Origin: Blautia sp.
GTDB lineage: Bacteria > Bacillota > Clostridia > Lachnospirales > Lachnospiraceae
Assembly: GCA_017463155.1 (NCBI GenBank)
Contig: JAFTPT010000008.1
Location: forward strand, 62,001-126,000
Direction: 5' to 3'
Length of the DNA stretch: 64,000 nt
Part shown: in pieces, positions 1 to 64,000 of the stretch
How the letters are laid out: each line of letters begins with the position of its first letter
Position numbering within the stretch: the stretch's first letter is position 1
Translations under genes and position numbers: made by a program
The notes under the pieces: generated by a model
Seen by the model: the letters and a program-made list of their open reading frames with translations, nothing else
Database searches by the model: none
Told to the model about the DNA's origin: nothing

Positions 1-684
1 ATGTTCCGGGAGGACGTATCCCTCGAAGTCAGAGGCCCTGTTCTCCCTTATGTGAGCCGGGGCGGCCTGAAGCTTGAAAAAGCGCTCCGGACCTTTGCGC
101 TTGATCTGACCGGAAAGGTCTGTATGGACGTCGGGGCTTCGACCGGAGGCTTTACCGATTGTATGCTGAAAAGCGGGGCTTCGAAGGTTTTTTCCATCGA
201 TGTCGGGTACGGACAGTTTGACTGGAAGCTCCGGCAGGATGAACGTGTGGTCTGCATGGAGAAGACCAACATCCGGTATGTGACGCCGGAGGATATCGGA
301 GAGCCGGTGGACTTTTCCTCCATCGACGTCTCGTTTATCTCCCTCAGCAAGGTACTGGTTCCCGTACGGGAGATCCTTGCTCCGGAAGGCCTGATCGTGT
401 GCCTGATCAAGCCGCAGTTTGAAGCCGGACGCGAGAAGGTCGGTAAAAAAGGCGTGGTGCGTTCGCCGGAGGTCCACCTTGAGGTGATCGAAGGGGTGCG
501 CAGCTTTGCTCTTGCAAATTCCCTTTCGCCGCTGGCACTGTCCTTTTCGCCGATCAAGGGGCCGGAGGGAAACATCGAATACCTGATGCTGCTTCAAAAA
601 GAGGCGGAGGCAAAGGACCGCCTGACGGTGTCTCCTTCGGAGATCGTCCGGGAGGCTCACGAACTGCTGGATGGAAAGGCATGA
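1..684 (+). CDS. tlyA: TlyA-family rRNA 2'-O-methyltransferase (5' partial)
   Basis: Probable SAM-dependent 2'-O-methyltransferase for ribosomal RNA (TlyA/FtsJ fold), acting in the cytoplasm. The visible 227 residues hold the whole Rossmann methyltransferase domain. The SAM loop DVGASTGGFTD is near residue 43. The catalytic K-D-K-E set can be assigned to RGGLKLEKAL, IDVSFISL, LIKPQFE and GNIEYLM. Full-length TlyA is about 270 residues and begins with an S4 RNA-binding domain, which is missing because the gene starts before the window. The methionine at base 1 is therefore probably internal. The stop at 682-684 is followed after one base by nadK, so the genes are co-transcribed. The tlyA-nadK-argR-recN order is typical of Clostridia. 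Its target base is inferred from the family. Confidence 0.9.
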   Translation: MFREDVSLEVRGPVLPYVSRGGLKLEKALRTFALDLTGKVCMDVGASTGGFTDCMLKSGASKVFSIDVGYGQFDWKLRQDERVVCMEKTNIRYVTPEDIGEPVDFSSIDVSFISLSKVLVPVREILAPEGLIVCLIKPQFEAGREKVGKKGVVRSPEVHLEVIEGVRSFALANSLSPLALSFSPIKGPEGNIEYLMLLQKEAEAKDRLTVSPSEIVREAHELLDGKA

Positions 685-685
685 T

Positions 686-1546
686 ATGAAAAAATTCTAC
701 ATCATCACCAACAAGGATAAAGACCAGGATCTTCTGGTGACGGAGATGGTCCGGACATACCTGGCAGAGCACGGCTGCAGCTGCAGCGTCCGCTTGGCGG
801 ACCAGAAACACGAGGGTGCTTTCCGCTATACGGATCCGCAGGAGATCCCGGCGGATACGGACTGTATCCTGGTGCTGGGAGGCGACGGAACGCTTCTGCA
901 GGCGGCCAGGGACCTGGTCCATGTGGATGTCCCGCTCCTGGGCATCAATCTGGGGGAGATGGGCTATCTGGCCGAAGTGGACCGCCAGTCTGTGTATCCG
1001 GCGCTGAACAAGCTCCTTACGGATTCCTTCGAGATCGAGGAGCGCATGATGCTGACCGGGACCGTGTACCGGAAGGACGAGATCATCGGCCAGGATATCG
1101 CTCTCAACGATATCGTGATCGGAAGAGAAGGACATCTGCGGGTGGTCCGCTTCAACAACTTTGTGAATAGCGAATATCTGAACTCGTACAATGCGGACGG
1201 CATCATCGTAGCTACGCCGACGGGCTCGACGGGCTACAGCCTGTCTGTCGGCGGCCCTGTGATCTCTCCGGACGCGTCGATGATCCTGATGACGCCGGTC
1301 GCTCCCCATACCATGAATGCGAGGAGCATCATTCTTCCGCCGGAGGATGTGATCACGGTGGAGCTGGGAGAAGGAAGGCACAATGACCGGGAGAGAGGCC
1401 TGGCCTCTTTTGACGGGGACACCATGATCCCCATGGTCACGGGGGACAGGATCGTGATCCGCCGGGCCGAGGACCGTACGAGGATCGTGAAGCTCAACCG
1501 TCTGAGCTTTGTGGAAGTCCTCCGGAGAAAAATGCGCAACAGCTGA
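686..1546 (+). CDS. nadK: NAD kinase
   Basis: ATP- or polyphosphate-dependent phosphorylation of NAD to NADP in the cytoplasm. The 286-residue product carries the diagnostic GGDGT motif at residues 65-69 and the downstream TPTGSTGYSLSVGGPV segment of the NAD-binding C-terminal domain. Length matches bacterial NadK. I start it at the second in-frame ATG (686) because GGAAAGG at 673-679 is then correctly placed. The upstream ATG at 671 lies inside tlyA and has no ribosome site. It sits in the tlyA-nadK-argR-recN operon. Confidence 0.95.
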   Translation: MKKFYIITNKDKDQDLLVTEMVRTYLAEHGCSCSVRLADQKHEGAFRYTDPQEIPADTDCILVLGGDGTLLQAARDLVHVDVPLLGINLGEMGYLAEVDRQSVYPALNKLLTDSFEIEERMMLTGTVYRKDEIIGQDIALNDIVIGREGHLRVVRFNNFVNSEYLNSYNADGIIVATPTGSTGYSLSVGGPVISPDASMILMTPVAPHTMNARSIILPPEDVITVELGEGRHNDRERGLASFDGDTMIPMVTGDRIVIRRAEDRTRIVKLNRLSFVEVLRRKMRNS

Positions 1547-1555
1547 GGTATAAAA

Positions 1556-2011
1556 ATGAAATCAGCCAGACATGAGAAGATCATTGAACTGATCGGGAAA
1601 TACAATATCGATACACAGGAGGAACTGGCCGCCAGACTGAATGAGGAAGGCTTCAAGGTGACCCAGGCGACCGTTTCACGGGATATACGCGCCCTGAAGA
1701 TGACAAAGGTGACCGGAAAGGATGGCAGATCCCATTATGCGATCCTCAAGGACGTGTCGCCGATGCTGGGCGAAAAATATGTGCGGGTCATGAAGGAGGC
1801 CGTGCTCTCGATGGATGCCGCGCAGAACCTGGTGGTGGTCAGGACCGCTCCCGGCATGGCCATGGGAGTGGCGGCGGCCCTGGACGGAATGAACTGGCCG
1901 GAGATACTTGGCTGTATCGCAGGGGACGATACGATCATGTGCGCGGTCCGGACTTCCGAGGAGGCTTCCCTGATCGTCTCCAGGCTGAGGGCAATGGTAA
2001 AGGACCTGTAA
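1556..2011 (+). CDS. argR: Arginine repressor ArgR/AhrC
   Basis: Arginine-responsive hexameric transcription factor controlling arginine biosynthesis and catabolism. The 151 residues show the N-terminal winged helix (recognition helix around TQATVSRDIRALKM, residues 38-52). The C-terminal oligomerisation and arginine-binding domain contains TAPGMAMGVAAALD and GCIAGDDTIM, including the conserved GDD that contacts arginine. Length is normal. Its place between nadK and recN is the standard Firmicutes arrangement. In Bacillus the neighbour is also needed for competence and recombination loci but has no direct functional link. Confidence 0.96.
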   Translation: MKSARHEKIIELIGKYNIDTQEELAARLNEEGFKVTQATVSRDIRALKMTKVTGKDGRSHYAILKDVSPMLGEKYVRVMKEAVLSMDAAQNLVVVRTAPGMAMGVAAALDGMNWPEILGCIAGDDTIMCAVRTSEEASLIVSRLRAMVKDL

Positions 2012-2021
2012 AGGAGGAAAT

Positions 2022-3701
2022 ATGCTGGTTCATCTTCATGTCAGAAATCTGGCACTGATCGAGGATATCGAGGTGGACTTTGGCCCCGGACTGAATATCC
2101 TGACCGGGGAAACGGGAGCGGGCAAATCTATTCTGCTCGGCTCCATGCAGCTGATCCTGGGCAGCAAGCCTTCCCGGAACCTGATCCGGGAGAATGCGTC
2201 GTATGCGCTGGTGGAACTGCTGTTCCAGGTGGACGAACAGAAGACACTGGATGCTCTTTCTTCCCTTGACATCGAAGCCGAGGAAGGGCAGATCCTGCTG
2301 TCCCGCAGGATCATGGACGGAAGGAGCATCTGCAAGATCAACGGGGAGACCTGTACCGTGGGGCAGATGAAGGCGGCGGCCGGACTGCTTCTGGACATTC
2401 ACGGCCAGCACGAGCACCAGACTCTCCTGCAGAGAGACAGGCAGCTCGCGATCCTGGACGAATTCGGAGGGCAGGATCTGAAGGCGTGCCGGGGAACGGT
2501 CACGGAGGCTTATCACAAGTACCAGAAGGCTGTCAAAGCCCGCAGGGAGCTTGATATCGGCGAGGAAGAACGTGCCCGGGAGATCGCCTTTCTGGAGTTT
2601 GAGATCGGGGAGATCGAAAACGCGGATCTTAAGCCCGGCGAGGACGAGGAACTGGAAAAACGCTACCGGCGGCTGAATAACAGCCGGCGGATCACCGGAA
2701 CGATGGAGGAAGTGCACGGCCTGTCCGGAACGGACGGCGGAGCCGCCGACCTGATCGGAAAAGCCGTTCATGAGATCCAGAGGGTGACGGAGTACGATGA
2801 CGCGCTCCTTCCTCTGTATTCGTCGCTGGGGGACATAGACGCACTTCTCCAGGACCTCAACCGGGAGATCTCCGCCTATCTGGATGACCTGGTATTCGAC
2901 GAGGAGGAATTCTACCGCACGGAGCAGCGGCTCGATCTGCTGAACAGCATGAAGGCCAGGTACGGCTCCGGGATCGAGGAGATCCTCGCCTATCAGCAAA
3001 AACAGCAGGAGAAGCTCGAAAAGCTGGAACGCCACGGTGAACTGCTTGCCGGGGCCGTCAGGGACGAGGAGGAAGCGGCTGCGAAGCTTACAAAAGCCTG
3101 CGACGCACTCACGGGGCTCCGAAAGGAGTACGCGGATAAGTTTGCGGCCGAGATCCGGAAGGGGCTTTCCGAACTGAACTTCCTGGAGGTGCAGTTCGAG
3201 ATCCGCTTTGACAGGAGGAGCAGCTTTACGGAGAAGGGGCTTGATGAGGTCACCTATGAGATCAGCACCAATCCGGGCGAGAGTATCCGTCCCTTGTCCG
3301 AGATCGTATCGGGCGGAGAACTGTCCAGGATCATGCTTGCCATCAAGACCATCCTGGCCGACCGGGACGAGATCGGCACGATGATCTTTGACGAGATCGA
3401 CGCGGGGATCAGCGGACGGACGGCGCAGAAGGTATCCGAAAAGATGGCGGCCATCGGCCGGCACAGGCAGGTGCTCTGCATCACCCATCTGCCGCAGATC
3501 GCAGCCATGGCGGACACGCATTTTGAGATCGTAAAGCATGGGGATGCCTCCGGGACCGTGACCGAGATCCATCCGCTTGACGAGAAGGCGGCCGTAAAAG
3601 AGCTGGCCAGACTCCTCGGAGGCGCCACGATCACGGAGGCGGTGGAGCAAAACGCGGTCGAGATGAAAAAGCTTGCAAACGCCCTGAAACAGGGGCTTTG
3701 A
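2022..3701 (+). CDS. recN: DNA repair protein RecN
   Basis: SMC-like ATPase acting in double-strand break repair. The 559 residues show Walker A GETGAGKS near residue 30 and a central charged coiled-coil region (roughly 150-370). The C-terminal signature is SGGELSRIMLAIK, with Walker B as MIFDEIDAGISG. It follows argR after 10 bases with a strong AAGGAGG site, so it is in the same operon. In spore formers the next genes are spoIVB and spo0A. Here spoIVB is absent and a terminator follows directly. Confidence 0.96.
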   Translation: MLVHLHVRNLALIEDIEVDFGPGLNILTGETGAGKSILLGSMQLILGSKPSRNLIRENASYALVELLFQVDEQKTLDALSSLDIEAEEGQILLSRRIMDGRSICKINGETCTVGQMKAAAGLLLDIHGQHEHQTLLQRDRQLAILDEFGGQDLKACRGTVTEAYHKYQKAVKARRELDIGEEERAREIAFLEFEIGEIENADLKPGEDEELEKRYRRLNNSRRITGTMEEVHGLSGTDGGAADLIGKAVHEIQRVTEYDDALLPLYSSLGDIDALLQDLNREISAYLDDLVFDEEEFYRTEQRLDLLNSMKARYGSGIEEILAYQQKQQEKLEKLERHGELLAGAVRDEEEAAAKLTKACDALTGLRKEYADKFAAEIRKGLSELNFLEVQFEIRFDRRSSFTEKGLDEVTYEISTNPGESIRPLSEIVSGGELSRIMLAIKTILADRDEIGTMIFDEIDAGISGRTAQKVSEKMAAIGRHRQVLCITHLPQIAAMADTHFEIVKHGDASGTVTEIHPLDEKAAVKELARLLGGATITEAVEQNAVEMKKLANALKQGL

Positions 3702-3724
3702 GGGTGGTTACAAAGGAGAAGACG

Positions 3725-3751
3725 TGTCGATTTTTCTCGAAACGTGTCGAA
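3725..3751 (+). promoter_or_regulatory. Three phased 0A-like boxes
   Basis: TGTCGAT (3725), TCTCGAA (3735) and TGTCGAA (3745) repeat at exact 10-base spacing just after recN and 31 bases before the -35 of the spo0A-like gene. The Spo0A site consensus is TGTCGAA, and tandem sites one helical turn apart are how Spo0A dimers bind. The match is seen; binding is inferred. Confidence 0.55.
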
Positions 3752-3754
3752 CGA

Positions 3755-3782
3755 AAAAGGAGGCCTTTTGGCCTCCTTTTGT
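3755..3782 (+). terminator. Rho-independent terminator of the recN operon
   Basis: AAAAGGAGGCC and GGCCTCCTTTT form a perfect 11-bp stem with a TTTT loop, ending in a T run. It lies 54 bases after the recN stop. Confidence 0.9.
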
Positions 3783-3811
3783 TGCATTGTGCGTGTGGCC
3801 GGACGTATAAT
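3782..3811 (+). promoter_or_regulatory. Promoter of spo0A-like gene
   Basis: TTGCAT (3782-3787) and TATAAT (3806-3811) are separated by 18 bases, downstream of the recN terminator and just before the Spo0A-like reading frame. It gives that gene its own sigma-A-type promoter. Confidence 0.6.
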
Positions 3812-3846
3812 GATCGTGCCAGACAAAAATGAAATGAGGTGGTCTT

Positions 3847-4500
3847 CTGGAAAAGATCCGTGTACTGCTTGTACAGGAAGATCCTTCCGGGGATACAAGG
3901 CTCGATCAGCTGATCGGCGAAGAGAAAGCCCTGCTGGTGGCAGGGACGGCACACAATCAAAAGGAGCTGCTGCGCCTCATCGAAAATGCGAACCCCGATC
4001 TGGTCATCATGGACAGATTTGTGTCCTGGCTTGACAGCCGGGGGCAGAAGTTTCCGGGACTGTTCCGGTCCCTCAAGCCGGTCGACTACCGGATCCGGCT
4101 TCCCCGCTCCCAGATCCGGGATCAGAGCATTGAAAGGAAGGTGACCCGGTACATACTGGACACGGGCGTTCCGGCCCACGTCAAGGGCTACCTGTACCTG
4201 CGGGACGCGATCATCATGGCCGCCTTCGATGAAACGCTCCTGGATTCCATGACGAAGCTTCTCTATCCGGCGGTCGCCGAGAGGCACAAGACGACAGGAC
4301 CGCGTGTGGAACGTGGGATCCGCCACGCCATTGAACTCGGCTGGGATGACGGGGAAGGGGAGGACATGAAGAAGGTGTTTGAACGCACCGGGGAGAATCC
4401 GTCCAAACCGACCAACAGTGAGTACATTGCCCTTCTGGCCGACCGGATCCGTCTGGAAGGCAAGATCCGGCCGCGGATCAGGCCGGGACGGCAAAAATAG
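3847..4500 (+). CDS. spo0A: Spo0A-like regulator with shortened receiver domain
   Basis: Response-regulator transcription factor of the Spo0A family, 217 residues if started at the CTG at 3847 (GAGGTGG at 3836-3842). No ATG, GTG or TTG lies between the in-frame stop at 3835 and the first receiver strand. The first ATG (3937) would remove that strand. The N-terminus reads like a receiver: an acidic pair at residues 11-12 and a phospho-acceptor in LVIMDRF at about D56. The segment from helix 3 to strand 5, with the conserved Thr and Lys, is missing. Spo0A is normally about 267 residues. The DNA-binding domain is intact (GVPAHVKGYLYLRDAI, the R-V-E-R-x-I-R-H-A-I segment, KPTNSE). Probably DNA binding without normal phospho-switching; spoIVB is missing upstream. 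Confidence 0.85.
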   Translation: MEKIRVLLVQEDPSGDTRLDQLIGEEKALLVAGTAHNQKELLRLIENANPDLVIMDRFVSWLDSRGQKFPGLFRSLKPVDYRIRLPRSQIRDQSIERKVTRYILDTGVPAHVKGYLYLRDAIIMAAFDETLLDSMTKLLYPAVAERHKTTGPRVERGIRHAIELGWDDGEGEDMKKVFERTGENPSKPTNSEYIALLADRIRLEGKIRPRIRPGRQK

Positions 4501-4594
4501 GGCACATCGGCAAAAATGCTCTTTCCATTGCCTCCGTTTTCATGTATAATCAATAGTAGATGATCGTTACATTGAATATGGGAGGGGATATACA

Positions 4595-6043
4595 ATGAAG
4601 AACATTTTATTTGCGACTTCTGAGGCGGTACCTTTTATCAAGACAGGAGGACTCGCTGACGTAGCAGGCGCTCTTCCGAAATGCTTTGACAAACGTTATT
4701 TTGACATTCGGGTCATTCTTCCCAAATATGCCTGCATGAGGCAGGAATGGAAGGACCGGATGGAGTATATTACCCACTTCTATATGGATATCGGCTACAA
4801 GAACTGCTACGTGGGTATTATGCACATGGAGTATGAGGGGATCCACTTCTACTTCATCGACAACGAATATTATTTCAGCGGTCCGATGCCCTATGACAGC
4901 GCTCCCTGGGACCTGGAAAAATTCGCTTTCTTCTCAAAAGCGGTCCTGTCCGTGCTGCCGGTGATCGGCTTCCGCCCCGATATCATCCATTGCCATGACT
5001 GGCAGACAGGCCTTGTGCCCGTTTACCTTCATGATACCTTCCAGCAGAATGAGTTCTTCTGGGGGATCAAGACCATCATGACGATCCACAACCTCAAATT
5101 CCAGGGCGTGTGGGATGTCAAGACCGTACAGGAGATCACAGGTCTCTCGGATTACTATTTCACGCCTGACAAGCTGGAAGCCTACAAGGACGCCAACTTC
5201 CTGAAGGGCGGCATCGTGTTTGCGGACGCCGTGACGACCGTCAGCGCGACCTACGCCGAGGAGATCAAGACGCCCTTCTACGGGGAACGTCTGGACGGAC
5301 TTCTGAACGCCCGTTCCCAAAGCCTCCGGGGCATCGTGAACGGGATCGACTATGAGGTGTTCGATCCCAAGACGGACAAGCATATCCCGCACAACTATGA
5401 CGCAAGGACGTTCCGCAAGGAGAAGGTCAAAAACAAGCTCGCACTCCAGAAGGAGCTGGGACTTGACGAGGATCCGAAGGTCATGATGATCGGTATCGTA
5501 TCACGGCTGACCGACCAGAAGGGCTTCGACCTGATCGCCTACATGATGGATGAGCTTTGCCAGGATGCCGTGCAGGTGGTCGTGCTCGGTACCGGTGAGG
5601 AACGATATGAGAATATGTTCCGTCACTTCGACTGGAAGTACCATGGAAAGGTCTCCGCGCAGATCTATTACAACGATGCGCTTTCGCACAAGATCTATGC
5701 GGCCTGCGACGCTTTCCTGATGCCGTCCCTGTTCGAGCCCTGCGGACTCAGCCAGCTGATGAGCCTCCGGTACGGCACTCTGCCGATCGTCCGTGAGACC
5801 GGCGGCCTGAAGGACACGGTGGAGCCGTACAATGAGTACGAGGGGACCGGCACCGGCTTCAGCTTCCGCAACTACAACGCGCATGAGATGCTGTACACGA
5901 TCCGCAACGCGGAACGTGTATTCTACGACAAAAAGCGGGAGTGGAACAAGATGGTCGACCGGGCCATGCATGCGGATTTCTCATGGAACAATTCGGCACG
6001 TAAGTACGAGGAAATGTACAACTGGCTGATCGGGGACAAATAA
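4595..6043 (+). CDS. glgA: Glycogen synthase (ADP-glucose type)
   Basis: Transfers glucose from ADP-glucose to the growing alpha-1,4-glucan (GT5 family). The 482 residues have the nucleotide-sugar loop KTGGLADVAGALP at residues 17-29 and a C-terminal GT-B half with VSRLTDQKGFDL. The ESEx-type donor site is SLFEPCGLSQL, followed by RETGGLKDTV. Length is normal. GGGAGGGG sits in front of the ATG. It stands alone, without the glgC/glgD/glgP genes that often accompany it. Confidence 0.95.
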   Translation: MKNILFATSEAVPFIKTGGLADVAGALPKCFDKRYFDIRVILPKYACMRQEWKDRMEYITHFYMDIGYKNCYVGIMHMEYEGIHFYFIDNEYYFSGPMPYDSAPWDLEKFAFFSKAVLSVLPVIGFRPDIIHCHDWQTGLVPVYLHDTFQQNEFFWGIKTIMTIHNLKFQGVWDVKTVQEITGLSDYYFTPDKLEAYKDANFLKGGIVFADAVTTVSATYAEEIKTPFYGERLDGLLNARSQSLRGIVNGIDYEVFDPKTDKHIPHNYDARTFRKEKVKNKLALQKELGLDEDPKVMMIGIVSRLTDQKGFDLIAYMMDELCQDAVQVVVLGTGEERYENMFRHFDWKYHGKVSAQIYYNDALSHKIYAACDAFLMPSLFEPCGLSQLMSLRYGTLPIVRETGGLKDTVEPYNEYEGTGTGFSFRNYNAHEMLYTIRNAERVFYDKKREWNKMVDRAMHADFSWNNSARKYEEMYNWLIGDK

Positions 6044-6119
6044 GAAAAAGTCAAAGTGTTGCAAAAAAGTACGCGCGCGCACCGCGGAAGCATAGCTTCT
6101 CACGCACCGCGCACGAGAT

Positions 6120-6157
6120 AGCGCCTCTGCCGGACCGGTATGTCCGGCCGGGGCGCT
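6120..6157 (+). terminator. Likely glgA terminator hairpin
   Basis: AGCGCC and GGCGCT enclose CCGGAC and GTCCGG, a strong two-part stem 77 bases after glgA. The T run is weak (GTGTGTTTC). Confidence 0.5.
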
Positions 6158-6208
6158 GTGTGTTTCAGGGCGGAAGTCATGAATGTTTGTGGAAATGACA
6201 ATTGTCAC

Positions 6209-6237
6209 TTGACATAATGATGAGATTCCGCTACAAT
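6209..6237 (+). promoter_or_regulatory. recA promoter
   Basis: TTGACA (6209-6214) and TACAAT (6232-6237) with a 17-base spacer, directly upstream of a LexA box and recA. Confidence 0.8.
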
Positions 6238-6250
6238 GTGATAAGAAAAA

Positions 6251-6264
6251 CGAACATAAGTTCG
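6251..6264 (+). promoter_or_regulatory. LexA (SOS) box
   Basis: CGAACATAAGTTCG is a full match to the Gram-positive LexA/DinR operator (CGAAC-N4-GTTCG). It lies just past the recA start point, so LexA binding would block early transcription. Confidence 0.9.
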
Positions 6265-6284
6265 ATTATGCAGGAGAGAATACC

Positions 6285-7340
6285 ATGAGCAGTAATGAAA
6301 AACAAAAAGCGCTCGAGGCGGCGCTGTCCCATATCGAAAAACAGTTTGGCAAGGGCTCTGTCATGAAGCTGGGGGACCAGAGTGCCCATATGCAGGTGGA
6401 AGCGGTACCGACAGGCTCACTCAGCCTGGATATCGCCCTCGGCGTCGGCGGCGTTCCCAAGGGACGTATCGTTGAGATCTACGGTCCGGAGTCCAGCGGT
6501 AAGACCACGGTGGCCCTGCACATGGTCGCCGAGGTCCAGAAGCGGGGCGGCATCGCCGGCTTTATCGATGCGGAGCATGCGCTTGATCCGCTCTATGCGC
6601 GCAACATCGGCGTGGATATCGACAACCTGTACATCAGCCAGCCCGACAACGGCGAGCAGGCACTGGAGATCACGGAGACCATGGTCCGTTCCGGCGCCGT
6701 GGACATCGTGATCGTGGACTCGGTTGCGGCCCTTGTGCCCAAGGCGGAGATCGACGGAGACATGGGAGACAGCCATGTCGGTCTTCAGGCCAGGCTTATG
6801 TCCCAGGCCTTGCGCAAACTTACGGCGGCCATCAGCAAATCCAACTGTGTGGTCATCTTCATCAACCAGCTCCGTGAAAAGGTGGGCATCATGTTCGGCA
6901 ACCCCGAGACGACGACGGGCGGACGTGCTCTTAAATTCTATTCCTCCGTACGTATGGAGGTCCGCCGGGTCGAGACACTCAAGCAGGGCGGCGAGAGCGT
7001 CGGCAACCATACCCGTGTCAAGATCGTCAAGAACAAGGTGGCTCCGCCCTTCAAGCAGGCCGAGTTCGATATCATGTTCGGCACAGGCATCTCCCGGGAG
7101 GGAGACATCCTGGACCTGGCCGCGGACTGCGATGTGGTCAACAAGAGCGGTGCCTGGTACGCGTACGAAGGCAACAAGATCGGCCAGGGCCGTGAGAACG
7201 CCAAGCTGTACCTGAAGGAGAATCCTGCGGTCATGAACGAGATCGAGCAGAAGGTCCGGGCTCATTACCAGCTGCAGGCAGACGATACGGCGGCGAATCT
7301 TCCTGAGGAAGAGGATGAGGATCTGATGCCCGAAGAATGA
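6285..7340 (+). CDS. recA: Recombinase RecA
   Basis: Strand-exchange ATPase for homologous recombination and the SOS co-protease. The 351 residues show Walker [10 protein letters not shown] at 67-75, Walker [13 protein letters not shown], the L2 loop region [21 protein letters not shown], and an acidic C-terminal tail ([11 protein letters not shown]). AGGAGAG precedes the ATG. It is preceded by a promoter and LexA box and followed by recX, so SOS control is expected. Confidence 0.99.
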
Positions 7341-7386
7341 TCCTGCGATCACAGAGACAAAAGGTCTGGATCAACTGATAGTACGC

Positions 7387-7403
7387 CCCGCCTTACAGGC
7401 GGG
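7387..7403 (+). other. Hairpin between recA and recX
   Basis: CCCGCC-TTACA-GGCGGG, with no T run. It may lower readthrough into recX so that the inhibitor is made in smaller amounts than RecA. This is an inference. Confidence 0.4.
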
Positions 7404-7423
7404 AGTCCCAGTGGAGCGACAGA

Positions 7424-7930
7424 ATGAGCAGAACAGATCACTCCGGGAGAGAGGAAAGCGCCCGTCACAAGGCGCTTTCTCTGCTGGAGCACAAAGACCG
7501 TACGGAGCGTGAACTGCGGGAGCGGCTTCTTAGAGCCGGCTACGGCGAAGAGGAAACAGAGGATGCCGTGGCCTATGCGGCTTCGTACGGATACATCAAT
7601 GACGAGAGGTATGCGTCCAACTATATATTCGGACATATGCACGGCAGGAGCCGGGGAAGGATCCTGACCGAACTGCAGCAGAAAGGCATCTCCCGGGAGA
7701 TGGCCATGGCCGCCTGGGAGGAGACGGTCGGTGATGAGGACACCAATGAGCAGCAGCTTCTGTTGGATGCGATCCTCCGGAAATATCCGTCCGGGTCTGA
7801 ACTCGATCACAAAAAAATGCGGTCCCTGTACGGGTATCTTCTGCGCAGGGGTTTTTCCTACGAAGACATCCGCAGCGCGATTTCTTCTCTGGAAATAAAA
7901 ATCCTTGACATAAATAGAGAAAAAAGCTAA
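7424..7930 (+). CDS. recX: RecA regulator RecX
   Basis: Modulator of RecA filaments. The 168 residues form three-helix RecX repeats: ALSLLEHKDRTERELRERLLRAGY (about residues 12-35) and the segment GYINDERYASNYIFG that is typical of the family. Lower conservation is seen after residue 110. It lies 83 bases downstream of recA, the usual place. GTGGAGCG serves as the ribosome site. Its last codons overlap the rny promoter. Confidence 0.9.
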   Translation: MSRTDHSGREESARHKALSLLEHKDRTERELRERLLRAGYGEEETEDAVAYAASYGYINDERYASNYIFGHMHGRSRGRILTELQQKGISREMAMAAWEETVGDEDTNEQQLLLDAILRKYPSGSELDHKKMRSLYGYLLRRGFSYEDIRSAISSLEIKILDINREKS

Positions 7931-7933
7931 AAT
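7905..7933 (+). promoter_or_regulatory. rny promoter, overlapping recX 3' end
   Basis: TTGACA (7905-7910) and TAAAAT (7928-7933), 17-base spacer. The -35 and spacer are recX coding sequence and the -10 contains the recX stop codon. Confidence 0.8.
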
Positions 7934-8011
7934 ATTTCTGTTGTATTTTTTTGTTGTTTTTAAAACCGAAAACAGCACTGTACAATGAAAACTGAATAAG
8001 GAGGTGCTCCT

Positions 8012-9574
8012 GTGACAGGCACAACAATCATTGTTGCCATTGTCGCTGTAGCAGTCGCGCTGCTTATTGCGATTCCTCTTACCAGTAAAGCCGCAGTGGA
8101 AAAGAAGGTCAAGGCCGATGCCGAGATCGTCGGGACAGCGGAAGACAAAGCGAGAAGTATCATAGATGAAGCTCTTAAAACAGCGGAAGCTAAAAAACGG
8201 GAAGCTTTACTGGAAGTCAAAGAAGAATCCCTCCGTACGAAGAACGAACTTGAAAAGGAAACCAAGGAACGTCGGAACGAGCTGCAGAAGTATGAAAAAC
8301 GGGTTCTTGCCAAGGAGGAGTCCGTGGACAAGAAAGCCGATGCAGTGGAGAAGCGCGAGGCTGAATGTACAGCCAGACTGGCAGAATTGCAAAAGAAAGA
8401 GAAACGTGTGGAAGAGCTTGAACTGAAAGGAGTACAGGAACTGGAACGTGTTTCCGGTCTCACCTCCGAACAGGCAAAGCAAGAGTTGCTGAAGTCCGTG
8501 GAAGACGATGTCAAGGTCGATGTGGCCAAGCTTTACAAGGAGCTTGAAAGCAAGGCCAAGGAAGACGCGGGCAAAAAGGCAAAAGAATACGTTGTGAACG
8601 CGATCCAGAAATGCGCGGTGGACCATGTGTCCGAGGCGACCATTTCTGTCGTGCAGCTGCCAAGTGATGAAATGAAAGGCCGCATCATCGGCCGTGAGGG
8701 ACGTAATATCCGTACTCTCGAGACGATGACCGGCGTGGATCTTATCATTGACGATACACCGGAAGCGGTGGTGCTTTCCGCATTTGATCCGGTCCGTCGT
8801 GAGATAGCCAGAGTCGCACTCGAAAAGCTCATCGTAGATGGGCGTATCCATCCCGCCAGGATCGAAGAAATGGTTGAAAAGGCCCAGAAAGAGGTCGAAA
8901 ACCAGATCCGCGAGGAGGGCGAAGCGGCTGCCATGGATGTCGGCGTTCATGGAATTCATCCCGAGCTTCTGAAGCTCCTCGGGCGCATGAAATTCCGTTC
9001 AAGCTATGGACAGAATGCCCTCAAGCATTCCATCGAGGTCGCGCAGCTTTCCGGTCTGCTGGCCGGTGAAGTCGGCGTGGATGTCCGTATGGCGAAGCGG
9101 GCAGGACTTCTTCACGATATCGGCAAATCGATCGATCATGAGGTCGAAGGATCTCATATCCAGATCGGTGTTGATATCTGTAAGAAATACAAGGAGAATG
9201 CGATCGTTATCAATGCAGTGGCCGCGCATCATGGTGATGTAGAGCCCGAATCCCTGATCGCATGCATCGTGCAGGCAGCCGATGCGATCTCTGCGGCAAG
9301 ACCCGGCGCCAGAAGAGAAACTCTTGAGATCTATACCAATCGTCTGAAACAGCTGGAAGACATCACCAACAGCTTTAAGGGCGTGGATAAATCCTTTGCC
9401 ATTCAGGCAGGTCGTGAGATCCGTGTAATGGTCGTTCCTGAGCACGTAAGCGATGCGGATATGGTCATCATGGCAAGAGATATTGCCAAGCAGATCGAAG
9501 CGGAGCTTAAGTATCCTGGACAGATCAAGGTCAATGTAATAAGAGAAAGCAGAGCAGTCGATTACGCAAAATAA
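8012..9574 (+). CDS. rny: Ribonuclease Y
   Basis: Membrane-anchored endoribonuclease that starts mRNA decay in Firmicutes. The 520 residues show an N-terminal transmembrane helix (about 3-24) and a long charged coiled coil (about 30-190). A KH RNA-binding domain contains [15 protein letters not shown]. The HD phosphohydrolase domain has [12 protein letters not shown] and AVAAHHGD. Length is standard. It starts with GTG at 8012, fixed by AAGGAGG at 7998-8004; no better ATG is available. The gene is monocistronic, with its own promoter and terminator. Confidence 0.97.
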
Positions 9575-9583
9575 GCGAAAACA

Positions 9584-9611
9584 GAGCCGGACGGGCATCC
9601 GTCCGGCTTTT
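9584..9611 (+). terminator. rny terminator
   Basis: AGCCGGACGG-GCAT-CCGTCCGGCT, a perfect 10-bp stem followed by TTTT, 9 bases after the rny stop. Confidence 0.92.
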
Positions 9612-9766
9612 TCGCTGCCAAAAAACATTAAATTACATAAATATTAAAAATGTTAATTATAAAATTTTTTCACAAGATATGGTTGCAGTTGAAATAATCG
9701 CATCCCATATTTTGTGATTTTGCCTGAAATACGCGATTTTCCGCCATTTTCCGCCAAAAAAACCAT

Positions 9767-9795
9767 TTGATTTTATGTTAAACACCGTGTATAAT
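9767..9795 (+). promoter_or_regulatory. xerD promoter
   Basis: TTGATT (9767-9772) and TATAAT (9790-9795), 17-base spacer. The rest of the 9612-9886 gap is AT-rich and shows no other feature; the leader of about 85 bases contains a GCGCATGCGC palindrome. Confidence 0.7.
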
Positions 9796-9886
9796 ACAGT
9801 TAACAATTATGAAAGATTTAAAAACTTTTGTAATATTTACATAATAAATCAAATGCGCATGCGCGTGCACGAGAAGGGGAAGAGAA

Positions 9887-10771
9887 ATGGAAAGAGAGAT
9901 CAGAGAGTTTATCGCGTATCTGCACAACACGAAAAGGACCTCGTACAACACGGAGGTCTCCTACCAGAGGGATCTGAAGAAGCTGGCCGTCTATATGAAG
10001 GAGAGGGGTCTCAAGGATCTTACGGAAGTGACCCGGGGTGATCTGGAAGCCTATATCCTCTACATGGAAAAGGAAAGCTTTGCTTCCTCCAGCATTTCCA
10101 GAAGCGTTGCGTCCATCCGTGCCCTGTATCACTTTCTGTTTAAGGAAGGGATCGTCACGGAGGATCCGTCCGAAGAGCTGAAGCCCCCGAAGGTGGAAAA
10201 GAGAGTGCCCGAGGTACTTACCATCCAGGAGGTCGTGGATCTTCTGGCGCAGCCGGATACGAAGACGTCCAAGGGGATCCGTGATTCTGCGATGCTGGAA
10301 CTGCTGTATGCGACCGGCATGCGTGTAAGCGAACTGATCCATCTGCATATGTCCGATGTCAACCTTCGTCTGTCCTATGTGACGTGCAGCGAGGGCGACA
10401 AGGCCAGGGTGATCCCGATCGGAAATGTCAGCCGGGAGGCACTGCTCCGTTACATCCAGCAGGCAAGGCCTGTGTTCGTAAAGGATGAGAAGGAAGAGAC
10501 CCTGTTTACGAACTGCTCGGGCAAGCCCATGAGCCGCCAGGGCTTCTGGAAGGTCCTGAAGGGCTATGCGGACGCCGCGGGTATCAAGCGGGATATCACG
10601 CCCCATACGCTCCGCCATTCCTTCGCTGTACATATGCTGCAGAACGGAGCGGATGTGAGAAGCGTACAGGAGATGCTGGGACATTCCGATATCTCCACCA
10701 CGCAGATCTATCTGAACATGAACGACCTGAAGATGCGCGAAGTCTATATGAAAGCACATCCGAGGAGCTGA
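9887..10771 (+). CDS. xerD: XerD-type tyrosine recombinase
   Basis: Site-specific recombinase of the XerC/XerD group, which resolves chromosome dimers at dif. The 294 residues show an N-terminal SAM-like core-binding domain (1-100) and the catalytic domain. The first Arg is in LLYATGMRVSELIHLH, HxxR is in HTLRHSFAVHMLQNG, and the nucleophile Tyr is in STTQIYLNMND. Length matches Xer proteins. A chromosomal housekeeping role is favoured over a mobile integrase because no att sites or phage genes surround it. Confidence 0.9.
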   Translation: MEREIREFIAYLHNTKRTSYNTEVSYQRDLKKLAVYMKERGLKDLTEVTRGDLEAYILYMEKESFASSSISRSVASIRALYHFLFKEGIVTEDPSEELKPPKVEKRVPEVLTIQEVVDLLAQPDTKTSKGIRDSAMLELLYATGMRVSELIHLHMSDVNLRLSYVTCSEGDKARVIPIGNVSREALLRYIQQARPVFVKDEKEETLFTNCSGKPMSRQGFWKVLKGYADAAGIKRDITPHTLRHSFAVHMLQNGADVRSVQEMLGHSDISTTQIYLNMNDLKMREVYMKAHPRS

Positions 10772-10789
10772 GATAGAAAAAACAGGAAA

Positions 10790-10910
10790 GACAGGGGACG
10801 GTTCTACGAACGAGGGGACGGTTCTCCGAACGAGGGGACGGTTCTCCGTTCCACATTTGTGTGGAACGGAGAACCGTCCCCTCGTTCGGAGAACCGTCCC
10901 CTGTCTTTTT
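10790..10910. repeat. GGGGACGGTTCT inverted-repeat cluster
   Basis: Three direct copies of GGGGACGGTTCT (10794, 10814, 10834; 20-base period) face two inverted copies (10870, 10890) across a short centre, TTCCACATTTGTGTGGAA. The arms pair for over 40 bp. It fills the gap between convergent xerD and the DAHP synthase and probably ends transcription from both sides. Related copies are at 22881 and 40191. Confidence 0.9.
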
Positions 10911-10927
10911 CCCGTCCCTTCGTTCCG

Positions 10928-11959
10928 TCAGCACATCTCCGCGATCTTGTACAGCAGATCCTCGGACTGTTCCCAGCCAAGGCAGGCGTCGGTGATGGAT
11001 TTTCCGTACACATGCTCCGCGCCGATCTTCTGGGCGCCGGGGACCAGATAGCTCTCGATCATCAGTCCCTTGACCAGAAGATGAAGGTCCGGATCAAGCC
11101 GCCGGCTGTGCAGCACCTCCTGCGCGATCCGGATCTGCTGCTCGTACTGCTTGTTGGAATTGGAATGATTGGTGTCGATGATCACGGCAGGATTTTTGAG
11201 GTCCTTCTGCCGGTATTTCTCGAGCAGCAGCCGCAGATCCTCATAATGATAATTGGGGATCGTTTCTCCGTGCTTGTTGACCGCGCCCCGGAGGATCGAA
11301 TGTGCCAACGGATTGCCGGAGGTCTCCACCTCCCAGCTGCGGTAGATGAACCTGTGCGCACCCTGGGCGGCCACGATGGAATTGAGCATTACGGACAAGT
11401 CGCCGCTGGTAGGGTTCTTCATGCCGGCCGCGACGTCCATGCCGCTGACGGTCAGGCGGTGCTGCTGGTCCTCCACGGAACGCGCCCCGACGGCCACGTA
11501 GGAGAGGAGATCCGAAAGATACCGGTAGTTCTCGGGATAGAGCATCTCATCGGCACAGGTAAACCCGCTTTCGCGGATGGCGCGTATATGCATTTTGCGG
11601 ATGGCGATCAGGCCGGCCAGGAGATTGGGCTTTTTTTCGGGATCCGGCTGGTGGACCATCCCTTTATATCCTTCGCCCGTGGTCCGGGGCTTGTTGGTGT
11701 AGACCCTGGGGATGATAAATACCTTGTCCCTGATCTTCTCCTGGACACGGGCAAGCCTCGTGAGATAATCACAGACAGCGTCCTCGTTGTCGGCGGAGCA
11801 GGGACCTATGATGACCAGAAACCGCTGGTCCGCCCCCGTAATGATCTCGCGGATCTCCCGATCCCTCTTTTCTTTTAACGTTTTGATATCTGCATCAATG
11901 GGATATTGACTGCGGATCTCTTCCGGCGTAGGCAGCTTCTTGATGAATTCAAAACCCAT
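10928..11959 (-). CDS. aroF: DAHP synthase, class I (shikimate pathway entry)
   Basis: Condenses phosphoenolpyruvate and erythrose 4-phosphate to 3-deoxy-D-arabino-heptulosonate 7-phosphate. The 343 residues belong to the AroF/G/H type: IIGPCSADNEDAV, RVYTNKPRTTGEGYKGM, SGDLSVMLNSIVAAQGAHRF, and DTNHSNSNKQYEQQ. The start at 11959 is set by GGGAGGAAACAGCAAATG on the minus strand. Longer readings upstream lack a ribosome site. It is divergent from iscR with overlapping promoters. Which aromatic amino acid inhibits it cannot be read from sequence, so the symbol is provisional. Confidence 0.93.
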   Translation of the reverse strand: MGFEFIKKLPTPEEIRSQYPIDADIKTLKEKRDREIREIITGADQRFLVIIGPCSADNEDAVCDYLTRLARVQEKIRDKVFIIPRVYTNKPRTTGEGYKGMVHQPDPEKKPNLLAGLIAIRKMHIRAIRESGFTCADEMLYPENYRYLSDLLSYVAVGARSVEDQQHRLTVSGMDVAAGMKNPTSGDLSVMLNSIVAAQGAHRFIYRSWEVETSGNPLAHSILRGAVNKHGETIPNYHYEDLRLLLEKYRQKDLKNPAVIIDTNHSNSNKQYEQQIRIAQEVLHSRRLDPDLHLLVKGLMIESYLVPGAQKIGAEHVYGKSITDACLGWEQSEDLLYKIAEMC

Positions 11960-12066
11960 TTGCTGTTTCCTCCCATATTTCTGTTTAACCATCATCATAA
12001 ACGAATTCCCTGAAAAAGTCGATAGCCTTTTTTGTGGAAAGTCAGCACGAAAAAACAGACAAAAAA

Positions 12067-12096
12067 AGTATAATTTATGAAATCCTGTATTGACAA
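12067..12096 (-). promoter_or_regulatory. aroF promoter (minus strand)
   Basis: Read on the minus strand: TTGTCA (12096-12091), 18 bases, TATACT (12072-12067). Its -35 shares bases with the -35 of the divergent iscR promoter. Confidence 0.6.
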
Positions 12097-12118
12097 GGGG
12101 ATAGGACTGTGATAATGT
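12090..12118 (+). promoter_or_regulatory. iscR promoter
   Basis: TTGACA (12090-12095), 17-base spacer, TAATGT (12113-12118); transcription would start near 12125. Confidence 0.7.
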
Positions 12119-12126
12119 ATCAATGA

Positions 12127-12150
12127 AATCCAAGGAAATTACTAGGGATT
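12127..12150 (+). promoter_or_regulatory. Possible IscR/Rrf2 operator
   Basis: AATCC (12127-12131) and GGATT (12146-12150) frame an AT-rich centre at the iscR start point. Rrf2-family proteins bind palindromes of about this size; autoregulation is inferred. Confidence 0.4.
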
Positions 12151-12166
12151 GGATGAGAGGTGGCAG

Positions 12167-12628
12167 ATGAAGCTTTCGACAAGAGCGATATATGGTCTGC
12201 GGGCCCTGATCGATCTGGGCCTGTACAGCGAAGAGGAGGCGGTATCCCTTCAGAGCATCGCAACCCGGCAGAACCTGTCCGTGGGATACCTGGAACAGCT
12301 CATGGCCATGCTGAAAAAGGCAGGGCTGGTGAGCAGTATACGGGGAGCCTCGGGAGGATACAGGCTTGCGCGCCCGGCAGAGCAGATATCGGTAGGAGAT
12401 ATACTACGGGTCCTGGAAGGCGGCCTTGAGGCGGTCCGGTGTCCGGGAAATACGGGAGAATCCTGCACCAGCAGTCCGGAGGATGCCTGTCACGGGGCAG
12501 ATGTCTGCGTGGCCAAGCTGGTCTGGCAGAGGATCAACAACAGCATCACGAACGCCGTCGATACCCTGATGCTTTCGGAACTGATCGAAGCAGGTAGGGA
12601 AAAAATGACCGACGCCGATCATGAGTAA
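12167..12628 (+). CDS. iscR: Rrf2/IscR-family iron-sulfur regulator
   Basis: Transcription factor sensing Fe-S cluster status. The 153 residues have the Rrf2 winged helix MKLSTRAIYGLRALIDL, with recognition region SVGYLEQLMAMLKKAGLVSSIRGASGGY. A Cys-rich loop in the second half (RCPGNTGESC..DACHGADVC) supplies four Cys for cluster ligation, one more than classical IscR. The start at 12167 follows GAGAGGTGG; the ATG at 12149 has no site. It leads the iscR-iscS-iscU operon and probably represses it. Confidence 0.9.
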   Translation: MKLSTRAIYGLRALIDLGLYSEEEAVSLQSIATRQNLSVGYLEQLMAMLKKAGLVSSIRGASGGYRLARPAEQISVGDILRVLEGGLEAVRCPGNTGESCTSSPEDACHGADVCVAKLVWQRINNSITNAVDTLMLSELIEAGREKMTDADHE

Positions 12629-12650
12629 ATATGTTTGGGAGGACATGAGC

Positions 12651-13835
12651 ATGGATAAACTGATCTATCTTGACAATGCGGCAACCACAAAGACAGCGCC
12701 GGAGGTCGTGCAGGCGATGCTGCCGTATTTTACGGAATACTATGGAAACGCGTCAACGATCTACGACTTTGCGGGGAAGAGCAAGGAAGCCATCATGCAG
12801 GCCAGGACACAGATCGCGGATGTGATCGGTGCAAAAAAAGAAGAGATCTATTTTACGGCCGGCGGTTCCGAGTCCGACAACTGGGCGCTGAAGGCAGCCT
12901 TTGAAGCATATAAATCGAAAGGAAACCACATCATCACCAGCAAGATCGAGCATCACGCGATCCTGCACACCTGCGAGTACCTGGAAAAGGAGCGCGGCGC
13001 GCGGGTGACCTATCTTGACGTGGACGAGAATGGCTTTATCAGCCTCGAGGATCTCGAAAAGGCCATCACGCCGGAGACGATCCTGATCTCCATCATGTTC
13101 GCGAACAACGAGATCGGAACCATCGAGCCGGTGCGTGAGATCGGGCGGATTGCAAAGGAGCACGGAGTCCTCTTCCATACGGACGCCGTACAGGCTTTCG
13201 GACAGGTCCCGATCAATGTGGATGAGATGAACATCGACATGCTCAGCTCAAGCGGCCACAAGATCAACGGCCCGAAGGGCATCGGCTTTTTGTATATCCG
13301 GAAGGGTGTCAAGATCCGTTCCTTCGTACACGGAGGCGCACAGGAGAGAAAGCGTCGTGCCGGAACTGAGAATATTCCGGGCATCGTCGGGTATGGCGTG
13401 GCGGCGCAGAGAGCGCAGGAAACGATGGAAAAGCGAAGCGCCGAGGAGATCCGGCTCCGTGATCACCTGATCGGACGGATCCTGAAGGAGATTCCTTATT
13501 CCCGCCTGAACGGGGACGCGGTTAAGCGTCTTCCCAACAACGTCAACGTAAGCCTTCAGTTCATCGAAGGGGAATCCATGCTGCTGATGCTGGACCGTTA
13601 CGGGATCTGCGCATCGAGCGGATCCGCCTGCACATCCGGGTCCCTGGATCCGTCCCATGTACTGATGGCGATCGGCCTTCCTCACGAGATCGCGCACGGG
13701 TCTCTCCGGATGACGCTCAGCGAGGAGACGACCCTCGAGGAGATCGATTTTGTGGTGGACAGGCTGAAGGAAATCGTGGACAGGCTTCGTTCCATGTCGC
13801 CGCTCTATGAAGACTTTATGAAAAAACAGAAATGA
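12651..13835 (+). CDS. iscS: Cysteine desulfurase (IscS/NifS)
   Basis: PLP enzyme that removes sulfur from cysteine for Fe-S cluster assembly. The 394 residues show IYLDNAATTKTAPEV at the start, HHAILHTCEYLEK with the cofactor-stacking His, and the PLP lysine in SSSGHKINGPKGIGF. The persulfide Cys loop is ASSGSACTSGSLDPSHVL. Class I desulfurase length. The ATG at 12651 is chosen because GGGAGGA (12637-12643) is 7 bases upstream; ATG 12645 is too close. It lies between iscR and iscU. Confidence 0.95.
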   Translation: MDKLIYLDNAATTKTAPEVVQAMLPYFTEYYGNASTIYDFAGKSKEAIMQARTQIADVIGAKKEEIYFTAGGSESDNWALKAAFEAYKSKGNHIITSKIEHHAILHTCEYLEKERGARVTYLDVDENGFISLEDLEKAITPETILISIMFANNEIGTIEPVREIGRIAKEHGVLFHTDAVQAFGQVPINVDEMNIDMLSSSGHKINGPKGIGFLYIRKGVKIRSFVHGGAQERKRRAGTENIPGIVGYGVAAQRAQETMEKRSAEEIRLRDHLIGRILKEIPYSRLNGDAVKRLPNNVNVSLQFIEGESMLLMLDRYGICASSGSACTSGSLDPSHVLMAIGLPHEIAHGSLRMTLSEETTLEEIDFVVDRLKEIVDRLRSMSPLYEDFMKKQK

Positions 13836-13868
13836 TCCATATAAGAAAGGAAACGGGAGGTATTATTC

Positions 13869-14309
13869 ATGTACAGTGAAAAAGTAATAGATCATTTTAC
13901 AAATCCCCGCAACGTAGGCGAGATCGAGGATGCCAGCGGTGTCGGTACCGTCGGTAATGCAAAGTGCGGAGATATCATGCGGATGTTTCTGGACATCGAT
14001 GACGAGACACATATCATCAAGGACTGTAAATTCAAGACCTTCGGATGCGGGGCGGCTGTAGCGACCAGCAGTATGGCGACCGAGCTTGTCAAGGGCAAGA
14101 CGATCGAGGAAGCGCTGCAGGTGACCAACAAGGCCGTCATGGAAGCGCTCGACGGACTTCCTCCTGTCAAGATCCACTGCTCGCTTCTGGCAGAGGAAGC
14201 GATCCATGCGGCACTCTGGGACTATGCCGAGAAGCATGACATCAAGATCGAAGGCCTGAAGAAGCCGAAGAACGATATTTCCGAAGGCGAGGAAGAAGAG
14301 GACTACTGA
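13869..14309 (+). CDS. iscU: Fe-S scaffold protein IscU/NifU
   Basis: Scaffold on which IscS builds Fe-S clusters. The 146 residues begin MYSEKVIDHFTNPRNVGE and carry the three cluster Cys: GNAKCGDIMRMF, TFGCGAAVATSSM, and PVKIHCSLLAEEAI. The second motif is the CG(A/G)A type of IscU, not SufU. Acidic tail. It is 33 bases after iscS with AACGGGAGG upstream. The operon ends here or continues into the ATPase 16 bases on. Confidence 0.95.
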   Translation: MYSEKVIDHFTNPRNVGEIEDASGVGTVGNAKCGDIMRMFLDIDDETHIIKDCKFKTFGCGAAVATSSMATELVKGKTIEEALQVTNKAVMEALDGLPPVKIHCSLLAEEAIHAALWDYAEKHDIKIEGLKKPKNDISEGEEEEDY

Positions 14310-14325
14310 TCCGGCGGAGGTGTGT

Positions 14326-16908
14326 ATGACCGGGCTTAGCAACCAGGAAGTCCAGGAACGGATAAGAGACGGAAAAGTAAATATCAGTGACCACCCAAAC
14401 ACCCGCACCTACAAGCAGATCATCCGGGAAAACACATTGACCTTTTTCAATTTCCTGAATGTAGCGCTTCTGGTGCTGGTGCTTTTGGTGCACTCATATA
14501 AGAATGCCCTGTTCGTCATGATCATCGTGTGGAATTCGCTGATCGGGATCATCCAGGAGGTACGCGCCAAAAAGATCATCGACGACCTGGCCATCATGAC
14601 CCAGCAGAAGGCTGTCGTTCTGCGGGAGGGAAAACGCTGGACGGTGGCGACCGAGAGGCTGGTTCTTGATGATCTGGTATTTCTGAAATCAGGAGACCAG
14701 GTTCCGGCGGACTGCCGGGTCATCGAAGGCAGCCTGGAGGTCAACGAATCTCTGCTGACCGGCGAGTCCGACAGCCTGGCCAAGCTTCCGGACGATGAAC
14801 TGTATTCCGGAAGCTTTGTCACCTCCGGACAGGGCTGGTGTCAGGTGATCCATGTGGGCAGTGACAATTACGCCTCGAAGATCACCAGTGAGGCCAAGGA
14901 ATTCAAGAAGCATAACTCCGAACTCAGGAATTCTCTGAATGCGATCCTGAAGGTGATCAGTATCATCATTGTACCGATCGGAGCACTCCTTTTTTACAAG
15001 CAGTATGTTGTGGCGGGGGTGAACTTCCGTGATTCCGTGGTCAGCATGGTCTCGGCGGTTCTGGGCATGATCCCGGAAGGACTGGTACTTCTGACGAGTG
15101 TGGCACTGACCATAGGCGCAGTAACGCTGGCCCTTCGAAAGACGCTTGTTCAGGAACTGTACTGCATAGAGACCCTGGCAAGGGTCGACACGGTCTGTCT
15201 TGACAAGACCGGTACGATCACGGAAGGGACGATGAAGGTTGAAGAGGTGATCCCCTACCCGTATCTCACAGAGGGAGACCCGGGCACCGATCTGATGGCG
15301 GGGGAGGACCTGAATACGACGGCCGGCCCCGAGAGCGATGAAGGGGTTGACGCGGAGGACCTGATCGAGATCGGCGCGCTGCCGCTCGGGATCACGGATC
15401 AGACGATGCCGGAAGCCGAATCGGAAGCAGCAGGCACGGCGCCTCTCCTGATCGAAGAGCAGGGGGAGCCTGACGATACTCTTCCGGCTGCTGTGATCGA
15501 GAGGATCCTCTGCAATATTATGGGAGCGTCCGGGGATGACAATGCCACGGCGGAAGCGCTGCGAAAGAGGTTCCGCGAACGGCACGATATGGTTCCGGAG
15601 CATGTGATCGGTTTTTCCTCTGAACGGAAATACAGCGGGGTAGTCTTTGAAAAAGAAGGGACTTACCTTCTTGGAGCCGCAGGCTTTCTGTTTCCGGAAG
15701 GATGGGAAGCGCTTCACGCAAGATGCGCGTCCTGCGCGGCGGAGGGCCTTCGCGTACTGGTACTTGCGCACAGCAGCATAAAAGCTGTCGAGAACGAGAG
15801 ACCGGACGGACTTGTGCCCATTGCCCTTGTTCTTCTGACGGATGTGATCCGTGAGGAGGCGCCGGAGACGATCGCCTATTTCTACGAGCAGGGCGTCGAC
15901 CTGAAGATCATCTCCGGAGATGATCCGGCCACTGTTTCCGCCATCTCCCAAAAGGCGGGCGTACAGGATGCGGACCTCTACGTGGACGCCACCACATTGA
16001 CAACAGACGAGGCGCTCTACGAAGCCGTGGCAAAATACAGAGTCTTCGGACGGGTGACACCCCGGCAGAAGCAGGAGATGGTCCGGGCGCTGAAGGCGCA
16101 GAAGCATACGGTGGCAATGACCGGCGACGGCGTCAATGACGTTCTGGCCCTCAAGGAAGCGGACTGCAGCATCGCCATGGCGGCAGGATCCGCGGCCGCC
16201 AAAAATATCGCGAACGTGGTGCTGCTGGATTCGAATTTCGCCTCCATGCCGCAGATCGTCAACCAGGGACGGCGGGTCGTCAACAACATACGGACGGCTG
16301 CCTCCATGTTCCTCATCAAGACGATCTTCTCGGTGCTGCTCTCCCTGATCACGATCTTCTGGGGAGACATGTATCCCTTTGAGCCGATCCAGATGTCCCT
16401 GATCAGCGCCTGCGCGGTGGGCATACCGACCTTCCTGCTGGCACAGGAGAACAACTATGACAAGGTCGACCACACCTTCCTCAGGCATGTGTTCATGAAT
16501 GCCTTCCCGGCGGCGGTTACGATTACCGGCTGTGTTTTTACCATCATGCTGGTATGTCAGAACGTGTTTGATTCGGCGGTCATGCTGAATACGGCCTGCT
16601 TCCTGGTGACCGGATGGAATTACATGGCCGCGCTGAAGACGGTCTACGCGCCGCTCAACCGGTACCGTAAGACCGTCATCTACAGTATGCAGGTGATCTT
16701 TTTCCTGGCGGCGGTCATCGCCCAGCAGCTGCTGTCCCTGAAGGCGCTGGAGTTCGGGATGATCATCCTGGTCTTTATCCTGATGACCTTCTCACCGCTG
16801 CTGATCGAGATCATCACGGAGGAGATCAAAAAGATCTACAGCCGTTCCCTGGATACGGAGGACGAACGCTGGTATCACAGACTGTTCAAAAGGCTGCTCA
16901 GGTCCTGA
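14326..16908 (+). CDS. P-type cation ATPase, CtpE-like
   Basis: Membrane cation pump of the P2-like group, 860 residues. The phosphorylation site DKTGTITEG is at D293, the P-domain hinge TGDGVNDVLALK near 600, the dephosphorylation loop ESLLTGESD, and the M4 motif MIPEGLVLL resembles mycobacterial CtpE, a calcium importer. Hydrophobic helices lie at about 40-80, 215-270 and 665-850. After DKTGT an acidic insert of about 70 residues (312-385) comes before the nucleotide-binding core. The ATG at 14326 has GGCGGAGG 5 bases upstream; the GTG at 14320 overlaps that site. Ion specificity is an inference. Confidence 0.88.
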   Translation: MTGLSNQEVQERIRDGKVNISDHPNTRTYKQIIRENTLTFFNFLNVALLVLVLLVHSYKNALFVMIIVWNSLIGIIQEVRAKKIIDDLAIMTQQKAVVLREGKRWTVATERLVLDDLVFLKSGDQVPADCRVIEGSLEVNESLLTGESDSLAKLPDDELYSGSFVTSGQGWCQVIHVGSDNYASKITSEAKEFKKHNSELRNSLNAILKVISIIIVPIGALLFYKQYVVAGVNFRDSVVSMVSAVLGMIPEGLVLLTSVALTIGAVTLALRKTLVQELYCIETLARVDTVCLDKTGTITEGTMKVEEVIPYPYLTEGDPGTDLMAGEDLNTTAGPESDEGVDAEDLIEIGALPLGITDQTMPEAESEAAGTAPLLIEEQGEPDDTLPAAVIERILCNIMGASGDDNATAEALRKRFRERHDMVPEHVIGFSSERKYSGVVFEKEGTYLLGAAGFLFPEGWEALHARCASCAAEGLRVLVLAHSSIKAVENERPDGLVPIALVLLTDVIREEAPETIAYFYEQGVDLKIISGDDPATVSAISQKAGVQDADLYVDATTLTTDEALYEAVAKYRVFGRVTPRQKQEMVRALKAQKHTVAMTGDGVNDVLALKEADCSIAMAAGSAAAKNIANVVLLDSNFASMPQIVNQGRRVVNNIRTAASMFLIKTIFSVLLSLITIFWGDMYPFEPIQMSLISACAVGIPTFLLAQENNYDKVDHTFLRHVFMNAFPAAVTITGCVFTIMLVCQNVFDSAVMLNTACFLVTGWNYMAALKTVYAPLNRYRKTVIYSMQVIFFLAAVIAQQLLSLKALEFGMIILVFILMTFSPLLIEIITEEIKKIYSRSLDTEDERWYHRLFKRLLRS

Positions 16909-16970
16909 CGGACCGGAGCAGCCTTTGTGCAGAAGAAGATGCTTGCTGACGCAAGCGCGCATCAGCGCGC

Positions 16971-16993
16971 AAAGAGCCGCAAAGCGGCTCTTT
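16971..16993. terminator. Bidirectional terminator, ATPase / amylosucrase
   Basis: AAAGAGCCGC-AAA-GCGGCTCTTT, perfect 10-bp stem between the two convergent genes. Confidence 0.85.
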
Positions 16994-17015
16994 GATTATA
17001 ACGAACAACAATGAT

Positions 17016-18890
17016 TTACTGTTTGGTGCGGCAGAGCCAGAAGCAGCCGTAGGCAGGGATCTGTACGCCCCGGGCTTCCATGCAGCGGCCGGTGATCAGA
17101 TCCTGGTACATGCCGTCCTCCTCTTTGATCCAGGCGACCCGGTCGTCTCCGCTGAAATTGTAGATGCCGATGAACTTTTCCTTCTCGTCCTCCCGCACGA
17201 GAGCCAGGATCGAACGGTCCCAGGAGTCGATGGTACGTACGGGAACGGAGGCGCCGAAGACCGCATGGTCCTTCCGGATCTGTTCCAGCTGCCGGAGCAC
17301 GGGGAAGAGCCGGTTCTGGACGGAACCGGGTTTGTTTCGGTTCTCTGCGAGGTCCCAGCGGAAATCTCCACGGTGGATAAATCTTGAATCCGGCGCTTTG
17401 TCCGGATCTTTTTTGTAGGTGTAATCGTTCACCATGCCGATCTCGTCTCCGCTGTAGAGGACGGGGATCCCGGACTGGGAGAACATGAACGCATGGAGTG
17501 TCAGATCAAAGCGGATCGCACGCTCCATGGCCGCTTCATTGCCTTCAAAGCCGGCTTTTTCAATCCCGCAGAGGGAGGCGGTGGTACCGCAGAGACGCGC
17601 ATCCCGAAGCCGCGGGTCGTCGTTGTAGAGTTCGCCGCGTCCGAAGGAGCCCGGGAAGATCCCCGTAAAGAAATCGTTCAGGAATTTCTTATGAGGTGCT
17701 TCCTCCATGCCGAAGCCCCGGAGATAATCATAGTCCAGCCCCCATCCGATGTCATCATGGCAGCGGAGATAATTCTGGAAGACGTAATCCCTCGGCAGGG
17801 AGGAGACGATGTCCATCTGTCTGCGAAGGAGGGAAACATCCTTTGTCGCGACCGTGTGCCAGGTGCTTGCCATGGTGGTCACATTGTAGAGGATATGGCA
17901 CTCGGGCTTTTCGGGAGTTCCGAAATAAGGGGCTACCTTGTCCGGGGCCATGACTACCTCGCCCAGCAGCAGGATGCCGGGACATACGATCTCGGCCGCC
18001 ATCCGCATGATCCGGACGATGGTGTGCACCTGCGGCAGATTCCGGCAGTTGGTGCCCGGCTCCTTCCAGATGTAGGGAACCGCGTCGAGGCGGATGATGT
18101 CCACGCCCTGATTTGCCAGGAACAGCATGTTTGCGATCATCTCGTTCAGGACGACGGGATTTCCGTAGTTGAGATCCCACTGGTACGGATAAAAGGTCGT
18201 CATGACATGCTTCTGACAATCCGGCAGCCAGGTGAAATTCCCGGGCGCTGTGGTCGGAAAGACCTGCGGGCAGTGGGCCTCATAGATGGAGGGAATGTCG
18301 AAGTTGTCAAAGAAGAAGTAACGGTCCTGGTATTCCTTCTCACCGGAACGCGCACGTACAGCCCATTCATGATCCTCCGAGGTGTGGTTCATGACAAAAT
18401 CGAGGGCGATACAGATGCCGTGCCTGTGGCACTCCTGCGCAGCATGGGCAAAATCATCCATGGTCCCGAGCGATTCCTGCACCTTCCGGAAGTCCGCCAC
18501 GGCATAGCCCCCGTCGCTCCGTCCTTTCGGGGAGGAAAGAAGAGGCATGAGATGCAGGTAGTTTACGTTGCATTCGCGAAGATAATCGAGTTTATCCTCC
18601 AGGCCGCGAAGAGTTCCGGAAAAAGCATTGACATAGAGCATCATGCCCATCAGGTCGTTCCGGCGGTACCAGTCCGGATCTGCTTCGCGCGCCAGGTCGG
18701 AGGCCTGCAGATCGGACGGACGTTCCGCTGAAAACTTTTTCAGGATATCGGTCAGTTCGGTAAAATGCTCCATGGCATCCGGCTTATCCGCGTACAGTTC
18801 ACAGTAAAGCCATTTCATTTCATCAAAATGACGGTTCAGGCGGGAGGAATAGAGAGTCTCTTTTTTCTTTTTTCCTTTGCTGACGCTCAT
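17016..18890 (-). CDS. GH13 amylosucrase-like glucosyltransferase/hydrolase
   Basis: Alpha-retaining GH13 enzyme resembling amylosucrase (subfamily 4), which uses sucrose to make alpha-1,4-glucan or hydrolyses it. The 624 residues show ALDFVMNHTSEDHEW (region II), a nucleophile in GVDIIRLDAVPYIWK (about D269), the acid/base in ILLLGEVV (about E311), and the transition-state Asp in LRCHDDIGWG (about D379). WTWLP-like and FYPYQWDLNYGNP segments are typical of amylosucrases, as is the helical N-terminal extension. There is no signal peptide, so it is cytoplasmic. The start at 18890 follows AAGGAGAACAAAG. Substrate is assigned from resemblance; a sucrose hydrolase is the main alternative. Confidence 0.85.
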   Translation of the reverse strand: MSVSKGKKKKETLYSSRLNRHFDEMKWLYCELYADKPDAMEHFTELTDILKKFSAERPSDLQASDLAREADPDWYRRNDLMGMMLYVNAFSGTLRGLEDKLDYLRECNVNYLHLMPLLSSPKGRSDGGYAVADFRKVQESLGTMDDFAHAAQECHRHGICIALDFVMNHTSEDHEWAVRARSGEKEYQDRYFFFDNFDIPSIYEAHCPQVFPTTAPGNFTWLPDCQKHVMTTFYPYQWDLNYGNPVVLNEMIANMLFLANQGVDIIRLDAVPYIWKEPGTNCRNLPQVHTIVRIMRMAAEIVCPGILLLGEVVMAPDKVAPYFGTPEKPECHILYNVTTMASTWHTVATKDVSLLRRQMDIVSSLPRDYVFQNYLRCHDDIGWGLDYDYLRGFGMEEAPHKKFLNDFFTGIFPGSFGRGELYNDDPRLRDARLCGTTASLCGIEKAGFEGNEAAMERAIRFDLTLHAFMFSQSGIPVLYSGDEIGMVNDYTYKKDPDKAPDSRFIHRGDFRWDLAENRNKPGSVQNRLFPVLRQLEQIRKDHAVFGASVPVRTIDSWDRSILALVREDEKEKFIGIYNFSGDDRVAWIKEEDGMYQDLITGRCMEARGVQIPAYGCFWLCRTKQ

Positions 18891-19105
18891 CTTTGTTCTC
18901 CTTTTGTGTTTAAGGCTGTCAAAAGTATACATACTGACAAAAGTATACCATTAATATATCTGTTTGAACAGGCAGTTTCTGCAGGGAATCCGGTGTACAT
19001 TCCGTTCGAAGCCCGAAACACACGAAAGAAGAGAGCATGGAATCCCCTCGGAATACCGCAATTACTGCAATTGCCCTTTGAAAAGAGTTTTTCATAAAAA
19101 TAGGG

Positions 19106-19134
19106 TTGAATTTTCAGCGGGAATTAGGTACAAT
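19106..19134 (+). promoter_or_regulatory. gap promoter
   Basis: TTGAAT (19106-19111), 17-base spacer, TACAAT (19129-19134). The remainder of the 18891-19203 gap holds only the amylosucrase upstream region and a 65-base gap leader; nothing else is recognised. Confidence 0.75.
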
Positions 19135-19203
19135 ACCAACAGATTGGCGCTCTATCACCGGGCGCTGAACCACTCACTCTACCATTTATAGGAGGAATAA
19201 AAC

Positions 19204-20223
19204 ATGGCAGTAAAAGTTGCAATCAATGGTTTTGGACGTATTGGACGCCTTGCGTTCCGTCAGATGTTCGGTGCTGAAGGTTTTGAGATCGTTGCGATCA
19301 ACGACCTTACCTCCCCGAAGATGCTTGCTCATCTTCTGAAATATGATTCCACACAGGGCACCTATGAGAAGGCTGCTACCGTTTCCGCTGGCGAGGATTC
19401 CATCACAGTCGATGGCACCGAGATCAAGATCTACGCAGAAGCAAAGGCTCAGGATCTTCCCTGGGGCGAGCTGGGTGTTGATGTTGTCCTTGAGTGCACC
19501 GGTTTCTATACCTCCAAGGAAAAAGCACAGGCTCATATCGATGCAGGCGCAAAGCATGTCATCATTTCCGCTCCGGCCGGCAACGACCTTCCGACCATCG
19601 TTTACAATGTAAACCACGACAAGCTGACCAGCGATGACAAGATCATCTCCGCTGCATCCTGCACCACCAACTGCCTGGCTCCGATGGCTAAGGCTCTGAA
19701 CGACTGCGCTCCCATCAAGTCCGGTATCATGTGCACGATCCACGCTTACACCGGCGACCAGATGACTCTGGACGGCCCGCAGAGAAAGGGCGATCTGAGA
19801 AGATCCCGTGCTGCAGCTGTCAACATCGTTCCGAACAGCACCGGTGCCGCAAAGGCAATCGGCCTGGTTATCCCGGAACTGAACGGCAAGCTCATCGGCG
19901 CTGCACAGCGTGTTCCGACCCCGACCGGCTCCACCACGATCCTGACCGCAGTTGTGGAAGGCACCGTGACCAAAGAGCAGATCAACGACGCCATGAAGGC
20001 TGCTTCCAACGAGTCCTTCGGCTACAACACCGACGAGATCGTTTCCAGCGATATCGTAGGCATGAAGTTCGGTTCTCTGTTCGACGCTACCCAGACCATG
20101 GTTCTGCCGCTTGACAACGGCACCACCCAGGTTCAGGTCGTTTCCTGGTATGACAACGAGAACTCCTACACCAGCCAGATGGTTCGTACCATCAAGCACT
20201 TCGGCAAGCTCCTTGGTGCCTGA
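19204..20223 (+). CDS. gap: Glyceraldehyde-3-phosphate dehydrogenase
   Basis: NAD-dependent oxidation and phosphorylation of glyceraldehyde 3-phosphate in glycolysis. The 339 residues show [16 protein letters not shown] at the N-terminus and the catalytic Cys in [12 protein letters not shown]. The phosphate-site segment is [14 protein letters not shown], and the C-terminal run is [17 protein letters not shown]. Codon choice is strongly biased (highly expressed gene). ATAGGAGGAATAAAAC precedes the ATG. Confidence 0.98.
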
Positions 20224-20251
20224 TCGATAACGGCAGAATAGACTCATCGGG

Positions 20252-20286
20252 GGTCCGGTCTTGTAAAGGACCGGACCTTCTTTTTA
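20252..20286 (+). terminator. Terminator between gap and pgk
   Basis: GGTCCGGTC and GACCGGACC pair, followed by TTCTTTTT. It probably allows partial readthrough into pgk, for which no clear separate promoter is seen. Confidence 0.8.
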
Positions 20287-20324
20287 TGGAGAACATCCAT
20301 CAACCATGTGAGGAGGAATAAATC

Positions 20325-21533
20325 ATGGGACTGAACAAAAAATCCGTAGATGATATCAACGTAAAGGGCCTTCGCGTTCTGTGCAGATGCGATTTTAACG
20401 TACCGCTGAAGAACGGCGAGATCACCGACGAGAACCGTCTGGTGGCTGCGCTCCCGACCATCAAAAAGCTGATCGCCGACGGCGGCAAGGTCATCCTTTG
20501 CTCTCACCTTGGCAAGCCGAAGGGCGAGCCGAAGCCGGAGCTTTCCCTGGCACCTGTTGCAAAGCGCCTTTCCGAGCTTCTTGGCCAGGAAGTCAAATTT
20601 GCGGCTGATCCCGAGGTGGTAGGCCCGAACGCAAAAGCAGCCGTCGAAGCCATGAAGGACGGCGACGTGATCCTGCTTGAGAACACCCGTTACCGCGTCG
20701 AAGAGACCAAAAACGGCGAAGCCTTCTCCAAAGAGCTGGCTTCCCTTTGCGACGTATTTGTCAACGATGCTTTCGGCACCGCCCATAGAGCTCATTGCTC
20801 CAACGTCGGCGTGGCAGAGCTGGTCGATACCGCGGTTGTCGGCTATCTGATGCAGAAAGAGATCGATTTCCTGGGCAATGCTGTTGAGACTCCGGTACGT
20901 CCGTTCGTCGCGATCCTCGGCGGAGCCAAGGTCGCTGACAAGCTGAACGTTATCAACAACCTTCTCGAGAAGTGCGATACCCTGATCATCGGCGGCGGCA
21001 TGGCCTACACCTTCCTGAAGGCCAAGGGCTACGAGATCGGCAAATCCCTTCTGGATGACACCAAGATCGATTACTGCGCAGAGATGCTGAAGAAGGCCGA
21101 GGACCTGGGCAAGCAGCTGCTTCTCCCGATCGACACGGTCGTTACCGAAAGCTTCCCGGATCCGATCGATGCAGAGATCGCGACCGAAGTTGTCGACTCC
21201 GACAAGATCCCGGCTGACAAGATGGGCATGGATATCGGCCCGAAGACCATCGAGCTGTATGCAAACGCTGTCAAGGCAGCCAAGACCGTTGTCTGGAACG
21301 GACCGATGGGCGTATTTGAGAACCCGATCCTTGCTGCAGGCACCAAGGCTGTTGCGGCGGCTCTGGCCGAGACCGACGCTACCACCATCATCGGCGGCGG
21401 CGACAGCGCGGCAGCTGTCAACCAGCTTGGCTATGGCGACAAGATGTCCCATATCTCCACCGGCGGCGGCGCATCCCTGGAGTTCCTGGAAGGAAAGGAA
21501 CTGCCGGGCGTAGCGGCGGCTAATGACAAATAA
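20325..21533 (+). CDS. pgk: Phosphoglycerate kinase
   Basis: Transfers phosphate from 1,3-bisphosphoglycerate to ADP in glycolysis. The 402 residues show [15 protein letters not shown] (substrate site), the hinge segment [26 protein letters not shown], and the nucleotide site [12 protein letters not shown] followed by [11 protein letters not shown]. Normal length. Strong GTGAGGAGGAATAAATC site. Biased codons like gap. Confidence 0.98.
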
Positions 21534-21906
21534 ATAATAAGATCTTAATAGATCGTTATGGCAGATTTTTAAGGAGGCGGGGGAGGAAGGCGCTCTGAGT
21601 TGCGAGGCCCGCTTTCCTCCCCCGCACCCCCACCTTCCGGGCACGCTTTGACGGGATGTAATGTATAGCGAAAACGTAGGGCGGTATTCTTTTTCGACGT
21701 GCGATGAGAACTGCAAGATGCAGGATTTCAGTATGTGCGGATGAGGGCTGCAGACAATGATTTCAAAAGCTTAAAGATGTGTGTTTACATTTTTTGGTGC
21801 GTGAATGAGAGCTGTGGTTTTCGGTCCTGTGTTTGGGTGCCGGATGGAAAGATTGATATGTTACTTTTTGAGAGTGTTGTATAAATTACTATAATAGGAG
21901 TTTGTG
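21534..21906 (+). other. Long pgk-tpiA gap with GC-rich hairpin
   Basis: Holds a perfect 12-bp stem, GCGGGGGAGGAA (21577-21588) with TTCCTCCCCCGC (21614-21625), then about 280 bases with no gene. No T run follows the stem, so it is not a standard terminator. It may be a processing or stability element between the two glycolytic messages. No riboswitch class was recognised. Confidence 0.6.
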
Positions 21907-22656
21907 ATGAGAAGAAAGATTATTGCTGGTAACTGGAAGATGAATATGACTCCGACCGAGGCTAAGGCACTGGTCGAGACCTTGAAGCCGCTGGTTGACA
22001 ATCCGGACGTGGATGTTGTGTACTGTGTGCCGGCGATCGATATCGTTCCGGTCGTTGAGGCTGTCAAGGGTACCAACGTACAGGTGGGTGCCGAGAACAT
22101 GTACATTGAGGAGAAGGGTGCCTTCACAGGTGAGATTTCCCCGAACATGATCGTGGACGCCGGCTGCAAGTACGTCATCATCGGCCATTCCGAGAGACGT
22201 GAGTATTTCTGCGAGAGCGACGAGTTCCTCAACAAGAAGGTCCTCAAGGCTCTTGAGCACGGCCTTACCCCGATCCTCTGCTGCGGCGAGTCCCTCGAGC
22301 AGAGAGAGTCCGGCGTGACCCTTGACTGGATCCGTCTTCAGATCAAGTCCGATCTGCAGGGCGTGACGGCCGGGCAGGCTGCTTCCATGGTCATCGCTTA
22401 TGAGCCCATCTGGGCGATCGGCACCGGCAAGACCGCTACCTCCGACCAGGCAGAAGAGGTCTGCAAGGCGATCCGTGAGACCATCGCCGAGATCTATGAC
22501 ACCGATACCGCAGAGAAGATCCGCATCCAGTACGGCGGTTCCATGAACGCCGGCAACTGCGCTGAGCTTCTGGCCAAGCCGAACATCGACGGCGGCCTGA
22601 TCGGCGGTGCCAGCCTGAAGGCTGACTTCGGCAAGATCGTCAACTACAATAAGTGA
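21907..22656 (+). CDS. tpiA: Triosephosphate isomerase
   Basis: Interconverts dihydroxyacetone phosphate and glyceraldehyde 3-phosphate. The 249 residues show [11 protein letters not shown] (catalytic Lys), [13 protein letters not shown] (catalytic His), [15 protein letters not shown] (catalytic Glu and loop 6), and the phosphate-binding YGGSMNAGN and GGLIGGASL. The ATG at 21907 is placed 6 bases after TAGGAG; the GTG codon just before it is less likely. Confidence 0.98.
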
Positions 22657-22662
22657 TCAACC

Positions 22663-22827
22663 ATGAAAAAGAAAATACTGGCACAGACGATACCGCTGCT
22701 TATACTGGCAGCAGCCACCTCTGTGAAGGTGATCCTCGGCGCTAAGGAACTGTGGGATACAGTCAAAGACGAGAAGATCAAAAAGGCCGCTTCTTCTGCG
22801 AAGGAAGAGGACACCGGTCTGAACTGA
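22663..22827 (+). CDS. 54-residue membrane peptide after tpiA
   Basis: Unrecognised small protein. It starts MKKKILAQTIPLL, has one hydrophobic helix (about residues 5-24) and then a charged Lys/Glu-rich tail ending in KEEDTGLN. It lies 6 bases after the tpiA stop and before a strong hairpin, so it is probably translationally coupled to tpiA. Its own ribosome site is poor. Likely topology is a single membrane anchor with a cytoplasmic tail. No function can be assigned. Confidence 0.6.
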   Translation: MKKKILAQTIPLLILAAATSVKVILGAKELWDTVKDEKIKKAASSAKEEDTGLN

Positions 22828-22832
22828 AACAC

Positions 22833-22870
22833 GATAAGGGCATCTGACGAAACGGTCAGATGCCCTTATC
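22833..22870. terminator. Long hairpin after tpiA operon
   Basis: GATAAGGGCATCTGAC (22833-22848) and GTCAGATGCCCTTATC (22855-22870), perfect 16-bp stem with a 6-base loop. There is no T run right after it. Confidence 0.75.
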
Positions 22871-22880
22871 CGCTCCCGAC

Positions 22881-22907
22881 AAGACACAGAACCGTCTCCT
22901 GTCTTTT
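22881..22907. repeat. Single arm of the GGGGACGGTTCT repeat
   Basis: AAGACACAGAACCGTCTCCT followed by GTCTTTT equals one arm of the inverted repeat at 40191-40260 with one change (T for C). The partner arm is missing here, so this looks like a decayed or half copy. Confidence 0.75.
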
Positions 22908-23016
22908 CCCTGCTTTTTTCATCAGCATCCCCGGGATGGGGTTCCTGATGGAATAGGACGCCCGGAAAACCAAGGAAAATAAAGTACTGTATTTAGCTGA
23001 AATCACAACCCCCCGG

Positions 23017-23038
23017 GAGGCTTGCGGCCTCTTTTTTT
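23017..23038 (+). terminator. Intrinsic terminator upstream of binding-protein gene
   Basis: GAGGC-TTGCG-GCCTC then TTTTTTT. No gene ends close upstream, so it may work as a leader attenuator or as a backup terminator of tpiA. Confidence 0.65.
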
Positions 23039-23109
23039 CGTTGCTATACTGAAATCCTAAGGAAAGGATCCGAATGATAAAGGATAAAACAACAAGGGAG
23101 GACAAAGCA

Positions 23110-24651
23110 ATGAAAAAAACGGCAGCCCTACTTTTGACCGGCCTCGGGCTGGCGCTGGCATTTGGCAGTCTGACGTCTGCCTCGGCAAAGGAGATGACGA
23201 TCGGAAGCGGACAGAGCTGCAGCACACTGGATGTGGTGAACGCGTATGATGGATGGTACGCTGTCCGTTATGGTTTTGGACAGACGCTGACAAAAATGAA
23301 TGACGATCTCACTATCTCCGGATGGCTGGTGGAGGATAACTGGACGGTGTCCGAGGATAATAAAGACTGGACCTTTACGGTCAAGGACGGCGTTACCTTC
23401 TCGAACGGCAACGTCTGTGACGGGAATGCGGTGAAGGCTTCTCTTGAAAACGTGTTTGAAAACGGGACAAGAGGACCGGAGTATTTTACGATGGATTCGG
23501 TGGAAGCGGATGGGCAGAACGTGACGATCCATCTGACTGATCCGGTCGCGATCCTGCCAAACATGCTGGCAGACCCCTTGTTTACGATCGTGGATACCTC
23601 TGTCGATATGTCAGACGCGGTCGATAAAGGGCAGGTCGGTACCGGCCCGTTCGTGGTGGAATCCTTTGACCAGGTCTCCAAGGCCGTGACTGTCGTAAAG
23701 AATGAAAACTACTGGGCCGGCGACGTGAAGATGGACAGGATCACTTTCCTCTATACCGAGAACCAGAGTCAGCTTACCTGGGGACTGGAGGATGGCTCCT
23801 ATGATGCTGTCTATAACCTGTCCATGACCGATGTCGGCCGTTTTGAGGAAATGGATGGATTCACTGTCCAAAAATCGGCCAGCGGACGTACCGCGCATGG
23901 CTTCATGAACCAGAACGGACAGCTAAAGGATCCTGCACTCCGTCAGGCGATCATGGAAGTCATCGATAAGCAGTCGATCTGTGATTTCCAGCTGAACGGA
24001 CAGTATGTGGCAGGTAAGACCCTGATCACCTCAGCGGCGGACTACGGCTATGATGAGCTGACCGATCCCTTCAGTTATGATCCGCAGAAGGCGGCAGAAA
24101 CCCTGGATGAGGCGGGCTATGTGGATGTGGATGGAGACGGTTACAGGGAAGATCCGGAAGGAAACCCGATCGACCTGAACTTTGTATACTATACCGGAAG
24201 ACCGGAGCAGGAAATCATGGTGCAGGCAACGCAGCTTCTCTGCGCGGATGTCGGCATTAAGATCACGCCTGTGCTGAATGATACCCAGACCGTTATCGAC
24301 AGGCTTGCGGTTGGTGATTATGACATGCTTTGCATGTCGATCAACGTACTGAACTGCGCGGATCCGGAGAATCACATGAACACCTATTTCAAGACCGGCG
24401 GAAGCTATGCCTCCTACGGCTGGAGCAATCCCGACTTTGACGGCCTGATGGACACCATCCACGTGACAACGGATCCGGCGGAGCGGGTAAAGCTGATCAA
24501 AGAGGCTGAGCAGATCCTGCTTGATGAAGCGGTCTGCATCTATTTCTGCTACCCGATCATGAACTTCAGTATGCATGATGGTGTAAGCGGGATCTACAGC
24601 ACGCCGGCGGATTACTACTGGGTCAGCGAAGAAACGGATATCGCAGAGTAA
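23110..24651 (+). CDS. ABC transporter substrate-binding protein, family 5
   Basis: Extracytoplasmic solute-binding protein of the oligopeptide/nickel (SBP_bac_5) family, 513 residues. A signal peptide MKKTAALLLTGLGLALAFGS is followed by an AxA-type site (TSASAKE). There is no lipobox Cys, unusual for a Gram-positive binding protein. Family marks: TLTKMNDDLTISGWLVEDNW, WTFTVKDGVTFSNG, VGTGPFVVESFD, YYTGRPEQEIMVQATQ. A DVDGDGYREDPEG stretch resembles a calcium loop seen in relatives. AAGGGAGG sets the ATG at 23110. No permease or ATPase gene is adjacent. Ligand (peptide, nickel or metallophore) unknown. Confidence 0.88.
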   Translation: MKKTAALLLTGLGLALAFGSLTSASAKEMTIGSGQSCSTLDVVNAYDGWYAVRYGFGQTLTKMNDDLTISGWLVEDNWTVSEDNKDWTFTVKDGVTFSNGNVCDGNAVKASLENVFENGTRGPEYFTMDSVEADGQNVTIHLTDPVAILPNMLADPLFTIVDTSVDMSDAVDKGQVGTGPFVVESFDQVSKAVTVVKNENYWAGDVKMDRITFLYTENQSQLTWGLEDGSYDAVYNLSMTDVGRFEEMDGFTVQKSASGRTAHGFMNQNGQLKDPALRQAIMEVIDKQSICDFQLNGQYVAGKTLITSAADYGYDELTDPFSYDPQKAAETLDEAGYVDVDGDGYREDPEGNPIDLNFVYYTGRPEQEIMVQATQLLCADVGIKITPVLNDTQTVIDRLAVGDYDMLCMSINVLNCADPENHMNTYFKTGGSYASYGWSNPDFDGLMDTIHVTTDPAERVKLIKEAEQILLDEAVCIYFCYPIMNFSMHDGVSGIYSTPADYYWVSEETDIAE

Positions 24652-24670
24652 CAGAATAAGGAATTACTGT

Positions 24671-25414
24671 ATGGATCAAAACGAAAGATATAAACAGTGG
24701 GAATCCGGAGACGGCTATGACCGCTACATTACAGCGGAATTACAGTCTTTCCGGAAAGAAGCATGGAAAAAACAGGTGACGGGACATTTTGATGGTCAGA
24801 AAGACCTGAAGATCCTGGACGTGGGGACAGGACCCGGCTTTTTTGCCTGCATTCTGTCCGAGGAAGGCCAGAATGTCACCGGGATCGATTACTCAGCCGG
24901 CATGATCGAAACAGCCAAAAAGAACGCGGCAAAGCTGGGTGTACAGCCGACCCTTCTTGTGATGGATGTCAATCATCTGGCTTTTGCAGATGAAACCTTT
25001 GATGCGATCGTGACCCGGAATGTCACCTGGACGCTGGAGCATCCGGAGGATGTATACCGTGAATTACTCCGCATTCTGAAGCCGGAAGGAATCCTTCTGA
25101 TCTATGATGCCAACTGGCACAGACATCTCTTTGACGAGGAGCTGGGCAGAAAGGTAAAAGAAAGAGAAGAGGATTATTTCCGGAAATACGGGAAGAGAGA
25201 GGTCGTAGCAAACGAAAGTCCGGCGTTTCTGGAGACAGCCCCGTTGACACGTATGCTTCGCCCAGACTGGGACATAAAGACATTCCGTTCACTCGGCGTA
25301 GAGCCGGTGATCACCGAGGATATCGGCCGGTATGTGTACGAGGAATGGGAGAAGGAACTGTACGCGGAGTCTCCGCTGTTTGAGATTTGTGTCCGGAAAA
25401 ACAAAACATTGTAA
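24671..25414 (+). CDS. Class I SAM-dependent methyltransferase
   Basis: 247 residues with the Rossmann methyltransferase motif I ILDVGTGPGFFACILSEEG (about 48-66), acidic strand-2 end VTGIDYSAGMIETAKKNA, and motif DAIVTRNVTWTLEHPEDVYRELLRIL. UbiE/Methyltransf_11-like; the acceptor is unknown. It follows the binding-protein gene by 19 bases and ends at a terminator, so the two form a unit. Such methyltransferases are found beside family 5 transporter genes in Clostridia, where a metal-chelator role has been suggested; that is inference here. Confidence 0.85.
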   Translation: MDQNERYKQWESGDGYDRYITAELQSFRKEAWKKQVTGHFDGQKDLKILDVGTGPGFFACILSEEGQNVTGIDYSAGMIETAKKNAAKLGVQPTLLVMDVNHLAFADETFDAIVTRNVTWTLEHPEDVYRELLRILKPEGILLIYDANWHRHLFDEELGRKVKEREEDYFRKYGKREVVANESPAFLETAPLTRMLRPDWDIKTFRSLGVEPVITEDIGRYVYEEWEKELYAESPLFEICVRKNKTL

Positions 25415-25422
25415 CAAAGGGA

Positions 25423-25461
25423 AAGAGCCCCATCCGGGATTGGTGTCCGGATGGGGCTCTT
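25423..25461. terminator. Bidirectional terminator
   Basis: AAGAGCCCCATCCGG (25423-25437) and CCGGATGGGGCTCTT (25447-25461), perfect 15-bp stem between the methyltransferase and the convergent aldehyde dehydrogenase. Confidence 0.9.
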
Positions 25462-25504
25462 CGCGCATGGCGGCACATATATGGATAACAGAAGGGTTAA
25501 ACCG

Positions 25505-26944
25505 TTACCATACGTTCTTCAGAACAAAATTCTTTTCCTGCGTCATCTCCTCCAACGTCCTGGAGATTCCTTCACGGCCCATGCCGCTCTTCTTGTAGCC
25601 GCCGAAAGCGAGTTCCGGCGAACGGCAGTCACTGCCGCCGTTGATGACCATGGTGCAGGTCTCGGCATTGCTGGCGATGGTCATGGCACGCTTCAGATTC
25701 CGGCTGAAGACGCCGCCGCTTAGGCCAAAACTGCTCTGGTTCGCGATGGCGAGAGCTTCCTCATCACTCTCGATCTCGATGATCGGGATGACCGGTCCGA
25801 AGATCTCCAGATCCTTTGCCACATCCATATCCTTTGTGACATCGGTCAGGATTGTGGGCTCGTAGAAAGCACCGTTACGCTTTCCTCCATAGATGAGCTT
25901 TGCGCCCTGGCTGATCGTGTAATCGACCTGCTTTTCCACCTCAATGGCGGCTTTTTCACTGATCAGGCAGCCGATAGTGCTTTCGGGATTCCTGGGGTCA
26001 CCCATCCGTACATCCGATTTGATATAGCCGATCAGCTTATCGATGAATTCAGCCTTGACAGCCTTGTGGATCAGGAACCGTTTGCTGCCGCAGCAGGTCT
26101 GGCCATTGTTGGCGATCCGGCTGAAGATGACTTCTTTTGCGGCCAGGTCGACGTCGGCGTCATCCAGGACGATAAAGGCATCATTCGCGCCAAGCTCACA
26201 GAATACCCGGGTAAGGTTCTTCGCCGCATTCTGGTAGATGCGCTTACCGACCGGAACACTTCCTGTGACAGAGATCATGTCAATGCCGGGATGGCCGGAC
26301 AGATAATCGCCCACGCATCCGGAACCGCGGCCCGTGACGATCTGCAGGGCCTTTTTCGGGACGCCTGCTTCGTAGAAGAGCTCAACCATCCGGATCACGG
26401 CCAGAGGACAGTCCGTCGGTGGTTTGCAGATTACGGTATTGCCAGCAGTGAGGGCAGGGACCAGTTTGTAGGCGAACAGTGCAGGCGGATAGTTGAAAGG
26501 AAGGATTCCGACAAAAACGCCCACCGGATCCCGCCGTGTAAAGGTGGCGTTGTGGAAATCACCGGCCTGGTCACTGCCTTTGGGAAGCGCATTCCCGTAC
26601 AGGTGGTTTGCCAGCTCCGCGAACTGCTTGCAGATCAGCCCGGTAAAGGCGACCTCCCCGTTTGCTTCGCCCACGGTCTTGCCGTTTTCACGGCTCAGGA
26701 GCATAGCCAGTTCATCCAGATGTTCGTCGATCAGCGCGGCAGCTTTCTCGATCGCGTTGCTGCGGTCCCTCTGGGAAAGCTTTCCCCAGGTCCCGAAAGC
26801 TTCTCTTGCGGCGGCGACAGCCAGATCGATATCCTCCTCGATCATGTCAGGGACGGTCCCTACGACTTCGTTGACAGCCGGATCAATGACATCAATAAGA
26901 GTTCTTTCCTTGTCAAAAATCTCTCCATTCAGATAAATATCCAT
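25505..26944 (-). CDS. NAD(P)-dependent aldehyde dehydrogenase
   Basis: Oxidises an aldehyde to the acid; 479 residues of the ALDH superfamily. Seen: PFNYPPALFAYKLVPALTAG (about 149), the cofactor segment VTGSVPVGKRIYQNA, catalytic Glu in CELGANDAF (E250), catalytic Cys in NNGQTCCGSKR (C284), and EIFGPVIPI. It is closest in look to succinate-semialdehyde/lactaldehyde dehydrogenases. GGAGGCATCTGA precedes the ATG. It is last in a minus-strand operon with an EthD-domain protein and a zinc alcohol dehydrogenase, suggesting stepwise alcohol to aldehyde to acid oxidation. Substrate unknown. Confidence 0.9.
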   Translation of the reverse strand: MDIYLNGEIFDKERTLIDVIDPAVNEVVGTVPDMIEEDIDLAVAAAREAFGTWGKLSQRDRSNAIEKAAALIDEHLDELAMLLSRENGKTVGEANGEVAFTGLICKQFAELANHLYGNALPKGSDQAGDFHNATFTRRDPVGVFVGILPFNYPPALFAYKLVPALTAGNTVICKPPTDCPLAVIRMVELFYEAGVPKKALQIVTGRGSGCVGDYLSGHPGIDMISVTGSVPVGKRIYQNAAKNLTRVFCELGANDAFIVLDDADVDLAAKEVIFSRIANNGQTCCGSKRFLIHKAVKAEFIDKLIGYIKSDVRMGDPRNPESTIGCLISEKAAIEVEKQVDYTISQGAKLIYGGKRNGAFYEPTILTDVTKDMDVAKDLEIFGPVIPIIEIESDEEALAIANQSSFGLSGGVFSRNLKRAMTIASNAETCTMVINGGSDCRSPELAFGGYKKSGMGREGISRTLEEMTQEKNFVLKNVW

Positions 26945-26963
26945 TCAGATGCCTCCTTCCTTC

Positions 26964-27296
26964 TTACATTTTATCGACCATGATACATTCTTTGACATAC
27001 AGGTTCAGGCAGACCTCGCAGAGATTGACACCGTCCGCACCGGCTGCTTTTCCTTCGGCGGAAGCAAAATCCGCCTGCATGTCTTCCAAGGAATCCCACC
27101 AGAGCTCACCGACCCCGTCGAAGATGGCCGTTCCGCCGAGGGCAGCCATCTGTTCCGTATCCAGCACGTTGATCACATACTTTTTCAGACGCGGCATCTG
27201 TTTATCAAGGGCCGCGTGCGGGCCGGTCCAGTAGGCGGCAAATTCTTCATGCGTCTGTCCCGGCAGCTTTTTCAGAAGACTGATATTCTTGATCAT
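26964..27296 (-). CDS. EthD-domain protein
   Basis: 110 residues of the dimeric ferredoxin-like EthD fold: MIKNISLLKKLPGQTHEEFAAYWTGPH is the usual opening (rare amide-rich alpha/beta-barrel family), and LKKYVINVLD and ELWWDSLEDMQADF fit strand and helix 2. EthD proteins have no settled reaction; some act in degradation clusters. It lies 12 bases from the upstream dehydrogenase stop and 19 bases before the aldehyde dehydrogenase, inside the operon. A role in the same catabolic route is inferred. Confidence 0.8.
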   Translation of the reverse strand: MIKNISLLKKLPGQTHEEFAAYWTGPHAALDKQMPRLKKYVINVLDTEQMAALGGTAIFDGVGELWWDSLEDMQADFASAEGKAAGADGVNLCEVCLNLYVKECIMVDKM

Positions 27297-27308
27297 TTCA
27301 ATTCCTCC

Positions 27309-28337
27309 TTAGAACAAAGCGGTTATCTTCAGGTATTCTTCCGGATGATCGCTCAGAGCCTTGAGGGCGGCCGGAATTTCTTCGAGGGTTACTGTTCTGG
27401 TCAGGATCGGGGAGACATCGATCTTGTGCTCCTCGATAAGTGTGACTGCTTCGGCAAGTTCCGAAGTGGCTGTCCTGGCGCCTTTAAGCGTCAGTTCCTT
27501 GAGTGTGATCAGGGAGGTGTCGAGTGTGGTCATGCTGCTCGGCCATCCCGTGTAGGCGATCGTCCCGCAGTACGAGGCGTAGGAGAGCGTACTCTGGATG
27601 GCGGCTGTGGCACCGGACATCTCGAGTACGGCTTTTGCCATAACGCCGTTTGTAATTTCGGAAATGGCCTGTACGGCGTCCCGGGATGCGGAGTTGATCG
27701 TATACGTAAACCCGAGAGACGCCGCGTACGACAGCCGCGAGTCGAGGATATCGATCAAAATCGGCGCCACACCGAAATGCCGGCATGCCATCGCAGCCAG
27801 GAGGCCGATGGATCCGGCGCCGATGATCACGGCATATTCAATCTTTGTCGGCATGCTTTGACCGATTCCGGCCTGGTGCAGCCCGTGCAGGGCAATGGCA
27901 AGCGGTTCTGCCAGCGGTGCGGTCAGGAGATCAATGGAATCCGGAAGCGGCACAAGCAGATGATCCGGATGAACAAAAAACTCGCTCATGGCTCCTTTGG
28001 CGGCTCCGCAGCCCAGGACCTGTAAGGATTCACAGCAGTTGGTATGGCCGAGGGAGCAGGGGTAGCATTTTCCGCAGTAGACGTAAGGGTTTATAAGGAC
28101 CCGGTCCCCTTTTTTGAACGGACGGCCGTCGTCGATCCCTGCGACCTCCGCGACGACCTCGTGTCCGATGACGGAGGGATAACTGAATTTTTTTCCTCCT
28201 CCCCGGTAGGCGTTTACATCGGATCCGCAGAGACTTGCGGACAGGATCTTAAGCAGCGCTTCACCGGGCTTTCTTTCCGGGATTGGAACCTCCTCGATAC
28301 AGACGGTAAATGGAGCTTTGAGACATACGGCTTTCAT
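27309..28337 (-). CDS. Zinc-dependent alcohol/polyol dehydrogenase (MDR family)
   Basis: 342 residues of the medium-chain dehydrogenase family. Catalytic zinc ligands: Cys in SLCGSDVN and His-Glu in VIGHEVVAEV. A structural-zinc-type loop CGKCYPCSLGHTNCC is complete. Rossmann motif VIIGAGSIGLLAAMACRH with DILDSRL following, which suggests NAD. It resembles sorbitol/threonine dehydrogenases. First gene of the three-gene minus-strand operon (GGAGG before ATG). It is divergent from the RbsABC-like locus, so both may serve the same compound. Confidence 0.9.
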   Translation of the reverse strand: MKAVCLKAPFTVCIEEVPIPERKPGEALLKILSASLCGSDVNAYRGGGKKFSYPSVIGHEVVAEVAGIDDGRPFKKGDRVLINPYVYCGKCYPCSLGHTNCCESLQVLGCGAAKGAMSEFFVHPDHLLVPLPDSIDLLTAPLAEPLAIALHGLHQAGIGQSMPTKIEYAVIIGAGSIGLLAAMACRHFGVAPILIDILDSRLSYAASLGFTYTINSASRDAVQAISEITNGVMAKAVLEMSGATAAIQSTLSYASYCGTIAYTGWPSSMTTLDTSLITLKELTLKGARTATSELAEAVTLIEEHKIDVSPILTRTVTLEEIPAALKALSDHPEEYLKITALF

Positions 28338-28663
28338 TCGTTTGCACCTCCGTTCGGTAAGCTGCAGTCATCAGCATAAATAATTCAGGATATATAAAAA
28401 GGTAACAAACAGTAATAAGAAAGAAAATGTCTTTTTTTTCTGGAAAAGTTCACTATTTTTAGATGGAGACTGGAAAGATAACAGACAAATCAGATAAGGA
28501 TAAAAATCGAAATATAATGCTAATTGACCAAAAGATAGTCCATTGATAGTGGAAAATTCGGCGGGTATAATAAAATTGCGTGACAGCAATGGCAACATTG
28601 TTATCATTTTCACTAAATCACCAGTCAAAACGCTTTTTTTCTTTCACCAAAGGAGGGAACACG
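28338..28663. other. Divergent regulatory gap
   Basis: 326 bases, AT-rich, between the dehydrogenase operon (minus) and the binding-protein gene (plus). It contains the plus-strand promoter at 28543-28571. No clear operator palindrome was recognised. Confidence 0.6.
28543..28571 (+). promoter_or_regulatory. Promoter of the RbsABC-like locus
   Basis: TTGATA (28543-28548), 17-base spacer, TATAAT (28566-28571), about 90 bases before the binding-protein start. Confidence 0.8.
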
Positions 28664-29662
28664 ATGAAAAAAATAGGAAAACGCTTAGCAGCTATCCTGG
28701 GTGCCGCCATTATCGCAGCATCCCTGATCGCACCGGTATCGGCAGAAGAAGCCGCCAAGCCGGGTGAAGGCCACCTGTACTGTATCATTACTGCTCTTTC
28801 TGGCCTGGACTACTTTGTAGATTATCAGAGGGCCATGGAGGAAGCCGAAAAAGACTTTGGTGTTACCTGCGAATTTGCAGGACCGACGGATTACGATATC
28901 GATGGCCTGCTCTCCGCCATGGAACAGGCGATCGCCAAGAAACCGGTTGCGCTGATCATGCTCGGCTGGGAGGATACGATGACACCCCTGATCAACCAGG
29001 CAGAGGCCGAGGGCATCCGCGTGATCCTGACATCGCAGGACCTTCCGGATTCCGACAGATCCATGTTCATCGGCTCCTCTTCCCTGGAACTGGGACACAT
29101 TGCCGGCGAAGAGATGGCAAAGCTCTGCAACTATGAGGGCAAGGTTGCCGTCCTCCGCGAAGTACAGTCCACTTCTCTGGCAGACCGCTATTACGGTTTT
29201 GAAGAGATCATCGCAAAATATCCGGACATGGAGCTGGTAGAATGCGGCGACGGCCAGAACGACGAGCAGGTAGCGGCACAGGTCGCTGCTGCGATCATGG
29301 CGAAGTACCCGGATCTGAACGGCTTCCTGGCTGCAGATGGTGTAGCAGGTCCGGCCGTTGTCAATGCGGTACGTGAGGCAGGCAGGTCCGGAGAGACCAA
29401 CGTTATCACCTTCGACCGTGACGATACGATCCTCTCCGCTATCGAAGAAGGCGTTGTCACCTGTACACTGGTATCCGGCACTCCGCTGGAGGTCTATTCC
29501 GCGATCCAGATGTGCGAGATGCAGCAGAACAGTGCACTTTCCGTATCCTATGATGACGAGGCCGCAGGCGTGCAGCTCTTCCCGGCCAGCATCGACCCCG
29601 GCTGCGTTGTCGTGAACAAGGACAACGTGAAGTATTTCAAGAGAAGCTACACCCCCGAATAA
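28664..29662 (+). CDS. Sugar-type ABC binding protein (RbsB-like), SBP1
   Basis: Extracytoplasmic binding protein of the ribose/autoinducer-2 type (Peripla_BP_4), 332 residues. Signal peptide MKKIGKRLAAILGAAIIAAS with cleavage after PVSA; no lipobox Cys. Body: HLYCIITALSGLDYFVDYQR, MLGWEDTMTPLINQAEAEG, LTSQDLPDSDRSMFIGSSS. AAAGGAGGG sets the ATG at 28664. It is followed by its ATPase and permease genes after a hairpin. It is clearly paralogous to the lipoprotein at 39183 (shared SGL-YF, GWED, SQDLPDS, VNK-N-YF). Ligand unknown. Confidence 0.92.
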   Translation: MKKIGKRLAAILGAAIIAASLIAPVSAEEAAKPGEGHLYCIITALSGLDYFVDYQRAMEEAEKDFGVTCEFAGPTDYDIDGLLSAMEQAIAKKPVALIMLGWEDTMTPLINQAEAEGIRVILTSQDLPDSDRSMFIGSSSLELGHIAGEEMAKLCNYEGKVAVLREVQSTSLADRYYGFEEIIAKYPDMELVECGDGQNDEQVAAQVAAAIMAKYPDLNGFLAADGVAGPAVVNAVREAGRSGETNVITFDRDDTILSAIEEGVVTCTLVSGTPLEVYSAIQMCEMQQNSALSVSYDDEAAGVQLFPASIDPGCVVVNKDNVKYFKRSYTPE

Positions 29663-29711
29663 ACAAACCGACTGCCAGCATCAGTACGCACATTAACTGA
29701 TTAAGAACAGG

Positions 29712-29744
29712 AACGGCCATGAGCTTCGGCCCATGGCCGTTTTC
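29712..29744 (+). terminator. Intercistronic hairpin between SBP1 and ATPase genes
   Basis: AACGGCCATG and CATGGCCGTT pair over a 10-base loop, then TTTC. It likely lets most transcripts stop after the binding protein, giving excess SBP1 over the membrane parts. Confidence 0.75.
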
Positions 29745-29766
29745 TGGACATGATGGGAGGACATTT

Positions 29767-31284
29767 ATGGGACATGTTCTTGAGACCAGAGGGATCACAA
29801 AGAATTTTACCGGGACAAAAGCGCTTGATGATGTGAGCATCTATGTCGAGCCCGGGGAGGTTCATGGAATTGTGGGCGAGAATGGTGCCGGGAAAAGTAC
29901 GCTGATGAAGATCCTCTCAGGAATATACAGAAAGGATTCCGGAGAGATCTTTCTGAATGGAAAACAGGTGGAATTCAATAATCCGAATGAAGCGATCCAG
30001 AGCGGAATCGGTATTGTCCACCAGGAAGTCAGTATCGTTCCGAACCTGAGTGTGGCAGAGAACATTTTTGCCAACAGGCAGCCGGTCAACGCACTGGGAC
30101 TGATCAACCGGAAACAGATGAACCAGGATACGATGGCCCTTCTCGAGGAATTCGGGGCCAGGGACATTGATCCCGGAGGGCAGGTCCGGTTCCTCACGAT
30201 CGCACAGCAGCAGGTGCTGGAGATCCTGAAGGCCATGTCCTGCAATCCATCCGTGCTCATTCTGGATGAGCCGACATCGAGTCTTACCGACAATGAGAGT
30301 GAGGCCCTGTTTGCTTCGATCCGCAGACTGAAGGAAAAAGGGACCTCCTTTATCTATATTTCTCATCATCTGGATGAGATATTCAAGATCTGTGACAGCA
30401 TTTCCATCCTGAAGGACGGTCGTTTTGTCTGCCGGGCGGATGTGAAGGATATCGACCAGCCCTTTATCGTCCGAAACATGGTTGGAAGGGAGATCACGGA
30501 TGAATATGGATCCGGACAGAAGCAGCGGACGGCGGGCGAGGTAATCTTTGAAGCCAGACAGCTGGGGCGGGTCAGTGAATTCGCGAAAGTAGATTTCAAG
30601 CTTCGAAAAAGTGAGATCGTCGGTGTGTTCGGGCTGGTAGGCGCGGGACGAACGGAACTCGCTTCCTCTTTCGTCGGACTGACGCAGCCCGAAACGGGTG
30701 AACTCTATTTTGAAGGAAAGCCTGTGAAGATCAGGAGTATGAAGCAGGCGATCAGCATGGGCATGGCCTACGTGTCCGAGGACCGGAAGAACAGCGGACT
30801 GTTCCTCAAGAAAACGATACGGGACAATATTGTGGCCAATAAGCTGAAGAAAATAGCAAAGGGGCCGTTTATTTCAAAGAAAACGGGCGACAGGATGGCG
30901 GAAGACGCGATCGACAGATATTCCGTTGCCTGCTCCTCCAAGGAGCAGCTGGCCGGCGATCTTTCCGGCGGAAACCAGCAGAAGATCCTCGTCGCGGAGT
31001 GGCTGAGCGATGTGCCTCGTGTCCTGATCGTCGACGAACCCACAAAGGGGATCGACGTGGGATCCCGGAGCCAGATCTATGGCTTTATCAATGATCTGGC
31101 GAACCAGGGGACAGCCGTCATGATGATCTCCTCGGATCTGATGGAAATCATCGGAATGAGCGACCGCGTCGTTGTTATGAAAGACGGATTTGTGGCGGGA
31201 GAGGTCGCGAAGGAGGATATGACAGAAGAGCACATCCTTTCGATCGCGACGGGAGTAAATCAAGAAAGAGGGATACCATCATGA
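29767..31284 (+). CDS. Sugar ABC transporter ATPase (RbsA-like)
   Basis: Double-domain ATPase energising uptake, 505 residues. First domain: Walker A VGENGAGKST, signature LTIAQQQ (degenerate LSxAxQQ), Walker B VLILDEPTSSL. Second domain: degenerate Walker A GLVGAGRTE, signature DLSGGNQQK, Walker B VLIVDEPTKGID. This pattern is that of RbsA/MglA proteins. GGGAGG precedes the ATG at 29767. Overlaps the permease gene by 4 bases. Confidence 0.95.
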   Translation: MGHVLETRGITKNFTGTKALDDVSIYVEPGEVHGIVGENGAGKSTLMKILSGIYRKDSGEIFLNGKQVEFNNPNEAIQSGIGIVHQEVSIVPNLSVAENIFANRQPVNALGLINRKQMNQDTMALLEEFGARDIDPGGQVRFLTIAQQQVLEILKAMSCNPSVLILDEPTSSLTDNESEALFASIRRLKEKGTSFIYISHHLDEIFKICDSISILKDGRFVCRADVKDIDQPFIVRNMVGREITDEYGSGQKQRTAGEVIFEARQLGRVSEFAKVDFKLRKSEIVGVFGLVGAGRTELASSFVGLTQPETGELYFEGKPVKIRSMKQAISMGMAYVSEDRKNSGLFLKKTIRDNIVANKLKKIAKGPFISKKTGDRMAEDAIDRYSVACSSKEQLAGDLSGGNQQKILVAEWLSDVPRVLIVDEPTKGIDVGSRSQIYGFINDLANQGTAVMMISSDLMEIIGMSDRVVVMKDGFVAGEVAKEDMTEEHILSIATGVNQERGIPS

Positions 31285-32264
31285 AATTCCTGAAAAATCT
31301 GGTGCGGCAAAGAGAATTTACTATTGTAGCTGTCATTTTTACCATCTGCGTCGTAATGTCCTTTGCGTCCCCGATCTTCCTGACATTCGGCAATATCAAA
31401 GCCCTCCTGATGGGAATTGCCACCTCGGGGATCATCTGTGTTTCGATGTGTATCCTGATGGTCAGCGGCGGGATCGATATGTCGGTAGGCTCTGTCATGG
31501 GTTTCTCGGCGGTCATCACCGGCATGCTGATCAAGGCATCCTGCCCGATCGTTGTTTCGATCCTGGCAGGACTCCTTGTGGGGACAGGCATCGGGCTGCT
31601 GAACGGATTTATCGTATGTAAGGTGGGAATCAGCGCATTTATCACCACGCTGGCCGGCCTGAATATGTACAGAGGCCTGACCTATGTGGTCACGCACGGC
31701 TTTCACCAGTCGGATCTGGGGGCGAAGTTCAATGCCATCGGACAGAGCACCTTGTTCGGGATACAGCTGCCGGTGTACTATTGCATCATCCTTGTGATCA
31801 TCGGGGACATTCTCCTTCGAAGATCCAGGTTCTTCCGGCAGAGCTACTATGTGGGAAGCAATCCGGCGGCAGCCAGGGTATCCGGTATCAACACGGATCT
31901 CGTGCTGATGTTCAATTACGCGCTGACCGGTTTCTCGGCGGCTCTGGCGGGCATCATCTATGCCTCCCGGAGCGGATCGGCATCGGTGACGGCCGGTTCC
32001 GGCATGGAGGTCAAGGTCATCACGGCCGTCATCATCGGCGGGGCCAGCATGTCGGGCGGTGAAGGCTCTGTCATCGGCGCTTTCTTCGGCGCATTCCTGA
32101 CAGGCCTGATCATGAACGTCCTGACGCTTCTGAGCATCGACGTAAACTGGCAGCAGTTCGTCGTCGGCGCGACGCTTCTGATCGCTGTTATGATCGATAC
32201 CCTGAACAATAAGAGAAGAATGAACCAGAGCCGAAAGCAATCGCGAAGGGCCCGGATTGACTAA
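31281..32264 (+). CDS. Sugar ABC transporter permease (RbsC-like)
   Basis: Integral membrane subunit, 327 residues with 8-10 hydrophobic helices (BPD_transp_2). Typical features: SGGIDMSVGSVMGFSAV, GLLNGFIVCKVGISAFITTLAGL, and YVGSNPAAARVSGIN, the segment that meets the ATPase. ATGA overlap with the ATPase stop. Only one permease gene is present; RbsC-type systems use it as a homodimer. Confidence 0.95.
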   Translation: MKFLKNLVRQREFTIVAVIFTICVVMSFASPIFLTFGNIKALLMGIATSGIICVSMCILMVSGGIDMSVGSVMGFSAVITGMLIKASCPIVVSILAGLLVGTGIGLLNGFIVCKVGISAFITTLAGLNMYRGLTYVVTHGFHQSDLGAKFNAIGQSTLFGIQLPVYYCIILVIIGDILLRRSRFFRQSYYVGSNPAAARVSGINTDLVLMFNYALTGFSAALAGIIYASRSGSASVTAGSGMEVKVITAVIIGGASMSGGEGSVIGAFFGAFLTGLIMNVLTLLSIDVNWQQFVVGATLLIAVMIDTLNNKRRMNQSRKQSRRARID

Positions 32265-32476
32265 AGTGGAAAACGACTGCCTTATTCGGGAATGATGTTA
32301 TTTCTTACCTTCAATATGATATACTGGAACTGTACTTTGAACGTATGGATCATATGATACCGGACATCAGATAGTAGGACGGGCTGCGGTGTTTTTGCGA
32401 GTAACCACTTTGGGAAGGTGATTTCAGCATTGCATTCGCAGTCCCTTTTCAGAATCTGAAAAGAAAGAGAGCATCA

Positions 32477-32598
32477 AATGCGATATCCGATAAGACGAAA
32501 AGTGCTGTTTTCCTTCATTTTACTGATCAGCGTTTTTCTGGGCGTGTTCATACTGATGATCCTGCAGATGAATAAGTTAGAAAAGTTCCAAGTGCGGG
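32477..32598 (+). pseudogene. Sensor histidine kinase, 5' fragment (frameshifted, interrupted)
   Basis: The first codons read MRYPIRRKVLFSFI, then a run of five T (32517-32521) shifts the frame. With four T the sequence would go on as a transmembrane helix (LLISVFLGVFILMILQMNKLEKFQ). From the ATG the reading stops at 32573. The insertion element follows at about 32599. The rest of the kinase resumes near 35172. Together these would be an N-terminus plus first membrane helix of a YesM-type kinase. The gene therefore has two separate lesions. Confidence 0.8.
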
Positions 32599-32651
32599 AC
32601 TAAAAAATCGAGGCTACCTTCCGCGGCCGCCCCGCATTTGGTACTTTTCTT

Positions 32652-32671
32652 TTGAACCAAGTCACGCTTGC
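32652..32671 (+). repeat. Inverted repeat, left copy
   Basis: TTGAACCAAGTCACGCTTGC; reverse complement of the right copy at 35123-35142 with one mismatch. Confidence 0.8.
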
Positions 32672-32810
32672 CCTATGCGGTTTTGATATGTTTGATCCCT
32701 GCTGAAAAGCAGGCATCAAAGCACCTTGAGAATTGAAAACACTGGATATAAGAATTATCTGGGCACGGCTTTCAGGCCGTCCTGCCCGGGCGGCCTCGTT
32801 AACGACGTAT

Positions 32811-34013
32811 TCAGCTCGCTGCGCTAAGTGTTTTCTGGAGATGCAGCGGCAGCTGGGACAGCGGCATGCCTCTCGGCATCCGCAGCATATGACCGGAACA
32901 TTCCGGACAGGAACAGATATCTTTCCCATACAGGTCAAGGATCAGCTCCGCGATCTTCATGTTCCGATAAGGATTTCCGGGAAACACAGTCTTCCTCAAA
33001 CTGTGGATCAGCTTCAGGTTTTTTGTCTTCTGACAGTTGGTCAGATATCCGGCGAAGCGTACACGGTTAAAGCCCTTTGGCAGGACATGCTGCAGGAACA
33101 TACCGATAAAGTCGGTACCCTTCACAGTCAGGTGTTTTTCTTTGCTTCCGTCGGCATAGTCTTTGTATCGGAAGGTGACATGTGTATCAGTGATCTCTTC
33201 GATCCGGCTGTTCGCGATCGCCGTCCGGAAAGAATACCGTGCCAGGTAACGGATGGCGTTGCCCCGGCCATTGAAGGTCTCGCCAATGAAAGGAAGCCAG
33301 TCCTTTTCGAACAGACTGTCAATGAACTCCTGCCATCGGATGTGGTCTTCCAGTTCTCTTGTAAAGGAAAGATTCAGGGAGCCATCCGTGTACATCTTTT
33401 TGAGAGCGCACAGATATTTCCCACGGAACATGGAGGCCAAGACATCTCCGGGCAGGAAGAAGCCCTTGCGTTTTGTTTCCACGAACTGCCCGGCGGGAGT
33501 GAGTCCGCCTCCGGATACGCAGACATGGATATGCGGGTGGAAGGAAAGAGTCTGTCCCCAGGTGTGGAGAACGGAAATGATCCCGGGCCTTGCGCCGAGA
33601 AACTTCTTATCCGCGCATAGGGAAAGGAGCGTTTCCTGGACACACCTGAACTGCAGGTCGAGGAGCCGTTTCTGATTCGCCTTGATAAGGGCGTTCAGTT
33701 CATGCGGCATGGTGAAGACCACATGAAAGTAAGCGATCCCTTCGATCAGTTCGGTATTGCGTTCCAGTTCCCATTTCTTTTCCAGCGGAGCCTGACAGCA
33801 GGGACAGGAACGGTTGTTGCAGGATACGGAATGGATCACAGGAAAACCGCAGTCCTCGCAGTAACTGACGTTATAACCGAGTTCTCCGGTCTTGCAGCAC
33901 ATGATGGAAGCAGCTGTTTTTCGCTTTTCCGGTGACAGAGATGGATGGAGTATAAGGTACTGCGGATAAAAACGCCGGAAGATTTCGCGGATGGGGTAAT
34001 CAGTCGAAGTCAT
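32811..34013 (-). CDS. IS91-family Y2 transposase
   Basis: HUH-type rolling-circle transposase, 400 residues. An N-terminal zinc-binding region has CEDCG and SCNNRSCPCCQ. The HUH-like motif is SFHPHIHVCVSGGG (about residues 170-183). The two tyrosines are in RYLARYSFRTA (Y-x3-Y), with the FRYKDYADGS segment downstream, as in IS91/IS801. Length matches the family. Open reading frame intact, so it may be active. Its start overlaps the recombinase gene upstream, suggesting coupled translation. Confidence 0.92.
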   Translation of the reverse strand: MTSTDYPIREIFRRFYPQYLILHPSLSPEKRKTAASIMCCKTGELGYNVSYCEDCGFPVIHSVSCNNRSCPCCQAPLEKKWELERNTELIEGIAYFHVVFTMPHELNALIKANQKRLLDLQFRCVQETLLSLCADKKFLGARPGIISVLHTWGQTLSFHPHIHVCVSGGGLTPAGQFVETKRKGFFLPGDVLASMFRGKYLCALKKMYTDGSLNLSFTRELEDHIRWQEFIDSLFEKDWLPFIGETFNGRGNAIRYLARYSFRTAIANSRIEEITDTHVTFRYKDYADGSKEKHLTVKGTDFIGMFLQHVLPKGFNRVRFAGYLTNCQKTKNLKLIHSLRKTVFPGNPYRNMKIAELILDLYGKDICSCPECSGHMLRMPRGMPLSQLPLHLQKTLSAAS

Positions 34014-34872
34014 ACGGGCTTTTCACACTCCTTCCGTTGCCGATACCGAGCGCCAGGTAAACTTCTGTGGAAGAGAGGGATTTATGGCCCATAGCCTCTT
34101 TGATCGCAAAGAGGTCAGCACCGGATTCATAGAGATGAAGTCCGAAAGCGTGCCGCAGGGAGTGCAGGTTGAAGCCGTTTCCGGACAATCCGCATGTCTC
34201 CAGTTGATGGATAAAGACGTTGTAGACCGTCTGCTCACAGATGTGACACTCTGCCTTTTGGCCAGGGAAGAGCCAGTCTTCCGGCTTTGCGCCGCGGTAA
34301 CAGGTCCGGACGTAGGAGACGAGCAAATCGTAGGCCTTATCAGACAGGATGGCATACCGGTCGGAACGGTTCTTGCTGCGGGAGATATAGATACAGTTTT
34401 TGGAACGGTGGATATCACCGCAGTGCAGGCGGCAGAGCTCACTGACACGGATCCCGGAAGAGTACAAAAGAGCGATCTCAGCCTTGTGTTTCGGATTAGA
34501 GATGGAGTCAATGAGAGCGATCACCTGCTCACGGGTCGGGACAGCCGGCAGGAACTGGTCGAAATGCAGGAAGGGGACTTCCCGCTTATCCCAGTCTTTG
34601 TGAAGGACGTAGTAGAAGAAATCGCGGAGCTGTGAGATGTGTACGTTGACAGTGCGCGGATTCAGCTTCCGTACGTCTTTCAGCCAGCGGAGGAAGGAAC
34701 GGATCTCTTCCCAGGTGACGGAAGAAAGAGGACGGTTGGTGAGGTGTTCCTCGACCCACTCGATGTAGGTCTTCAGATAAGAAACATAGGTGGCGACAGT
34801 GCCGGGGGCAAGATCGCGGAAAGAAAGGATGTCTTTGTGTTTTTCAATAAGAGCGATGTTGGATTCAAGCAT
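34000..34872 (-). CDS. Tyrosine recombinase of the IS91-type element
   Basis: 290-residue phage-integrase-type recombinase. Catalytic residues: Arg in LLYSSGIRVSELCRLHCGD, HxxR in NLHSLRHAFGLHLYESG, and Tyr in SLSSTEVYLALG. SAM-like N-terminal domain at about 20-100. It precedes the Y2 transposase in the same direction. Its ribosome site CAGGAGG (minus strand) lies in one arm of a 12-bp inverted repeat, which could hide the site in the mRNA. It may resolve transposition intermediates; that role is not proven. Confidence 0.9.
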   Translation of the reverse strand: MLESNIALIEKHKDILSFRDLAPGTVATYVSYLKTYIEWVEEHLTNRPLSSVTWEEIRSFLRWLKDVRKLNPRTVNVHISQLRDFFYYVLHKDWDKREVPFLHFDQFLPAVPTREQVIALIDSISNPKHKAEIALLYSSGIRVSELCRLHCGDIHRSKNCIYISRSKNRSDRYAILSDKAYDLLVSYVRTCYRGAKPEDWLFPGQKAECHICEQTVYNVFIHQLETCGLSGNGFNLHSLRHAFGLHLYESGADLFAIKEAMGHKSLSSTEVYLALGIGNGRSVKSPYDFD

Positions 34873-34880
34873 GATGAAGC

Positions 34881-34929
34881 CCTCCTGTAAAGAATTCTGT
34901 CAACAGTTACAGAAAAACTTTACAGGAGG
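34881..34929 (-). promoter_or_regulatory. Nested inverted repeat covering recombinase ribosome site
   Basis: CCTCCTGTAAAG (34881-34892) and CTTTACAGGAGG (34918-34929) form a 12-bp stem enclosing TTCTGT/ACAGAA (34896, 34910). On the minus strand the arm next to the start codon contains the AGGAGG site. It could be a translational lock or a recombination site for the enzyme. Confidence 0.6.
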
Positions 34930-35122
34930 AGCACGACAGGACTTGAAGAAAACGATAAAAAACGATAGACTCATAACCGTGGGGAATCCTTACGGTATGA
35001 GAGCGAAGTCGGCAAACAGAGCAGTCATCCGTGGGGATTCTTTCTTTTTGGGATAAGCCTATCGTAAAAGAAAAAGTCCGCCGATGCAACGGCGGAATGA
35101 AAAAACAAGAAAGGCTTCACGC

Positions 35123-35142
35123 GCAAGCGTGATTTGGTTCAA
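35123..35142 (+). repeat. Inverted repeat, right copy
   Basis: GCAAGCGTGATTTGGTTCAA; see the left copy at 32652-32671. Confidence 0.8.
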
Positions 35143-35171
35143 TGCTTCGATCTCCATGATGCAGGCCCATT

Positions 35172-36469
35172 CAAGTGCGGGTGAAGCGGTTTCGGAGGTG
35201 GTCTCCACGCTCCGGAACATGGACAGATCCCTGCAGAAATACATGTATACGAAGACGGATTCCTACCTGGAGGATTACCACTCCTTTTTTACTCAGCTGC
35301 AGAGGAACAAGCCCAATCTGGATGAGCATGTCGATCGTTTTGATTCGACCAATGCCGTGCGGAATACGAGAGCTGTGCTTGAGCAGTATATTGAACAGTA
35401 TGCGTCCATGCCGGTCTCAGAACTCCGAAGCGCTACGCCGCTTGCCCTGAACACGATGGAGAGTAATCTGAACTATGTGCTGGATTCCGTGATCAGCAGC
35501 AGCTCCCGGATGACCACCAGGGACATGATGGAGGATTATCAGGCCTATCGGAAGCTCCAGGTCATGATCACGATCACACTGCTTGTGATCTGCCTGGTGG
35601 CCGTGATCCTTGCGATGAACCTGTCCCGCCGGCTGACCAAACCGATCGTGGAGCTGACGAACAAGATGAGTTCCCTGGCAGAGGGGGATTTCCATGTGGA
35701 CAAGCTGGATATCCATACCAATGATGAGATACAGGTGATCGGTGAGAAATTCAATGAGATGACCGACGCCATCGACGCATATGTAAAAAAGATCAATCAG
35801 CTGTCCATTGAACAGCAGCATTCCGTTGAACTTCGGAATGCCGCGAAGCTGATGCAGCTGAAGACACTTCAGGCACAGATCAGCCCGCATTTTCTGTACA
35901 ATACACTGAATGCGGGCGCTGCGCTTGCCATGCAGGAGGAGGCGGACAAGACCGGAGAATTCCTGGTGCAGCTTTCCAGGCTGTTCCGCTATAATCTGGC
36001 CGATCTCAGCATAGACACGACGTTTCAGGAGGAACTCCAGCACGTGGATCTTTACATGGATATTGTCAACATACGGTATTCCGGTAAGATCCAGTACCAA
36101 AAGAACATCCAGGATGAATGCAGAAATGTGACGATGCCCCGGATGATCCTGCAGCCCATCGTGGAGAATTCGATCCTCCATGGTCTGGCACGGACGTCCC
36201 GGAAGCCGGAGCTTTGTATTTCCGCCTGCATAGAGGATGGAGTGCTGAAGATCGAGGTATATGACAATGGCGCCGGCATGGACAGTAAAACCCTTGCGGC
36301 GATCAACAGCGACAACGCATCCCTGTATCGGAACCAGTCCTCCGGCCTGGGACTTTCAAATATCATCAACCGGCTGCAGCTTTTTTACCAGTCCGACAAT
36401 GTAATCAGCATTGAGAGTGAGGAGGGAAGTTATACGCGGGTCATATTGACGATTCCTATGCATATGTAG
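35172..36469 (+). pseudogene. Sensor histidine kinase, 3' fragment (YesM-type)
   Basis: Remaining part of a membrane sensor kinase: about 110 residues of extracellular helical region, second transmembrane helix (LQVMITITLLVICLVAVILA), HAMP domain (RRLTKPIVELTNKMSSLAEGDF), and His_kinase domain with phospho-His in QISPHFLYNTLNAG. The ATPase has VENSILHGL, YDNGAGMD and SSGLGLSNI. The frame stays open back into the element (ATG at 35084) but no ribosome site is seen there, so a truncated, unanchored product is at best weakly made. The paired response regulator starts 25 bases downstream. Confidence 0.88.
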
Positions 36470-36494
36470 TGTAATCTGACAGGAGGACAGCGAT

Positions 36495-38006
36495 ATGTAT
36501 AAGATAGTAATTGTAGATGATGAAACGATGATCGTGGAATCCTGTAAGCTGATCATTGAGCGGGAAATGGGAACGCTTTTTGAGGTGTATACGGCTTTCT
36601 CCGGTGAGGAAGCTCTGCTGATCCTTGAAAAGGAGGACATCAGGATCGTCCTGACAGATATTCTGATGCCCGGAATGACAGGCCTTGACCTGATCAGGCG
36701 GGCACATGAAAAAAATAAAAACCCTGCCTTTATCCTGATCACGGCGTACGATGATTTTGATTACGCCAAGGAAGCCATAAAGCTCGGCGCGATCGATTAT
36801 ATTCTGAAGCCGATCAACAAATCGATCCTGATCGAATGCCTGAAAAGGGTGACAGATATACTTGAAAAGGAACAGGAGAGCAGGATCAGGATCCTGGAAT
36901 ACCAGGAGCAGCATCATAAGATCCTTCCGTTCATCGAGGAGAGCCTCGTTGAGATGGCGCTTTACAGCACCGGTAAAACGACGGAGATCACCTACTGTTC
37001 GTCGATCCTGGATCTGGATCTTTCCACCGGTACGGTGGTATGCCTGCATTGCAGTGACAGCCAGAGCATGAGCAAGGTGATCCGCTACATCAAGGCCAAG
37101 GAAAAATGTGCGGCAGGAAAGCTTGGGAGCGACTTTACGGTCATGCTGTTCCCGAGAGACAGGACAAGGGCGGAGGAGACGGAGAGAACGCGTCTTGCCG
37201 CGGTTTTTGACAGGACAGACGAAGCGTTCCGCAAGCAGGGCGTTAAGCTGGTCTATGGGATCGGGGAACTGTGGACGGATACCGGCGGTATCCGTATGTC
37301 CTACGAGCAGGCCAGGGACAGCCTCAGGATGGCGGCCTCCTCAACGTTCTCCCATACCGTCGAAAATGAGTTTGCAGGATTGCTTCTGCAGGGAGATCCC
37401 GGATGTCTGGATAAGTTCAACGAGCTGTATGAACGGTATTACCGGAAATATGAATCCAATACGGAATCCCTGAAGAACTCGTTGCTGCCTCTGTACCATG
37501 TCGTCATGGAATCATTCGCCGAAACGGAGACAAAGGAGTTTCTCCGGAAGGAGGAGAAGTACCTGCACGAGATACCGTCTTCCCGTCTTCTCCGGGATTA
37601 TCTGGTGTCAATGATCGGGAAAGCCTGTGAGCAGAACCGGATCGTCTACATGAAAAACAGTGACCAGATCGTAGACAAGGTCGCAAAATATGTCCGGGAA
37701 CACTATGCGGACAGCCTGATGCTGGAGGATCTGACAAAGCGGTTCAATTACAGTATGGCGTATCTGAGCCACATCTTTCATAAAAAACGGGGGATCACGC
37801 TGTCTGATTATATAACGGATATACGGATGGAGAAGGCGAATGAGCTTCTGGCAGGAACCACCCTGTCCATACAGGAGATCGCCGAGAAAACCGGCTACAG
37901 CAATTCAAACTACTTCAGCCGGAAATACAAGAAGGTATTTGGCGTCACACCTACGGAATTTGCCCAAAAACAAAAAGAAAAGGAAGAGAGAGGATTTGTC
38001 CGATGA
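36495..38006 (+). CDS. AraC-type two-component response regulator (YesN-like)
   Basis: 503 residues: receiver domain at 1-120 (acidic pair VDDE, phospho-Asp in IRIVLTDILMPGMTG, Lys in DYILKPINK), an ill-defined middle region, and a C-terminal AraC DNA-binding domain with two HTH units (LMLEDLTKRFNYSMAYLSHIFHKKRG; LSIQEIAEKTGYSNSNYFSRKYKKVFG). ACAGGAGGAC precedes the ATG. It partners the split kinase upstream and overlaps the UroD-family gene by 4 bases. It probably controls the transporter locus; with the kinase broken it may be unphosphorylated. Confidence 0.93.
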   Translation: MYKIVIVDDETMIVESCKLIIEREMGTLFEVYTAFSGEEALLILEKEDIRIVLTDILMPGMTGLDLIRRAHEKNKNPAFILITAYDDFDYAKEAIKLGAIDYILKPINKSILIECLKRVTDILEKEQESRIRILEYQEQHHKILPFIEESLVEMALYSTGKTTEITYCSSILDLDLSTGTVVCLHCSDSQSMSKVIRYIKAKEKCAAGKLGSDFTVMLFPRDRTRAEETERTRLAAVFDRTDEAFRKQGVKLVYGIGELWTDTGGIRMSYEQARDSLRMAASSTFSHTVENEFAGLLLQGDPGCLDKFNELYERYYRKYESNTESLKNSLLPLYHVVMESFAETETKEFLRKEEKYLHEIPSSRLLRDYLVSMIGKACEQNRIVYMKNSDQIVDKVAKYVREHYADSLMLEDLTKRFNYSMAYLSHIFHKKRGITLSDYITDIRMEKANELLAGTTLSIQEIAEKTGYSNSNYFSRKYKKVFGVTPTEFAQKQKEKEERGFVR

Positions 38007-39106
38007 GTGAAATGACAAGAAAAGAACGGCTTCTGGCAGCCATGCGGCGGGAGCCCTGCGACAGGCTGCCGACACAGATCGATTTTTCGCCCAAAATGCT
38101 GGATATCATGTGCGACTGCTTCGGAAAGCCAAAAAGAGGTGAAGAGGAGCTCCTGGATGTGACCGACAACCATCTGGTCTACGGGTTTCTGAATGATACG
38201 TTCGGGATGATCCGGAAAAGAGCACTTCCGCCGGAGGATATCGCCCTGGATAACTGGAGATGCGGCTTTGACATGCGTCAGGAAGGAATCTCGCCCCAGG
38301 TCTATCCGCTTGCGGATTTTGAGGACACCATCGATTCCTATGAATTCCCGGATCCGAACGCGCCGGGACTGACGGACTGGGCAGAGGAGACGATCCACAA
38401 GTGGCGTGATCAGTACATTGTCGCCTCCTATCAGGTGACCTGCCTTCTTGAGAGAATGCAGGCAATGCTCGGTTATGAGAACTGCCTGTTTGCGTTGGCG
38501 GATGATGAAGTGGAGGAAAAGGTTGATTATCTTCTCGATGGTATCACCGATTACCAGGTGGCTATGGCTAAACGGTATGTAAAGCTGGGCGTCACCTGCG
38601 GCAGGACCGGAGATGATTACGGCTCTCAGCGGGGCATGATGCTGTCGCCGGGCATGTGGAGAGAAAAATTCAAACCGCGCCTGAAACGGATCATCGATGT
38701 GTACAAAGAAGCCGGCCTTCCGCACATTCATCATTCCTGCGGAAACATCCTTCCCATTATCCCGGACCTGATTGAGCTGGGGATCGATGTGCTGAACAAT
38801 GTGCAGCCGGAAGCCATGCCGAGGAGCGAGGTCAAAAAATACCGGGGGCAGATTACCTTCTACGGTGGGATCTCCACGCAGGATATCCTGCCGCACGGTA
38901 CCCCGGAGGATATCTATGAGGAGGTACGTTCCTGTCTGGAGGACTTCGGAAAAGATACAGGCGTGATCCTCTCACCGGGGATCTCCGTGGTGTCCGATGT
39001 TCCGCTTCGCAACGTAAATGCGTTGTTTTCTGCGTTTAATGAATTAAACGGATCAAAATACACGCTGATCCCGGAGGAACACTTTTTCCGTGGCGCATCC
39101 GTGTAG
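38003..39106 (+). CDS. UroD/MtaA-family protein
   Basis: 367 residues of the uroporphyrinogen decarboxylase superfamily, in the branch that includes MtaA/CmuA-type methylcobamide methyltransferases: ERLLAAMRREPCDRLPTQIDF opening, LPHIHHSCGNILPIIPDLIELGIDVLNNVQ (HxC zinc-type motif), and FYGGISTQDILPHGTPEDI ending with LSPGISVVSDVP. No haem genes surround it, so true UroD activity is unlikely. No corrinoid protein gene is nearby either. Co-operonic with the two-component and binding-protein genes. Probable methyl or C1 group removal from the transported compound is inference. Confidence 0.8.
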   Translation: MSEMTRKERLLAAMRREPCDRLPTQIDFSPKMLDIMCDCFGKPKRGEEELLDVTDNHLVYGFLNDTFGMIRKRALPPEDIALDNWRCGFDMRQEGISPQVYPLADFEDTIDSYEFPDPNAPGLTDWAEETIHKWRDQYIVASYQVTCLLERMQAMLGYENCLFALADDEVEEKVDYLLDGITDYQVAMAKRYVKLGVTCGRTGDDYGSQRGMMLSPGMWREKFKPRLKRIIDVYKEAGLPHIHHSCGNILPIIPDLIELGIDVLNNVQPEAMPRSEVKKYRGQITFYGGISTQDILPHGTPEDIYEEVRSCLEDFGKDTGVILSPGISVVSDVPLRNVNALFSAFNELNGSKYTLIPEEHFFRGASV

Positions 39107-39182
39107 GAAAGATCCGGGAAGATATCGCGTGGCCATGGCGTTCCTTTAATGAAAGGGCTTGAACAGGAGACAGGGTGAGAAC

Positions 39183-40190
39183 ATGGATAGAAAAAGGACG
39201 CTGGCAGCAGTTCTGGCGATGATCCTGCTGATCGTAGGAGGGTGCGGCTCCTCATCAGACGAAACAGGCAGACAGAACGTGTCGGACCTGAAACCTGAAG
39301 AAGGGAAGAACCTGTATGTGATCGCAACGGTTCTTTCCGGGCTGAATTATTTTGACGCCTGCAAAAAGGCCATGGAAACGGTGGAAGCCGAGATGAATGT
39401 CACGACCGCCTTCGTCGGACCGGAGGACTATAACCTGGAGGAGCTGATCAGCATGATCAAGGAGCTGACAGATTCCGGCAATGCCTACGGTTTGATCCTT
39501 CCCGGCTGGGAAGATGCGCTCGTGCCCTCGATCAACAGGGCGGTGGAGAGCGGAATGTACGTCTGCACCGTGAGCCAGGATCTTCCGGATTCCGAACGGA
39601 TGATGTACGTCGGCCAGGATAATTATGCCGTTGGAATCCGGATGGCAGAGCTGATCCGGGAGCGGTATCACGATAGAGCCAATATTGTCGTGATGCGCAG
39701 CATGTCACAGACCAATACCGCGGAACGGATGCGCGGAATGGAATCCGTTCTCGGCAGCAGCCCGGACATCACACTGATCGCAGACATAGATACAAAAAAT
39801 GATATGGACATTGCCAGGCAGAAGGCGGCAGCATTGGATACAAGCTACCCGGATGCAGATGTGATCATCGCGGCGGACGGGATCAGTTCAGCCGCGCTGG
39901 CAAAAGAATACAGCCGGTCCGGAGATGCTCCGCTGGTCCTCTGCACCGACGGGGATCCGGCTGTGTTGGAGGCTGTCCGGAAGGGCAAGGTGGACGATAC
40001 TCTGGTTGAGAATGCGGCGCTCGATATCTACCTTGCAATCTCCGAAGGAGAACGGCGCTGCAGTTCCGGACTGCAGCTGTCCGCCGACGACAAGGCGGCA
40101 GGTGTTCAGCTGGGGATCTCCTACATTGATACCGGCTTTACGATCGTGAACAAGGAGAATATCGATTATTATTTCGAAAACGCCGGATGA
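39183..40190 (+). CDS. Lipoprotein sugar-binding protein, SBP2 (sensor-associated)
   Basis: 335-residue RbsB-like binding protein with a proper lipobox: AAVLAMILLIVGGCGSSSD, so it is membrane-tethered. The fold segments mirror SBP1 (LYVIATVLSGLNYFDA, LPGWEDALVPSINRAVESG, VSQDLPDSERMMYVGQDN, TIVNKENIDYYFE). It lies after kinase-regulator-UroD genes, not beside the permease. The position suggests that SBP2 presents ligand to the kinase, as in three-component sensors, while SBP1 serves uptake. This split is inferred. Confidence 0.88.
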   Translation: MDRKRTLAAVLAMILLIVGGCGSSSDETGRQNVSDLKPEEGKNLYVIATVLSGLNYFDACKKAMETVEAEMNVTTAFVGPEDYNLEELISMIKELTDSGNAYGLILPGWEDALVPSINRAVESGMYVCTVSQDLPDSERMMYVGQDNYAVGIRMAELIRERYHDRANIVVMRSMSQTNTAERMRGMESVLGSSPDITLIADIDTKNDMDIARQKAAALDTSYPDADVIIAADGISSAALAKEYSRSGDAPLVLCTDGDPAVLEAVRKGKVDDTLVENAALDIYLAISEGERRCSSGLQLSADDKAAGVQLGISYIDTGFTIVNKENIDYYFENAG

Positions 40191-40260
40191 AAAAGACAGG
40201 GGACGGTTCTGTGTCTTGTTTGACTCGACAAACAAGACACAGAACCGTCCCCTGTCTTTT
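40191..40260. repeat. Perfect 32-bp inverted repeat with GGGGACGGTTCT core
   Basis: Arms 40191-40222 and 40229-40260 are perfectly complementary around the loop ACTCGA. The outer parts read AAAAGACAGGGGACGG and CCGTCCCCTGTCTTTT. It lies exactly between convergent SBP2 and iolG, starts right after the SBP2 stop, and with flanking A and T runs should terminate both transcripts. Same family as 10790-10910 and 22881-22907. Confidence 0.95.
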
Positions 40261-40274
40261 TTTTGTCTTTTTCG

Positions 40275-41291
40275 TTAATCCATGCTCAGGCGTTCGTTCT
40301 CAAGGAAGCTCTGGCGGCATTTGAAAGCGATCTTCGTGGATGCGGTGCCGTCATAGACGTTCGGCGTGGGCTGTCTCTTCGCAAGGACTGCGTCACAGTA
40401 GACCTCCAGCTCGCGGATGTAGGCGAGATGCCATCTGGTAATGAAATCCTGGTAGCATTCCTGGCATACGCCGTTCTCGCTGAATACCTGGACCAGAGAA
40501 TCCGTCGGGGTAGCGCCGATGCGGAGCATGCCCTTGGTGCCGAGGATCTCGGTCTCGACGGCGGAGCCGTGCGCGGCGGTACGTCCTGCGAAGAAGAAGG
40601 CCATGATGTTGTTCTTCATCTGCATCATGCAGGCGACGTTGTCTCCGTCATCCCAATCCTTGTACTGCGGGAACTCATAGCAGCCGCCCAGTGCCCAGAG
40701 CTTGTCCGGCTCGGAGCCTGTCAGCCAGCGGATCAGGTCGATATCGTGGATGGACATGTCGATGAACTGACCGCCGGAACGGGGCGCGTAATCGAGAGTA
40801 CCCTCGATGATGGAACGGGGATCCTGGGAATAGCAGCGGACCAGGATGATGTCGCCGATGTCGCCGTTCTCGATCTTCTTCTTGGCGACTTCGTAGGAAT
40901 GGTCAAAGCGGCGCATGAAGCCAAGCATAAAGATCAGCTCCGGATGTGCTTCGATGATGGCTTCCGCCTGCTTGCATTTCTCTTCGGTCTCGGCCAGCGG
41001 CTTCTCGCAGAAGACATGCTTGCCGGCGTCCATGGCGATCTGGATCATCTCGACATGGGAGGCGGTATTGGTAACGATGGCGACAGCTTCCACATTCGGA
41101 TCGGCACACAGAGCCTTCGGGTCCGCATAGACGGCTTCTACGCCGAGTTCAGCGGCGACTTCCTTTGCGCGTGCTTCGTTGCCGTCACAGATGGCGACCA
41201 GCTCTGCGCCGGGGATACGGTTTGCCAGGTTGCAGGCATGCTCATAGCCGAGTCTGCCGACGCCGATGATACCAAATTTCACTTTTTTCAT
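40275..41291 (-). CDS. iolG: Inositol 2-dehydrogenase-like oxidoreductase
   Basis: NAD-dependent oxidation of myo-inositol (or a stereoisomer) to an inosose. The 338 residues are Gfo/Idh/MocA type: KFGIIGVGRLGYEHACNLAN (Rossmann), HVFCEKPLAETEEK (EKP motif with catalytic Lys), RSGGQFIDMSIHDIDLIRWL (catalytic Asp-His pair). Last gene of the minus-strand iol operon, 21 bases after iolE. The exact isomer (IolG versus IolX/IolW) cannot be told from sequence reading. Confidence 0.9.
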   Translation of the reverse strand: MKKVKFGIIGVGRLGYEHACNLANRIPGAELVAICDGNEARAKEVAAELGVEAVYADPKALCADPNVEAVAIVTNTASHVEMIQIAMDAGKHVFCEKPLAETEEKCKQAEAIIEAHPELIFMLGFMRRFDHSYEVAKKKIENGDIGDIILVRCYSQDPRSIIEGTLDYAPRSGGQFIDMSIHDIDLIRWLTGSEPDKLWALGGCYEFPQYKDWDDGDNVACMMQMKNNIMAFFFAGRTAAHGSAVETEILGTKGMLRIGATPTDSLVQVFSENGVCQECYQDFITRWHLAYIRELEVYCDAVLAKRQPTPNVYDGTASTKIAFKCRQSFLENERLSMD

Positions 41292-41312
41292 GAGAATTCT
41301 CCTCCCTTTTCA

Positions 41313-42212
41313 TTAAAGTCCTGTGTGTTCTTTGACGTATGCTCTTGCCATTCTGGCGTAATCCAGCGGATTCGCGATATCCGGATCCTGCTCGGCCTCC
41401 ACGATCAGCCAGCCTTCATAGTTGTATTCATCCAGAAGCCGGAAGACTTCCGGGAAGTCCACGCATCCCTCCGGATCGCCCGGTACGGTAAAGACGCCTT
41501 CCGGGATGGAACGAAGGAAGCTCTTGTTTTCCGCGTAGCATTTGTCCATGGCTTTTTTGCGGACGTTCTTGAGGTGAACGTGGGCGATACGGTCATGGTG
41601 CTTTTTGAGGATCTCGACCGGGTCCTCACCGGAGAAGGTCAGATGACCGGTATCATAGATCATGCTCACATACTTCGGATCCGTCATGGCAAGCATGCGG
41701 TCGATCTCGTCGGTCTTCTGCACCGTGGTGGTCATATGATGGTGATACACCATTTTCATACCGTTGTCAGCGGCAATTTTTCCAAGATGGTTGAGACCTT
41801 TTGCAAATACTTCCCATTCGTCATCATTCAGCACCTTTTTGTAAGAGAGAGGCGTATCCCACTGATGCTGGATGGAGAAGCTCTGGTCCGAAGTGTTGAT
41901 GAGGGTCGCGCCGATGGATTTCAGGAAATTCAGATGATCGATGTAGGCACGCTCATTCCACCACAGAGGCTGCTCGAGCAGGTAGGTGCTGATCCAGGCC
42001 GTGACGGCGGAAAGCCCGCGGCGCTCGAATTCCTTGTTCAGGATGGCCGGATTATGGGGGTACTGGCAGCCGATCTCGGTTCCGACATAGCCGGAAAGGG
42101 CGATCTCGCTGATGGTCTGCAGGAAGCTGTTTCCGGCGCCCATCTCGGGCATATCGTCTTCGGTCCAGGCGATCGGGGCGATGCCGATCCTGACTTTCTT
42201 GGGATCTAACAT
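41313..42212 (-). CDS. iolE: myo-Inosose-2 dehydratase
   Basis: Dehydrates 2-keto-myo-inositol to the cyclic diketone used by IolD. 299-residue xylose-isomerase-like TIM barrel: KVRIGIAPIAWTEDDMPEMG is the IolE opening, MKMVYHHHMTTTVQK and SMIYDTGHLTFSGEDPVEIL carry metal ligands, and HVHLKNVRKK follows. Length matches IolE. AGGAGGATAAATACC precedes the ATG. Confidence 0.93.
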   Translation of the reverse strand: MLDPKKVRIGIAPIAWTEDDMPEMGAGNSFLQTISEIALSGYVGTEIGCQYPHNPAILNKEFERRGLSAVTAWISTYLLEQPLWWNERAYIDHLNFLKSIGATLINTSDQSFSIQHQWDTPLSYKKVLNDDEWEVFAKGLNHLGKIAADNGMKMVYHHHMTTTVQKTDEIDRMLAMTDPKYVSMIYDTGHLTFSGEDPVEILKKHHDRIAHVHLKNVRKKAMDKCYAENKSFLRSIPEGVFTVPGDPEGCVDFPEVFRLLDEYNYEGWLIVEAEQDPDIANPLDYARMARAYVKEHTGL

Positions 42213-42272
42213 GGTATTTATCCTCCTTGATTTGTCGGGCCGCCGCTCTGGCGGCCCTCAATTGTTATTTAT

Positions 42273-42914
42273 TCAGGCGATGGCGGCCTCAACGGCCTTC
42301 AGGATCTCTTCGGAACGGCAGTTCCGGCGGAAGAGCTCCATGCGCTGTCCGGCAAAGGCTGCCTTGACGATATCAGCGACATCCGGATCCTCGGTCTTCA
42401 TGATCTCGGCAAGACTCCGGTGGGAGGCCTCCTTCAGCCTGGTCAGAAGATATGCGTTCCGCTGCTCCGAGGCGGCCGCATGGGGCGGATATCCGCCGCC
42501 GGGCGCTTTTACGAACAGCTTTTCAAAGACATATTCCAGATTGACTTCGGCGCCCCAGCCCCAGCCCTTCGCGAAGGGGAGGGACATGCAGTTCCCGCCG
42601 TTCACCTGGGTGAACAGGTAGGAGTCGGCCGGATCCACTACCAGGCCGCACTGGACGCCGGGCATGCTGTTGGCTGCCAGCATCGCGCCTTCGCCGGTCC
42701 CGCAGCCGGTGATCACAAAGTCAGCGGCACCGGAGGCAAGAAGAGCGGCGATAAATACAGCGTTCTGGTTGTAGGTCTGCCGGCTGTCATCCATGGAAAA
42801 CTGGCCGTAGTTCACAACACTGTGGCCGTTTTCTTCGGCCACTTTTTTGAGCGTATCGAAAACGATCTGATTCCGCTCGCAGGTACTCCATTCCATGACT
42901 AGTGCAATGTTCAT
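42273..42914 (-). CDS. RpiB/LacAB-family sugar-phosphate isomerase
   Basis: 213 residues. N-terminal RpiB-type half: MNIALVMEWSTCERNQIVFDTLKK and the phosphate-loop region DFVITGCGTGEGAMLAANSMPG; NGGNCMSLPFAKGWGWG follows. It is longer than RpiB (about 150) by a C-terminal tail. The start at 42914 follows CGGAGGATCGTGCAC. Placed between the Fe-alcohol dehydrogenase and iolE. A step on an inositol-derived intermediate is likely, but the substrate is unknown. Confidence 0.82.
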   Translation of the reverse strand: MNIALVMEWSTCERNQIVFDTLKKVAEENGHSVVNYGQFSMDDSRQTYNQNAVFIAALLASGAADFVITGCGTGEGAMLAANSMPGVQCGLVVDPADSYLFTQVNGGNCMSLPFAKGWGWGAEVNLEYVFEKLFVKAPGGGYPPHAAASEQRNAYLLTRLKEASHRSLAEIMKTEDPDVADIVKAAFAGQRMELFRRNCRSEEILKAVEAAIA

Positions 42915-42933
42915 GTGCACGATCCTCCGTTCT

Positions 42934-44055
42934 TTACAGGGCTTTCCGGTAGATATCCAGGATATCGTCGTAGGAAAGCTCCACATAGTTGTTGTTCAGA
43001 AGGCGCTGCTGGGTCTTCAGCACGTTTTCCGTGAAGACAGGCAGCTCTTTCTCCGTGACGCCGTGATCCTTCAGGCTGTCTTTTTTGAATATGCTGTCCA
43101 TCAGCTTGAAGAGGGTATTCATGGCAAAGACCGGATCCGTATCCAGGATATTGCCGATCATTTCCTCCAGCTGGTTCAGTTTGCCGATGGGCTTCTTCTC
43201 CTGATATTTGCGGATGACGTCCATAAACAGCAGTTGGTTGGACTGGCCGTGGGGTACATGGTGGACGGATCCCACGGGATAGCTCAGTGCATGGACCGCC
43301 GCGCAGCCCGCGTAGCCGAAGGCGATCCCTGCATAAGTGGAGGCCCGTAAGAGGTCTGCCGCATATTTCTTCCAGGCGTCCCGGCCGCCTTCCCTGACCG
43401 TCCGGTTCCAGGCGGTCAGGATCATCTCCAGCGCGTTCTCCGAGAACAGCTCGCTCATCGGGCAGGCGTTCGGGGAGAGGTAGGATTCCACGGCGTGGAT
43501 CATCGCGTCGATGGAGGAGGTGGCAAATACGTGATAAGGAAGTGTCAGGAGCATATCCTTGATCAGGGCCGCCTCATCCGCGTACATGGCAGGAGAGAGA
43601 AGCCCCTGCTTTACGCCCTTTTTGATACGGCTGATGATCGAAAGGTTGGTCACTTCACTGCCGGTCCCGCAGGTGGTCGGTACGATGATCAGCTCATGGA
43701 CCTTGTGGATGTTCTCCATATGGTCGTACAGATCATCCATCCGCTCACCGGGCTCCGCGATCGAGAGCACCTTGGCAATGTCGATGACGGTCCCTCCGCC
43801 GACCGCGATGATGCGGCGGAAGGGCTTCTTCTCCAGATCAGTGAGGATCGCGTCCACCATCTCATCGGTGGGCTCGCCCATGCCGTATTTCTCCTGGAAG
43901 ACCGTCATGCACGGGAGATCCAGGCCGGAGATCGAAGGCTTGTAAATATATTCGTTTGTAAGGATCAGATCCTCCTGATCCAGCGCGTAGGCTTCGGCAC
44001 ATTCTTTAAAGTCCGGAAACTCCCGGATGCCGACATTCAATCGAAAGACTTTCAT
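42934..44055 (-). CDS. Iron-containing alcohol dehydrogenase
   Basis: 373-residue group III alcohol dehydrogenase. NAD site RIIAVGGGTVIDIAKVLS, TTCGTGSEVTN, iron ligands Asp and His in SSIDAMIHAVESYLS, and His residues in YPVGSVHHVPHGQSN. It resembles 4-hydroxybutyrate dehydrogenases. It is second in the iol operon, 24 bases from iolD. A plausible job is reduction of malonate semialdehyde (end product of the Iol route) to 3-hydroxypropionate for redox balance; this is inference. Confidence 0.9.
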   Translation of the reverse strand: MKVFRLNVGIREFPDFKECAEAYALDQEDLILTNEYIYKPSISGLDLPCMTVFQEKYGMGEPTDEMVDAILTDLEKKPFRRIIAVGGGTVIDIAKVLSIAEPGERMDDLYDHMENIHKVHELIIVPTTCGTGSEVTNLSIISRIKKGVKQGLLSPAMYADEAALIKDMLLTLPYHVFATSSIDAMIHAVESYLSPNACPMSELFSENALEMILTAWNRTVREGGRDAWKKYAADLLRASTYAGIAFGYAGCAAVHALSYPVGSVHHVPHGQSNQLLFMDVIRKYQEKKPIGKLNQLEEMIGNILDTDPVFAMNTLFKLMDSIFKKDSLKDHGVTEKELPVFTENVLKTQQRLLNNNYVELSYDDILDIYRKAL

Positions 44056-44079
44056 ACTGTCTCCTTCCTATCCGGAGGA

Positions 44080-46029
44080 TCAATAGATCCTCGCTTCGGC
44101 CAGGTGGTCGTCGATCCGCTTACGGGCTTCCAGAACCTCCTGGGATTCAGCGGTAGAAGCGACGCCGATATGCCACCAGGAGTTGTATCCCTCGGCCATG
44201 GTCTTCGGAAGAACCTTCGCGTCGATGATCACGCTGCCGGTCTCTTTTCTGGCGGCTCGGAGTGCTTCTCTGAGCTCCTCGGGGGTCTTGGCGGTGAATC
44301 CCTTCAGACCGTAACCTTCGCCGACCTTGGCAAAATCAGTGTAGCAGTAGTTGCCGTCAAGCTTTCCGCTCTCGGTACGATAGCGCATCTCGGTCGCGGT
44401 GGATGCAACTCCGTTGCCCATCTGCAGGTTGTTGATGCAGCCAAAGGCCGCGTTGTCAAATACGACGATGACGATCTTGGCCTGTTCCTGCACGATGGTG
44501 GACAGCTCACTGTTCAGCATCATAAAGGAGCCGTCGCCCACCAGGGAGTAGACAGGCTTGTCGGGAGCAGCCAGCTTGGAACCAAGGGCACCTGCGATCT
44601 CGTAGCCCATGCAGGATGCGCCGTATTCCATATTGTAGGAATCCTTGGCGTCGGTGACCCACAGACGCTCCAGATCGGCCGGAAGGGAACCGGCTGCCGC
44701 GACGACGATGGCGTCATCCTCGATCTCTTCACGGATGATGCCGACACCGTTGGACTCGGTGATGATACCGCCGATATCACGGACATAGTCTTCCATGATC
44801 TTTTCGGTCCAGCTGGGTACACAGGGAACGAATTTTCCTTCGCCGAAGCCTTCGCCGTTGTACTGTTCGTCCAGGACGCGCTTGCGCTCGGCTTCCCACT
44901 CTTTGTTGATAGCGTCGATCTCACTCGTAAAGGCACTCTTGTAGCCCTTTTCTTTCAGTTTTGCGGCAATTGCCTCCAGCGTCACCTTGGCATCACCCAC
45001 ACAGCCTGCTGCGTCCAGCTTGTCCGCATGGAACTCGGAGGTGTTGATAGCCAGGACCTTGATGTCCGGGTTCTGGAACAGGACCCATTTGGAACCGGTG
45101 ACAAAGTCGTTGAAACGGGTGCCCACGCCGATGACCAGGTCACAGTCCTTGACCAGGACGTTGGCTGCGTAGGTGCCGGTTACGCCGATGCCGCCCACGT
45201 TCAGGCGGAAGGAATCCGGAAGAGCGGAGTGGCCGGCCTGGGTCTGGGATACAGGGATCTCGAATTCCTTACAAAAATCCATAACGGTCTGGCCGGCTTC
45301 GGAGTAGCGGACGCCGCCGCCGGAGATCAGGAGAGGCTTCTTTGCCGCGCAGATCATCTCAACGGCCCGGTTGATCTCGTACTCATCCGCCACGTGGCGC
45401 GGAATGTGATGGACTCTCTTCTGGAAGAAGTAATCCGGGAATTCATAGCTCTCGCCTTCGACGTCCTGCGGCATGGAGATCACGGCTGTTCCGCAGTTCG
45501 CGGGATCTGTCAGCACGCGCATGGCGTTGACCATGGCGCTCATCAGCTGCTCGGGCCTTGCGATGCGGTCCCAGTAGCGGGCGACCGGCTTGAAGCAGTC
45601 CGAAGCGGTCGTGGTGAGGCTCTCCGGAACCTCCAGCTGCTGAAGAACGGGATCCGGCTGCCTGGTGGCGAAGGAATCCGACGGGAAGAGCAGAAGAGGA
45701 ATGTTATTGATGGTGGCTGTCAGGGCTGCGGTGACCATGTTGCAGGCGCCGGGTCCGATGGAGGATGTGCAGGCGATGATCCTGCGGCGGTTGTGTTGCT
45801 TGGCGTAGCTGATCGCTGCATGGGCCATGCCCTGCTCGTTGCGGCCCTGGAAGATCTTCAGGTGTCCGGGATTCTCCGCCAGTGCCTGGCCGAGACCAAC
45901 GACCATGCCGTGGCCGAAGATCGTAAAGAAGCCATCCACAAACGGCTCTTCCACGCCGTCAAATTCGATATACTGCTGGTTCAGGAATTTTACGATAGCC
46001 TGTCCGACGGTCATTTTTGTTGTATTCAT
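44080..46029 (-). CDS. iolD: Trihydroxycyclohexanedione hydrolase
   Basis: ThDP-dependent ring-opening hydrolase of inositol degradation, giving 5-deoxy-D-glucuronate. 649 residues: QGRNEQGMAHAA (Glu65 that activates ThDP), central FAD/NAD-like domain with GGVRYSEAGQ, and the ThDP-Mg motif LVGDGSFMMLNSELSTIVQ ending in DNAAFGCINNLQ. Length and motifs match IolD. First gene of the minus-strand operon; GGAGG precedes the ATG. Divergent from the AraC regulator. Confidence 0.95.
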   Translation of the reverse strand: MNTTKMTVGQAIVKFLNQQYIEFDGVEEPFVDGFFTIFGHGMVVGLGQALAENPGHLKIFQGRNEQGMAHAAISYAKQHNRRRIIACTSSIGPGACNMVTAALTATINNIPLLLFPSDSFATRQPDPVLQQLEVPESLTTTASDCFKPVARYWDRIARPEQLMSAMVNAMRVLTDPANCGTAVISMPQDVEGESYEFPDYFFQKRVHHIPRHVADEYEINRAVEMICAAKKPLLISGGGVRYSEAGQTVMDFCKEFEIPVSQTQAGHSALPDSFRLNVGGIGVTGTYAANVLVKDCDLVIGVGTRFNDFVTGSKWVLFQNPDIKVLAINTSEFHADKLDAAGCVGDAKVTLEAIAAKLKEKGYKSAFTSEIDAINKEWEAERKRVLDEQYNGEGFGEGKFVPCVPSWTEKIMEDYVRDIGGIITESNGVGIIREEIEDDAIVVAAAGSLPADLERLWVTDAKDSYNMEYGASCMGYEIAGALGSKLAAPDKPVYSLVGDGSFMMLNSELSTIVQEQAKIVIVVFDNAAFGCINNLQMGNGVASTATEMRYRTESGKLDGNYCYTDFAKVGEGYGLKGFTAKTPEELREALRAARKETGSVIIDAKVLPKTMAEGYNSWWHIGVASTAESQEVLEARKRIDDHLAEARIY

Positions 46030-46381
46030 GGGAAACCTCCATTTTTATAAAAGAAAGATGATTATGGGTTCGATCCTTTGATCTGGTTTTATCATAGCAG
46101 GAACGTGTGCAGCTTTCTTTCACAATCCTGTTTTTTAACAGGTTCGCAAGATAATGAAATAATGCATGAGCTTTTTTGAAAAGAAGCTCTGCGTATAGAG
46201 CAAGAAAGTGAAAAAGTATCAATTTTTGGAACAGATTCAAGGGAAACCAGAAGAGGCTTTTTTACACTTTTTGTGTAAAATGTAGAAAAAACGGGGCAGC
46301 TTGTGCTAGAATAAGAGCATAGTTGATAAGAAAACAAACCTTAAAACGGATTCAATGTACGGATGGGGAAGGGAGAAGCGT
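46030..46381. other. iolD / AraC-regulator divergent gap
   Basis: 352 AT-rich bases between two divergent starts, so both promoters should lie here. A TAGAAT -10-like word is at about 46306 for the plus strand and TATGAT (minus strand) at about 46095-46100 for iolD, both without a good -35, as expected for activated promoters. No clear repeat for the AraC protein was found. Confidence 0.45.
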
Positions 46382-47305
46382 ATGTCATCACGCTATGATC
46401 TGAATGTCCAGTGCTTTGCAAAAAGGAAGGCGGAAAACATCTTTACCGAAAAGAACGATCCGAGGCTTTTGTATGTGAGCCGGGTCAGGCCGAATCACAA
46501 TGCCCATCCCCGGATCCTGCATTCCCACAAGGACCATATCGAGGTGCTGCTGATCTGCGACGGGCAGAGCGATTTTCTGATCCACAACCGCAAATACCCG
46601 CTGAAGTCCGGGGATATGGTCATCTACAATTCCGAGATCGTCCATGACGACCTGACAGGACCGGATACGGAGATCAGCTACTACTGCGTCGCCATCGGGG
46701 AACTGCATCTGCCGGACCTGCGTGAGAATGCCCTGGTGCGGGATGACGCGGGATTTGTATTTCCGACAGGCAGGCACTATGAAGCGATGAAAATGCTCTG
46801 CGAGATGATGTTTGAGAGCCTTTCCAGGGAAGAGACCGGGGCGGAGACCTTCTGCCGCAGCCTGATGCAGGCGCTGCTTATCAAGGCACTCACAGTCATC
46901 GATGAGAATCAGGGACGGCTGGAGGAACGGATGGAGGATGAAGACATCCTCGGGATCCGTATCAAGGGCTACATCGATGAGCATTACATGGAACCGCTGA
47001 ACCTTCAGATCATCGGGGACGGACTGAATGTCAGCCCCTACTATGTGTCACACGTGTTTAAGAAGATGAGCGGCTATTCGCCGATCCAGTATCTGCTCCG
47101 CAGGAGGCTCGGTGAAGCACAGACCCTGCTGATCAGCACGGACCGGTCCATTTCCGAGATCGCAGGTATGGTCGGCTTTGAGACGCAGAACTATTTTAAC
47201 GCACAGTTTACCAAGCATGTCGGGATCCCGCCAAAGAAATACCGCGAGAATTACGTGGTGCGGACACATACGGTCGGGAAGAGGCGGGAGTGTTTGAACC
47301 GGTAA
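46382..47305 (+). CDS. AraC-family regulator of the iol operon
   Basis: 307 residues: N-terminal cupin-like sensing domain (HSHKDHIEVLLICDGQSDFLI, KSGDMVIYNSEIVHDD) and C-terminal AraC DNA-binding domain (LNLQIIGDGLNVSPYYVSHVFKKMSG and RSISEIAGMVGFETQNYFNAQFTKHVG). The ATG at 46382 follows AAGGGAG. It is divergent from iolD, so it most likely activates the iol operon in response to an inositol-type ligand. Confidence 0.92.
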   Translation: MSSRYDLNVQCFAKRKAENIFTEKNDPRLLYVSRVRPNHNAHPRILHSHKDHIEVLLICDGQSDFLIHNRKYPLKSGDMVIYNSEIVHDDLTGPDTEISYYCVAIGELHLPDLRENALVRDDAGFVFPTGRHYEAMKMLCEMMFESLSREETGAETFCRSLMQALLIKALTVIDENQGRLEERMEDEDILGIRIKGYIDEHYMEPLNLQIIGDGLNVSPYYVSHVFKKMSGYSPIQYLLRRRLGEAQTLLISTDRSISEIAGMVGFETQNYFNAQFTKHVGIPPKKYRENYVVRTHTVGKRRECLNR

Positions 47306-47346
47306 CTGGTAAAAACTGCGGCGAGATAAAGAAAGGGAGATAAAAG

Positions 47347-47931
47347 ATGATCAAGAAGGAAGAATTCCAAAAACGCGGAGAGCAGACTTCCGGCAATTGC
47401 GGTCTGCGGCCCCTTCGGAGCGGTAAAAGAACAGTACTCCGGGCTGTATGCGCAGACTATGGCAGAGCGTGGTTTCCTGACGATTGCCTTTGATCCGTCC
47501 TTTACCGGTGAGAGCGGTGGAAACGTGCGGTATATGGCTTCCCCCGATATCAATACCGAGGACTTCATGGCAGCTGTGGACTTCCTCGCTCTGTGTGATA
47601 GAGCCGATCCTGCCGCGGGTATCATGCGCGGTTGCTCAACTCCAATGGCGGCTGGAATGTGATCGGCTGTGAGTCCTTCATCAACCAGCCGATCCTGCAG
47701 TACACCAATGAGATCCGCAGTGCAGTTCTGGTGATGCACGGCGATGCGGCTCACTCCTGCTATTTCGGTAAGGACGCCTATGCCGACATGGTGAAGGACA
47801 GCAAGTATACGGACAACAAGGAGCTGCTGATCATTCCCGGCGCTTCCCATACAGATCTGTATGACGGCGGCGGCAAAGATGCCATCCCGTTTGATAAGCT
47901 CCAGAGTTTCTTTGAAGAATATCTGAAATAG
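47347..47931 (+). pseudogene. Decayed alpha/beta hydrolase
   Basis: Three pieces in different frames make a shortened hydrolase: a start MIKKEEFQKRGEQT with a ribosome site, then from about 47380 another frame (AVCGPFGAVKEQYSGLYAQTMAERGFLTIAFD ends of the core), then from about 47632 a third frame (HGDAAHSCYFGKDAYADM, SHTDLYD with the catalytic His). The nucleophile region, about 100 or more residues of the middle, is gone. Relatives are alpha/beta hydrolases of about 300-330 residues. It cannot make a working enzyme. Confidence 0.85.
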
Positions 47932-47963
47932 AAACCGGAAGTAAACTGTTTCATATCATAAAC

Positions 47964-47992
47964 GAAGAAGCCGGCAAATAGCCGGCTTCTTC
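47964..47992 (+). terminator. Terminator after hydrolase remnant
   Basis: GAAGAAGCCGGC-AAATA-GCCGGCTTCTTC, perfect 12-bp stem. Confidence 0.8.
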
Positions 47993-48237
47993 GGTCTTCA
48001 CACATGCATAAGCAGGTGCTTTTCTTTTATTTGTAAAAAACGGATGGGCGGCGTATCCATCATGTCAGGTTCCACATAGGGAGCGCAGGGTGCCTTTCCT
48101 GCTCGTCGTTTTTTACTATATAAAAATATCATGAACAAAATGCTGCGTCAAGAGGCAGCAGAGGTATTATCAACTTTCTTTAATCTTCCTATCCTGACGT
48201 ATGATTCAATTTATTGATTTTATTACACTTTTTAAGT

Positions 48238-48265
48238 GTGCTCCCCGCGTATGCGGGGGTGAGCC
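48238..48265 (+). CRISPR. Single type I-E-like CRISPR repeat (no array)
   Basis: A 28-base unit starting GTGCTCCCCGCG and ending GCGGGGGTGAGCC, with the CCCCGC-GTAT-GCGGGG stem and terminal GAGCC that type I-E repeats show. The AT-rich sequence before it looks like a leader. No second repeat is found at the 61-base spacing expected, and no cas gene is in the window. It is either a remnant of a lost array or a chance hairpin. Confidence 0.45.
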
Positions 48266-48389
48266 TCCTTGCTATGTGATGTCTGCCATGGCAGGGGCAA
48301 TGTTTCACGAATCGACCACAGTTCCTTCACAGGTTAAACACAGAAATCCTCCATAATGACTGCTATCAGACAGACAGGAGGAATTCAGG

Positions 48390-49874
48390 ATGAAGGCAAA
48401 AAGAACAGCCCTGTTGCTTGGGCTCATGATGACATGCACGCTTACACACCCCGCAGGCGCGGAGGAAACTGATCTGAACACTTTGGAGACCGTACAGGTC
48501 GAGGAATCTGAACCGGCCCTGGTGGAAGAACCGCAGGCGGAAGAACCTCAGGAGGTTGTACAGGAAGAATCAGAATCCCAGCAGGAGGAAACCCCGGAGC
48601 AGGGAGCAGGTACGGAAGAAAGCGACCAGGAAACGAATGCGGATGAGACAACTGCCGGGGAGAGTCAGACAGACGAAAAAAATGACGAAGGCCAGGATGA
48701 TTCGGGGGAGGAAAGTACCGCTGCCGGAGATGAGACGGAGGATACGGCGGAAGCAGCGGCGGAGGAAGGCTCCGCCGACAAGTTCCTTGAGGTCGCATCC
48801 TGTACGGCCGTGAAGAAGGACAGCACGATCACCGTGACGCTTGAGACAGCCAAAGCCGGATATAACAAGCTCTATTTTGGTAAGGCTTCGGACAGCGACA
48901 AGACAAAAACCTTCACCGGAAAGGCAAATGATCTGGGCGGGTATACCTTCACGTTCAATATCACGGAGGATCTGCTCGGGACTGTTGTTCCATGTGTCCC
49001 AGGCAAAACAGACGGCACGTGGTACACGGAAAAGGATCTTCTACTTACACTTCCGGAAATGGCGGAAGAAGACTCATCAGAAGAAGACACGGCCGAGGAG
49101 GGTGAAACAACGGTGTCCGGGGATACAGCAGGATCCGATGAGACAGTGGCATCCGACAATGCGAGCACAGCAAAGACAACCGGATCTTCTTCATCAAAGA
49201 AGTCGAAATCCTCGGGAAGCAGCTCTTCCGGGAAATCAAAGCATTCCTCAGGGAACAGTTCTTCGAAAAGCAGCAGTTCTTCGAAAAGCGGAAGCTCCTC
49301 AAAGAGCTCCGGTTCATCCTCTCACAGGAAGACCGGAGATACCTCCGGAATCTCTGAAGCAGACGTGGATAAAGAAAAAACATCCTCTGCCGACACGGTC
49401 ATGACGGGAACACTTGTGGAGGATGAATCTGCGCCGGAGATCGAAGGTCTCGTCTATGTGGGAACCTATGACAACCGGTATGCAGAGTATTTCCGGCTGC
49501 ATGTGTATGAGGATGACTACTACGTGTTGGAGATTGCTCTTTCCGAAGAAGCAGACTCGAATGAAGACACCGCTTCGTATCTGATCGTGCCGGCCGGACT
49601 GGAAACACCGGAAAAACTGCCGGAAGGGATGGAGACAGTACTTTTGACGGAGGAGGAAAGGACAAAGTCCCCGGATGCCGGAAACGCATCCGGCCGGGGG
49701 AATGCCCTGGAGCGGTATCGAGAGAATGTAGAAAAGTTGGAGCTGACCGGTTTTGTGGATCGTTCAGCTGATGAGGCTGCCGAGCAGGGCAAGATCGAAT
49801 GGATCATTGCCTACGGGGCTCTGCTCGGCAAGATGGATAAAGCCATGGGATATCTGGAGGAACTACTGAAATAG
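48390..49874 (+). CDS. Secreted acidic and Ser-rich protein
   Basis: 494 residues, function unknown. Signal peptide MKAKRTALLLGLMMTCTLTH with cleavage near PAGA-EE. Parts: a Glu/Asp/Gln-rich low-complexity region (25-130), a small beta domain (about 131-225, from KFLEVASCTAVKKDS to KDLLLTLPEM), a second acidic stretch, a Ser/Lys/Gly linker (about 265-315), and a folded C-terminal region (about 340-494) with LVYVGTYDNRYAEYFRLHVYEDD and a helical end. The beta domain resembles units seen in secreted Lachnospiraceae proteins (inference from memory). GACAGGAGG precedes the ATG. No anchor motif is visible. Confidence 0.75.
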   Translation: MKAKRTALLLGLMMTCTLTHPAGAEETDLNTLETVQVEESEPALVEEPQAEEPQEVVQEESESQQEETPEQGAGTEESDQETNADETTAGESQTDEKNDEGQDDSGEESTAAGDETEDTAEAAAEEGSADKFLEVASCTAVKKDSTITVTLETAKAGYNKLYFGKASDSDKTKTFTGKANDLGGYTFTFNITEDLLGTVVPCVPGKTDGTWYTEKDLLLTLPEMAEEDSSEEDTAEEGETTVSGDTAGSDETVASDNASTAKTTGSSSSKKSKSSGSSSSGKSKHSSGNSSSKSSSSSKSGSSSKSSGSSSHRKTGDTSGISEADVDKEKTSSADTVMTGTLVEDESAPEIEGLVYVGTYDNRYAEYFRLHVYEDDYYVLEIALSEEADSNEDTASYLIVPAGLETPEKLPEGMETVLLTEEERTKSPDAGNASGRGNALERYRENVEKLELTGFVDRSADEAAEQGKIEWIIAYGALLGKMDKAMGYLEELLK

Positions 49875-49891
49875 AAGATAACTGAATGAAT

Positions 49892-49930
49892 AACGAAAGG
49901 GGCTGCCGTATTCGGCAGCCCCCTTTCGTT
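49892..49930. terminator. Bidirectional terminator
   Basis: AACGAAAGGGGCTGCCG pairs with CGGCAGCCCCCTTTCGTT (one bulge), between convergent genes. Confidence 0.85.
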
Positions 49931-49936
49931 GACGGT

Positions 49937-50980
49937 TTATTTCTTCCGGAACAGCAGATATGCGGCCATTCCTGCCACCACCGCGACTCCCGCGAACAGG
50001 ATCAGGAAGGTGCCAAGCAGGGATGTGCTCATCCCGGCGTGGGCCGTGTGCGTTGAGGAGATGTGATGCTCCTGGTGCCCGACGGCTTTATTGGAGGAGG
50101 AGGTCGTGCTGCTGCCGGAGAGTGCCGCGATGGGCTCTACCTGGTTCAGCGTGACATACCCGTACTGGCTGCCGTACTGGGTATACCCCCAGAAGTTTCC
50201 GTTTGCGGCGACGGATTCACTGGTGACGTGCAGAACGGTTCCGTTGCTGATCATGGAATTGATCAGTGTGTTGTACTCGGTGCCGGGGCCGCTTCGGAAA
50301 TTGACGCCTCCGTCCGGGGCGGCGACTTTGATGTCATAATCAGCGTAGACGTTGTTCCTGTCACCGCTGAAGCCGATGTCCGTAGCCTGGGTCAGCGCGA
50401 CCCAGCCCCACATGCCCTGGTATTCGGTAAAGCCCCAGTAGTTGCCGTTGGCAGCCATTTTGCGGAAATGAATGTGCAGAACCGTCCCGTTCGGGATCAT
50501 GTAATCCATCAGCCGCGCATAGTCGACGCCGGCGTCGTAGCGGAGATTCAGTCCGCCGTCGGGGGCGGATACCTTGACATCGTAGCAGGCATGCTCAGGG
50601 GTATTTGTATTTGCACCGGAGCTGCCGCCGGAGGACTGGCCGCCGGAAGGAGCGCTGTAGGAAGTACACTGGGAGAGGGCGACCCAGCCCCAGTAGCCGC
50701 TGTACTGGACGTAGGCCCAGTAGTTGCCGTTATTCGCCTGGGCTTCGCGGTTCACGTGCAGGACCGTGCCGTTGGGGATCATCTGGGAGATGATCTTGTC
50801 GTATTCGACGCCCGGCCCGTAGCGGAAGTTGCAGCCGCCGTCCGAAGCGCTGACCATGATGTCGTAGTTGGCGGCGCTGTCGTTCGGGTAGTAGTCGAAC
50901 GCGGCGTCGGCCAGAACGCAGGCGGTAGTGAGGATCGTGAGCAGCAGGACAAGCAGGGTAGAAAGAATCTTCTTTTTCAT
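49937..50980 (-). CDS. Secreted membrane-anchored protein with three SH3 repeats
   Basis: 347 residues: signal peptide (STLLVLLLTILTTACVLADA), then three bacterial SH3-type repeats of about 75 residues, each with Y-D-I/V-x-V-x-A-x-D-GG-x-N-x-R and a GTVLHV strand (starting near residues 36, 130, 215). A linker follows, then a C-terminal helix (LGTFLILFAGVAVVAGMAAYLLF) and KK. Bacterial SH3 domains usually bind cell-wall peptides. The Cys in TTAC could be a lipobox variant but the +2 context is weak. Last gene of a three-gene minus-strand operon. Confidence 0.85.
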   Translation of the reverse strand: MKKKILSTLLVLLLTILTTACVLADAAFDYYPNDSAANYDIMVSASDGGCNFRYGPGVEYDKIISQMIPNGTVLHVNREAQANNGNYWAYVQYSGYWGWVALSQCTSYSAPSGGQSSGGSSGANTNTPEHACYDVKVSAPDGGLNLRYDAGVDYARLMDYMIPNGTVLHIHFRKMAANGNYWGFTEYQGMWGWVALTQATDIGFSGDRNNVYADYDIKVAAPDGGVNFRSGPGTEYNTLINSMISNGTVLHVTSESVAANGNFWGYTQYGSQYGYVTLNQVEPIAALSGSSTTSSSNKAVGHQEHHISSTHTAHAGMSTSLLGTFLILFAGVAVVAGMAAYLLFRKK

Positions 50981-50993
50981 AATGAGACCTCCT

Positions 50994-51347
50994 TTATCTG
51001 GAAAGCAGAATACCGGCTGCGATGGACAGGAGATTCGCGGCCAGTGAAAACAGAAACGGGTGTGCCGGCGGCTCGCCGCTTCTTTTGATGATATACCCGT
51101 ACAACGAGCCTTCGATGTAAAAGATCAGGATCTCCAGAATGACCTGCAGAAGGATCAGCACGGCAGGCGGCACCAGGATCCTGAGAAACAGAATGGCCAG
51201 CACATAGGGCGGATTCGTCAGCAGATTGACGAGCACAACCTCCTTCAGGTGCCTGCGCATAAAAGGAACCAGGAGTGCCAGGACCCCTTCGACCAGGATC
51301 GTCACAGCCAGGGAAAGAAGCAGCATGTGAAGAAGATGATCCATCAT
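50994..51347 (-). CDS. Small polytopic membrane protein
   Basis: 117 residues with about four hydrophobic helices (MLLLSLAVTILVEGVLALLVPF, NPPYVLAILFLRILV, AVLILLQVILEILIFYIEGSLYGY, LFSLAANLLSIAAGILL). Not recognised. The ATG at 51347 overlaps the upstream MFS stop (ATGA) and has AAAGGAG in front, so translation is coupled. It ends 13 bases before the SH3 protein gene. It may be an accessory subunit of the neighbouring transporter or a processing partner of the SH3 protein; no direct evidence. Confidence 0.7.
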   Translation of the reverse strand: MMDHLLHMLLLSLAVTILVEGVLALLVPFMRRHLKEVVLVNLLTNPPYVLAILFLRILVPPAVLILLQVILEILIFYIEGSLYGYIIKRSGEPPAHPFLFSLAANLLSIAAGILLSR

Positions 51348-52501
51348 AGGCGGCTCCTTTCCATCCGGACCGCCAGCAGAAGACCGGCGAGGGATACAAG
51401 GCAAAGGAACAGAAGGCCCGTCCCGCTGAACAGCGCATGGATGTCAAACACCATGGTCGGAAGCGTTCCGAGGAACAGAGCGAGCATAAGGAGCCCGAAG
51501 GCAAAGCCCTTATATTCAGGCATGAGCAGCGTCAGAAGGGTCAGCGTCAGCGGCATAGTCATGTTGAACAGGAACACCGACAGGCAGCCGGGAACAGGCC
51601 CGCTGAACGAAAACAATGCGAGGATACCGCCTGCTCCGAGCGAAAGCAGAACCGCCCGCTGTATACCCATAAGGTCCGCCGCGATCCCGCCAAAGAACTT
51701 TCCGCCCACAATAAAAAGGGTGAAGACAAGTCCCATCAGGACGCCGGTTTTCCAGCCGTAGGAGAGGATGGATCCATAATAGGAGCGGATCACGACGACT
51801 CCGAACAGAAGAAGGCAGGGCAGCAGGATTTCCCGCATCGGCGGGAACTTTTTTTTGCCCTCGGCGGCAGCGGGCGGCACGTGGGCCGAAGTGCCTTTCA
51901 GCAGACGGTCGCAGACCAGCAGCACGACTCCGGCACAAAGGATGAGCACCAGAAAGACATTCCAAAGAGGCAGGTACTTCCTTCCCCAAAGGCCGCCCAG
52001 GTATACGCCTACGGCCCCGGAGGAGATAAAGATCCCCGGAGGAGCGTATTTAACGCGGGATGCCGGAGAGGGTGCATGGGCATTAAGATCCGTCGCGGAG
52101 CTGCGGTCCTGCCTGTCCTGTTCCAAACTGTGCTCCATGACCCGTATCCCGGCACCGATATGGAACATGCCGTTACCGAGGCCAAGCAGGAAGACGGGCA
52201 GAAGTCCTGCGGCCGTTCCGTATATCCCGGAGGGCAGGTGACGAAGCAGGAACGCGGCGGCGATCAGAAAACATCCGCAGGCAGCCAGGGAAAGCTGCCT
52301 TTTTTTGACCAACAGATCCGCCAGGAGTCCCAAAAGAGCAGGAAATGCAAACGCCATGAAGTTGTAAAAAACGACCCATCGAAGATACTGCCCGTGATCG
52401 CGGGCCAGGGGGATCAGGATGCCGGTCACATAGTAGATGCAGCAGAGATCCACCAGAAAATGCAGGATCGTGGTTATGAGTAAAGTGATCTTCTTTTCCA
52501 T
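51344..52501 (-). CDS. MFS transporter
   Basis: 385-residue major facilitator with 12 hydrophobic segments. Seen: LLGLLADLLVKKRQLSLAACG (loop 2-3 type motif), FLLGLGNGMFHIGAGIRVMEHS, GVYLGGLWGRK, VVGGKFFGG-like segment IVGGKFFGGIAADLMGIQR. An internal hydrophilic loop of about 35 residues lies between helices 5 and 6 or so. Substrate unknown. The start is uncertain (52501 or 52516), as no good ribosome site is found. First gene of the MFS / small membrane protein / SH3 operon. Confidence 0.82.
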   Translation of the reverse strand: MEKKITLLITTILHFLVDLCCIYYVTGILIPLARDHGQYLRWVVFYNFMAFAFPALLGLLADLLVKKRQLSLAACGCFLIAAAFLLRHLPSGIYGTAAGLLPVFLLGLGNGMFHIGAGIRVMEHSLEQDRQDRSSATDLNAHAPSPASRVKYAPPGIFISSGAVGVYLGGLWGRKYLPLWNVFLVLILCAGVVLLVCDRLLKGTSAHVPPAAAEGKKKFPPMREILLPCLLLFGVVVIRSYYGSILSYGWKTGVLMGLVFTLFIVGGKFFGGIAADLMGIQRAVLLSLGAGGILALFSFSGPVPGCLSVFLFNMTMPLTLTLLTLLMPEYKGFAFGLLMLALFLGTLPTMVFDIHALFSGTGLLFLCLVSLAGLLLAVRMERSRL

Positions 52502-52823
52502 AAGGACAGTATACATCAGGAACGGTGTCCGGGGCAAGTGGGAGGCTTTATAAGATAAGAAAGATACACATGCCGGGAAAACGATAAAGAGCAATATATG
52601 GCAATTTTACGACAATATACCGAAATGACATGCGGGGCGGAATAGAGTAGAATATAGTTGAAGAAACAGAAGACTCGGGCGGTAAGTGTGATTGCACGAA
52701 CTAAGCACGAATTGAGAATATGAAATCACCGCGGTACGACCTTCCGTGACTTCATTCTGCGGAAAAGACTGAATGAGGCGCAATCATCCCAGGATAAAGC
52801 AATGTTGTAAGGAGGAGAAGATC
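52502..52823. other. Divergent gap with structured leader
   Basis: 322 bases between the MFS gene and the oxidoreductase gene. Besides the promoter at 52625-52653, the leader has a long-range 7-bp pair, TGATTGC (52689-52695) with GCAATCA (52780-52786), enclosing a possible inner CCGC/GCGG stem. No known riboswitch was recognised. Confidence 0.5.
52625..52653 (+). promoter_or_regulatory. Promoter of oxidoreductase/isomerase pair
   Basis: ATGACA (52625-52630), 17-base spacer, TAGAAT (52648-52653), leaving a leader of about 160 bases. Confidence 0.65.
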
Positions 52824-53999
52824 ATGATCAATGGTTCAAAAGCAGTAGAGCATTCCATCAGATGGGCAATGGTAGGCGGCGGACTGGGCAGCCAGATCGG
52901 CTACATCCACCGTTCATCCGCACAGCGGGACAATAACTTTAAGCTGGTGGCCGGCGCCTTTGATATCAATCCGGAGCGGGGAATTGCATTTGGCAAGGAC
53001 CTGGGACTTGATCCCGATCGCTGCTATCCGGATTACAAGACCATGTTTGCGGAGGAAGCAAAGAGGGAGGATGGCATCGAGGCTGTCTCCATCGCGACGC
53101 CGAACGGCACACACTATGCGATCTGCAAGGCTGCGCTGGAAGCAGGCCTTCATGTCGTTTGCGAAAAGCCCCTCTGCTTTACCACGAAGGAGGCCGATGA
53201 GCTGGTGGCGCTGGCCGCATCCAAAAAGAAGATCGTGGGCGTGACCTACGGCTATTCCGGACACCAGATGATCCAGCAGGCACGCCAGATGATCAGGCAC
53301 GGAGACCTGGGCGAGATCCGCATCATCAACATGAGCTTCGCCTTCGGCGGCTATAATACAAAGATCGAGGAAACCAATGCGGCGGCCAAATGGCGCTTTG
53401 ACCCGTCCAAGGCAGGCATCTCCTTCGCCATGGGTGATGTCGGAACCCATCCACTGTTCATCATCGAGGCGATGATCCCGGATATGCAGATCCGTAACCT
53501 GATGTGCACCAGACAGGCGTTTGTCGAAGGCCGTGAGCTGGAAGACAATGCCTTTACGATCATGAACCTGAAGGGCAGCGAGCATGTGCAGGAGGGCGCG
53601 CAGGTCTACTGCTGGTCCAGTTCCATCAACTGCGGTGCCCGCCACTACCACAAGATCCGTGTCGTCGGTTCGAAGGCTTCCATCGAGTGGGATGACGAGC
53701 GTCCGAACCAGCTGAGCTACGAGATCGAAGGCGAGCCGGTACGTGTTCTGGAGCGCGGCGCCGGATATCTGTATCCGGAAGCACGCGTCGAAGACCGCCT
53801 GCTGGGCGGCCATGCTGAAGGCCTGTTCGAAGCCTGGAGCAACCTGTACCGCCGCTTCGCGATCGCGATGGCAAATGCGGACACGAGCGAATATGGCGAT
53901 TTCTGGTATCCGGATGTGCACGCCGGCGCCCAGGGAATGAAGTGGCTTGAGAAATGCGTCGAATCCGCGGACAACGGAAGTGTCTGGGTCGAGTATTGA
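52824..53999 (+). CDS. Gfo/Idh/MocA-family oxidoreductase
   Basis: 391 residues. Rossmann motif RWAMVGGGLGSQIGYIHR, EKP motif HVVCEKPLCFTTKEAD, and catalytic segment FAMGDVGTHPLFIIEAMIPD with Asp-His. Probably oxidises a sugar, inositol or related polyol. The ATG at 52824 follows AAGGAGG. It is followed after 20 bases by a TIM-barrel isomerase; the pairing resembles the iolG/iolE pair at 40-42 kb but the proteins are different families, so a different substrate is likely. Confidence 0.88.
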   Translation: MINGSKAVEHSIRWAMVGGGLGSQIGYIHRSSAQRDNNFKLVAGAFDINPERGIAFGKDLGLDPDRCYPDYKTMFAEEAKREDGIEAVSIATPNGTHYAICKAALEAGLHVVCEKPLCFTTKEADELVALAASKKKIVGVTYGYSGHQMIQQARQMIRHGDLGEIRIINMSFAFGGYNTKIEETNAAAKWRFDPSKAGISFAMGDVGTHPLFIIEAMIPDMQIRNLMCTRQAFVEGRELEDNAFTIMNLKGSEHVQEGAQVYCWSSSINCGARHYHKIRVVGSKASIEWDDERPNQLSYEIEGEPVRVLERGAGYLYPEARVEDRLLGGHAEGLFEAWSNLYRRFAIAMANADTSEYGDFWYPDVHAGAQGMKWLEKCVESADNGSVWVEY

Positions 54000-54019
54000 T
54001 ACAGAGGAGGAAAACAAAA

Positions 54020-54952
54020 ATGCCAATGCATATCTGCGGTGCTCCGGCGAGCTGGGGCGTAGATGATCCTAAAAACCCGTACCTTCCTCCCTGGAGAAAG
54101 GTGCTTTCCGAAGCCCATCAGGCCGGCTACCGCGCGATTGAGCTCGGGCCCTACGGTTTTTTGCCGGATGACGTAGCCGTCCTTGCCGAGGAGCTGGAAA
54201 AGAATGACCTTGCCATCATCGTCGGGACGATCTTCCACGATCTGGTGGATCCGGCTAATCAGCCTTCCGTTCTCGAGACCGTGGACAAGATCTGCAAGCT
54301 GATCACGGACCCGGCACTGCCGAAGCTTCCCGTGCTGGAAGGGCAGAAGTTCCCGACCCCGTACCTGACGGTCATGGACTGGGGACATGACGAGAGAGAT
54401 TACAACGCCGGTCATCCGGACCGTGCGCCGCGCATGAATGATGAAGAATGGAAGCAGTTCATCGGCCATGTCCGCGACGTCTGTGAGCGCGCGAACAGCT
54501 GGGGCGTACGTCCGTTGATCCATCCGCACTCCGGAACCTACATCGAATATGCCGATGAGATCGAACGGTTCGTGCAGGACATTCCTTATGAAACCGCAGG
54601 GCTGGTCCTGGATACCGGCCACCTGTACTACGGCGGGATGGATCCTGTGACCTATCTCAAGAAATATGCCAAGGTTCTCGACTACGTGCACTTTAAGGAT
54701 GTCAACCAGGAGGTCTATGAGAAGGTCCTGGCCAAGCACATCCGGTTCTTTGAGGGCTGCGGCGAAGGCACCATGTGCCCTGTCGGGACCGGCGCACTGG
54801 ACTACCCGGCCATCAAAAAGGCACTCGAGGAGATCGGCTACAGCGGCTATATCACGATCGAGCAGGAGAGGGACCCGAGAAATCAGGAGACCTCGCTGCG
54901 GGATGTGAAAGCCAGCGTGGATTATCTGAAGAGTGTGGGATATCAGATTTAA
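54020..54952 (+). CDS. Sugar phosphate isomerase/epimerase (TIM barrel)
   Basis: 310-residue xylose-isomerase-like barrel (AP_endonuc_2 type). Opening HICGAPASWGVDDPKNPY resembles IolE/inosose dehydratase relatives. Metal ligands likely in RPLIHPHSGTYIEY, GLVLDTGHLYYGG, VHFKDVNQEV and ITIEQERDP. GAGGAGGAAAAC precedes the ATG. Second gene of the pair with the oxidoreductase; a dehydratase or epimerase step on the keto product is the best guess. Confidence 0.87.
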   Translation: MPMHICGAPASWGVDDPKNPYLPPWRKVLSEAHQAGYRAIELGPYGFLPDDVAVLAEELEKNDLAIIVGTIFHDLVDPANQPSVLETVDKICKLITDPALPKLPVLEGQKFPTPYLTVMDWGHDERDYNAGHPDRAPRMNDEEWKQFIGHVRDVCERANSWGVRPLIHPHSGTYIEYADEIERFVQDIPYETAGLVLDTGHLYYGGMDPVTYLKKYAKVLDYVHFKDVNQEVYEKVLAKHIRFFEGCGEGTMCPVGTGALDYPAIKKALEEIGYSGYITIEQERDPRNQETSLRDVKASVDYLKSVGYQI

Positions 54953-54967
54953 ACTTGCAGAGCAGGT

Positions 54968-55006
54968 GGTCTCCGGATGAGGAAACGCATCCGGAGGCCT
55001 TTTTTA
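54968..55006 (+). terminator. Terminator after isomerase gene
   Basis: CTCCGGATG and CATCCGGAG pair over an 8-base loop, then CCTTTTTT. Confidence 0.88.
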
Positions 55007-55048
55007 TCCTTTCGATCCTTTGCATCAGGATAAAACGGCCCGGTGGTA

Positions 55049-55078
55049 TTGGTAAAAAAGTCAATCCTGTGCTATAAT
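55049..55078 (+). promoter_or_regulatory. feoAB promoter
   Basis: TTGGTA (55049-55054), 18-base spacer, TATAAT (55073-55078) with TGC directly before it (extended -10). No Fur box was clearly seen. Confidence 0.65.
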
Positions 55079-55102
55079 GGACAAAACAGGGAGGATTACC
55101 AT

Positions 55103-57454
55103 ATGACATTAAACGAACTGCAGATCGGCGAGTCCGCAAGGATCGAACGGGTCGACGGAGAGGGAGCGCTCCGTCAGCATATTCTGGACATGGGCGTGAT
55201 CCCCGGCGCGGAGGTGCAGCTGGTGAAGCTGGCCCCGATGGGGGATCCGATGGAGATCCGGATCCATGGCTATGAGCTGACGATGCGTCTGGCGGATGCT
55301 GAGAACATCGGCGTTTCGCTGATCGAGAAGCAATCCGAAACGGCCCATATAAAAGAAAAAAGACAAAAAACGCATCATCCGGGTCTTGGTGAGACGGGGC
55401 GGTTTCATCCAAAGGGAACCGGGGAAGCACTTCCTGAGGGGACGACACTGACCTTTGCCCTGGTGGGAAACCAGAACAGCGGCAAGACGACGCTTTTTAA
55501 CCAGCTGACGGGCGCCAGGCAGCATGTGGGCAATTTTCCCGGCGTGACGGTCGACCGGAAGGATGGTGTGATCCGCGGTCATGAGGATACGCTGATCACA
55601 GACCTGCCGGGCATCTATTCCATGTCGCCCTACTCGAGCGAGGAACTGGTATCCCGGAACTTCGTCCTCAACGAAAAACCGAAGGCGATCATCAATATCG
55701 TGGACGCCACCAACATCGAGCGGAACATGTATCTGACCATGCAGCTTCTGGAGATCGGCCGGCCCGTCGTGGTGGCTCTCAATATGATGGACGAGCTGAC
55801 GGGGAACGGTGGCTCCATCGATGTGAACACGATGGAGGAGATGCTGGGGACACCGGTCATTCCGATCTCGGCAGCCAGGAACGAGGGTATCGACGAGCTT
55901 GTGGAGCATGCCGTGCATATCGCACGTTATCAGGAGAAACCGCTCAGGCAGGATTTCTGCGGCTCCGACGACAATGGAGGCGCCGTTCACCGGTGCCTGC
56001 ATGCGGTGGGTCATCTGATCGAGGATCATGCCAGGGAGGCGGATCTTCCGATCCGGTTCTGTGCGGGCAAGATCATCGAAGGAGACCGGCTGATCCTGGA
56101 ACAGCTGCATCTGGATCCGAATGAGGAGGAAGCCCTGGAGCATATCGTGGTACAGATGGAGAAGGAGCGCGGACTTGACCGGAGCGCGGCCATGGCGGAT
56201 ATGCGGTTTTCCTTCATCGGAAAGGTCAGCGAGCGCTGTGTGACCAAGCCGCATGAGAGCAAGGAGCATGCCCGCAGCCAGCGGATCGACAGGATCCTTA
56301 CGGGCAAATACCTGGCCATTCCGATCTTTATCGCGATCATGGGGCTGGTGTTCTTCCTGACGTTCAATGTGATCGGCGCCTGGCTGCAGGATCTGCTTGA
56401 GAAGGGGATCGGTGTGCTTGCCGACGCGGCCGACAGGGGTATGACCGCCGCGGGGGTCAGTGACAGTATCCATTCCCTCGTGCTCGACGGCCTGTTCGAG
56501 GGTGTGGGAAGCGTGCTTAGCTTCCTTCCGATCATCGTGACCATGTTCTTTTTCCTCTCGCTTCTGGAGGACAGCGGATACATTGCCAGGGTCGCGTTCT
56601 TTATGGACAAGCTTCTTCGTAAGCTTGGCCTCTCGGGGCGGAGCATCGTGCCGATGCTGATCGGTTTTGGATGTACGGTTCCCGCCGTCATGTCCACTAG
56701 GACGCTTCCAAGTGAGCGGGACCGCCGGATGACGATCCTTTTGACGCCCTTTATGAGCTGCACGGCCAAGCTGCCGATCTACGCCTTTTTTGTAAATGCC
56801 TTTTTCCCGAAAAAGGGCGGGCTGATCATGACCGGCCTGTACGTGCTGGGCGTCCTGATGGGCATCCTTGCCGCACTGATCTATAAGAAGACCCTGTTCA
56901 GAGGTGAAGCGGTGCCTTTTGTCATGGAGCTTCCGAATTACCGGATGCCGAGCCCGCGGAATGTGGTGCAGCTGCTCTGGGAAAAATCCAAGGATTTTCT
57001 GCACAGGGCATTTTCGGTCATCCTGATCGCCACGATCATCGTGTGGTTCCTGCAGAAATTTGATCTCCGGTTCAATATGGTGGAGAACGCCCATGACAGT
57101 ATCCTGGCGACGATCTCCGGCTTCTTTGTCCCGCTGTTCCGGCCGCTGGGACTTGGGGACTGGCGTGTCGTCACGTCTCTCGTCAGCGGCTTTATGGCCA
57201 AGGAGAGCGTTGTATCGGTCATGGAGGTGCTCTACCGGACGGAGGGCGGCGTCACGGCCGTGATGAGTTCGCTGGCAGCCGCCTCGATGCTGGTGTTCAG
57301 CCTTCTGTATACGCCCTGCGTGGCAGCCATCGCATCGATCAAGAGAGAACTGGGCGGCCGCTGGGCCATCCGGGTCGTGCTCGGACAGTGCGTGATCGCG
57401 TGGATCGCAGCCCTCGTGGTAAGGCTGATCGGTCTTATGTTTGGACTTGGATAA
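55103..57454 (+). CDS. feoB: Ferrous iron transporter, FeoA-FeoB fusion
   Basis: GTP-dependent ferrous iron import, 783 residues. An N-terminal FeoA (SH3-like) domain, residues 1-75 (MTLNELQIGESARIERVDGE; HILDMGVIPGAEVQLV), is joined by a 45-residue polar linker to FeoB. G domain: G1 VGNQNSGKTT near 121, G2 NFPGVTVD, G3 DLPGIYSM, G4 NMMDE. The membrane part has GRSIVPMLIGFGCTVPAVMSTR and FMSCTAKLPIYAFF, the conserved FeoB core. AGGGAGG precedes the ATG. It is followed by a Cys-rich partner, so the unit is a complete Feo system. The fusion of FeoA with FeoB is seen in a minority of bacteria. Confidence 0.96.
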   Translation: MTLNELQIGESARIERVDGEGALRQHILDMGVIPGAEVQLVKLAPMGDPMEIRIHGYELTMRLADAENIGVSLIEKQSETAHIKEKRQKTHHPGLGETGRFHPKGTGEALPEGTTLTFALVGNQNSGKTTLFNQLTGARQHVGNFPGVTVDRKDGVIRGHEDTLITDLPGIYSMSPYSSEELVSRNFVLNEKPKAIINIVDATNIERNMYLTMQLLEIGRPVVVALNMMDELTGNGGSIDVNTMEEMLGTPVIPISAARNEGIDELVEHAVHIARYQEKPLRQDFCGSDDNGGAVHRCLHAVGHLIEDHAREADLPIRFCAGKIIEGDRLILEQLHLDPNEEEALEHIVVQMEKERGLDRSAAMADMRFSFIGKVSERCVTKPHESKEHARSQRIDRILTGKYLAIPIFIAIMGLVFFLTFNVIGAWLQDLLEKGIGVLADAADRGMTAAGVSDSIHSLVLDGLFEGVGSVLSFLPIIVTMFFFLSLLEDSGYIARVAFFMDKLLRKLGLSGRSIVPMLIGFGCTVPAVMSTRTLPSERDRRMTILLTPFMSCTAKLPIYAFFVNAFFPKKGGLIMTGLYVLGVLMGILAALIYKKTLFRGEAVPFVMELPNYRMPSPRNVVQLLWEKSKDFLHRAFSVILIATIIVWFLQKFDLRFNMVENAHDSILATISGFFVPLFRPLGLGDWRVVTSLVSGFMAKESVVSVMEVLYRTEGGVTAVMSSLAAASMLVFSLLYTPCVAAIASIKRELGGRWAIRVVLGQCVIAWIAALVVRLIGLMFGLG

Positions 57455-57464
57455 AGGAGAATTC

Positions 57465-57626
57465 ATGAATATCTGGGATGTGGTGATCCTGGCGGCAGTG
57501 CTGCTCCTGGTAGTACTTGCGGTCCGGAGACTGAAAAAAGATAAAAAGAACGGATGCTCCTGCGGATGCGGCTGTTCCTCCTGCAGCACAGACTGCGTGA
57601 AAGGAAAGCCGGACACCCGGAAGTAA
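57465..57626 (+). CDS. FeoB-associated Cys-rich membrane protein
   Basis: 53 residues: one membrane helix (VVILAAVLLLVVLAVRRL), a basic stretch, then a Cys cluster CSCGCGCSSCSTDC. AAAGGAG precedes the ATG, 10 bases after feoB. Such small proteins accompany FeoB in many Firmicutes and are thought to handle iron at the cytoplasmic face; mechanism unproven. Confidence 0.88.
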   Translation: MNIWDVVILAAVLLLVVLAVRRLKKDKKNGCSCGCGCSSCSTDCVKGKPDTRK

Positions 57627-57706
57627 AAAGCGGGGCACATAACCTGCCACAGGAACCTGAAAATGCTGCTTACACGGTACAGACGAGACAGAGAGGAGTG
57701 ACACGC

Positions 57707-59542
57707 ATGCCGCCAGGCCCGGGAGGACATTTCGGAAGAGGATATCTTACAGAAGAAGAAAAGGCGAACCGGCCGAAAGTAACAAAAGAACTGCTGCAGA
57801 GGATCGCAGGGTACCTGAAGCCGTACTGGAAACAGCTGCTGCTGGTACTTGTGTGCCTCATTTTTTCATCGATCTTCAGCCTTCTGCCGTCGATCCTGAC
57901 GGGCAGGATCATCGACGACGGACTGATCGACAGGAACCTGGGGATGCTGATCAAGCTGATCATCCTGTCCTTTGCCGTGACGGTGCTTTCCAACCTGATC
58001 GGGGTGGCGGAGAGCTACCTGAACACCTGGATCGCCCAGCATATCAGCTTTGACATGCGCAACCAGATGTTCCGGCATCTGCAGAAGATGTCCCAGCGGT
58101 TCTTCACCACCAGCAACCAGGGAGACATCGTGACGCGGATGACCAGCGATATCGCGGGTGTGGAGACGGTGATCGGAAACACCTTCACCAGCATCCTGTC
58201 GAACATCATCACGCTGGTCGTCGCTCTGATCGCCATGTTCCAGAAAAACTGGATCCTGGCACTCATCAGCATCGCGGTGGTGCCGCTCTTTACGCTGCCG
58301 ACGCGCATGGCCGGGAGGACCCGGTGGACGCTGACACGGGAGTCCCAGGAATGCAACGATGAGATCAACGGGATCCTGAACGAGACGCTCTCGGTCAGCG
58401 GTCAGCTGCTGGTCAAGCTCTTTGTCCGGGAAAACCATGAATACAAGCGCTACCGCACGATGAACGAGAAGATGATGCGCCTCAACATCCGGGAACGGAT
58501 GGCAGGCCGCTGGTTCTTTGTGGTGCTGAGCACCTTCTCCAGCATCGGGCCCATGCTTTTATATCTGGCGGGCGGGATCATGATCATGAAATATGATTCC
58601 AGCCTGACGGTCGGCGATATCACCGTGCTGGTCGCCCTGCTCGGCCGCATGTACGGGCCGGTCAATTCGCTTCTCAACATCCAGGTGGACTGGGTACGGT
58701 CCATGGCCATGTTCACCCGGATCTTTGAATATTTTGATATGCCCGTGGAGATCAAAAATCCGAAGAACGCCATCACTCCGGATCACGCCGAGGGCGAGGT
58801 GCGGTTTGTAAACGTGAATTTCGGCTACGAGAAGGAAAGACAGATCCTGAAGGACGTGAGCTTTGAACTGAAGAGCGGTCACAGTGTGGCGATCGTCGGA
58901 CCTTCGGGCTCGGGCAAGAGCACGATCGTCAACCTGATCCCGCGCCTGTACGATGTGTGGAGCGGGCAGGTGATGTTCGACGGGCACGACGTGCGGAAAC
59001 TGGACCTGGGCTTTCTCAGGAGAAATACCGGCATCGTGACCCAGGAGACCTACCTGTTCAACGGCAGTATCCGGGAGAATCTGCTCTACGCGAACCCGGA
59101 CGCGACCGAGGAGATGATGGTCGAGGCCTGCAAAAAGGCCAACATCTATGACTTTATCAGCAGTCAGCCGGAGGGCCTGGATACGCTTGTCGGTAACCGT
59201 GGACTGAAGCTGTCCGGCGGCGAAAAGCAGCGGATCTCCATCGCCAGGGTCCTTCTCAAGGATCCGGCCCTTCTGATCTTCGACGAGGCGACCTCTGCCC
59301 TTGATTCGATCTCCGAGGACCTGATCCAGAAAGCGATCGATCCGCTGATCGAGTCCAGGACAAGCATCCTGATCGCGCACCGGCTTTCCACGATCCTGGC
59401 CGCCGATGAGATCCTGGTTGTGAAGGACGGGGAGATCGTGGAGCGGGGAAGCCACAAGGAACTGGTGAACGCCGGAGGTACCTACACGGAACTCTATGAG
59501 ACTCAGTTCAGGAGAGCGATGGAGGAAGGAGCAAAGACATGA
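57707..59542 (+). CDS. ABC exporter, fused permease-ATPase
   Basis: 611-residue half-transporter of the multidrug/lipid type. Six membrane helices at about 30-315, then an ATPase with Walker A IVGPSGSGKST, Q-loop VTQETYLFNG, signature LKLSGGEKQRISIA, Walker B ALLIFDEATSALD and H-loop IAHRLST. It is a homodimer type, since no partner subunit is adjacent. GAGAGGAG fixes the ATG at 57707. It is 80 bases after the Feo genes without a terminator, so it may be co-transcribed; functional link unknown. Confidence 0.93.
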   Translation: MPPGPGGHFGRGYLTEEEKANRPKVTKELLQRIAGYLKPYWKQLLLVLVCLIFSSIFSLLPSILTGRIIDDGLIDRNLGMLIKLIILSFAVTVLSNLIGVAESYLNTWIAQHISFDMRNQMFRHLQKMSQRFFTTSNQGDIVTRMTSDIAGVETVIGNTFTSILSNIITLVVALIAMFQKNWILALISIAVVPLFTLPTRMAGRTRWTLTRESQECNDEINGILNETLSVSGQLLVKLFVRENHEYKRYRTMNEKMMRLNIRERMAGRWFFVVLSTFSSIGPMLLYLAGGIMIMKYDSSLTVGDITVLVALLGRMYGPVNSLLNIQVDWVRSMAMFTRIFEYFDMPVEIKNPKNAITPDHAEGEVRFVNVNFGYEKERQILKDVSFELKSGHSVAIVGPSGSGKSTIVNLIPRLYDVWSGQVMFDGHDVRKLDLGFLRRNTGIVTQETYLFNGSIRENLLYANPDATEEMMVEACKKANIYDFISSQPEGLDTLVGNRGLKLSGGEKQRISIARVLLKDPALLIFDEATSALDSISEDLIQKAIDPLIESRTSILIAHRLSTILAADEILVVKDGEIVERGSHKELVNAGGTYTELYETQFRRAMEEGAKT

Positions 59543-59883
59543 GTTATTACGATGATAAGATTGAAAGGCACAGGCATAAAAAGTCTGCATTTTCCCGCTA
59601 TTTCGTGCGGACGCTGGAGGTGCTGGCAATCGTCCTCAGTTTTCTCGGCAGGAGCAGGATCGCGAGGTTTTTGTCCACCAAGATCACCCTGGACGTGGTG
59701 GTCGAGGTGACGGACAAGTTCGGGGCCGCGGCGGGGCACAGGCTTTCCACGTTCATCGCGGCCATCGTGGCGGAACCGCTGATCATCGCGTACGTGGTGA
59801 CCGGTGTGATCGTGGCCATCAACCTTCTTGCCCTTCTGATACGGAAACTGAGAAGACGCCGTAGAGACGCCTATGATCTCTGA
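59539..59883 (+). CDS. Small membrane protein after ABC exporter
   Basis: 114 residues, not recognised. Basic N-terminus (YYDDKIERHRHKKSAFSRYF), one or two hydrophobic stretches (TLEVLAIVLSFL and FIAAIVAEPLIIAYVVTGVIVAINLLALL), and a very basic end RKLRRRRRDAY. The ATG overlaps the exporter stop (ATGA), so translation is coupled. It may be an accessory factor of the exporter. Confidence 0.65.
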   Translation: MSYYDDKIERHRHKKSAFSRYFVRTLEVLAIVLSFLGRSRIARFLSTKITLDVVVEVTDKFGAAAGHRLSTFIAAIVAEPLIIAYVVTGVIVAINLLALLIRKLRRRRRDAYDL

Positions 59884-59890
59884 TTCTTCT

Positions 59891-59918
59891 TTGCATCAGC
59901 TATGTTTTGTGATATAAT
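59891..59918 (+). promoter_or_regulatory. Promoter of zinc-ribbon gene
   Basis: TTGCAT (59891-59896), 16-base spacer, TATAAT (59913-59918). Confidence 0.6.
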
Positions 59919-59975
59919 TAAATGGCAGCCGATAACTACAAAAAACATATCAGATCACAAAAAGGAGGAATCGTC

Positions 59976-60170
59976 ATGGCAGTAATGGATGGATGTGAAG
60001 CTGGTTTCCGTACAGCTGTAGCTGAGGATCGGAAATGCCCGGTCTGCGGCAAAGAGGTTGAAGTATTTACGATCAAAGGAAAGATCACGGAGGACACCGC
60101 CTGTGATTGCGGCTATGTATTTAAAGCCGAAACGGCTCCCTCCCCGGTGGTTGAAAAGAAGGAAGAATGA
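59976..60170 (+). CDS. Small zinc-ribbon-type protein
   Basis: 64 residues with four Cys in two pairs (CPVCGKEVEVF and DTACDCGYVF), fitting a single zinc ribbon, and an acidic/Lys tail. AAAAGGAGG precedes the ATG. It has its own promoter and terminator. Function unknown; a regulatory or structural metal-binding role is likely from size and fold. Confidence 0.75.
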   Translation: MAVMDGCEAGFRTAVAEDRKCPVCGKEVEVFTIKGKITEDTACDCGYVFKAETAPSPVVEKKEE

Positions 60171-60181
60171 TAATAAAGAAA

Positions 60182-60214
60182 CAGGGCGCTGCCGCATGAT
60201 GCGGCAGCGCCCTG
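60182..60214. terminator. Bidirectional terminator
   Basis: CAGGGCGCTGCCGCA and TGCGGCAGCGCCCTG pair around TGA, between the zinc-ribbon gene and the convergent GGDEF gene. Confidence 0.85.
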
Positions 60215-60227
60215 CTGCGTGATAAGA

Positions 60228-62555
60228 TCAGTGTTTCTGGACCGTCAGCCGGCGGAGCTTCTTGGCCTCGTAGAGATCGGCGTCCGCATGAGACATGACC
60301 TCGGTAAAGGCGGGCGTTTCCAGATAGACAAAGAAATGATACCCCGTCGACATCTCGACGTAGTAGGGACGTCCGCTCCCGGAATTAAAGGAATTACACT
60401 GGTCATCGATCTTTTGCTGGATCTGATCCCTGATCTCCGTCTGGTCGGAAAACAGAAGAGCGACAAATTCATCACCGCCGATCCGCCCGGCGATCCCTTT
60501 GGAACCGATGGCACAACGGAGGATCTCGGCACATTTGCAGATGGCATAGTCTCCTTCGGTGTGCCCGTAGGTGTCGTTGATCTCCTTCAGATGATCCAGG
60601 TCGCAGATGATAAAGAGCGCCTGCTGGGTCGGATGCGTCTTGCAAAGCTCAGTGGCTTTTTCGAAAAAGCCTCTCCGGTTGAGACATCCGGTCAGCTGGT
60701 CATACTCCAGCATGTAATTCAGCATCTCGTTCTTCTCGTTCAGCTCTTCCAGCAGCTTTTCGAGCCTGCGCTGTGTCTCATCCTGCTTTTTGTACATCTC
60801 CAGATATTTGAGTGTATTGCCGGTCTGGGTGCTGATCAGGTAGGCCAGTCCCAGACGGTCAGGGTCGATCTCCGTCAGCAGGATCCCGTACTGGTATTCA
60901 CCGGAATACAGGCAGAAAATACTCATGCAGTACTGGCCGCCGCCTATGTGAAAGCTGCGGAGGCCGTTTTCGGAAGACAGGACGGGCCGGTCCTTGGCAT
61001 CGTAGGAAATGACCTTGTCTCCGACGTGATAAGCGGCCAGGTACATGGTGTCCGGACATACCCATTCCTTTCCCCGGGGATGGGAGATCGGTTCTTCGAA
61101 CAGGAACAGATAGGAATTCCGAAGACCCAGGGCGGAAAGCTTGTTCATGGTGCTGGCATAAAAAAGCTTCTCGTTGTGAAGGCTGCTGATCATCTCGTGG
61201 GAGATCATCGGCAGGAACCAGGATTCCTGCTGGAAGTTCTGGTAATCGGTCTGAACCTTGTTAAGAAGACGGATCAGGACCATCTCCTCGATATCGTCCC
61301 GAAGGTCGATCAGCCTGTCCACGACATCCTTATGATCCCCCGGAAGTTCCATGTTTCGGGAGATCCAGGCGTGAATGCAGCTGAGGAGATTCCGGAGCAG
61401 GATATGAGGGGAAATATAGCAGACCGTGTCCGGCGAAAGAAGCGCACCGATCCGGTCCATGATCCGCTGCTTGTTGGAAGGATCAGACGGATCGATCTTC
61501 AGGAACTGCAGGAGCAGATCGCTGATGTGTTCCTTCGTCGACGGATCATCGCAGCCGATGACCGCCCTTTCCGCGATGAGATCGGCCGTTTCTTTCAGAT
61601 AGGACGAAAGATCGACGTCATCGAGATCTGCCGGCAGCATAAAGTCATCCTTGGTGGTATCCACACATCCGCAGGAAGCCCGGTAGCGGATCCTGGCGGG
61701 GAGGACGATATGGCAGGGCGGTTCCCCCTTACACAGGCTGACGGCGCAGGAGAGTGCCTTGCGTCCCATCAGGAAGGAATCCATCATGACCGTCGTGAGA
61801 GGCGGATTCAGCGACGCGGACAGACTCCAGTCGTCAAAGCCGGTGATCCGGATGTCGGAACCGATCTGCAGGCCTTTTTCCTTGCATACGGTATAGGCCG
61901 TGGATGCCATGATATCGTTGGCGCACACCATCGCGTCCATGGAGGGATAGTCGGTAAGAAGCCGGCTGACCTGCCGGTCCACACAGTGGGTGTAATCACC
62001 GATCTCAATGCGTTCCGGCTCCGACGGAAGATGATATTTGGCGAGGACGTCCAGAAAGGCCTGCTGCCGCTGCTGGCTGTCCTTGTTGCCCGAAGGGCCG
62101 GACAGGAACGTGAGGTCGCGGCAGCCGTGGTCCCGGACCAGATGCTCGACCAGTGTGTAGACGCCGTTATAATTGTCCGCGATGATCGAACTGCGGACAC
62201 CTTCGTCGTCGGTGTCCTCCAGCAGGACCTGCGGGATATCCGCGTAGCGCTTCAGAAAAGCAGCCTTGGAGATATTGTCCAGATAGAGTCCCATGCTTCC
62301 ATAGGCGATGATCAGCGCGTCCACCTTGCCGAGATGTGAGTAATCATACACGACATTGAACTGATAATCATAATCATCATCCGGGTTATTCCCGAAATAC
62401 GCGCGGTAATAGAAGGTGCTGTGTATTCCGAGGAAAAACAGAACCTGAACACCCTGCTCTTTGGCAGACTGATGTATTCCCTTCATGACCTCCAGTGTGT
62501 GTGGAGAATTGGCGTTTCCGATCAGGACACCGATCGTGAATCGATTTGGTTTCAT
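60228..62555 (-). CDS. Periplasmic-binding-protein-like / GGDEF protein
   Basis: 775 residues. N-terminal LacI/GalR-type ligand domain (1-280: FTIGVLIGNANSPHTLEVMKGIHQSAKEQG, FLSGPSGNKDSQQRQQAF, MVCANDIMASTAYTVCKE, ITGFDDWSLSASLNPPLTTV) without a DNA-binding HTH or signal peptide, so it acts in the cytoplasm. A middle region (about 300-590) comes next, then a coiled stretch (EKLLEELNEKNEMLNYM). The diguanylate cyclase domain starts at YDQLTGCLNRRGFF, with active site GGDEF at 693-697, and can make cyclic di-GMP. Likely it links binding of a small metabolite to cyclic di-GMP synthesis. Similar domain fusions are known in Clostridia; ligand unknown. Confidence 0.88.
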   Translation of the reverse strand: MKPNRFTIGVLIGNANSPHTLEVMKGIHQSAKEQGVQVLFFLGIHSTFYYRAYFGNNPDDDYDYQFNVVYDYSHLGKVDALIIAYGSMGLYLDNISKAAFLKRYADIPQVLLEDTDDEGVRSSIIADNYNGVYTLVEHLVRDHGCRDLTFLSGPSGNKDSQQRQQAFLDVLAKYHLPSEPERIEIGDYTHCVDRQVSRLLTDYPSMDAMVCANDIMASTAYTVCKEKGLQIGSDIRITGFDDWSLSASLNPPLTTVMMDSFLMGRKALSCAVSLCKGEPPCHIVLPARIRYRASCGCVDTTKDDFMLPADLDDVDLSSYLKETADLIAERAVIGCDDPSTKEHISDLLLQFLKIDPSDPSNKQRIMDRIGALLSPDTVCYISPHILLRNLLSCIHAWISRNMELPGDHKDVVDRLIDLRDDIEEMVLIRLLNKVQTDYQNFQQESWFLPMISHEMISSLHNEKLFYASTMNKLSALGLRNSYLFLFEEPISHPRGKEWVCPDTMYLAAYHVGDKVISYDAKDRPVLSSENGLRSFHIGGGQYCMSIFCLYSGEYQYGILLTEIDPDRLGLAYLISTQTGNTLKYLEMYKKQDETQRRLEKLLEELNEKNEMLNYMLEYDQLTGCLNRRGFFEKATELCKTHPTQQALFIICDLDHLKEINDTYGHTEGDYAICKCAEILRCAIGSKGIAGRIGGDEFVALLFSDQTEIRDQIQQKIDDQCNSFNSGSGRPYYVEMSTGYHFFVYLETPAFTEVMSHADADLYEAKKLRRLTVQKH

Positions 62556-62637
62556 GGCTGAACCCTCCCGGTTATCTGAATTATACCATGGGGAGAGTTA
62601 TTTTTGAATATTTTTCTCTGTGGTTTTCCCAAAAGTG

Positions 62638-62646
62638 TGCTATAAT
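62638..62646 (+). promoter_or_regulatory. Extended -10 promoter of the GTPase gene
   Basis: TGCTATAAT, an extended -10 element with no good -35, 23 bases before the start codon. Confidence 0.55.
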
Positions 62647-62668
62647 CAAAGAACGGTGGAATCATGCT

Positions 62669-64000
62669 ATGAAAACGAACAAAAAACAACTGGTGATCGG
62701 GATGCTGGCCCATGTGGACGCGGGGAAGACGACGCTGTCCGAAGGACTTCTGTATCTCGGCGGAATACTGCGAAAGCCCGGCCGGGTGGACCACGGGGAT
62801 GCATTCCTCGACACCTATGCCATGGAGAAGGAGCGCGGCATCACGATCTTTTCCAAGCAGGCGGTCCTCGAGACCGGGGACGCGGTCCTGACGCTGATGG
62901 ATACGCCGGGGCATGTGGATTTTTCCGCGGAGATGGAACGCACGTTAAAGGTCCTGGATTATGCGGTCCTTGTGATCAGCGCGCCGGACGGCGTGCAGGG
63001 GCATACGATGACGCTCTGGAAGCTTCTCTGGACCTACGGCATTCCGACCTTTCTTTTTATCAATAAGATGGACCAGCCCGGGACGGACAGACAGACGTCC
63101 CTGGCCGAGCTGAAGGCACGTCTGAGCCCTAACTGCGTGGATTTTGATCCCTCGCGGGAGTGTGAAGCCTGGCAGGAAGAGATCGCGGTCTGCGACGAGA
63201 CCGTGCTGGAAGGGTTCCTTGAGACAGGCGAACTTAAAGAGAATGAGATCAGGGAGATGATCGCCGGCCGAAAGCTTTTTCCCTGCTTCTTTGGCTCCGC
63301 GCTGCAGATGGACGGCGTACAGGAACTGCTGGACGGCCTTGAAAGGTGGACGGAAGTGCCGGCCTGTCCGGAGGAGTTCGGGGCAAAGGTCTTTAAGATC
63401 GCCCGTGACGAAAAGGGAAACCGCCTCACTTATCTCAAGGTGACGGGCGGCAGCCTGGCGGTCAAGACGCAGGTCCCCCTGCACAGCAAAAAAGAACCCG
63501 GCGGGGAGCTCATGGAAAAGGCGGATCAGCTTCGACTGTATTCCGGCGCCCGGTATGAAGTGATCCGGGAGGCGACGCCCGGCATGGTCTGTGCCGCAAC
63601 CGGCTTTACGGCTACTTACCCGGGACAGGGGCTTGGATTTGAACCGGACGCGGATCTTCCGGTGCTTTCTCCGGTTCTTTCCTACCAGGTACTGCTGCCG
63701 GACGGATGCGATGTGCATCAGATGCTGCGGTCATTAAAGCTTCTCGAGGAGGAGGATCCCCAGCTGCATATCGTCTGGGAGGAGCAGAGCCAGGAGATCC
63801 ACGCCATGCTCATGGGCGAGGTGCAGATCGAGATCCTGCGGCGGCTGATCTGGGAACGCTTTCATGTGGCGGCCGATTTCGGCGCCGGCCATGTGGTCTA
63901 CCGGGAGACGATCGAAAGCCCTGTGGAAGGGGTCGGCCATTTTGAACCGCTGCGGCACTACGCGGAGGTGCATCTGCTGCTGGAGCCCGGTGAACGGGGA
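62669..64000 (+). CDS. TetM/EF-G-like translational GTPase (3' partial)
   Basis: The visible 444 residues run off the window. G1 AHVDAGKTT, switch I KERGITIF, G3 DTPGHVDF, and G4 INKMD are those of translation GTPases, and the body follows ribosomal-protection (TetM/TetO) and related housekeeping GTPases (VPLHSKKEPGGELMEKADQLR, EEQSQEIHAMLMGEVQIEIL, GVGHFEPLRHYAEVHLLLEP). TetM is about 640 residues; chromosomal relatives in Lachnospiraceae are longer. No mobile element surrounds it, so a resistance role is not established. GGTGGA lies before the ATG. Confidence 0.85.
   Translation, partial: MKTNKKQLVIGMLAHVDAGKTTLSEGLLYLGGILRKPGRVDHGDAFLDTYAMEKERGITIFSKQAVLETGDAVLTLMDTPGHVDFSAEMERTLKVLDYAVLVISAPDGVQGHTMTLWKLLWTYGIPTFLFINKMDQPGTDRQTSLAELKARLSPNCVDFDPSRECEAWQEEIAVCDETVLEGFLETGELKENEIREMIAGRKLFPCFFGSALQMDGVQELLDGLERWTEVPACPEEFGAKVFKIARDEKGNRLTYLKVTGGSLAVKTQVPLHSKKEPGGELMEKADQLRLYSGARYEVIREATPGMVCAATGFTATYPGQGLGFEPDADLPVLSPVLSYQVLLPDGCDVHQMLRSLKLLEEEDPQLHIVWEEQSQEIHAMLMGEVQIEILRRLIWERFHVAADFGAGHVVYRETIESPVEGVGHFEPLRHYAEVHLLLEPGERG

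Follow-up and report, generated by a model that had tools for sequence, protein, structure and literature searches.

The spo0A gene of a Blautia genome raises the question of what a Spo0A protein can still do once half of its receiver domain is missing. The gene lies in the window, i.e. the whole 64,000-nucleotide stretch of contig JAFTPT010000008.1 (assembly GCA_017463155.1) analysed here, and its surroundings comprise the following features (window coordinates).

2022..3701, +, recN, directly upstream of spo0A; in several spore-gene-bearing relatives spoIVB intervenes
3725..3751, +, three tandem 0A-like boxes at an exact 10-bp pitch (TGTCGAT, TCTCGAA, TGTCGAA)
~3759-3780, hairpin and T-run, 5' of the promoter-like element (by eye)
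3782..3811, +, promoter-like TTGCAT-18 bp-TATAAT (by eye; candidate)
3836..3842, +, Shine-Dalgarno-like GAGGTGG for the CTG start (by eye)
3847..4500, +, half-receiver spo0A, 217 aa, CTG start, TAG stop
3847..4032, +, remaining receiver half, approximately residues 1-62, from strand 1 to just past strand 3
4012-4014, +, D56 codon in the receiver half, residue 56 being the phospho-Asp
4033..4122, +, linker replacing helix 3 to helix 5 and the hinge; no receiver match (alignments)
4123..4464, +, complete Spo0A_C DNA-binding domain, approximately residues 93-206 (Pfam, 1fc3 and 1lq1 matches)
4595..6043, +, glgA, directly downstream of spo0A; GlgA is 84-91% identical in ten half-receiver relatives

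Architecture of the half-receiver Spo0A

The spo0A frame is open from 3838 to 4500, with neither a frameshift nor an internal stop. A preliminary description of the locus had matched it to Spo0A through about D56 and again through the full DNA-binding domain, with about 50 residues gone without a frameshift, and both Pfam and alignments agree. The missing residues lie between the D56 region and Spo0A_C, are present in the full-length relatives in the alignment, and belong to the part of the receiver that bears the conserved Thr and Lys. The Pfam Response_reg model is matched only over its positions 1-49 of 111, scoring 21.8 bits and thereby staying below its cut-off (30.2), and Spo0A_C (PF08769) over 1-104 of 104 (112 bits versus a cut-off of 25, 1.5e-32, residues 99-201). 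The Spo0A receiver structures 1dz3, 9phz and 5wq0 give weak phmmer matches that reach residue 64 (E between 0.002 and 0.038), and the Spo0A_C structures 1fc3 and 1lq1 are matched over residues 93-206. Of the residues expected in a complete receiver (D10, D11, D56, Thr and Lys), the protein retains D56, has Q and E at positions 10 and 11 of the acidic set (D and D in relatives) and lacks the rest. As the score against the NCBIfam equivalog TIGR02875 (164.7 bits) is under the cut-off of 200, the protein is regarded as an orthologue by locus and not as a full equivalog.

When ATG, GTG, TTG, CTG and ATT are all considered, a codon scan finds only CTG 3847 and CTG 3865 as start-like codons near the beginning of the frame, and strand 1 is preserved only with the former, the start proposed earlier on the same grounds. 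With ATG, GTG and TTG alone, the first start would be GTG 3937 and strand 1 would be lost. At the matching position, the ten half-receiver relatives start with ATG in nine cases and TTG in one (G039).

The recN-spo0A-glgA order marks the locus as the orthologous one. As the preliminary description had noticed, spoIVB is absent between recN and spo0A in the window, and it is also undetected in the genome to which the window belongs (G000, the own genome below). In eight of the ten other half-receiver genomes spo0A lies directly between recN and glgA; in G061 recN falls beyond the contig end, and in G018 two other genes separate recN from spo0A (L053:2175-4627). These two are unrelated genes that by eye resemble those of a flavodiiron protein and a DUF362-like protein, at the position that spoIVB occupies in several relatives. 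Searching the own genome with the protein led to two places, the window spo0A and a weak one (5.5e-4) that corresponds to a stand-alone Spo0A_C gene; full-length Spo0A, part of the counter-evidence that the preliminary description had envisaged, was not found elsewhere in it.

Distribution and apparent loss of sporulation genes

Protein and profile searches identified the half-receiver form in 11 of the 64 genomes of the genus, the own genome included (G000, G002, G017, G018, G026, G030, G039, G048, G057, G061 and G062). All 11 have an open spo0A frame, encoding 203-223 residues with a receiver that ends just past strand 3. In a tree built from six markers of the spo0A neighbourhood and covering 33 genomes (31 of the 64 plus two outgroups, some markers missing), ten of the 11 form one clade (UFBoot 87), whose sister consists of G031, G035 and G038 (joint node 96). 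G018 stands outside the clade and groups with G024 and G047 (node 100), so that the half-receiver form arose at least twice on this tree. Nodes inside the clade are weak (40 to 72 in the marker tree; 28 to 72 in the sigma tree discussed below, outside well-supported pairs).

The sporulation markers searched were SpoIVB, SpoIVA and SpoIIIAE. None of the three was detected in any of the 11 half-receiver genomes. SpoIIIAE was found in 45 of the 64 genomes and was undetected in 19, counting G014 as negative despite its SpoIVA and SpoIVB; all 11 half-receiver genomes are among the 19 negatives and none among the 45 positives (Fisher p 1e-7, uncorrected for kinship). As the assemblies are drafts (the own genome 92% complete in 55 contigs, the 11 ranging from 66 to 94% complete), single absences can be gaps; gaps are an unlikely cause of three undetected families in all 11. 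The earlier suggestion of an asporogenous lineage is supported, the own lineage appearing to be a former spore-former in which the tested sporulation families are gone and whose relatives keep them. The sister genomes have a full-length receiver and likewise lack detectable SpoIVB, SpoIVA and SpoIIIAE, which suggests that sporulation was lost first and the receiver half second.

SpoIIR (PF09551) was dropped as a marker: 37 genomes match it, none of this genus, and it is uninformative here because it goes undetected although many genomes of the genus have SpoIVA and SpoIVB. It is missing from the search results genus-wide, even beside SpoIVA, SpoIVB and spoIIGA-sigE (four loci read), and other families of the order have SpoIIR; either SpoIIR of this genus is very divergent, or another signal reaches SpoIIGA.

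No comparable half-receiver was seen in the 16 loci read out of 18 named ones (all but L035 and L041). Thirteen records of a phage collection match the window protein, and the ten examined look full-length or DNA-binding-domain-only by span. Other arrangements of Spo0A_C include a 180-aa protein whose N-terminus is short (Ruminococcus MAG, L042:2824-3366) and a protein in which two stretches resemble Spo0A_C (Clostridia MAG, L049:1091-1894).

Selection on the kept receiver half

The kept receiver half is under constraint in the testable pairs. Synonymous sites are unsaturated only between G002 and G026, and the dN/dS values of this pair are 0.049 for the half-receiver, 0.149 for the linker and 0.047 for the DNA-binding domain. 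The corresponding values for G062/G039 are 0.171, 0.127 and 0.232, at a dS of at least 1.0. The pair G017/G057 has a saturated dS, and its dN amounts to 0.083 for the half-receiver versus 0.23 for the DNA-binding domain. The view that Spo0A has been kept as a regulator, already put forward for the window, gains from this purifying selection in one close pair, from clade-wide retention and from the 0A-box arrays described below.

An alternative is that the half-receiver still serves as a signal input, with D56 being phosphorylated or a ligand or partner protein supplying the missing half. D56 is kept in five of the 11 genomes (G000, G002, G026, G017 and G057) and D10-D11-D56 together in the last four, which would be odd if phosphorylation were irrelevant, and the lower dN in the half-receiver of G017/G057 points the same way. 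However, D56 is replaced in the other six (G062, G039, G030, G061, G018 and G048), and the segment bearing Thr and Lys is absent. Signal input is possible, given the five genomes that retain D56, and on the whole unlikely; a working Spo0A independent of phosphorylation would fit the missing receiver half and the loss of D56 in six of 11 genomes.

0A-box arrays at spo0A and across the genus

The 0A box was taken as TGTCGAA. The array at 3725-3751 is the only match to the three-box pattern in the window (0.14 expected) and scores 19 of 21, and none of 300 resampled sequences scored as high. P values for arrays were obtained from 300 first-order resamplings per region and cannot fall below 0.003. 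Seven of the 11 half-receiver loci have a three-box array upstream of spo0A at P <= 0.007, with scores between 15 and 20 out of 21. By the same test, three of 22 full-length loci have one (G003, G058 and G070); at P 0.01, seven of the 22 full-length loci have a match. The array is absent in the remaining four half-receiver loci (G062, G030, G018 and G048). Because exact TGTCGAA occurs upstream of spo0A in 11 of the 22 full-length loci, autoregulation looks ancestral, and the change in the half-receiver lineage would seem to be stronger arrays.

Pairs of boxes at a 10-bp step (TSTCGAWNNNTSTCGAW) occur at 55 sites in the 11 half-receiver genomes versus two for the reversed control. They are not enriched in the other 53 genomes (28 versus 29 for the control), 47 of which have a Spo0A of full-length size and six of which (G005, G045, G049, G055, G056 and G063) have no complete one in the assembly. 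The half-receiver genomes contribute unevenly: G000 nine, G002 eight, G017 four, G026 nine, G057 eight, G061 seven, G062 three, G039 four, G048 two, G030 none and G018 one, the last inside a gene. Related genomes do not count as independent witnesses of the enrichment, and some pairs fall inside long frames, maybe by chance. Spo0A DNA targets appear to be retained in the half-receiver genomes.

The pair pattern was chosen in preference to a loose scan of G000 (TCGAAN{1,11}TCGAA), as the 55 matches of the latter peak at multiples of three bases and such peaks reflect coding background; its 10-bp class has seven members, two of which (C31 and C40) were dropped as targets for lying inside long open frames. 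Nor was TGTCGAANNNTGTCGAA enriched in G000 with two mismatches allowed (28 matches versus 29 in the control; 11 of these matches differ at one position or none, and the control total is not broken down in this way). The two-mismatch search also met an array at C41, ahead of further genes. In G039 the boxes are mostly NCTCGAA and not TGTCGAA (L051:5005-5041, and upstream of the stand-alone gene, L155), which could reflect changed recognition.

Candidate regulon

Exact box pairs of the own genome are found at six places.

Place 1, upstream of spo0A
Place 2, at the stand-alone Spo0A_C gene; seven scored boxes, eight by eye, the longest array in G000
Place 3, at a SigE-like sigma gene
Place 4, at signal peptidase I, followed by two proteins; SipW/TasA-like genes
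Place 5, at a prepilin peptidase gene
Place 6, between phosphatase-like and transposase-like genes (named by eye)

At place 4, the signal peptidase I is over the cut-off of TIGR02228 and under that of SipW, and the first protein after it has a SipW-type signal peptide over the cut-off, with BsaA and TasA matches under theirs. Beyond place 5 and a gene on the opposite strand lie T2SSE, two T2SSF and a DUF5702 protein, a Tad-like set for which a shared transcript is not implied. Box pairs recur at a prepilin peptidase gene in G026 and at the stand-alone Spo0A_C gene in G039. They are also found at FHA-domain proteins (VWA just under the cut-off) in G057 and G017 and at protein kinases in G057 and G026, with G002 added to both by sequence likeness only; as G002 and G026 are close kin, they count nearly as one. 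G062 has a further tandem-box pair (contig C7:22528, L080), some 190 bp upstream of a gene that is DnaN-like by eye, possibly near the replication origin.

The stand-alone Spo0A_C gene of G000 (L055:3920-4282, contig C5) encodes a complete Spo0A_C domain, and frames of this kind (approximately 112-170 aa) exist in many genomes of the genus, including spore-gene-bearing ones and ones with full-length Spo0A. It is conceivable that the arrays mainly serve this protein and not the half-receiver Spo0A, as it has the complete DNA-binding domain and its own gene has the longest array in G000. Scored tandem boxes upstream were counted at nine stand-alone loci (L055, L155-L160, L165 and L166), with seven in G000 and six in G039; yet the other seven loci, including both from spore-gene-bearing genomes, have no upstream array of three or more boxes, and box pairs are unenriched in the many full-length-Spo0A genomes that also have the gene. 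We therefore hold this explanation to be rather improbable, although a stand-alone Spo0A_C protein might bind at the boxes as well.

The SigE-like sigma gene

The sigma gene of G000 is closest to SigE models while being far under their cut-offs (NF006158, 141.9 bits versus 339; TIGR02835, 128.1 versus 348.6), with the SigK model NF004471 close behind (129.6 versus 252). A sigma tree intended to tell SigE from SigK was abandoned, the sequences being too divergent for SigE to be separated from a second sigma group. The gene adjoins aroD in the same orientation in G000 (205 bp between them), G039, G061, G030 and G062 and in the opposite orientation in G048; in G002 it is about 2 kb from aroD and in G026 the contig ends. 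No match to spoIIGA was found beside it within the loci read. In four spore-gene relatives (G003, G015, G028 and G043) spoIIGA directly precedes sigE, on a stretch with aroE in G003 and aroD in G043. By eye, SigE next to spoIIGA has about 35 residues ahead of its LPAPL motif, compared with about ten ahead of LPEPL in the G000 sigma factor; the G002 and G026 frames allow about 20. The factor seems to be without need for SpoIIGA processing.

Sigma-gene box pairs are present in G000, G002, G026, G039 and G061. In the alignment of these five upstream regions, TTCGACANNNTTCGACAA and TATAAT are invariant and the flanks diverge, and forward boxes at 10-bp steps precede this candidate promoter. The array is absent in G030, G062 and G048; the sigma profile has no match in G017 or G057, and its match in G018 is a copy interrupted by stops.

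These arrays bear on whether spo0A is a decaying relic, on its way out after the loss of sporulation with a half-receiver that is junk. Spo0A of the ten half-receiver relatives is only 31-40% identical to the window protein, next to a GlgA that is 84-91% identical, and the host genomes are without the three tested sporulation families, as a relic would predict. Against this, the frame is open in 11 of 11 genomes, the close pair has a half-receiver dN/dS of about 0.05, a deep clade keeps the identical reduction, and box arrays stand at spo0A in seven genomes and at the sigma gene in five; decay is quite improbable. An assembly or sequencing artefact, which a draft genome of 55 contigs and a rare CTG start might bring to mind and which had been named earlier as a way for the reading to fail, is very unlikely because ten other genomes share the identical architecture.

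A model for Spo0A without a complete receiver

The window gene is probably a working Spo0A orthologue whose receiver lost its C-terminal half after or along with the loss of sporulation, and which would act independently of phosphorylation and drive a stripped Spo0A-to-sigma cascade. With strands 4-5 and the Thr/Lys switch residues missing, the receiver could not make the phosphorylation-induced change; its restraint on the DNA-binding domain would therefore be gone, and activity would follow the amount of protein, set through spo0A autoregulation. The candidate target promoters carry two to seven or more 0A boxes one helical turn apart, a spacing at which neighbouring DNA-bound molecules could replace the cooperativity of phosphate-driven dimerisation. 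Through them Spo0A would activate the SigE-like sigma factor and control surface and matrix genes, and the kept receiver half may serve as a contact within dimers or along arrays. Arrays at some full-length loci, and half-receiver genomes with no array at the sigma gene, weigh slightly against this model. We infer DNA binding by this Spo0A, the direction of regulation, phosphorylation independence, oligomerisation and the function of the surface genes from sequence patterns.

A bolder version can be offered tentatively, with the odds rather against it. The half-receiver may have become a DNA-templated oligomerisation domain that assembles without phosphate on 0A arrays, the longest of which have seven or eight boxes at one-turn spacing. 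Both control steps of early sporulation, namely Spo0A phosphorylation and pro-sigma cleavage, would then have been removed, and a dose-driven cascade reused for surface structures.

Relation to known systems

Compared with full-length Spo0A, the half-receiver form shares the locus of spore-gene relatives, the start of the receiver, D56, a full Spo0A_C and 0A-type boxes at its own gene; it differs in the loss of about 50 receiver residues, in undetected SpoIVB, SpoIVA and SpoIIIAE, and in the 10-bp arrays. The sad67 allele of B. subtilis spo0A is an in-frame deletion in the receiver. It offers a parallel as an altered Spo0A acting without phosphorylation, which we infer for the protein studied here; sad67 is a laboratory allele, whereas the present case is a natural reduction fixed in a clade. 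The constitutive activity of sad67, independent of phosphorylation, is described in an excerpt of PMC4689505, and binding of legitimate targets by the isolated Spo0A DNA-binding domain without phosphorylation in one of PMC3485338. Truncated Spo0A homologues borne by phages likewise have the DNA-binding domain without a working receiver, but according to an excerpt of their description (PMC10294663) they are without any receiver, whereas half is kept here in a chromosomal orthologue.

The sigma gene shares with the spoIIGA-sigE operon its sporulation-type sigma product, the proximity of aroD/aroE and the upstream boxes of the 0A type, and differs in having no adjacent spoIIGA, in missing the long N-terminal extension and in its multiplied boxes. 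In the excerpted sources, sigE and spoIIGA are transcribed together and an N-terminal extension of 27 residues is cleaved off (PMC13174948), and phosphorylated Spo0A acts on the spoIIG promoter (PMC12090719).

In a survey of gut Firmicutes, spo0A and a high sporulation signature coincide in 98.9% of genomes (1343/1358; PMC8340488, excerpt). Spo0A has also been reported in 30 apparently non-spore-forming genomes (PMC3533761, excerpt) and in 15 such genomes by another study, which includes a different role of Spo0A among the possibilities (PMC6136694, excerpt). The titles and abstracts that full-text searching of a single open-access library brought up contain no description of a half-receiver Spo0A. 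Beyond the preliminary description, this form proves to be common to a clade, and its likely regulon includes a SigE-like gene without an adjacent spoIIGA. The clade is a specific, testable case in which Spo0A would have outlived sporulation as a receiver-reduced regulator with readable candidate targets, and it provides natural variants for asking how the Spo0A receiver restrains and dimerises its DNA-binding domain.
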